A stretch of DNA of 30,117 bases from a virus, in IMG/VR virus record IMGVR_UViG_3300047300_000536, positions 1-30,117 of that record. One strand, written 5' to 3'. Below, one piece after another: positions 1 to 30,117 of this stretch. The position numbers were made by a program, and so were the translations under genes. Below the pieces are notes generated by a model. It ran no database searches. It was not told the origin of the DNA and saw only the letters and a program-made list of their open reading frames with translations. Each line of letters begins with the position of its first letter. The stretch's first letter is position 1.

Positions 1-1
1 C

Positions 2-634
2 TATGACCCAGAGCTACAGCAGTTCGTCCGAGTATTTAGGTTTATACCGTTCTATCCTGGTGGAGAGATAATCGATACTTTTGATGACACCATCGTAGAG
101 CAGCTAGGTGCGGGCTCAGTTGTATTTGAGTACCCAGGAAACATCACTAAAGTGACTATGACCGAGAGTGCCGAAGACTCCGCAACCAGATTCTTTATGG
201 TGGGAAATGACCCAGCCCTGTCTGGAGAGGCCTCTCAGCCATACTCGGCATCTGCCCTTGTAAGCTTCTTAGATGCTGGATGGCCCGTTTTGGATGCTTC
301 GGAGTCTACCCAAGACACGTCCGATGAGTTCATGCTTTACGCCTATGCGTCCAGATATGTTGGAGAGTCTGCTCCTCCAATCATGGACTTTTCTATTGAT
401 ATAAATGGCTCGCTTGACCCCGTAATTGGAACGTACTCAGTTGGTCAGTGGTGCTCTATAATTATTAATGACGAGTTTTTTAAGATGAGGCTCGAAAGCG
501 ATGATGAACCTAGAGATGACTTGCTGGTGAGAAAAATTATTGGGATGACCGTTTCTGTTCCTGACTCTGGATATCCAGAGTCTGTGACCCTAGAACTTAT
601 GCCTATTTCCAAGTTAGGCGGTCCTCGTGGCTAG
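2..634 (+). CDS. Minor tail protein, C-terminal part (5' truncated by window edge)
   Basis: The reading frame is open from the first bases of the window, so this is the C-terminal 210 residues of a longer gene; an internal ATG at 152 is not the true start. The visible part begins YDPELQQFVRVF and is rich in beta-strand-type sequence and acidic residues, with no cysteine-rich or enzymatic motif apart from one Cys in VGQWCSIIIND. Position directly before a very large fibre gene, and a general resemblance to the large minor tail proteins of actinobacteriophages (Gp37-like group), suggest a tail-tip or baseplate role. The next gene starts on a GTG inside its last codons (8-nt overlap), which implies translational coupling. 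The tail role is inferred from context; no catalytic function is seen. Confidence 0.6.
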   Translation, partial: YDPELQQFVRVFRFIPFYPGGEIIDTFDDTIVEQLGAGSVVFEYPGNITKVTMTESAEDSATRFFMVGNDPALSGEASQPYSASALVSFLDAGWPVLDASESTQDTSDEFMLYAYASRYVGESAPPIMDFSIDINGSLDPVIGTYSVGQWCSIIINDEFFKMRLESDDEPRDDLLVRKIIGMTVSVPDSGYPESVTLELMPISKLGGPRG

Positions 635-3600
635 TCGTCGTCGTCGCTCCAGAAAGAGTCTTGGAAGCAAACTTACTTATATAAATCAAAGTGTCGTTCA
701 GTCTGCTCAGACGTCGGTGCCTACTCAACTTTCAAGAGTTATTGATGATGAAGCCATTGTCAAAGGTGGAATTACTCAGGAAGCGATAACTCCACAATCA
801 ATCGATGCTCGTCTTTTTAACCCATCGGCGGCTATGCCCACAGGCGAAGCGGGCCAGCGTGTACCAGCACCCCTAACAAACCGAGACTACTGGGGGCAGG
901 TTGCTGCAGGCGATGTCGAACTACACCTAGGCGGTGTTCACGGCACATCCTTAGAGCTTGAGGATATTCTCAATGTTGAGGCTACTACCGCTGGTCTGTC
1001 TCTTATTCCAACGGCAGATGAGCCAGCTCGAATTTATCTTACGGGCAGGCTAACCATCCCCCCGAGCCGTAAAATTTATGCTGCTTGGCAGGCAAACGAT
1101 GACATCGAGATGAAGCTTATTTGGTGGAAACAGGCACCAAACTACGATATCGACTCCGCGATAACAGTGGACGGTCTGACAAAAATATCGCTGAATTCTG
1201 GCGGACTACATTCTTTTGCCGTGGGTGACACCATCCATATCACAAACACAAACTCTTTGTTTGATGGCACCCATATAGTGGTTAAAGTTTCTGGAGAAGA
1301 TGTCTACTATGTGGACACTCTAGATATCACTAGCAGCGTTGTTACCGCAGCCACGTACACGCAAAGCACTCGTCAGGTGACACTTACTATCCCGACTGGA
1401 GTGGGGCCGTTCGCTGGTGACGGCTATATCTTATTTACAGGCACTGACGGGGCTAGTAATTTTGAAGGAGTTTATAAAGTTGCATCTCACGACTCCACTC
1501 TAAATACCGTTTCTTTTGTTGTGGACCAGGATGTTGCCACAGTTTTGTCAATTTCATTGACGGCAAATGCTAGAGCCACTTTTTACGCTATCGACACGGC
1601 TGCTTCTCAGGAAAGCCAGATTGAGTTTTTCCCTCCTGGAAAAGCCAATGAAGATATTTACTACTATGTAAATCTTCAAAATCGAGAAGTGTGGTCAGCT
1701 GACAAATATAGTCACCGACTTCTGTCATATAGCATCACCAATAACGTAGCTTCCGTAGTTTCAGTCACTCCTACATATATGATGCCTGGCGATACAGTTC
1801 AGATTATCGCCCCTACTGAAGTAGAAGCTGCTCGTTTTAACTCGTATTCTTATACGGTAACTGCAGTTTCCGCTGATACAAGGACAGTATCTTTTGCATT
1901 AACCAGTGCTAACGTTGCATCCACTAACTTCTCTACTCAGTCTGTGATTAAGACTCAAAACCAATTTCTTCCTGACTCATACGCAGTGTATGTAGAAATT
2001 CCTGCGGGAAGCCAGCCAGTTCTTCTGTCTTCTGCTAAAGTGTTTGAGGTTTTAGGCGAATCCACCACAGAACCAACATACTCGAGAGTTACCAGAAGCT
2101 CTCTAACTAATAACCTGGCGACAATTACCGTCATCAACAGCACTGGCTACAACATTGACAGTCAGATGGTCGTCACTGGTTTGGGTGCTCCATATGATGG
2201 GACCTTCACCATTGCCTCGGCTGGTGCTTCTACGGTTCGAGGCGTCGAGATTATTGCCAACGGCACGGCCTATATAGCAGTATCCAATACTGCACCCTTC
2301 TACGCTGGCTCTGGAAACGTGTCGGTAACCGTTACTGGTACAAACACCGTTGCCGATAAAACATACACCACGATTAGCAGTGTAGGCTCTTCTCTCGGCA
2401 TCACTGGGTATGCCGTTGCTAACGGTGTTATTACTTTGTCCGTAAACGCTACTCCTTACGGATTCGTAAACGGCGTTGTTGAGATTTCTGGTATAGGTAC
2501 CTCTGAAGTAGCAAACGTACTAAGCAACAATACTTGGGTAGCAAATACTAACACAGCAACTACCGTCACTCTTTTTGGTTCAGCTACTTATGCCAACAGT
2601 GTTCCAATCAATGCCTCTGCTACTGGTTTGTCGGGAACAGCTAAGGTTAGAACCCTAAAAATTGATGGGTCTGGGTTGTCGGTAGTTGCTCCGACTGCCA
2701 CAACGGCTGCTCTTGCACAGACAAACACAATTAACTATGTAATCAGTTCTGCTAACGTTGCAGCAAATACTTCGCCATCTATTAATGCTTTAGCGGTTGG
2801 CTATACAGGTGTCGAACACTCTGAACTAACACCTACAGGACTCACTCTATATAACGAAGATGGAAGTGTATCTGTACGACTTAGTTCTCAAGACATTTCG
2901 ACTATTGCGGTTGGAGATTCAACTCAAGGGCAAGCAACAATTAGCTACATCGGTGAAGGCTCTTTTGCATCTGTAGCCTCGTCTGGAACGCTGACAGTAA
3001 CTGGAGACACAACTCTAAGCAGCAACGTGACTATTGGTGGAGGGCTGAACGTCACTGGTTCATTCAGTGTTGGTGAAGGAACTACTGGTGATATTTCTAT
3101 CACTGGAAACATTGTATCTTCTTCTATAACTGCGGCAACTGTGGTGTCGAACAACTATACGTTCTTTAGTCCGTCGGCTAGTGCTGCAGTAAATCTTATT
3201 GGAACGGCTTTTGATGGGGCTAGGTATACCACTGTAAGTACGACAGTTGCCCGTAACGTCAACGCTATTACCACAGACCACAGCTACTACAGCGGAGACA
3301 TTCTAGATAGAATTCCTCGCGGCATCATCTACTCGGTTAGTTTTGACGGTCTGGATGGTAATAACTATACACCTGCAACTAACGTCATTACTATGGCTGC
3401 TGGAAAGTTCTATGCTCACCCAGATAGAGAGCTTTTGATTGCCGCTGGCGTGGCCTCACTGAGGACTGTTACAGCTTCAAACGTTTCTATCGGTCTAGAA
3501 GTTATCATCAGCAATAGTGCTACTAACTTGTTCTCCCCTGCTGGAACATTTGACATTATTTATAGTACTTACATCCAATCAGGAACTCTCGGTCAGCATC

Positions 3601-4613
3601 CACCTGCATCTATTCCTATCAAAACTACAGAGCTGACTTCTCAGTTCCCAGACGCCCCAGCTTTCGGTGCATCTGGAATTTATTACAAAGGTTATCTAGC
3701 CGTAGGACCAACTACTAACTCTCAGCCTATCTTCTGGGCCGTCAGATATAGAATGTATAGCACTGCGGCTACTACCTTTACCAATGGTGCAATTGACAGC
3801 TTATCTGCAAATGGTGCAGGATTTTTCCGTGTTTATGACATGGGTAAGGCTATTCCAACTGCTGTACTTCGTAAAACTACTACACATGGTGATAACTTTG
3901 TCACTACAGCAACTGGTAGCTACCCATCAACAACTACAAACACAAACACAAACGTAGCAACTTATGTCTACACGTCCCATACCGCGACAGCAATTATTAA
4001 CTCGAGCACTTCTGCTTATTTTGATGGATATGGCATTGGTGATGCTGGAACTACAGATGTTTATTCAAACCAGCAAAGCCTCTACCAAGGAAACGCTGGA
4101 ACATCTTCTGGAACTAAAAAATCTCAGGTGGCTTTTGAGGCCATCAATAGCACTAGCCTAGGGGTCCCAAATACTGCCGTAGCCTGTACTATTGCTGGAA
4201 TCAATAGCGGCTACGTTGCGGGAACAATAAATGCTGGATACAAGGTCACTAAGGTCGAACTATATCTACGAAACCGACACTCTTATCAGGGGTCTGGTCT
4301 TACTGCCTACTGGGGGTACTCTTCAGACACTAACGCTAGAAACTCGTCGGCACCCCCTGGACCTTATGCTTCCGCTGGTCAAGCCAGTGCATCATTCACT
4401 AAAGGTCAAGGAAAATACACGGCATTGAGCACTGCAGCACAAAACTACTTTGCAGGTGGGCAGATTAGAAGTGTTTTGTTAGGACTTACAAATGCAACTT
4501 CAAACACCTACTACAGCTCTCTAACCTACTATGGATACTTTGACGGTGACCTGCAAAGCGACCCACCAAAGCTGAGAGTTACCTACACCTACTACACGAG
4601 AGTATTGGCATAA
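627..4613 (+). CDS. Large tail fibre / receptor-binding protein (1,328 aa)
   Basis: The start is GTG at 627, overlapping the previous gene. The N-terminus is strongly basic (SRRRRSRKS), followed by a conserved-looking segment up to about residue 180. A long array of Thr/Ser/Val/Asn-rich beta modules comes next. Several modules share a pattern of the type 'LTNNLATITV..(Y)DGTFTI', resembling the Ig-like building blocks of phage fibres. The C-terminal part, from about residue 880, is aromatic and Asn/Thr-rich. It ends in a beta-sandwich-like segment (KVTKVELYLRN to PKLRVTYTY), the usual place for receptor binding. There is no peptidase or lyase motif. It probably forms the tail-tip fibre that contacts the host surface. 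Very few Cys and Lys residues fit an extracellular structural protein. The fibre class is well supported; its ligand cannot be read from sequence. Confidence 0.8.
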   Translation: MASRRRRSRKSLGSKLTYINQSVVQSAQTSVPTQLSRVIDDEAIVKGGITQEAITPQSIDARLFNPSAAMPTGEAGQRVPAPLTNRDYWGQVAAGDVELHLGGVHGTSLELEDILNVEATTAGLSLIPTADEPARIYLTGRLTIPPSRKIYAAWQANDDIEMKLIWWKQAPNYDIDSAITVDGLTKISLNSGGLHSFAVGDTIHITNTNSLFDGTHIVVKVSGEDVYYVDTLDITSSVVTAATYTQSTRQVTLTIPTGVGPFAGDGYILFTGTDGASNFEGVYKVASHDSTLNTVSFVVDQDVATVLSISLTANARATFYAIDTAASQESQIEFFPPGKANEDIYYYVNLQNREVWSADKYSHRLLSYSITNNVASVVSVTPTYMMPGDTVQIIAPTEVEAARFNSYSYTVTAVSADTRTVSFALTSANVASTNFSTQSVIKTQNQFLPDSYAVYVEIPAGSQPVLLSSAKVFEVLGESTTEPTYSRVTRSSLTNNLATITVINSTGYNIDSQMVVTGLGAPYDGTFTIASAGASTVRGVEIIANGTAYIAVSNTAPFYAGSGNVSVTVTGTNTVADKTYTTISSVGSSLGITGYAVANGVITLSVNATPYGFVNGVVEISGIGTSEVANVLSNNTWVANTNTATTVTLFGSATYANSVPINASATGLSGTAKVRTLKIDGSGLSVVAPTATTAALAQTNTINYVISSANVAANTSPSINALAVGYTGVEHSELTPTGLTLYNEDGSVSVRLSSQDISTIAVGDSTQGQATISYIGEGSFASVASSGTLTVTGDTTLSSNVTIGGGLNVTGSFSVGEGTTGDISITGNIVSSSITAATVVSNNYTFFSPSASAAVNLIGTAFDGARYTTVSTTVARNVNAITTDHSYYSGDILDRIPRGIIYSVSFDGLDGNNYTPATNVITMAAGKFYAHPDRELLIAAGVASLRTVTASNVSIGLEVIISNSATNLFSPAGTFDIIYSTYIQSGTLGQHPPASIPIKTTELTSQFPDAPAFGASGIYYKGYLAVGPTTNSQPIFWAVRYRMYSTAATTFTNGAIDSLSANGAGFFRVYDMGKAIPTAVLRKTTTHGDNFVTTATGSYPSTTTNTNTNVATYVYTSHTATAIINSSTSAYFDGYGIGDAGTTDVYSNQQSLYQGNAGTSSGTKKSQVAFEAINSTSLGVPNTAVACTIAGINSGYVAGTINAGYKVTKVELYLRNRHSYQGSGLTAYWGYSSDTNARNSSAPPGPYASAGQASASFTKGQGKYTALSTAAQNYFAGGQIRSVLLGLTNATSNTYYSSLTYYGYFDGDLQSDPPKLRVTYTYYTRVLA

Positions 4614-4954
4614 TGATTACCTACACTATTGAAACTGGAGACCTGGTTCACGCCAGGTTTTATACCCCAAATCGAGACAATGTGGCTACTCAAGATTTCT
4701 ATATCACGGAAATCGATGGAACCGTCTACCAAGGCGGTGCAATTTCCTGCGACACGGCAGCTGGCTGGGAGTTGGAGCTGAGATGGAAATCTTTAGAGAA
4801 TCTAAATCTTCCATATGGATTGTCAGAAATTACCGTACTGCTATATGACGGAACCGAAGTTCATGCATATGGTAAGGGAACTTCTTGGACCAGGGAGACT
4901 GGTGAGTCTCTATCGACTGACCAGATTTTTGCTTGGTCAGAGGGCTACATCTAG
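4613..4954 (+). CDS. Small protein of unknown function in tail module
   Basis: This 113-residue protein starts at ATG 4613, inside the TAATG that also ends the fibre gene, so it is probably translated by reinitiation. It is acidic and rich in aromatic residues and short beta-like stretches (MITYTIETGDLVHARFY, VLLYDGTEVHAYGKG). No transmembrane segment, signal peptide or known motif is visible. It might be a small tail-associated or fibre-assembly protein because of its coupling to the fibre gene, but that rests on position only. I do not recognise the family. Confidence 0.6.
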   Translation: MITYTIETGDLVHARFYTPNRDNVATQDFYITEIDGTVYQGGAISCDTAAGWELELRWKSLENLNLPYGLSEITVLLYDGTEVHAYGKGTSWTRETGESLSTDQIFAWSEGYI

Positions 4955-5008
4955 AAACATTTGATAGACTAGGACTACCTAAACGATGTCAAGAGGAAAT
5001 GATTTGTA

Positions 5009-5479
5009 ATGTTTGAAGTAAAAGATGGGTCACGAACCCTACAATTCAACGGTAGTTTGTTGGCTAAGTCTTCTTCGTGGAGACGTGGCTCTACACGCTG
5101 GATTGAGTTCGAACTCTATAGGACTGAAAGCGGCTCATACATCTTGTCTCGTGTTGGTGTCTCTACCGTCTATCACGGGGCTGCATGTGCATTGGTTAAA
5201 AGGTACGGGCTGACCGAGGCACACTTCTCTAGTCTTGGCGGTTCACCTATCCCATGCGAGGAGTGTCGACCAACTTCTGAAGCAGATTTGGTTTTCCCAG
5301 AAAAGCATCGCTACTGGGCACAGGTTTCAGAAGAGCCAGACGCTGTTCTTGAAGCACTTTATAAGTATGACCAGGGTGGTGCTCGATATCTTACCCACGT
5401 CGCTCAACGTCTATTGGAGGATGCATCGGAAAAGGATGAAGCAATCGAATCGGTATACCGAGTCGAATTGATTCCCTAA
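5009..5479 (+). CDS. Conserved-type phage protein with His/Cys cluster, function unknown
   Basis: This protein has 156 residues. A purine-rich AGAGGAAA lies about ten bases before the ATG. The N-terminal half looks beta-rich (TLQFNGSLLAKSSSW, WIEFELYRTESGSYILSRVG). A middle segment carries YHGAAC followed about 25 residues later by PCEEC, a His/Cys arrangement that could bind zinc. The C-terminal third is helical and charged. It lies between the tail and replication modules and is joined to the next gene by TAATG. Zinc binding is an inference from residue spacing. The functional role is unknown. Confidence 0.6.
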   Translation: MFEVKDGSRTLQFNGSLLAKSSSWRRGSTRWIEFELYRTESGSYILSRVGVSTVYHGAACALVKRYGLTEAHFSSLGGSPIPCEECRPTSEADLVFPEKHRYWAQVSEEPDAVLEALYKYDQGGARYLTHVAQRLLEDASEKDEAIESVYRVELIP

Positions 5480-5733
5480 TGTCTGATGAAGCCCTTCCAG
5501 GGCAGCCTCCAGCAAGCCCCCAAGACCCAGTAGCACCGATGGTATCTATTGGCGTAGAGTTGCATGAAATGTTTTTAGCACTCTGTGCCTCTGGATTTAC
5601 CAAAAGAGAAGCGTTGTTTCTTGTAGGTCAGGCAGTAGCTGCTGGTGTCATGCTCCCTACTGACGACTGGGGTATTGATGATTATGAGGACATGGACTTG
5701 GACGACAATGATGATGGAGACACGCTGCCCTAG
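5479..5733 (+). CDS. Small acidic protein of unknown function
   Basis: This 84-residue protein starts at the ATG of a TAATG overlap with the preceding gene. The N-terminus is Pro/Ala-rich (LPGQPPASPQDP). A predicted helical middle (VELHEMFLALCASGFTKREA) follows, and then a very acidic tail rich in Asp that ends in DGDTLP. The acidic tail could make protein or DNA-mimic contacts, but there is no specific family signal. It is the last gene before the strong promoter of the replication cassette. Confidence 0.5.
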   Translation: MSDEALPGQPPASPQDPVAPMVSIGVELHEMFLALCASGFTKREALFLVGQAVAAGVMLPTDDWGIDDYEDMDLDDNDDGDTLP

Positions 5734-5735
5734 TG

Positions 5736-5764
5736 TTGACTTCTGTCAAACAATTTAGTACAAT
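5736..5764 (+). promoter_or_regulatory. Near-consensus sigma-70-type promoter for the replication cassette
   Basis: TTGACT (5736-5741) and TACAAT (5759-5764) are separated by exactly 17 bases. This matches the consensus recognised by the housekeeping sigma factor of most bacteria, including actinobacterial SigA. It lies 24 bases upstream of the DNA polymerase ATG, with an AAGGAC ribosome-binding site between. It is probably the main promoter for the polymerase to SSB run. Confidence 0.75.
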
Positions 5765-5788
5765 ATAAAGAAGTAGATAAGGACAAAA

Positions 5789-7609
5789 ATGACGAGTGGA
5801 CTTGAATCGGTTCAATTAGAACTAGTAGACAGTGTTGCAAAAGCACAGGAGTTTATTTCTTGGCTGGGAGAGCGTCGCCCCCATAATGCAATCGCTATCG
5901 ACACTGAAACTGGCGAACTTCCTGGAAACCCTAGGGCACACGCTCTTTCTCCGTGGCATGGTCGTCTTCGTCTAGTTCAAGTAGGTGACGGTCAGCGGGG
6001 CTGGTCTATCCCCTGGGCTGAGTGGGCTGGTGTGTTTTATGAATCAATGAACAAGTTTGAAGGTCAGATTGTCTGCCACAATGTGGCGTTCGAAGCTAAA
6101 TGGTTCGAGATTCAGTCCGAATGGTCTATTCCCTGGCACCGCACTCACGACACCATGATTATGGCTAAAGTGATTGACCCGCTGGGCTCTGGTGCCCTAA
6201 AAACTTTGACTTCCCAGTATGTCGACGCTAAGGCAGCAGCACTCCAGTCGCACCTAGACCAGTCATTGACTGCAAACGGGTGGACGTGGGGAACTGTTCC
6301 CACAAACTTTGAGCCGTACTGGGCATATGGTGCTCTAGATACTGTTCTAACAATGCGTCTATTTGACCAGTTCTGGGAAAAGACTGGTCCAGGAAAGATG
6401 TACAGCATTCCCTACGAACTCGAAATGGCTGCTCGTAAGATTGTCACTCGTATGGAGTTGAATGGTGTTCGCGTAGACCTTGACTACTCCAAGAAGAAGT
6501 TTGATGAGTTGACTCAATACGGGGAATCTGTAAAGCAGTGGGGTCAAGATACCTATGGTGTCTCAATCACCAGTAACATTCAGTTGGTCCGTCTGCTCGA
6601 GGGTCTTGGTGCAGAGATTACTGAAACTACCCCGTCTGGGCAGAAGTCAGCTTCTAAAGACCAGCTCAAGCTGTTGATGATTGAAGGCAACCCAGAAGTC
6701 AAGCAACTTGCTGATGTTGTCTTGAAGCAGCGTAAGGCTGACAAGTTGGCTAACACTTACTTTAAGAACTTTTTGACTGACCACGTGGATGGTTTTGTTC
6801 ACCCATCTGTCAACACTATGGGTGCTCGCACTGGGCGTATGTCTATCCAGAATCCAGCACTACAGACCCTACCTAAGGGTGACGACACCGTTCGTCGTGC
6901 GTTCTTGCCTAAGGACGATGACCACGTTATCGTGACTTCCGACCTTGACCAGGTTGAGTTCCGTATGTTCTCCTCGCTCTCTCAGGACGAGAACCTAATC
7001 AACCTATTTAACATGGCTGATGCAACTGGCTCTGACCCATTCACCGAAATCGGTCGCGAGATTTATCAAGACCCGACAATGGTCAAATCTGACAAGCGTC
7101 GTAATCTCATCAAGGGTGTGGTCTACGGACGTCTATATGGAGCAGGAGTTGCTAAGCAAGCACTTACTGCTGGTGTTCCTAAAGAACAGATGCAGGCTGT
7201 GTCAGATGCCTTTGACCAGCGATTCCCAGGAATGACTTTGTTCCAGAAGAAAGTCGAAGACATTGGTATGCGACGTCTTCGTTCAGAGGGTCAGGGTTAT
7301 GTAAATACCTGGACTGGACGTCGAATCCCTTGTGACGAAGACCGTGTATACACGCTGGTCAACTATTTGATTCAAGGTGGTGCTGCTGAAATCTTTAAGC
7401 AGAACCTAGTGAAGCTTGACCAAGCAGACTTGACTGACCTATTGATTGTTCCAGTACACGACGAAATCGTGCTCAATGCTCCCCGTAAAGATGCCGAAGA
7501 AATCAAGCAACTGGTTCGTCAATGTATGACAACTACCGAAGGCTGGGCAGTTCCTTTGACTGCTGATGCTGACGGCCCTCTAGAAAACTGGGGAGAGAAA
7601 TATGTCTAG
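5789..7609 (+). CDS. Family A DNA polymerase with 3'-5' exonuclease
   Basis: This 606-residue protein has the Klenow layout and no 5' nuclease domain. The exonuclease domain shows Exo I D38-x-E40, Exo II around HN97-98 and Exo III with D184 in YGALDTVL. Polymerase motif A is SDLDQVEFR (384-392). The O-helix motif B has R438, K442, Y446 and Y450, and motif C is HDE (557-559). All catalytic acids are present, so it should be an active proofreading replicative polymerase. Residue 446, which aligns with E. coli Phe762, is Tyr, as in T7 polymerase. The start is ATG 5789, with AAGGAC upstream and a strong promoter 25-50 bases before it. Its end overlaps the resolvase gene by 8 bases. Identification is very secure. 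Confidence 0.97.
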   Translation: MTSGLESVQLELVDSVAKAQEFISWLGERRPHNAIAIDTETGELPGNPRAHALSPWHGRLRLVQVGDGQRGWSIPWAEWAGVFYESMNKFEGQIVCHNVAFEAKWFEIQSEWSIPWHRTHDTMIMAKVIDPLGSGALKTLTSQYVDAKAAALQSHLDQSLTANGWTWGTVPTNFEPYWAYGALDTVLTMRLFDQFWEKTGPGKMYSIPYELEMAARKIVTRMELNGVRVDLDYSKKKFDELTQYGESVKQWGQDTYGVSITSNIQLVRLLEGLGAEITETTPSGQKSASKDQLKLLMIEGNPEVKQLADVVLKQRKADKLANTYFKNFLTDHVDGFVHPSVNTMGARTGRMSIQNPALQTLPKGDDTVRRAFLPKDDDHVIVTSDLDQVEFRMFSSLSQDENLINLFNMADATGSDPFTEIGREIYQDPTMVKSDKRRNLIKGVVYGRLYGAGVAKQALTAGVPKEQMQAVSDAFDQRFPGMTLFQKKVEDIGMRRLRSEGQGYVNTWTGRRIPCDEDRVYTLVNYLIQGGAAEIFKQNLVKLDQADLTDLLIVPVHDEIVLNAPRKDAEEIKQLVRQCMTTTEGWAVPLTADADGPLENWGEKYV

Positions 7610-8072
7610 ACACATTCTTGCTGTTGACCCTGGCAAAGCCACAGGGATGTCTTATTTTGTGTGGGAAAGCCCAGACGTTGAGCCAGTGATGGTTTGGTCT
7701 GGAGAGTATCAGCAACACGAATATGCTGCTCCAATCAGAGAAGCCTTCCTAAAATGTCAGACCCTAGGCGTAACATTAGAAGTTGTGTGCGAGCGATTCA
7801 CAATCAACGCCCAGACGGTAAAGAACTCTCAAGCTCCTTACTCTCTGGAACAGATTGGGATTCTCAAGCAGGTTATGATGGACAACGGAAGAAGTCCTGA
7901 TGATATCTACTTCCAATCGCCCGCAGATGCTAAAGCCATGTTCGACAACTCGAAGTTGAAGAAGTTGGAGTATTGGCATCGAGGTGGAGAAGGGCACGCA
8001 CTTGACAGCATCCGTCATGGTCTGTTAAGGTTAGTAAAAAGCGGCTGGAAACCGACAAAGCTACTACAGTAG
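7602..8072 (+). CDS. RuvC-like Holliday junction resolvase (RNase H fold)
   Basis: This protein has 156 residues. The first strand carries D9 in AVDPGKATG, the fourth-strand acid is E64 in VVCERF, and the C-terminal helix has H132, D135 and H139 in HALDSIRHG. That acid pattern is typical of RuvC-type junction resolvases, and the length fits. Such enzymes cut branched replication and recombination intermediates before packaging. GGAGAG precedes the ATG, which overlaps the end of the polymerase gene by 8 bases, indicating coupled expression. Cleavage specificity cannot be read from the sequence. Confidence 0.85.
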   Translation: MSRHILAVDPGKATGMSYFVWESPDVEPVMVWSGEYQQHEYAAPIREAFLKCQTLGVTLEVVCERFTINAQTVKNSQAPYSLEQIGILKQVMMDNGRSPDDIYFQSPADAKAMFDNSKLKKLEYWHRGGEGHALDSIRHGLLRLVKSGWKPTKLLQ

Positions 8073-8077
8073 CCAAA

Positions 8078-8146
8078 ACTTTTTTGAAGATACTATCCAA
8101 AAAAGTAAAAATAAAAAAGATTTTTGTGATAGTATCTATCTATAAC
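8078..8146 (+). promoter_or_regulatory. AT-rich control region with paired inverted repeats before the helicase gene
   Basis: Two overlapping dyads are visible. ACTTTTTTG (8078-8086) pairs with CAAAAAAGT (8098-8106), and GATACTATC (8089-8097) pairs with GATAGTATC (8128-8136). A -10-like TATAAC lies at 8141-8146, followed by an ACGAAAGGA ribosome-binding segment and the ATG at 8164. No good -35 is seen. The second repeat ends 4 bases before the -10 element, so a repressor or activator site is plausible; alternatively the region is a weak terminator plus a promoter. Confidence 0.5.
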
Positions 8147-8163
8147 GACGAAAGGATTACTAC

Positions 8164-9975
8164 ATGCCAGTGAATGTAGAACTCGATGAAACGGGTGAGC
8201 ACATCGTAATTGGTGCTGATTGGCGATTTAAGGAACTCTGCAAGAGCATTCCTGGGGCAACGTATGATGCCAAGACTCAGCTGTGGCGAGTACCGACTTC
8301 TTGGTCATCTTGTCTAGCACTTCGCTCTACTTTCCGTGACGACTTGGTTCTCGGTGAGAACATTACTGCTTGGGCAACCAATGAGCGTTCCACCAGAATT
8401 GACCCATCTAACATTCTTCGTGAGTTAGAGCAACTTCCTGAGGGAGAGGGTGACGAGGACCTATTTCCTCACCAGCGTGCTGGTGTGAAATTTCTGTCCA
8501 CTGCTAAACGTGCACTACTTGCTGACGAACCTGGTCTTGGTAAGACCGCTCAGGCCATTCGTGCAATCAAAAAGCTTCAGGACGATGGGGAAGATGTCTT
8601 TCCTGCCCTCATTGTCTGCCCTAATACTTTGAAGAAGAACTGGAAGCGTGAGTTCGAAAAGTGGTGGCCTGGCGTAAAGGTTCAGGTTATTTCTGGAACC
8701 GCTGTTCAGCGACGCAAGCAGTTTGAAGAAGAGAACGTTGATGTTTATGTTGTCAACTGGGAATCTCTTCGCAGTCTATCTAGACTTGCACCTTACGGTG
8801 CGGTGGCTCTTGCTCGCTGCCCAGAATGTAAGGGACACGATGCTCGTGTTACCACTGGTCGCTGCGAAGTCCACGAGCGTGAGCTAAATCAGATTGATTT
8901 CAAGGCTGTTGTTGCTGACGAGATTCACCGCTCGAAGGACCCGAAGTCTAAGCAGACTCGTGCTTTGTGGGCTGCAAGTGGAGATGCAAAGATTCGATTT
9001 GCTTTGACTGGTACACCCATTGCAAATAACGTCCTTGACCTATGGTCGATTCTTCACTGGCTCAGTCCAGCGGACTGGCCTTCGAAAACTCGCTGGATTG
9101 ACCGTATGGTTAACACCATGCTCAATGCTTTTGGCGGGATGATGGTTCTCGGTGTTAAGCCTCACATGGAGCAAGAGTTCTACTCGACTCTTAACCCTCA
9201 CATGCGTCGTATGCTTAAAGCTCGAGTTCTTCCTTGGCTTCCTGAAGTTATGTTTGAACGTCGTGATGTTGAGATGTCTGCTAAGCAGGCCAAGGCATAC
9301 AAAGATATGCGTGACAACATGATTGCTGAGTTGGAGGGTGGCGATGCTGTAGTTGCTCCGTCGGTTCTGACTCAAACTACTCGTCTACATCAGTTTGCTA
9401 GCTCGTTCGCTGAGATGGTTACTGACCCTGCGACAGGAGAGCAAAAGGCAGTTTTGTCAGAGCCCTCTTGTAAAGTAGATGCTCTAATGGATGACATTAA
9501 AAACGGTGACTTCGGTGATGACTCTGTAGCAGTAACTGCAGTGTCTCGCCAGCTAATTGAACTGCTAAGTGCTCGCCTCACCAAAGAGGGTATTGCTCAC
9601 GGATTGATTACTGGTGCTCAGTCGGAAGAGGAGCGTCAGAAAGCTATTGACGACTTCCAGTCTGGTCGAATCAAGTGGATTCTATTCACTGTTCAGGCTG
9701 GTGGTGTTGGTGTTACTTTGACCACTGGTCGCCGTTTGGTCATGCTTCAGCGTCCGTGGTCTCTTGTAGATTACAAGCAGGCTTTGGACCGCATCCACCG
9801 TATCGGTTCCGAGATTCACGATTCTGTCGTCGTGATGGACTACGTTACGGAAGGAACTATTGAAGAACGTGTTCTTCAGGTTCTCGACACCAAGGCAGAA
9901 AACTTCGAGCAGATTGTGCACGACAAGGCAAGACTACTCGATTTGCTAAAAGAAGATAAGGCTGGTAAACTCTAA
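8164..9975 (+). CDS. SNF2-family (SF2) DNA helicase/translocase with HARP-like N-terminus
   Basis: This protein has 603 residues. Motif I is DEPGLGKT (121-128), motif II is DEIH (252-255) and motif III is LTGTP (281-285). Motif V is GGVGVTLT and motif VI is QALDRIHRIG (539-548), which gives a complete SNF2 motor. Residues 1-60 resemble the small HARP-type DNA-binding module of SMARCAL1-like annealing helicases (YDAKTQLWRVP). A Cys/His insertion before motif II (C219, C222, C234, H237) could hold zinc. It probably remodels forks or recombination intermediates. AAAGGA lies about 9 bases before the ATG. Two bases separate its stop from the next gene. Family assignment is secure; the HARP comparison is from memory. 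Confidence 0.92.
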   Translation: MPVNVELDETGEHIVIGADWRFKELCKSIPGATYDAKTQLWRVPTSWSSCLALRSTFRDDLVLGENITAWATNERSTRIDPSNILRELEQLPEGEGDEDLFPHQRAGVKFLSTAKRALLADEPGLGKTAQAIRAIKKLQDDGEDVFPALIVCPNTLKKNWKREFEKWWPGVKVQVISGTAVQRRKQFEEENVDVYVVNWESLRSLSRLAPYGAVALARCPECKGHDARVTTGRCEVHERELNQIDFKAVVADEIHRSKDPKSKQTRALWAASGDAKIRFALTGTPIANNVLDLWSILHWLSPADWPSKTRWIDRMVNTMLNAFGGMMVLGVKPHMEQEFYSTLNPHMRRMLKARVLPWLPEVMFERRDVEMSAKQAKAYKDMRDNMIAELEGGDAVVAPSVLTQTTRLHQFASSFAEMVTDPATGEQKAVLSEPSCKVDALMDDIKNGDFGDDSVAVTAVSRQLIELLSARLTKEGIAHGLITGAQSEEERQKAIDDFQSGRIKWILFTVQAGGVGVTLTTGRRLVMLQRPWSLVDYKQALDRIHRIGSEIHDSVVVMDYVTEGTIEERVLQVLDTKAENFEQIVHDKARLLDLLKEDKAGKL

Positions 9976-9977
9976 AT

Positions 9978-10940
9978 ATGAGTGACGAAACTACACAAGA
10001 AGTACGTCCTTACCGTCTCTCCAACTCGGAGATTCAGGTATTCAAGGACTGCCGACGTAAGTGGTGGCTTAACTACTACCGACGTCTACAGCCAAAGCAG
10101 AAAGACTTTACTGGAGCTTTGGCACTAGGTTCTCGTATCCACGAGGCTCTAGACCGCTACTACACATCAAACCGTGAGAGTGACCTACTCGAACTTCACG
10201 CTGAGCTAGTTGACATTGACCGTAAAAAGTTGATGGACGAGTATCGCGATACGACCGACCTCGAAGCCGAGGGTGAACTTGGTCGAATCATGCTGGAGGG
10301 CTACCTACAGTGGATGGAAGACGAGGGTATCGACGCAGAGCTTGAAATGATTTCTACTGAAGAAATTATTGAGATGCCTCTGCTTGACGGTCAGGTTATT
10401 CTTCAGGGAAAGCTAGACATGCGTGTTCGTCGCAAGAGTGACGGTGTTCGTATGTTCCGTGACTTCAAGACTGTCGGTGGGTCGTTCTCGGACTTTGCCA
10501 ATCAGGCTCAGATGAACGAGCAGATTCTTACATACATGATGTTGGAACACGCTCAGAATAAAGAGCCAGGCGAACGCTCAGAGGGTGGCTTGTTCACCAT
10601 GCTTAAGAAAGTAAAGCGAACTGCTAACGCACGTCCGCCGTTCTATGAGCAGATTGAGGTCCGTCACAACGTGTTTACGCTTCGCTCTTTCTGGCAACGT
10701 ATTCACGGAACAATCACAGATTTGATGGGAGTGAAAAAGGCTCTAGACGAGGGTGCAGACCCAAACTTTGTTGCCTACCCACGACCATCGAAAGACTGCA
10801 AATGGAAGTGTCAGTTCTACACTATCTGTCCTCTAATTGACGACGGTAGTGCCGCTGAGGCAGCCATCGAGCAGATGTATGAGGTCTCTGACCCATACGG
10901 TTACTACAATCCATCAATCGAGAAGAAAGGTAATGAGTAA
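9978..10940 (+). CDS. Cas4/RecB-like PD-(D/E)XK nuclease with Fe-S cysteines
   Basis: This protein has 320 residues. The nuclease core is seen as H55 in GSRIHEALDR, D147 in GKLDMRV, D162-x-K164 in RDFKT, and a QAQMNEQILTY helix for the downstream Q/Y motif. One Cys near the N-terminus (C25 in FKDCRRKWW) and three near the C-terminus (C274, C278, C284) match the iron-sulphur cluster of Cas4/AddB-type nucleases. It probably resects DNA ends for single-strand annealing or strand exchange with the adjacent ATPase and SSB. No other cas genes are present, so this is a phage recombination nuclease rather than a CRISPR adaptation gene. No strong ribosome-binding site is visible; the start is 2 bases after the helicase stop. 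Confidence 0.88.
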   Translation: MSDETTQEVRPYRLSNSEIQVFKDCRRKWWLNYYRRLQPKQKDFTGALALGSRIHEALDRYYTSNRESDLLELHAELVDIDRKKLMDEYRDTTDLEAEGELGRIMLEGYLQWMEDEGIDAELEMISTEEIIEMPLLDGQVILQGKLDMRVRRKSDGVRMFRDFKTVGGSFSDFANQAQMNEQILTYMMLEHAQNKEPGERSEGGLFTMLKKVKRTANARPPFYEQIEVRHNVFTLRSFWQRIHGTITDLMGVKKALDEGADPNFVAYPRPSKDCKWKCQFYTICPLIDDGSAAEAAIEQMYEVSDPYGYYNPSIEKKGNE

Positions 10941-10942
10941 GC

Positions 10943-11701
10943 ATGTCAGATGTACAGCGTTCTCTAACCATGATGGTCTATGGCGAGTCCAAGGTTGGTA
11001 AGTCAACCTTTGCCGTCACAGCACCATATCCTCGTCTGATGCTCGACGTGGAAGGCGGTCACCGCTTCCTTCCAATCAACGTCAAGTATTGGGACCCCAT
11101 GCGTGAGGAGCCGCCACAGGCGGACGGAACGTGGGATACCGTAGTCGTGCAGGTGCGTGATTACGATGTTGTTCTGAAGGCATTCCAGTGGCTTCAGAGT
11201 GGCAAGCACCAGTTCAAGAGCTTGATTATTGACTCCATCTCGGAGCTTCAGGTCAAGTGCATGGACAACATCGCTGGCACAGAGCAGATGAAGATGCAGC
11301 AGTGGGGCGAACTTCTTCGCCACATGGGTGCTCTTCTTCGTGACCTCCGCGACCTCACGATGCACCCGACTCAGCCTTTGGAAGCCGTAGTGCTTACCGC
11401 GATGGCTAAGCGTGGTCAGGACGACCTCATGCACCCTTACCTACAGGGACAGCTTGCGGTTCAAGCCCCGTACTTCTATGATGTACTTGGCTACATCTCT
11501 AACGAGATGATTCCTAACCCAGACCCTACTCAGTTGCCTTATCGAGCACGTCGTATGTATGTGGAGCGTACCGACAAGTTCGAGGCTGGTGAGCGTGTAC
11601 AGGGTCGTCTCGGCTCAATCGTTGAGCAAGAGAACCTCGGAGTTGAGCGTATGCTCGACATGATTTTCGGTCCAAAAACCGAGAAAAAGAAGTCGGCGTA
11701 A
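10943..11701 (+). CDS. Sak4-like RecA-fold ATPase (single-strand annealing/recombination)
   Basis: This protein has 252 residues. Walker A is GESKVGKST (14-22), an acidic strand follows (LMLDVEGG, D35), and the Walker B aspartate is D97 in LIIDSIS. The short RecA core without a DNA-binding N-domain fits the Sak4 group of phage recombinases, which work with a phage SSB. Its place between a Cas4-like nuclease and an SSB-like gene supports this. The C-terminal end is basic (GPKTEKKKSA). The start ATG lies 2 bases after the nuclease stop. Family assignment is good; annealase activity is inferred from the family. Confidence 0.85.
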   Translation: MSDVQRSLTMMVYGESKVGKSTFAVTAPYPRLMLDVEGGHRFLPINVKYWDPMREEPPQADGTWDTVVVQVRDYDVVLKAFQWLQSGKHQFKSLIIDSISELQVKCMDNIAGTEQMKMQQWGELLRHMGALLRDLRDLTMHPTQPLEAVVLTAMAKRGQDDLMHPYLQGQLAVQAPYFYDVLGYISNEMIPNPDPTQLPYRARRMYVERTDKFEAGERVQGRLGSIVEQENLGVERMLDMIFGPKTEKKKSA

Positions 11702-11740
11702 GCTGACTACTACTAGTAGCAAGTAAGGAAAAACGCAAAG

Positions 11741-12280
11741 ATGAGTACTCTCAACTGGGCTGATTTAGTAAAGGATGCTGGCGAATCTGCCAACTCCTAC
11801 GAGCCGTTGCCCGACGGCGACTACGACCTCAAGGTACTTGAGGCCACCGCTACCACTTCCGCAAGTGGTAAGACCATGTTCAAGATTAAGGCAGAGGTCC
11901 AGACTGGCCCTCACGCTAAGCGTCTCGTGTGGGATAACCTGGTTATCTCTCCCGAGAACAGCACTGCCCTTGGCATCTTCTTCTCGAAGATGGCAGCACT
12001 TGGTCTCCCTCGTGAGTTCTTCACGAACAACAACCCGACCAACGCACAGATTGAAGCCCAAATTTTTGGGAAGCAGTTCCGTGCCACCCTCGGTACCCGC
12101 ACCTACAACAACACCAAGAGCAACGAGATTAAGAAGTACCACGTTGTTCCGACTGGTGCTGTAGCCTCGGCTCCTGCTCCTGCTGTAGCCAGTGCACCTC
12201 CTGCTCCACCTGCCCCTCCTGCTCCGCCTGCTCCGCCTGCGGCTCCTGGAGTTGCAGAAGCACCTGCTTCACCGTTCTAA
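11741..12280 (+). CDS. Single-stranded DNA-binding-like protein with proline/alanine tail
   Basis: This protein has 179 residues. Residues 1-138 form a compact domain (LPDGDYDLKVLEA, MFKIKAEVQTGPHAKRLVWDNL, KQFRATLGTRTYNN), like the DUF669/OB-fold SSB proteins of phages. From about residue 139 the chain is a low-complexity Ala/Pro linker with a run of PPA units, ending EAPASPF. The closing Pro-Phe resembles the protein-docking tip of bacterial SSBs. It likely coats ssDNA for the polymerase, primase and Sak4 ATPase. AAGGA lies about 13 bases before the ATG, and a strong hairpin follows the stop. Confidence 0.8.
   Translation: MSTLNWADLVKDAGESANSYEPLPDGDYDLKVLEATATTSASGKTMFKIKAEVQTGPHAKRLVWDNLVISPENSTALGIFFSKMAALGLPREFFTNNNPTNAQIEAQIFGKQFRATLGTRTYNNTKSNEIKKYHVVPTGAVASAPAPAVASAPPAPPAPPAPPAPPAAPGVAEAPASPF
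12197..12243 (+). repeat. Short tandem repeat coding for the PPA linker
   Basis: Degenerate 9-base units of the type CCTCCTGCT / CCGCCTGCT repeat about five times and code for Pro-Pro-Ala units in the SSB-like tail. Such units often change copy number by slippage. Confidence 0.7.
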
Positions 12281-12290
12281 TCTGGTGAAA

Positions 12291-12326
12291 AGTTGGGGGT
12301 GTCATCTTTGGATGATGCCCCCAACT
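12291..12326 (+). terminator. Strong 16-bp hairpin after the SSB gene, without a U-tract
   Basis: The arms are 12291-12306 and 12311-12326 with a TTTG loop. All 16 positions pair if two central G-U wobbles are allowed, and the outer nine are perfect (AGTTGGGGG with CCCCCAACT). The downstream bases are A-rich, not T-rich, so a classic intrinsic terminator is unlikely on the plus strand. Actinobacteria use U-tract-poor hairpin terminators, so this may end or attenuate the replication operon, or protect the mRNA 3' end. Confidence 0.6.
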
Positions 12327-12348
12327 ACTAAGCAAAGAAAAAGGAAAA

Positions 12349-13359
12349 ATGTCTAAGATTCTTTTGACGGGTATGACTGCCCCTCAGGTATCATCAAGAG
12401 CTCACGACCGCTCGCTGAGCTTTGCTGGTGTATTGAAAGATGTGCTCACAAATATGGGGCATGATGTCACGTGGGGTGACCCAGATTTAGTGTCCTTCGA
12501 GCCTGTCTTGAAGGAGTTTGATGCTGTCCTGGTTGGGCTAGCCCCAATCACAAGCCTGAGTGCTAATCGAGCTTATGGTGCTCTTAGTGTTGTCGACACT
12601 CTATGGTCGTCTGGCAAGCTTTTTATGTTCATTGACTCTCCCTCAGTGTCTCAAATTGGGACCTCGCTAAGGGCCACTATCAATTCCCCCGACAACTTAA
12701 CTAAAGATTTCTTCTCGTATCGTAAACACTACGAGGAAGTTAAGAGCAGTCCAGCCTATCAGGCAATAATGCTGCGTGCTATCTCTAAGCTTCTCAACGA
12801 AGACTGGCCCGTGACGTTCTACTCTTCACTACCTTGGAGTAGTGATGACGATGTTTATGCGTCTTTGCCAGAAAGTGTCGGAGACTGCCTAATCCCACTG
12901 AACATTGACTCTTTTTTGGCGTCTACGGACTCTCCAGATAGAGATGTAGTTGCCAACAAGTGGTCATATGATATTCCTACCCCTCACTGGACTAAAAAGC
13001 AGCTAAAAATGGTCGCACTGCCTGGGTCACCAATGAAGGTAAATAAAGGTGCTACAGATAGCGATGTTTATATGCAAATTCAACGCTCGGTGGGGTCTCT
13101 AATCTCTCCAGACAAGCGTCAAGGTACTTGGTGGACCTATCGTTACATTCAGTCTCTCAATGCGGGGGTTCCAGTGGTGACAGAGTGGAAAGAAAGCTTT
13201 GTTTTAGGCCCGTCTTGGTCGGTTCTAGCTGCTTCAGTAGAAGAGATGACGTCTCAAGAGCGTTCTGCTCTAGCTGCTTCTCAGAAAGAAGCCTATTTAT
13301 CTTCGATACCTAGTAAAATTGAAGTAACAAATATCCTCAATGAAACAATGAATCTATAG
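12349..13359 (+). CDS. Possible GT-B-fold glycosyltransferase-like protein
   Basis: This protein has 336 residues with AAAGGAAAA just before the ATG. It opens with a Rossmann-type strand-loop (KILLTGMTAPQ) and HDVTWGDPDLVSFEP. A second mononucleotide-binding-like half ends with GTWWTYRYIQSLNAG and VPVVTEW, a pattern seen near the donor-binding end of GT-B glycosyltransferases. There is no DxD motif, as expected for GT-B. Its position just after the replication genes could suggest DNA-base or protein glycosylation, but no base hydroxymethylase is visible here. It could also be a Rossmann protein of another function. Confidence in a coding gene is high; confidence in the activity is moderate to low. 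Confidence 0.5.
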   Translation: MSKILLTGMTAPQVSSRAHDRSLSFAGVLKDVLTNMGHDVTWGDPDLVSFEPVLKEFDAVLVGLAPITSLSANRAYGALSVVDTLWSSGKLFMFIDSPSVSQIGTSLRATINSPDNLTKDFFSYRKHYEEVKSSPAYQAIMLRAISKLLNEDWPVTFYSSLPWSSDDDVYASLPESVGDCLIPLNIDSFLASTDSPDRDVVANKWSYDIPTPHWTKKQLKMVALPGSPMKVNKGATDSDVYMQIQRSVGSLISPDKRQGTWWTYRYIQSLNAGVPVVTEWKESFVLGPSWSVLAASVEEMTSQERSALAASQKEAYLSSIPSKIEVTNILNETMNL

Positions 13360-13367
13360 GAGAACTA

Positions 13368-13784
13368 ATGGAAGTCAACTATGAATGGGTGAAACAACAG
13401 TTCACCGAAGCAAAGGTGCGTGTTGGGGTCGGAAAGGCTGTCCTCAAGATGCTAGAGACCTGGGAGTCACTAGACCTTACTCCAGAACAGGCACGTCAGA
13501 GTCTAGAAATCCTTTCTAGCGTTGGTTTGGGTCACTCACTCGTTGTTGTCAACAAAGATGAAGTCTGGGTTGATGTTAGGCGTGGTGACATTAAAGTAGG
13601 TGACCAGGTTAGGGTTATGCATGACGCATTCGACGGCGATATGGGAAGCCTTCACAATGGTCGACGTGGTGTAGTAGGGGCAATTCGCTCTGGTGACATC
13701 ATTGTCAAAATGACTGATGGAAAGTCGCCTACCCTAGAAGGGGTCCACTATTCTCCAGACAAGCTTCAGAAGAGGATTCGATAG
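13368..13784 (+). CDS. Small protein of unknown function with SH3/KOW-like C-terminal half
   Basis: This 138-residue protein starts at ATG 13368 behind AGGAG. Residues 1-55 are helical (LTPEQARQSLEILSSVGLG). The remainder has a beta pattern (GDIKVGDQVRVMHDAF, GRRGVVGAIRSGDIIVKM), as in small SH3-like or KOW barrels that bind nucleic acid or protein. The next gene begins in its stop codon (TAGTG). The family is not recognised. Confidence 0.55.
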   Translation: MEVNYEWVKQQFTEAKVRVGVGKAVLKMLETWESLDLTPEQARQSLEILSSVGLGHSLVVVNKDEVWVDVRRGDIKVGDQVRVMHDAFDGDMGSLHNGRRGVVGAIRSGDIIVKMTDGKSPTLEGVHYSPDKLQKRIR

Positions 13785-14026
13785 TGAAGACTAAATTCTC
13801 TCTTACCATTTACGGAAATAACGTTTATGACATTGAAGAGTATGCGATTAGCGAGCTTGGGTCGTATTTCGGTAAGTCCCCCGCAGAGTACTCGGACATT
13901 GAAGATTCAATGGATATTGAAATCTTGGTCCAGACTCGCGACCTCGAGGACAAAAACTCTAATATGCGGTTTAAGGCAACTATCTATGCGTCTGTAAAAC
14001 GTAATGCGGTTAATTTTGCTAAATAG
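13784..14026 (+). CDS. Small protein of unknown function
   Basis: This 80-residue protein starts with GTG at 13784, in a TAGTG overlap with the preceding gene. AGAGGA lies about 8 bases upstream, which supports this start. The protein is acidic in the middle (SDIEDSMDIEILV) and ends in a basic strand-rich stretch (MRFKATIYASVKRNAVNFAK). No motif is recognised. The stop is directly followed by the next promoter. Confidence 0.5.
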   Translation: MKTKFSLTIYGNNVYDIEEYAISELGSYFGKSPAEYSDIEDSMDIEILVQTRDLEDKNSNMRFKATIYASVKRNAVNFAK

Positions 14027-14053
14027 TTGACAAATGTTCTTAGGTTGTATAAC
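14027..14053 (+). promoter_or_regulatory. Promoter for the pyrimidine-dimer-glycosylase-like gene
   Basis: A perfect TTGACA (14027-14032) and TATAAC (14048-14053) are separated by a short 15-base spacer. The leader carries GACGAAAGGA before the ATG at 14082, and the same string occurs before the helicase gene. The sequence TGTATAACCT at this -10 recurs exactly at 24363-24372. The short spacer may mean that an activator is needed. Confidence 0.6.
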
Positions 14054-14081
14054 CTAATCTCAATGACGAAAGGACGCAGCA

Positions 14082-14570
14082 ATGCAAACATTTGTACCAC
14101 TAACAGAAAGCTTTGAGGACGTAGCAAAGGTCCTAGACCGACAGCGACTCAACAAGCAGGCTTTAGAGGGCTGGCAGATTCTTATGACTCTGCTCGAGCT
14201 AGACCCGCAGGGCAATCACCGAACCCCTAAAGGCTGGGTTAATCACCCAGCAGTTAAGATGTGGCGTGGGCACGAAGTGGCTCTCTACCGATACATTCAG
14301 GCGATGGTTGATGAGTGGATTAGTCGTGGCTACAAATCAACTATTGGAGACAAGGCAAAGAGCACTATGATGACGGCGATGTCCGCTGGATTTGACCTAT
14401 TCTCTTCAAATCCCGAATGGATGCGTGACTCTGACACTTTCAAGCAGATTGCTTCTAGCCACAGGACCGCACTTCTGAATAAAAACTACGAGTGGTATTC
14501 TCAATTTGGTTGGAAAGAAGACCCTGGATTCCGACCAGAAACTTACGAATATATCTGGCCCGTAGAGTAA
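14082..14570 (+). CDS. Pyrimidine dimer DNA glycosylase-like protein (MSMEG_6728-type)
   Basis: This protein has 162 residues. The N-terminus MQTFVP and VLDRQRLNKQALEGWQIL, followed by NHPAVKMWRGHEVALYRY, is the signature of the MSMEG_6728/Pyr_excise-like family distantly related to T4 endonuclease V, which cuts at UV-induced dimers. A threonine near the N-terminus (T3) and a conserved HPAVxMWRGHE segment are present. A repair role suits a phage of sunlit water, but that habitat is an inference. AAAGGA lies about 10 bases before the ATG and the gene has its own promoter. Family match is from memory of the motif; glycosylase activity is unproven for many members. Confidence 0.75.
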   Translation: MQTFVPLTESFEDVAKVLDRQRLNKQALEGWQILMTLLELDPQGNHRTPKGWVNHPAVKMWRGHEVALYRYIQAMVDEWISRGYKSTIGDKAKSTMMTAMSAGFDLFSSNPEWMRDSDTFKQIASSHRTALLNKNYEWYSQFGWKEDPGFRPETYEYIWPVE

Positions 14571-14596
14571 CTTTTAACCAGATTTTCTATCATAAA

Positions 14597-14616
14597 CCTG
14601 TATAATTATATACAGG
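14597..14616 (+). promoter_or_regulatory. Perfect inverted repeat overlapping a consensus -10 element
   Basis: CCTGTATA (14597-14604) and TATACAGG (14609-14616) form a perfect 8-bp dyad with a 4-base ATTA centre. A TATAAT hexamer at 14601-14606 lies inside the dyad, and the next gene's ATG begins at 14620. No convincing -35 is present. Such an arrangement is typical of a repressor operator that blocks the promoter; the mRNA would have a leader of only about 7 bases. Confidence 0.6.
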
Positions 14617-14619
14617 TGC

Positions 14620-14976
14620 ATGATGGCAAAAGATTCAAGAATAGGCGAAACGCTCTGGAGTGAGTGGTCTGGTGACCACTTCTCAAGTGGCGGTTCGTCT
14701 ATTTTCTTTTTTACCGAAGACCACATTACTTTGGAGCATGACGTTATTGTGCGAGCACTGGCTTCCGCACTCCAAAGAGATGGTGTTGTAGACAGTCTTG
14801 GTCAGGGCTATCGAGCTGCCGAATCTGCATCCGTCCAGCATATCTATGCTGGCAAAGTTGACGGAGAGCTAGATGAATTAACACCATGCTCTGAGAATGG
14901 TGAAACTTTTTATGGAGACACCGTAGATGACATCGTCCCAATTACCTTGGTGGAGATTTATGTGGAAGCCTACTAA
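14620..14976 (+). CDS. Small protein of unknown function, first gene of WhiB transcript
   Basis: This 118-residue protein begins with two adjacent ATG codons (14620 and 14623). No proper ribosome-binding site is present at the usual distance, while the -10 is only 14 bases upstream, so near-leaderless translation is likely. The protein is acidic and soluble-looking (WSGDHFSSGGSSIFFF, DVIVRALASALQRDGVVDSL). It overlaps the WhiB gene by 17 bases and should be co-transcribed with it. No family is recognised; a regulatory partner role is only a guess from context. Confidence 0.55.
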   Translation: MMAKDSRIGETLWSEWSGDHFSSGGSSIFFFTEDHITLEHDVIVRALASALQRDGVVDSLGQGYRAAESASVQHIYAGKVDGELDELTPCSENGETFYGDTVDDIVPITLVEIYVEAY

Positions 14977-15439
14977 CCTCGAGTGGCAGTTAAATGCCGA
15001 ATGCGGTAAAAAAGAGTATGAAGAGTTTGCAGACTTTTTCTTTTCCAACGACCCTCAGGAGAGATATGCTGCAAAGAACTTATGCTTTCAATGCCCTGTA
15101 CGTAAGGACTGCGTCAAATGGGCACTTGAATCTAAAGAGATTTGGGGAGTCTGGGGTGGACGAGATGAAAATGAAATACGTCGAACCCTATCCGTAAATG
15201 CAGACGGCGAAGAGATTAGGCGTGACCGATTCCCTCAGTGCCCATACTGTACGGCTAGAACTAGTCGGCTTAAAACTCATGTTGTAGATAACCCAGATGG
15301 TGGTCGCTGGACAACAATGAGACTAGTTGAGTGTCTAGATTGTGGATTCCTTTGGCGTAGTAGAACCAGTGCAAACGCTGTCAATGCCTACCACCATGCT
15401 CGACAAGAAAAGGTCGAAAGACGAGCTAAAAAGAAATAG
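14960..15439 (+). CDS. WhiB-family Fe-S regulator with an extra C-terminal zinc ribbon
   Basis: I place the start at ATG 14960, where GGTGGAG precedes by 4 bases, rather than an in-frame ATG at 14927 that would overlap the upstream gene more deeply. The 159-residue protein has the four WhiB cysteines C15, C42, C45 and C51 for a 4Fe-4S cluster, and the GVWGG turn at 63-67. It is longer than usual: after a basic linker there are CPYC (94-97) and CLDC (125-128), a classic zinc-ribbon spacing, then a basic tail. WhiB proteins act with the host SigA to redirect transcription, so this phage protein probably retunes host or phage promoters. The gene ends 14 bases inside the convergent GT2 gene. WhiB identity is secure; zinc binding is inferred. 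Confidence 0.92.
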   Translation: MWKPTNLEWQLNAECGKKEYEEFADFFFSNDPQERYAAKNLCFQCPVRKDCVKWALESKEIWGVWGGRDENEIRRTLSVNADGEEIRRDRFPQCPYCTARTSRLKTHVVDNPDGGRWTTMRLVECLDCGFLWRSRTSANAVNAYHHARQEKVERRAKKK

Positions 15440-16508
15440 CATTTCCAGTATTTGGAAGTGCCTTTTCGGCGTAAAACTTTACGTTTTCTGATAGTCGCTC
15501 ATTGTCTGGCTCTGCGTCTTTAGCCAGTAGACCATAAAACAATGCCTTGTCATAAACTCCAAGATTGTATGCAGCGATTGCTGCCAAATCATATGGAACG
15601 GCACCCCAAGCAAAGTCTTCACATAAATATTCGAGGGGTTTCTCTTTAATGTTTAGAGCTCCTAAAGCAGCAGAGTAGCAAGCATCCCAATCTGAAGATT
15701 CGTAGCAAAGCAATGCTAGGTCTACATATGCTTCTCGACGGTCTGGTGCTTCTCTAATTGCCTTTTCTAGATGAGCCTTTGCTTGATGAGGTTCGCACTT
15801 AGCCAAAAATCTATATGCTGCGGCACGCTCTGGTCCCCAGGTTGAACGCACATTATTTAGGTACATCCTAAAATGACCAGCTGCACGTTCCATATTTCTT
15901 GCATAGTAAAGCTCTCTAGCGTAGTAGAAACGATTCCTCTCGTCCTCTGGGTCTTCAGATACTGCCAACTCCAATAGCGGCATGTATTGACTTCTTGATT
16001 TAGTGTTATCTGGGTGGTGCTCAATCTGTAGCCCTACCCAGCCTTGAATTTCTTCAACGCCGTATGGACTTAGGGTTTCGTGCACTGGGTGCTTCCACCG
16101 ATAACCAAATCTGCTGTGGATTTTATCTCCGCCATATTGAAGGTCTGGAGTTCCATCTTCCTTCCAGGACCATGTGTATTGATAGCGTGGTCTAGTTAGA
16201 CCTTGCTCGTGTGCTTTTTCTAGCTCTTCACGCCAACCAGGCATCAATACTTCGTCCATATCCAATGAGATGCAGTAGTCAATGTATGGAGGAAGCATCG
16301 CAAGGCTTGTGTTTCTGGCAATGTCAAATCGCCAAGGCTTGATGTGAACGACATCCACGTGAATACCCAGGTCTAATGCAATTTTTCTTGTGTTGTCTGT
16401 AGAACCAGTATCAAGAATTAATAAGTAGTCTGCTTCTTTTGCTGATTCATACCAACGTTCTACAAACTGCTCTTCGTTTAGTGCAATGGTGTAGACGGCA
16501 ACCTTCAT
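15426..16508 (-). CDS. Family 2 glycosyltransferase with TPR-like C-terminal domain
   Basis: This protein has 360 residues. The GT-A domain shows VYTIALNEEQFVERW at the N-terminus, DTGSTDNT (33-40) and the metal-binding D83-x-D85 in SLDMDEVL. The second half is helical, with repeated Ala/Tyr-rich helices (ERAAAYRFLAKC, REAYVDLALLCYES) typical of TPR-type repeats, as in other GT2 proteins of phages and bacteria. It would transfer sugar to protein, DNA or glycan; the acceptor is unknown. The start overlaps the methyltransferase stop by 4 bases (ATGA), so the two are co-translated. Its 3' end overlaps the convergent WhiB gene by 14 bases. Fold assignment is secure. Confidence 0.9.
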   Translation of the reverse strand: MKVAVYTIALNEEQFVERWYESAKEADYLLILDTGSTDNTRKIALDLGIHVDVVHIKPWRFDIARNTSLAMLPPYIDYCISLDMDEVLMPGWREELEKAHEQGLTRPRYQYTWSWKEDGTPDLQYGGDKIHSRFGYRWKHPVHETLSPYGVEEIQGWVGLQIEHHPDNTKSRSQYMPLLELAVSEDPEDERNRFYYARELYYARNMERAAGHFRMYLNNVRSTWGPERAAAYRFLAKCEPHQAKAHLEKAIREAPDRREAYVDLALLCYESSDWDACYSAALGALNIKEKPLEYLCEDFAWGAVPYDLAAIAAYNLGVYDKALFYGLLAKDAEPDNERLSENVKFYAEKALPNTGNAISF

Positions 16509-17014
16509 CTAAACTCTCCGATATATGTTCCTGTTACTTCAAAATTTTGGAATCCTGTAATTCCTGGGAAGAATTCTAGTATCTCGTCGTGAGTCCAGTG
16601 CTCCTCTACGTGAATTTCGTAGGGGTTACCTTCAATATCACCCTGCGGGAAATGAATGGTTGGGATAGAGATAATGGCTGATTTAGCCTCTCTAGATGCT
16701 TTCATCCACAGTTCTCGTGCTTCGGCTCTAGTCATGTGCTCCAACACATCACCAAAAATAACTAGGTCAAAGTTGAAGTTTGGGTAGATTCGGGCATCGC
16801 AGATGTGAACGGTGTCGTAGAAATACTCTAGGCCGTACTCTTTAACGTATGGTGCCCAAATCTCGACTCCAGTGATATGAGTATCTGGTAGAACTTCTTT
16901 AACTAGGTGTGCATATTTACCAGCACCTGGTCCTATATCCAAAACCGTTTTTGGCTTTTTGATATCTAGTATCCACTTAATCCACTCGGTGTTTGAGATA
17001 TCAGAAAATGGCAT
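16505..17014 (-). CDS. Class I SAM-dependent methyltransferase
   Basis: This protein has 169 residues. Motif I is LDIGPGAGK (25-33), the ribose-binding acid is E51 in GVEIW, and motif IV is DLVIFGDVLEH. The acid-FGDVLEH pattern is common in small-molecule or sugar methyltransferases rather than in DNA methylases, which would show NPPY or DPPY. It overlaps the phosphoesterase gene at TAATG and the GT2 gene at ATGA. With the GT2 neighbour, sugar or glycan methylation is the best guess, but it is not shown. Confidence 0.85.
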   Translation of the reverse strand: MPFSDISNTEWIKWILDIKKPKTVLDIGPGAGKYAHLVKEVLPDTHITGVEIWAPYVKEYGLEYFYDTVHICDARIYPNFNFDLVIFGDVLEHMTRAEARELWMKASREAKSAIISIPTIHFPQGDIEGNPYEIHVEEHWTHDEILEFFPGITGFQNFEVTGTYIGEFR

Positions 17015-18216
17015 TACAACCTCACAGGTAGGACGCTTAGGAATTCACGTGGGTCATATGAGCCACCAAAAACCATAGTTAAAAGACCAGGCTTGGATTC
17101 TAGACCAGCACGGTCGCGGAACCACTCCGAGCCAGGGTCTGTGGTGGGGCACTGGCACCATAAGCGGTCACCGATATCCATAGTGCGGAAGTTGTGGAAG
17201 TGCCCAGATACCCAAATGTCTGCAAGTCCTAGAGCGGTCTGACCAGCTGCCTGACCAGATAGATACTTCAGCACGTTGTTTTGATTGGCTTGGTGTCCAT
17301 GGAACATTCCTAGATGTACGCCGCAAATCTCAGTTACGAGTGTCTGGTGTCCAGAAGCTGGAAACCTGAACTCAACGTGCTGCAGGGCTGGGTTTTCTGC
17401 ACAAGCATCTTGTACTGCTGATGCAATCTCGACATTCCATCCGTCAGCTGGGTCTGCTGCAACTTGACGAGTTACCTCATCATGGTTTCCGTTAATGACG
17501 GGGACAATCATATTCTCAGCTAGTGGTGCAAAAGCCTTTACCTGAGCCATCAATAGTCGACGTGCAACGCGGACTTGCTCGGTTAGTCCTAGGTCAGATG
17601 CAGCAAGTCCCTGGAGTCGTCCACCCTGAGAGGTATTTCCCTCAACGTGGTCTCCAGGGAGTCCAAGAACAATGGTTCCAGTTTTAAGTCCCATTCGCTG
17701 GTAGCCGTTGAATCTTCCTACTGCCGACTCTGTCAGATGAAGAAGCCTGTCAATAGACTGCTGACTACCGCCAGAGCCAGTCTTTTTACCAATCTGTTGG
17801 TCGCTTGGGAAAGCAGCAAAAGCGGCATCACCTGTTGCAGTTTTGATTCCAGTTGCAGGTCGCCACTTTTTGATTTCATCGATTAGCTTTTCAGCGTCTA
17901 GTCGGTCTTCGGCTAAGACTCCAGTAGGAACTACGTTTACGCGAAGAGACTCTAAATATTCGCCGTCATACTTCTGCCACTTGCCTCGACGAACCGATGT
18001 GACTTCCCATTGGTTCGGGTCCATGCCGAACTCTTCAAGGATTTCTTTTGAGTCTAAATTTGAACCAGCGGGCACTGGCTGAGAAACTACAAAGCCGCCG
18101 TTTTTATCATCGACGTCCATCCGAGAACGCCACTGTTCTGGTGTCTGTAGTGCTTTGATGTCTGAACCAGATTTTCCTGGACTCGACATATTTTTTAGGG
18201 TATCTCCCAATCCCAT
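17014..18216 (-). CDS. Metallophosphoesterase (calcineurin-like), phage type
   Basis: An upstream in-frame ATG at 18243 exists, but the start at 18216 is preferred: it sits in a TAATG overlap with the upstream gene and has AAAGGT 7 bases before it. Counting from the upstream Met, SDQQIGK (147-153) takes the place of the usual D-x-H, followed by GDHVEGN (197-203), GNHDE (252-256), HGH (315-317) and GHFH (347-350), so metal ligands are nearly complete. Gln in the first motif is a form I recall from actinophage phosphoesterases. It may act as a nuclease or phosphatase in DNA processing. The chain before residue 130 is an extra N-terminal region without known motif. Confidence 0.85.
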   Translation of the reverse strand: MGLGDTLKNMSSPGKSGSDIKALQTPEQWRSRMDVDDKNGGFVVSQPVPAGSNLDSKEILEEFGMDPNQWEVTSVRRGKWQKYDGEYLESLRVNVVPTGVLAEDRLDAEKLIDEIKKWRPATGIKTATGDAAFAAFPSDQQIGKKTGSGGSQQSIDRLLHLTESAVGRFNGYQRMGLKTGTIVLGLPGDHVEGNTSQGGRLQGLAASDLGLTEQVRVARRLLMAQVKAFAPLAENMIVPVINGNHDEVTRQVAADPADGWNVEIASAVQDACAENPALQHVEFRFPASGHQTLVTEICGVHLGMFHGHQANQNNVLKYLSGQAAGQTALGLADIWVSGHFHNFRTMDIGDRLWCQCPTTDPGSEWFRDRAGLESKPGLLTMVFGGSYDPREFLSVLPVRL

Positions 18217-18479
18217 TAGTTGACCTTTCGGTTGCATGAGCATTGGCCCCCACGGTGGCGGTCTACGCTGCTGTTGGAGATGTCGAATCCTTCTGCACGT
18301 AGTGCGGAGGCGATTGCGGCATTAGTTAGACGACCTGGTGTGCCTTCTGCGGCGTCCAAGAACTGACGAAGAACTTCTTTGTCTTTCTCACTTACCTGGT
18401 CTCCGCTTAGGATTGACCCGACTTTACAGAAACGAGGTTGAGACTTTGTGGACTCATTAAGACGGTCTGAAAGTGACAT
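18216..18479 (-). CDS. Small helix-turn-helix-like protein
   Basis: This 87-residue protein starts at ATG 18479 with a full AAGGAG about 6 bases upstream. Residues 38-80 (LRQFLDAAEGTPGRLTN, IASALRAEGFDISNSSVDRH) have the spacing of a helix-turn-helix, and the C-terminus carries CSC. Similar small HTH proteins are common in actinophages, but their targets are unknown. It may regulate the minus-strand run it heads; its stop overlaps the phosphoesterase start. Confidence 0.6.
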   Translation of the reverse strand: MSLSDRLNESTKSQPRFCKVGSILSGDQVSEKDKEVLRQFLDAAEGTPGRLTNAAIASALRAEGFDISNSSVDRHRGGQCSCNRKVN

Positions 18480-18557
18480 TCGTACTCCTTCAATTCGTAT
18501 ACGTCATTCAATAGTACTACAAAAGTCGATAAAAATCATCAACTAAGTGTTGAAGGT

Positions 18558-18908
18558 TTAGGATGCTTTTTTGCGAGGGGCCCTGGTTCGTTTGATTTCT
18601 GCTGGAGCTTCAGGGACTGAAATAGCTCCAGTCATAATAAAGTCTTTAATTAGACCGAGTTCGGTGGCTGTGTGGCTAGCGGTGGACTCAATCTTGTTAA
18701 CTCTGTCTGCCAACGAGCTTCCACCGTTTTCCCATAGTTGGTGTTCGACACGCTCTAGTCGGTCTGAGATGGTACGTCCCTTAGAGTCAACTCCAATAGC
18801 GTCGTCAATCCTACGAGCAATTTTGTAGACAGCCATAAGGGCAGCCATGATGGTCACGGCTCCGCCAACTACAGCGGCGATAGATAGGAAGATTGCTGTT
18901 GAGTCCAT
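18558..18908 (-). CDS. Single-pass membrane protein with coiled coil, holin-like
   Basis: This protein has 116 residues. Residues 6-30 are a hydrophobic membrane segment (IFLSIAAVVGGAVTIMAALM). An amphipathic, likely coiled-coil stretch (ISDRLERVEHQLWE, LADRVNKIESTA) follows, and then a basic Pro/Lys-rich tail. This layout resembles the DUF2746-type small membrane proteins of actinophages and some one-span holins. No endolysin is present in the window to support a lysis cassette. The ribosome-binding site is weak. It is the first gene leftward from the divergent control region. Confidence 0.6.
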   Translation of the reverse strand: MDSTAIFLSIAAVVGGAVTIMAALMAVYKIARRIDDAIGVDSKGRTISDRLERVEHQLWENGGSSLADRVNKIESTASHTATELGLIKDFIMTGAISVPEAPAEIKRTRAPRKKAS

Positions 18909-18957
18909 TTTTCAGTCGTATCGGTGGGGGACAGTTACCATATAATTGTAGTTCATA

Positions 18958-19066
18958 TTGATTCAGGTCAGTTGAGCTGATAGAATCAAATGTATCAAAT
19001 ACACCAAATCAACAAAATTCTCGAAATCTCAGATTTTTGTTCTAAGATGGTGTATCGTTGGTGTAT
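18958..19066. promoter_or_regulatory. Divergent control region with dyad and three TGGTGTAT repeats
   Basis: TTGATTC (18958-18964) and GAATCAA (18983-18989) are inverted around an inner TCAG/CTGA pair. The 8-mer TGGTGTAT occurs once on the minus strand (ATACACCA at 18999-19006) and twice on the plus strand (19048-19055 and 19059-19066), 11 bases apart. A -10-like TAAGAT (19043-19048) touches the second copy. On the minus strand, TACAAT-like sequence lies near 18945-18950. It is a likely operator set for the two divergent runs, possibly with origin function. Confidence 0.6.
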
Positions 19067-19090
19067 GACACAGAGATGGGAGTTTTGAGA

Positions 19091-19315
19091 GTGAATTTTT
19101 CTCAAAAGCGGCTGAGCATCCGTAATGTTGCTCTGACTTATGGGCTACCAAGTCGGGTGGTAGCTCGTGCGGTCGAAAATGGTGAACTAAAAGCCATTAA
19201 AACAACCACTGATACGGGTCGAGAGCGTTCCTACATCGCTAAGATTGATGCCGAAGAGTGGTTTACATCACTTTTTTCAACTCAGGAGCAAGAAGTCGGG
19301 AGCGTACAGAACTAG
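19091..19315 (+). CDS. Excisionase/MerR-like helix-turn-helix protein
   Basis: The start is uncertain. The frame is open from a TTG at 19058, with an ATG at 19076 that lacks a ribosome-binding site. GTG 19091 has GGGAG 8 bases upstream and is preferred, giving 75 residues. The domain (LSIRNVALTYGLPSRVV, then GELKAIKTT, then YIAKIDAEEWF) is the typical helix-turn-helix-17/excisionase fold with its wing. It probably binds the adjacent repeats and controls its own operon, or acts as an accessory to recombination. The primase-helicase ATG follows the stop directly. Confidence 0.7.
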   Translation: MNFSQKRLSIRNVALTYGLPSRVVARAVENGELKAIKTTTDTGRERSYIAKIDAEEWFTSLFSTQEQEVGSVQN

Positions 19316-21955
19316 ATGAACGACCTCTCCCACTCCGAAAAACTGCTTCGAGGCTCCACTTGGTACGCCGATAATGGCTGGAAAATTCTGCCTTGCCACG
19401 GTATCGATGATACAGGTCGTTGTACCTGTAACCAGCCACACGGTGAGCCTAAAGATGTAGGTAAGCACCCAGCTATTGGCGAATGGAACGTTCGTGCTAG
19501 CAATGATTCTTCTGTCACCTCTGCATGGTGGAACAACAATCCGAACTACAACATCGGTGTTTTCTGCCAGCCATCTGGCTTCTTTGTTATCGACGTCGAC
19601 CCACGTTCAGGTGGTGTTGAGTCGTTTGAAAAGTTTGACGAAGAAGTAGGTGCAGGAGCACTCCCTAAAACCGTTATGGCTTATACGGGCACTTATACCC
19701 ACAAGGGAAAGTCTGTTCGTGGTCGCCACATCTTTTACAAGGTAGACCAAGAAGAGCAGCTTCTTGGAAACTTAAAGTCTCTGGGTTTGTCTGGTATTGA
19801 CATCAAGCACAACGGATATGTCATGCTCGCCCCAAGCCGTCACGGGTCTGGTGTCAACTACGAATGGGTAGAGGGGCACGCTCCTTGGGAAATTGAAATG
19901 GCTAAGGCTCCAGAAGAACTTCTCGCTGTAGTTCGAAAGAGAAGCCGTCGTTCCAGTATGCACCTCGGGGAATCCGACTGGGGCTTTATGGCTGACCTAG
20001 ATTTCCGTGGCGAAAAGGTCGACGTAAAGAAGATGTTGGAAGAGGGAATTGATGAAGGTTCCCGTGCTGTCGACGTTTACAAGTTGGCTTGTGCATTGGC
20101 AAACAAGTTTGGAACTGGCGATGAAGCCCGCATGATGATTGAGACGATGATGATTCGTTTCAACCACGAGAAGATTCGTCCGCCTCTAGACCTCGAGGGT
20201 CCAAACTCGTTGCTCATGCATACGCGTCGTGCGATTGAGTTTGTGGCAGAAAATCCTGTGGCTGAACGTATCTGGCCTGGTGCTCAAGAATGGGCTCAGC
20301 GTAATCAGCAAGAGACCCGTGCTGCTGTTGCATCTGCTAAGCGTCCAACAACTATGTCTCCAGTCTCTAACTATGACCCAGACGAAGTCACTCCGAATGA
20401 GTCCCTGCCTGGAACTATTGGTGGTGCTGTTATGGATGCCGCTCACAGTGGTATGTCGGTGGCAGAAGCTTTTAGTAGTGGAAATGTAGATGTTCCAAAG
20501 GACCCAGATGCCATCTCTGAAGCAGAGGGTGGAACTCCTGGACGTCGTACCCTTTCTGACATCGGTAATGGTCGTCGTATTGTGGACTCTTTTGGTAACG
20601 CTATTCGATACACGCCAGGAATTGGTTGGCACATCTGGGACGGTCAGTATTGGCGTCCAGATGCCGAAGACCTTGGTATGAAAGAACTTGCTAAGCGTAT
20701 CCCTCCAATCATCGCGAGTGAAGTGATGAACTATGAGGACCAGGATAAAAAGAACGAAGTTCTGAAGTGGGCTAATCAGGCTAAGTCGAACTCACGGCTT
20801 AATGCATCCATTGAGAGTGCAAACTCGGACCCCCGTGTTGTTGTCCCAGTTGAGTCTTGGGATGGAAACCCTTATCTCATTGGTGTTCAAAATGGTGTAA
20901 TCAATCTTCGAACTGGGGAATTGATTAAGGGTCGTCCAGACCTACATATCACTAAGCGTGCACCTGTTGCATATACCCAGGGTATGAAGAACGTCCGCTG
21001 GGAGCAATTCATTGACTACGCGACTGGTGGAGATAAAGAACTTCAAAACTGGATTCAAATGGCAGCTGGGTATACGCTCACTGGTCTGAATAATCAGGAC
21101 GTTATGTTCTTGGTCTATGGTCCTCCAGGGTCTGGTAAGAACACCTTTGTTGAAGCTTTGGTAAAAGCTATGGGAACCCAGCAGTACGCATGGCCTCTCG
21201 ACTCGAGCATTCTTGCTCAGGGTGATGGTCACGCTTCATCTACTGACCTATACCACTGGGCTGAACTTCGTGGTCGCCGTATGGTGTGGGTTGATGAGTT
21301 GCCTGAGTCCGAACGTATGAAAGAAAACTCTGTAAAGAAGTTGACTGGTTCGTCTGAAATCTCGGCACGTTCACCTGGTGAGAAGCCGTTTACATTCTCG
21401 TCTCAGGCAAAGCTTTGGGTGACTACCAACCACCGTCCAATGATTAATGATGACGCAATGTGGCGTCGTATTCGACCAATTCCTTGGAGCAACGTTCCTC
21501 AGGTTCCAGACCCAGACCTCAAGGCGTACTTGTTTGACCCTGAGGGTGCTCTTCCAGCAGTGTTAGCGTGGGCAGTCGAGGGTGCGATTAAGTATCTAAA
21601 CTCCAGTGCCCGTGACCCTCTGGAGATGTGTACGGCAATTCGTGAAGCCGCTGAAATTTATCGACGGAACGAAGACCGCATTGGTTTGTTCTTGGACGAA
21701 GAAACCCGTGAGACTGAGGGTATGGAGCTGTACGTTCGTAACCTTTACAATGTCTACCGCAACTGGTCAGACGAGCGTGGTGAGCGTCCTATGTCTCAGA
21801 TTGCGTTCCACCGTAAGCTCTCGGACCGTGGCCTCCCTATCGAGGGTCAAGGTAAGAGTGCTGTGATTAAGGACCGCTCTTTGACCCCTCGAGTTGTTCC
21901 AAACAACAGCGAGGTAGACTGGCAGACGGCAACTAGGTTTGCTAGAAACATTTAG
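19316..21955 (+). CDS. Bifunctional primase-polymerase / SF3 helicase
   Basis: This protein has 879 residues. The N-terminal prim-pol domain shows GWKILPCHGI, a C36-x-C38 and H42 metal knuckle, the catalytic D93-x-D95 in VIDVDP, and H138 in GRHIF. A middle region leads to a D5/P4-type C-terminal helicase. Its Walker A is GPPGSGKNT (602-610), its Walker B is MVWVDELPES (about 656-665), and a sensor VTTNHRP follows. It would lay down primers and unwind DNA at the fork, serving the family A polymerase. It is directly coupled to the small HTH gene upstream. Assignment is secure. Confidence 0.95.
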   Translation: MNDLSHSEKLLRGSTWYADNGWKILPCHGIDDTGRCTCNQPHGEPKDVGKHPAIGEWNVRASNDSSVTSAWWNNNPNYNIGVFCQPSGFFVIDVDPRSGGVESFEKFDEEVGAGALPKTVMAYTGTYTHKGKSVRGRHIFYKVDQEEQLLGNLKSLGLSGIDIKHNGYVMLAPSRHGSGVNYEWVEGHAPWEIEMAKAPEELLAVVRKRSRRSSMHLGESDWGFMADLDFRGEKVDVKKMLEEGIDEGSRAVDVYKLACALANKFGTGDEARMMIETMMIRFNHEKIRPPLDLEGPNSLLMHTRRAIEFVAENPVAERIWPGAQEWAQRNQQETRAAVASAKRPTTMSPVSNYDPDEVTPNESLPGTIGGAVMDAAHSGMSVAEAFSSGNVDVPKDPDAISEAEGGTPGRRTLSDIGNGRRIVDSFGNAIRYTPGIGWHIWDGQYWRPDAEDLGMKELAKRIPPIIASEVMNYEDQDKKNEVLKWANQAKSNSRLNASIESANSDPRVVVPVESWDGNPYLIGVQNGVINLRTGELIKGRPDLHITKRAPVAYTQGMKNVRWEQFIDYATGGDKELQNWIQMAAGYTLTGLNNQDVMFLVYGPPGSGKNTFVEALVKAMGTQQYAWPLDSSILAQGDGHASSTDLYHWAELRGRRMVWVDELPESERMKENSVKKLTGSSEISARSPGEKPFTFSSQAKLWVTTNHRPMINDDAMWRRIRPIPWSNVPQVPDPDLKAYLFDPEGALPAVLAWAVEGAIKYLNSSARDPLEMCTAIREAAEIYRRNEDRIGLFLDEETRETEGMELYVRNLYNVYRNWSDERGERPMSQIAFHRKLSDRGLPIEGQGKSAVIKDRSLTPRVVPNNSEVDWQTATRFARNI

Positions 21956-21974
21956 TTTTTTATCGAAATTACGA

Positions 21975-22040
21975 TAGAATACAACTGTGTCCTTGGGAGA
22001 GAGGCACTAGGCGGGGAGTCGGGAAATCTGGCTCTCCGCC
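21975..22040 (+). promoter_or_regulatory. Promoter -10 and stable leader hairpin before the glycosyltransferase
   Basis: TAGAAT at 21975-21980 is a plausible -10 element without a clear -35. In the leader, 22010-22020 pairs with 22030-22040 as an 11-bp stem (GGCGGGGAG to CTCTCCGCC core, with G-U wobbles) and a 9-base loop. No T-run follows, so it is not a standard terminator. It ends 28 bases before the ATG and leaves the AGGAGA ribosome-binding site free, so mRNA stabilisation or a protein-binding site is more likely than simple occlusion. Confidence 0.5.
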
Positions 22041-22068
22041 AACTAAAAACAGAGTCGCAGGAGACAAA

Positions 22069-22914
22069 ATGAAAATTTGTATTGCAACACCGATGTATGG
22101 CGGAAACGCTAAGAGCGTTTATGTCGCATGTATTCAAAAGTTGCAAGAAGAGTTGGTGCTAGCAGGCCACTCGGCTTGGCACCTCTCGATGACTAACGAG
22201 AGCCTTATTACTCGTGCTCGCAACACACTTGCACATGAGTTTATGAAAACTGACAGCGATGCTCTTTTGTTTGTCGACAGTGACCATGGGTTCAATGTAA
22301 ACGACGTGGTGCGGATGATTAACACTGGCAAAGACGTAATTGGTGCTATTTATCCGATGAAATCAATCAACTGGGAAAACGTCAGAAAAGCTGCCCTTGC
22401 TGGAAAGCCAGCTGAAGAGCTAGAGCGATACTCTGGATTCTTTGCGACTAATTTTCTGCAGGAGTCTCAGCAGTTCCAGGCCAACGAGCCATTCAAAGTT
22501 CGTGATATCGGAACTGGAATGTTGTTCATCCACCGACGTGCTTTTGAGCAGATTCAACCGCTGGTGAAGACATATCGAAACAACGCAAGTGCTACACCAA
22601 ACATTGCTTACGGAGAAGTCATTCACGAATACTTCCCCACAATGATTACTGACGAGCCTGAGTCAATCTTGTTGTCTGAAGATTACGCGTTCTGTCATCT
22701 ATATCGCGAGTCTGGCGGAGACGTTTACGCAGCACCTTGGGTGTATATCACTCACGCTGGTGAATATAACTTCTCTGGTCACTTCCTAGCAACGCTAGAA
22801 ATCCAGGGACAGTTCACTCCTGCTAATCAGGTTGCTGAAGAAGGTCAACCAGATTCTTCACCGTCGTCGGATACCAACGTCGACCATTCTGAGTCGGAAT
22901 CGAATCCCGATTAA
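22069..22914 (+). CDS. GT-A-type glycosyltransferase
   Basis: This 281-residue protein has AGGAGA before its ATG. It begins ICIATPMYGG, with ITRARNTLAHEF (47-58) and the metal-binding D70-S-D72 in LFVDSDHGF. Further on come RDIGTGMLFIHRRAF, SEDYAFC and ITHAGEYNFSGHF, all features of a GT-A glycosyltransferase family frequent in phage genomes. The acceptor is unknown; candidates are fibre proteins, DNA or host glycans. The last 30 residues are Ser/Asp/Glu-rich and low in complexity. They are encoded where the gene overlaps the convergent recombinase by 92 bases, so their composition may be shaped by the other strand. Confidence 0.8.
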   Translation: MKICIATPMYGGNAKSVYVACIQKLQEELVLAGHSAWHLSMTNESLITRARNTLAHEFMKTDSDALLFVDSDHGFNVNDVVRMINTGKDVIGAIYPMKSINWENVRKAALAGKPAEELERYSGFFATNFLQESQQFQANEPFKVRDIGTGMLFIHRRAFEQIQPLVKTYRNNASATPNIAYGEVIHEYFPTMITDEPESILLSEDYAFCHLYRESGGDVYAAPWVYITHAGEYNFSGHFLATLEIQGQFTPANQVAEEGQPDSSPSSDTNVDHSESESNPD

Positions 22915-23485
22915 GACCTTCCGCAATAGTGCGGTACGAAGCCCCCGAAGCTCGTTCAGAAACAATCCTCTGACGAATCTCTTCGGGGGTTTTGTTCTTT
23001 GGTCCCATATCTACACCCCACACGATGCCACGTTTACGTCGGTCTTCGTGAACATCCTTTTGACGAGCGGCGATAATTCCGCGTTCCATCTCAGCCAGAG
23101 CGGACATGATTGTCACGACGAATCGGCCTTGATAGGAAGACGTGTCGAGGTTGAGGTCCAGCATCACAAGACGCCAACCGTTTGTATTGGCTCGGTCGAT
23201 GACACTAAGGAAGTCTTTTGTTGAACGAGCAAGTCGGTCGATACGAGTGACAAACAATGCTTGAGCCTCGCCAGCATCTAAACGCTTGAGTGCGTCAGTT
23301 AGGGCTGGTCGTCCAGAGATAGATTTACCAGAACGTCCTTCCTCACGAACAAACTCTATGTCGGTGAACCCAGCTAATTCGGCTGCTTGCTTCAGTTGAC
23401 GTTCTTGAACATCCAAAGATACGCCGTCATTTACTTGCATAGCGGTAGATACGCGGGCGTAGAGAAGGGCAAGTCCTTCGCTCAT
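22823..23485 (-). CDS. Small serine recombinase (resolvase/invertase type)
   Basis: This protein has 220 residues. Catalytic S13 lies in YARVST, with R84 and R87 in RIDRLARS and the long E-helix starting MSALAEMERG. A C-terminal helix-turn-helix follows (SGASYRTIAEGLNRD then GRRWYPTTVKNLV). It lacks the zinc-ribbon and coiled-coil region of large serine integrases, so inversion, resolution or site-specific deletion is more likely than integration. It starts 2 bases after the stop of the cysteine-rich gene and is presumably co-transcribed. Its 3' 92 bases overlap the glycosyltransferase gene on the other strand. Family assignment is secure; its DNA site is not identified. Confidence 0.93.
   Translation of the reverse strand: MSEGLALLYARVSTAMQVNDGVSLDVQERQLKQAAELAGFTDIEFVREEGRSGKSISGRPALTDALKRLDAGEAQALFVTRIDRLARSTKDFLSVIDRANTNGWRLVMLDLNLDTSSYQGRFVVTIMSALAEMERGIIAARQKDVHEDRRKRGIVWGVDMGPKNKTPEEIRQRIVSERASGASYRTIAEGLNRDSIPTQNGRRWYPTTVKNLVDLLQQPD
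22942..23000 (+). terminator. Terminator-like hairpin for the glycosyltransferase transcript, inside the recombinase gene
   Basis: CCCCCGAAG (22942-22950) pairs with CTTCGGGGG (22981-22989), with an inner TCAGA/TCTGA pair in the 30-base loop, and is followed by TTTTGTTCTTT. It lies 28 bases after the glycosyltransferase stop. A smaller CCGCA-ATAG-TGCGG hairpin (22921-22934) precedes it. Because the DNA also codes for the recombinase on the other strand, pairing could be coincidental, but the T-rich tail supports a terminator. Confidence 0.5.
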
Positions 23486-23487
23486 AT

Positions 23488-24273
23488 TTACTCGTTAAAA
23501 GTTGGTTGAGATGTGCACGAACAACCACTTTCGCACACCAAGTCGAGTGCCTCGCACGGGGCAAAATCTGAAGACTCATCTTCAACATTTAGTGAAGCCA
23601 CCAGTGAGGCCACAAGCGGATTGAGGTTCGAAGCTTCGCTATGGCGTGGGTGCATTTTTGGAAGCAAGTCGTTGTCTGACACATATTTTGGGTTTGAAGG
23701 TTTCCCAGATTTAACGAGCTTCAAGAAAGCATTAACACGAGCCATTGCCCAAGAGTTTCGGTTTTGGTCTGGTCGGTGGGAAGTTGAGAATGCCCCTGCT
23801 CCACGTCGATAGACAGCTTTCAACTTTGCAAGAGTCACCTTACGTCCGTTTGGTGCTTTCTCGTTGTGGTATGCAACCTTCTTTTCAAGAGACTTGATGA
23901 TTGTGTCAGTAAACTCGACGCCCTTGCCAGTTGCGGCTGACCCAGACTTGTTCTTGTCGGAACCTTTAATCTGGTCCTTTTTAGGTGCTGGCTTTGACCC
24001 AGCGGTGGCAGTTACAGCACCATCTGGGAGAACTGCAAAACGGCAAAGCCCTCCGTCTTCAACTTCTGCAGCGATAATTTGGCAACCATTAGGGGCGTTG
24101 AAAAATACACAGTTTCCGCACTTAACGCCAATTTTTGCGTTTTCCTCGTTCTCGGAGGCTGGGGTATATCCAGCCCAAATCCCCGTATTGTCATCGTTGA
24201 ACTTGCCATACTTGTTGGCAATCAGAAGCAGAGCATCGGCGAGTTCTTGCTCTTCGGGGACGAGTTTTTCCAT
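23488..24273 (-). CDS. Cysteine-rich protein of unknown function coupled to the recombinase
   Basis: The chosen start is ATG 24273, since a -10-like TATACT ends 6 bases upstream and would give a leaderless mRNA; a TTG at 24291 is also in frame. The 261-residue protein has C52, C55, C64 and C77 in a CGNCVFFNAPNGC-type metal or Fe-S knuckle. A Lys/Ser-rich linker and a helical domain (LKAVYRRGAGAFSTS, NSWAMARVNAFLKLV) come next; that domain resembles a small module appended to various phage proteins. The C-terminal tail has four more cysteines (CESGCSC). No enzyme motif is present. It lies 2 bases upstream of the recombinase and may assist it, but that is position-based. Confidence 0.6.
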   Translation of the reverse strand: MEKLVPEEQELADALLLIANKYGKFNDDNTGIWAGYTPASENEENAKIGVKCGNCVFFNAPNGCQIIAAEVEDGGLCRFAVLPDGAVTATAGSKPAPKKDQIKGSDKNKSGSAATGKGVEFTDTIIKSLEKKVAYHNEKAPNGRKVTLAKLKAVYRRGAGAFSTSHRPDQNRNSWAMARVNAFLKLVKSGKPSNPKYVSDNDLLPKMHPRHSEASNLNPLVASLVASLNVEDESSDFAPCEALDLVCESGCSCTSQPTFNE

Positions 24274-24279
24274 ATGACT

Positions 24280-24285
24280 AGTATA
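24280..24285 (-). promoter_or_regulatory. -10 element giving a likely leaderless transcript
   Basis: On the minus strand, TATACT is followed by six bases and then the ATG at 24273, so transcription would begin at or next to the start codon. No Shine-Dalgarno sequence precedes this ATG. Leaderless mRNAs are common in actinobacteria. The -35 region is poor. Confidence 0.45.
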
Positions 24286-24291
24286 AATCAA

Positions 24292-24423
24292 CTGATGAGA
24301 TATGATTTCTGAATGTTATATAATAATGTATCGACCTGTACATAGATTTCACGAAAAAACCGTGTATAACCTTAGTTTTAAGTCTATAAATTCAAGGCTG
24401 AATTACGTGAGATACTTATAGGG
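24292..24423. other. AT-rich intergenic region with two -10-like boxes
   Basis: This 132-base stretch has no gene. It contains TATAAT (24319-24324), a TGTACA palindrome near 24337-24342, a short CACG/CGTG dyad around 24350-24364, and TGTATAACCT (24363-24372), identical to the -10 of the gene at 14082. It probably drives the small plus-strand ORF that follows and may hold a recombinase site, though I see no convincing crossover dyad. Confidence 0.45.
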
Positions 24424-24525
24424 ATGGATAAGTATTCTGAGTCATATAGATGCTCAATATGTAAAGTTTGGTATGTAGTTCCGTCACTAGCTCGTTGGTG
24501 TGAACAAACAAAACACAATAAATAA
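24424..24525 (+). CDS. 33-residue zinc-finger-like small protein
   Basis: The ORF begins MDKYSESYRCSICKVW and ends WCEQTKHNK. It has CxxC at 10-13 and C26 followed by H31, a plausible C2-C-H zinc knuckle. The frame stays open for 14 codons upstream of the ATG, after a TAA at 24379, without a standard start. TGTATAACCT lies 52 bases upstream. The ribosome-binding site is poor (AGGG touches the ATG). It ends 2 bases before the stop of the convergent fibre gene. It may be a real small regulator or a remnant; a coding role is tentative. Confidence 0.4.
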   Translation: MDKYSESYRCSICKVWYVVPSLARWCEQTKHNK

Positions 24526-24546
24526 AACTACTGCTGTCCCCACAGC
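24509..24546 (-). terminator. Terminator of the minus-strand fibre operon
   Basis: On the minus strand, GCTGT-GGGG-ACAGC (24546-24533) forms a small perfect stem that overlaps the last codons of the fibre gene. It is followed, after AGTAG, by a T-rich run (TTTTATTTATTGTGTTTTG). Strength is moderate because the stem is only 5 bp. Confidence 0.45.
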
Positions 24547-25550
24547 GTCCAGGCAGTGGCATTTTTTACATACCTAAATCCATCTACCCACGCAGTTCCA
24601 TTAAAAACTTTTACGTTTGGGCTTCCTAGCCAAGTTCCGCCTACTCCGTAAACACCGCCAGCCGTGTTGACTGCTGCGGACACAGCACTTCTGCTTCCGC
24701 TATGTGCTTGTAAATCAAAATAACTTGTTACTGGACTACTTGCATTTGCAGTGTCGGCAGCTAACATCAAGTCTGTTGCTGAATTTAGTGCCGCTACCAT
24801 GTACACATACGACACTGCTGGATTCAAACCTGTAATAGTTCTAGAGGTAACTGTGCTTCCAGTATCATCAACTACTACAGACCAATCTGCTGCAGTATTT
24901 GCAGTAGCGTTAGCAAGCCGCTGGTAAATTCTGTATCCATTAACCCCCGCAGTGGTTCCACCGTCTGTCGGAGCGGTCCAAGATAGGGATACAGCCGTAG
25001 CATTGACCGTTGAGCCCGTTAAAGCTGTTGGTGCGTTTGGTACAGATTGAACTACAATTTGAGCATAAATTCTTCGTCCAGCCCATGACGTAGACTCGAC
25101 TCCATTGTTGTAAATGGTGGCTCCAGCTACGGTGGCTGTGTTAAATCTTACGTTACCAGTGTCATTTTTTTGGAATCCATAGTAGACGGTCGTTGCACGT
25201 GCAGATAGATAGTTTGGTGTAAGAGTTGTGCTAGCACCAGTTGCATTTGTGGCACCAGATTGATAGCCACCAGCACCGCTTGTGGCAGTAGCAATTTGAA
25301 AATCAACAGTCGAAGTAGTTGGGCTTGCGTCTGCCCACCAATATATCTTTAGGCTTGACATATTTACTGGTCTACCGTCCAAAGAAACGTCTCCACCAGT
25401 ACCAGTTGTTCCAATAGCCCCTGTTGCTGGAGCCTCGGTTGTAGTTACGGAAGCACTAACTGTCCAGTTTGATACGATGTCTGTTCCCGCAGCTTCAGCA
25501 GTCCACGAGTTGTACTGTGCTGAGCCAAAAGTAACTGTCTGTTGTGTCAT
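24528..25550 (-). CDS. Tail fibre protein with fibronectin type III domain
   Basis: This protein has 340 residues. Residues 1-168 are a beta-rich domain with many Thr/Ser/Ala. Residues 170-275 form a fibronectin type III module (PNAPTALTGST, VSLSWTAPTDGG, GYRIYQR, ITGLNPAVSYVYMVAA). The C-terminal segment ends WVDGFRYVKNATAWTLWGQQ, a type of short aromatic tip repeat frequent in actinophage tail proteins. It is likely an accessory fibre or adhesin at the tail tip. It lies 12 bases downstream of the collagen-like fibre gene and is in its operon. The ATG has only a distant AGG upstream, so it may depend on coupling. Confidence 0.8.
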   Translation of the reverse strand: MTQQTVTFGSAQYNSWTAEAAGTDIVSNWTVSASVTTTEAPATGAIGTTGTGGDVSLDGRPVNMSSLKIYWWADASPTTSTVDFQIATATSGAGGYQSGATNATGASTTLTPNYLSARATTVYYGFQKNDTGNVRFNTATVAGATIYNNGVESTSWAGRRIYAQIVVQSVPNAPTALTGSTVNATAVSLSWTAPTDGGTTAGVNGYRIYQRLANATANTAADWSVVVDDTGSTVTSRTITGLNPAVSYVYMVAALNSATDLMLAADTANASSPVTSYFDLQAHSGSRSAVSAAVNTAGGVYGVGGTWLGSPNVKVFNGTAWVDGFRYVKNATAWTLWGQQ

Positions 25551-25562
25551 GCGAAGCTTAAC

Positions 25563-29150
<3,588 letters not shown>

Positions 29151-29167
29151 TTATTTGTGTATACCTA

Positions 29168-30117
29168 TTATCCCACGACAACTGCACGATACGTGTCAGC
29201 AGCCACGTTGGCTGTTGCTACGAACGACAGGGTCACTGCGGTGGTGTTGGTGCGAGCAACGTCGACTTCAACTTGAGTGTAGGATGACAACTCGTAAACC
29301 TGAACCGTAACATCTCGAGAGTTAAGGTTGTGGCTTACTACCCAAGTAACTACCGAGCTAGTTGGCTGCAGCAACGTGTTGTTGACTGCGTACTTGGTTG
29401 TAGGTGCTGCGGTTGAAATAGCCGAAGCAATGGTGTTGTCAACGTATGACTTAGTTGCAGCGTGCAGGTTGGCTGAAGGGTCACCAGACAGAGTCAAAGC
29501 ACCAGTCATTGTGTCGCCAGACTTGCTTACCTTAGTACCAATCGAAGTGGTAATTGTGGTAGCAAAACTAGCGTCATCGTTGATGGCTGCAGCAAGCTCG
29601 TTCAGTGTGTCTAGAAGTCCAGGGGCTCCATCTACTACCTGAGCAATAGCGTTTGACACATAGGACTGAGTTGCAATTGTTCCATCAACCGAAATCTGAC
29701 CCGTGGTGTTGTTGTAGGTAATACCAGTACCACCGCTAATGGACGTGCGGGCACGTGCGGTAGTGAAGTAAAGGTTGGTAGTTCCTTCTGCTAGGTCATC
29801 GGTGTCTTTGCCAACCCATTGGTCAGCAACCGTAAAGTCAATCTTGTTTCCAGCGTCACCGTATGTGACAGTAATACCAGACTGAGCACCAGCGGCAATA
29901 GCGTTTCCGATAGCGTCTTGTGCACGCTCATCGGTGAAGTAAAGGTTTGTTCCTTCAGCCAAATCACTGGTCGTTGAGTCAGCTACACCGTTTTCGGCGG
30001 TGATGGTTAGACCAGAGCCGTTACCAGTAATTGTGATGTTGCTCTTTGTTGCACTAGTCAGAAGGTTTGCTGCAGCGTTAGCGGCACGACCGTCAGTGAA
30101 ATAGAGGTTACTGCCCT
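29168..30117 (-). CDS. Tail fibre protein with repeated LYFT-RA modules (start beyond window)
   Basis: The frame is open to the right edge, so only the C-terminal 316 residues are seen; a TTG at 29962 is not needed as a start. Three copies of a short motif (NLYFTDGRA, NLYFTDERA, NLYFTTARA) about 50 residues apart mark a repeated fibre-shaft module known from several phage tail fibres. The chain then runs through a helical trimerisation-like segment (VVDGAPGLLDTLNELAAAI, DTMTGALTLSGDPSANLHA) and ends in a beta-rich tip. It is directly upstream of the collagen-like gene (29-base gap) and surely in the same operon. A structural role is secure; attachment order is unknown. Confidence 0.85.
   Translation of the reverse strand, partial: GSNLYFTDGRAANAAANLLTSATKSNITITGNGSGLTITAENGVADSTTSDLAEGTNLYFTDERAQDAIGNAIAAGAQSGITVTYGDAGNKIDFTVADQWVGKDTDDLAEGTTNLYFTTARARTSISGGTGITYNNTTGQISVDGTIATQSYVSNAIAQVVDGAPGLLDTLNELAAAINDDASFATTITTSIGTKVSKSGDTMTGALTLSGDPSANLHAATKSYVDNTIASAISTAAPTTKYAVNNTLLQPTSSVVTWVVSHNLNSRDVTVQVYELSSYTQVEVDVARTNTTAVTLSFVATANVAADTYRAVVVG

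Follow-up and report, generated by a model that had tools for sequence, protein, structure and literature searches.

In WhiB7 (=WblC), a WhiB core contacts region 4 of sigma-A, and a C-terminal AT-hook beside the sigma-bound core sets promoter choice (PMC3905903); according to a review of the Wbl proteins, no DNA-binding motif other than this AT-hook is recognised among them (PMC6282962). Binding of WhiB3 to sigma-A region 4 is abolished by mutating F31, F32 or W76, or W15 and W17 together, and the residues that WhiB1 needs for this binding are F17, F18, W60 and W3 (PMC10245118). In Streptomyces, WhiB depends on a second protein, WhiA (PMC6282962). Phages also encode WhiB cores, as exemplified by TM4 gp49 and by the proteins surveyed in PMC8612146, a text that makes no mention of zinc and whose one use of 'C-terminal' concerns Lsr2. 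Here we consider a phage WhiB of another kind, encoded in a stretch of 30,117 nucleotides of viral DNA (IMG/VR record IMGVR_UViG_3300047300_000536; the whole stretch is referred to below as the window). The WhiB scaffold itself is known; what appears to be new is that it is joined to a C-terminal module of a type not seen before and linked to a partner gene. In the full text of open-licence papers we found no description of a phage WhiB that is extended at its C-terminus or bears a zinc ribbon or zinc finger.

The gene (14960..15439, + strand), recognised from its open reading frame, motifs, PF02467 match and an alignment of homologues, encodes 159 amino acids. A longer in-frame reading from ATG 14927 was rejected, because the 11 residues that it would add lack conservation in relatives; the 14960 start coincides with that of close relatives, whose proteins open with M-W-[KE]-P, and is preceded by a Shine–Dalgarno-like GGTGGAG (14949..14955, + strand). 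The product consists of a complete WhiB core, then a four-cysteine site (CPYC-x27-CLDC), then a basic helix and tail. The initial annotation had described an intact core with a GVWGG turn, CPYC at residues 94–97, CLDC at residues 125–128 and a basic tail, all of which we find to be so; its remark that the protein is about twice the usual length of a phage WhiB is true in relation to the 79-aa second WhiB of phage DSL-LC01, and less so in relation to longer ones such as that of MooMoo (133 aa). All eight cysteines, comprising C15 and C42-x2-C45-x5-C51 in the core and the four distal ones on which a second metal site would depend, are invariant in 40/40 distinct full homologues, as are L104, W132, R135 and N139. 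Nonsynonymous divergence is about 0.08–0.12 and synonymous sites are saturated or nearly so, a pattern which, together with the 40/40 conservation, led us to reject chance or decay as the source of the cysteines.

The WhiB core occupies residues 9–75 (14984..15184, + strand; E 5.9e-19, above the curated cut-off), and a comparison of PF02467 with the window protein gave 61.5 bits over the same residues (cut-off 23.6; E 1.1e-16). The match to the core in PHROGs is also significant. In a sequence search of the PDB, matches were confined to the WhiB half (8dy7 and 8dy9 chains annotated WhiB; WhiB7, WhiB1, WhiB3 and WhiB4), and they include sigma-bound WhiB structures. The counterparts of the sigma-contact residues of WhiB3 and WhiB1 are W9, F27, F28 and W65, and all are kept in the window protein; among 38 homologues (the 40 minus two divergent Arthrobacter phage forms), W9 and F28 are each present in 38, F27 in 34 and W65 in 32. 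An invariant Trp precedes the first cysteine, unlike the situation in WhiB7, which lacks it (PMC10245118). The WhiB half would carry a [4Fe-4S] cluster and, with these residues present, most likely docks on sigma-A region 4. In five Microbacterium phage homologues (L057, L058, L060–L062), the GVWGG turn (residues 63–67 of the window protein) is replaced by GTRGG or GTRAG, a change from W to R that removes the Trp reported to be indispensable for binding to sigma-A region 4, and the zinc ribbon is kept. This suggests that docking differs in these phages, and sigma docking may not be universal among WhiB-ribbon proteins.

Like WhiB7, the protein has a basic module C-terminal to its WhiB core; unlike that of WhiB7, the module combines a helix with a zinc ribbon of four cysteines, and there is no AT-hook (RGRP-type) motif in residues 76–159. 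The ribbon (CPYC-x27-CLDC ... F-x-W; residues 94–132, 15239..15355, + strand) is modelled with pLDDT mostly >90. After CLDC comes F-x-W-R-S-R-T-S-A-N-A-V-N-A-Y and then the basic tail, and the model's secondary structure places a basic C-terminal helix at residues 135–158 (RTSANAVNAY...; 15362..15433, + strand). The CxxC-x27-CxxC spacing is the same in 38/38 homologues, and the ribbon is on average slightly more conserved than the core (mean pairwise identity 59.9% vs 55.7%; ribbon ahead in 530 of 703 pairs). The geometry of the cysteines points to zinc binding. Residues 85–140, the region in which disorder would have told against a folded domain, are predicted to be ordered: an AlphaFold2 model of residues 83–159 (input 24 sequences from the window and viral contigs; the model contains no metal) has a mean pLDDT of 87 and no segment <50, with strands at 104–110, 119–125 and 131–133 and a helix at 135–158, i.e. 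a three-stranded ribbon and a long helix. The charge of the ribbon domain is about +8 in the window protein, and ranges from –1 to +12 across homologues. In Arthrobacter phages Atuin and Mimi (L059, L063) the ribbon is shortened, and both the GGRW loop and the C-terminal helix are missing.

To what family might the ribbon belong? No family came above its curated cut-off, or gave a significant E-value, in Pfam, PHROGs, NCBIfam, PDB sequences or the folds of the PDB and BFVD. The Pfam family most often matched is PF14354 (Lar), in 18/31 members (best 1.8e-4), the window ribbon itself scoring 16.6 bits against a cut-off of 28.6; other zinc-ribbon families lie behind it (PF01096 in 11/31 members, best 0.11), and the PHROGs matches are to families of unknown function and weak Lar-like ones. 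Foldseek against the PDB gave Thermococcus RPB9 (1qyp; probability 0.99, rmsd 2.0 over 43 columns), but with E 0.12, and the profile match to 1qyp is weak (E 0.86). Among viral fold models (BFVD), the top match is annotated as restriction alleviation (probability 0.99, E 0.024), and further matches include many TFIIS ribbons of giant viruses and iridoviruses (probability 0.9–1.0, E 0.02–0.3). The module seems to resemble RPB9/TFIIS ribbons in its CxxC...CxxC motif, its three strands and its fold, but differs from them in giving no E-value match, in its x27 spacing and in its hairpin tip, which is P-x-GGRW in place of the acidic D-E pair found at the tip in TFIIS. With phage Lar ribbons it shares a ribbon followed by a helix and a weak profile and fold similarity, but it falls below the Pfam cut-off and is fused to WhiB. 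We read it as a zinc ribbon of general C4 type that ends in a helix, near to both groups and assignable to neither. Zinc ribbons bind proteins as frequently as they bind nucleic acids.

The homologues came from an IMG/VR scan with the protein (54 related loci) and from a phage collection (44 records). A scan of viral contigs with the ribbon motif only gave 491 confirmed relatives, and in 77/77 loci newly fetched from 80 of these the ribbon is in frame with a WhiB core. Two non-exhaustive pattern scans of 84,980 prokaryote species, each represented by a single genome, gave no ribbon relatives, and plasmid matches, among those listed, have the WhiB half only. The WhiB-ribbon fusion is a phage family, restricted to phages in the collections searched. 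Named carriers are DSL-LC01 and the Microbacterium phages Pumpernickel, Cece, A3Wally, Big4 and Zooman, with the shortened form in Atuin and Mimi; in all of them the protein is annotated as WhiB only. Two other phage WhiBs that we inspected lack this ribbon: that of BritBrat has no tail, and MooMoo gp58 (L065) ends in a cysteine-containing tail of another kind (CxxC ... YCSxxC). Phage WhiBs may thus have acquired metal-site tails on more than one occasion.

DSL-LC01 was assembled from a lake-water metagenome, and its predicted host belongs to the Actinomycetia (PMC10611076). It contains a third, unannotated WhiB-domain open reading frame (L226, 344–826; OQ999401 near 12,815–13,018). On the – strand of the window (25563–29138) is a 1191-aa open reading frame with nine collagen triple-helix stretches, which may be compared with the collagen-like genes of DSL-LC01.

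The gene immediately upstream (14620..14976, + strand) shares 17 nt with the start of the WhiB gene and encodes an acidic protein of 117–118 aa (pI 4.2), a companion that WhiB7 does not have. Aligned relatives have pI values of 4.0–4.7 throughout. The structure model of this partner is fair (pLDDT 83.5), and it gave no family, PDB or fold match; a PHROG sigma-factor match (E 0.05) was discarded as chance. A scan with the partner only gave 471 relatives, and among 79 loci examined, 71 have a WhiB-ribbon gene directly downstream and the remaining eight end at a contig edge, so that 71/71 evaluable partner genes stand directly before a WhiB-ribbon gene. In the reverse direction, a partner is visible by motif at 128/131 WhiB-ribbon loci. 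The three others are L017, which in fact has a partner; L116, whose ribbon match begins so near the locus end (210 bases) that a partner would not fit upstream; and L071 (WhiB-ribbon gene 3755–4330), where no partner was found at the locus or elsewhere in its 64 kb contig. The WhiB-ribbon gene of L071 directly follows a gene resembling that at 13368–13784 of the window. In the named Microbacterium and Arthrobacter phages a small gene occupies the partner position, only that of Pumpernickel giving a BLAST match, and a weak one (E 0.5); the putative homology of these genes rests on position and a loose resemblance. The pair is flanked by DNA glycosylase and glycosyltransferase genes in DSL-LC01 and the window, by RecA/DnaQ genes in Microbacterium phages and by nucleotidyl transferase/helicase genes in Arthrobacter phages, and stays together while its neighbours vary by phage group. 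The partner is part of the WhiB-ribbon module. It had been suggested in the initial annotation that WhiB and ribbon together make a self-sufficient transcription switch. Of this reading, the fusion of a WhiB core to a conserved and confidently folded ribbon with a basic helix is borne out, as is the retention of the sigma-A region 4 residues, but self-sufficiency does not fit the near-constant presence of the acidic partner, which makes a two-protein module more likely.

The upstream gene had also been thought to lie under a dyad-covered promoter, and a perfect dyad with 9-bp arms, ACCTGTATA-ATTA-TATACAGGT (14596..14617), does span the –10 hexamer of the operon, TATAAT (14601..14606, + strand), for which the best –35 match is just 2 of 6. 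With three mismatches allowed, this dyad occurs once in the window. The idea that related operons share it as their operator finds no support: the dyads of relatives differ or are absent, so that it belongs to this phage rather than to the module. Most homologues have a –10 of 5–6/6 shortly before the partner gene, but this –10 was picked for its match, and in the informative comparison, that of the –35, they are no better than shuffled sequence (2.71 vs 2.77 matches of 6). In this lack of a –35 the operon promoter differs from that of whiB7. By contrast, the promoter of the 14082 gene of the window (pyrimidine dimer glycosylase) has TTGACA and TATAAC, 17 nt apart; a second dyad, TTAGGTT-GTAT-AACCTAA (14040–14057), overlaps this TATAAC. 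In six loci (L045, L046, L048, L049, L052 and L053), TATACT or TATAAT lies exactly 6 nt before the partner ATG, which suggests a leaderless operon mRNA.

A further arrangement is seen just upstream of the partner start (3664) in L002, where TCTAAT-N14-ATTAGA surrounds TATAAT; this 6+14+6 geometry is that of early promoters in DSL-LC01. Between about 23,600 and 43,320 of that genome (L223, OQ999401) there are about 25 near-identical promoters, GATTCTAAAGATGTTATAATAGAATC, with no obvious –35 and with an extended –10 (TGTTATAAT) enclosed by 6-bp dyad arms that are separated by 14 nt. The genes downstream of them are small ones and one for a 79-aa WhiB, and the set has the look of a phage regulon whose operator covers the –10. 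These promoters are not assigned as targets of the WhiB-ribbon protein; the motif is absent from the WhiB-ribbon operon there.

How might the module act? With a probability of roughly one half, we regard the protein as a phage transcription factor bound to sigma-A. The WhiB domain, with its [4Fe-4S] cluster, would dock on region 4 of the host principal sigma factor; the ribbon and basic helix would then reach promoter DNA or some adjoining part of RNA polymerase, taking the role that the AT-hook has in WhiB7; and host RNA polymerase would be drawn to phage promoters, probably including that of the operon itself, with its good –10 and no –35. The acidic partner would serve as a cofactor or a brake, and activation seems likelier than repression. 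Neither a sigma factor nor an RNA polymerase is annotated among the genes of DSL-LC01, a complete relative, which makes the host polymerase the likely target. The folds nearest to the ribbon, of RPB9/TFIIS type, belong to transcription proteins, which favours this reading; against it weigh the variable charge of the ribbon domain among homologues, the unconserved sequence of the window dyad, the loss of the turn Trp in the five Microbacterium phage homologues and the frequent binding of proteins by zinc ribbons.

The pairing with the partner permits another explanation, which we consider possible though doubtful: that the ribbon mainly docks the acidic protein and leaves promoter choice or activity to be set by that partner, either within one complex having a division of labour like that of WhiA and WhiB, or as an anti-regulator to the WhiB-ribbon regulator. 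The overlap of the genes, the 71/71 partners directly upstream, the pairing of nearly all WhiB-ribbon genes and its persistence among differing neighbours are all in keeping with this, as are the opposite charges of partner (about –16) and ribbon domain and the precedent of Streptomyces WhiB, another WhiB that appears to need a second protein. The partner differs from WhiA in being short (110–118 aa), acidic and encoded in the same operon, and has no detectable relation to it. The WhiB-ribbon gene of L071 lacks a partner in its 64 kb contig, and the partner may instead bind the WhiB half or sigma. It is unlikely that the protein serves host takeover in the manner of TM4 WhiB, displacing or repressing host WhiB2-type regulators and blocking division, with the ribbon as a secondary protein-binding or stabilising extension; repression of host whiB2 has been reported for the TM4 protein (Rybniker 2010, as cited in PMC10611076), and the same role has been proposed for the DSL-LC01 WhiBs (PMC10611076), but that proposal is based on the WhiB domain only, and the idea leaves unexplained both the partner gene and a ribbon as conserved as the core. 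A Lar-like restriction-alleviation module, shielding phage DNA from host restriction, is most improbable, for although PF14354 and the top viral fold match point to it, all these matches are weak, 'Lar' is itself mostly a transferred annotation, and fusion to WhiB points to transcription.

To return to the sigma-A-bound transcription factor, many large actinobacterial viruses carry a WhiB with a permanently fused zinc-binding domain, nearly always with an acidic partner, in what looks like a tool for steering host RNA polymerase. A more specific form of this, which we think rather unlikely, is that partner and WhiB-ribbon protein together capture the host sigma-A holoenzyme and give it a new promoter preference, contact between ribbon and DNA replacing –35 recognition; if true, this would be a functional equivalent, built on WhiB, of phage sigma appropriation as carried out by AsiA-MotA for T4. 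A WhiB that carries a zinc ribbon of its own and has a near-obligatory acidic partner would be a testable candidate for such appropriation. Since the AT-hook is the only DNA-binding motif so far recognised among Wbl proteins (PMC6282962), a second type of module on the WhiB scaffold would widen the view of how the family chooses promoters.
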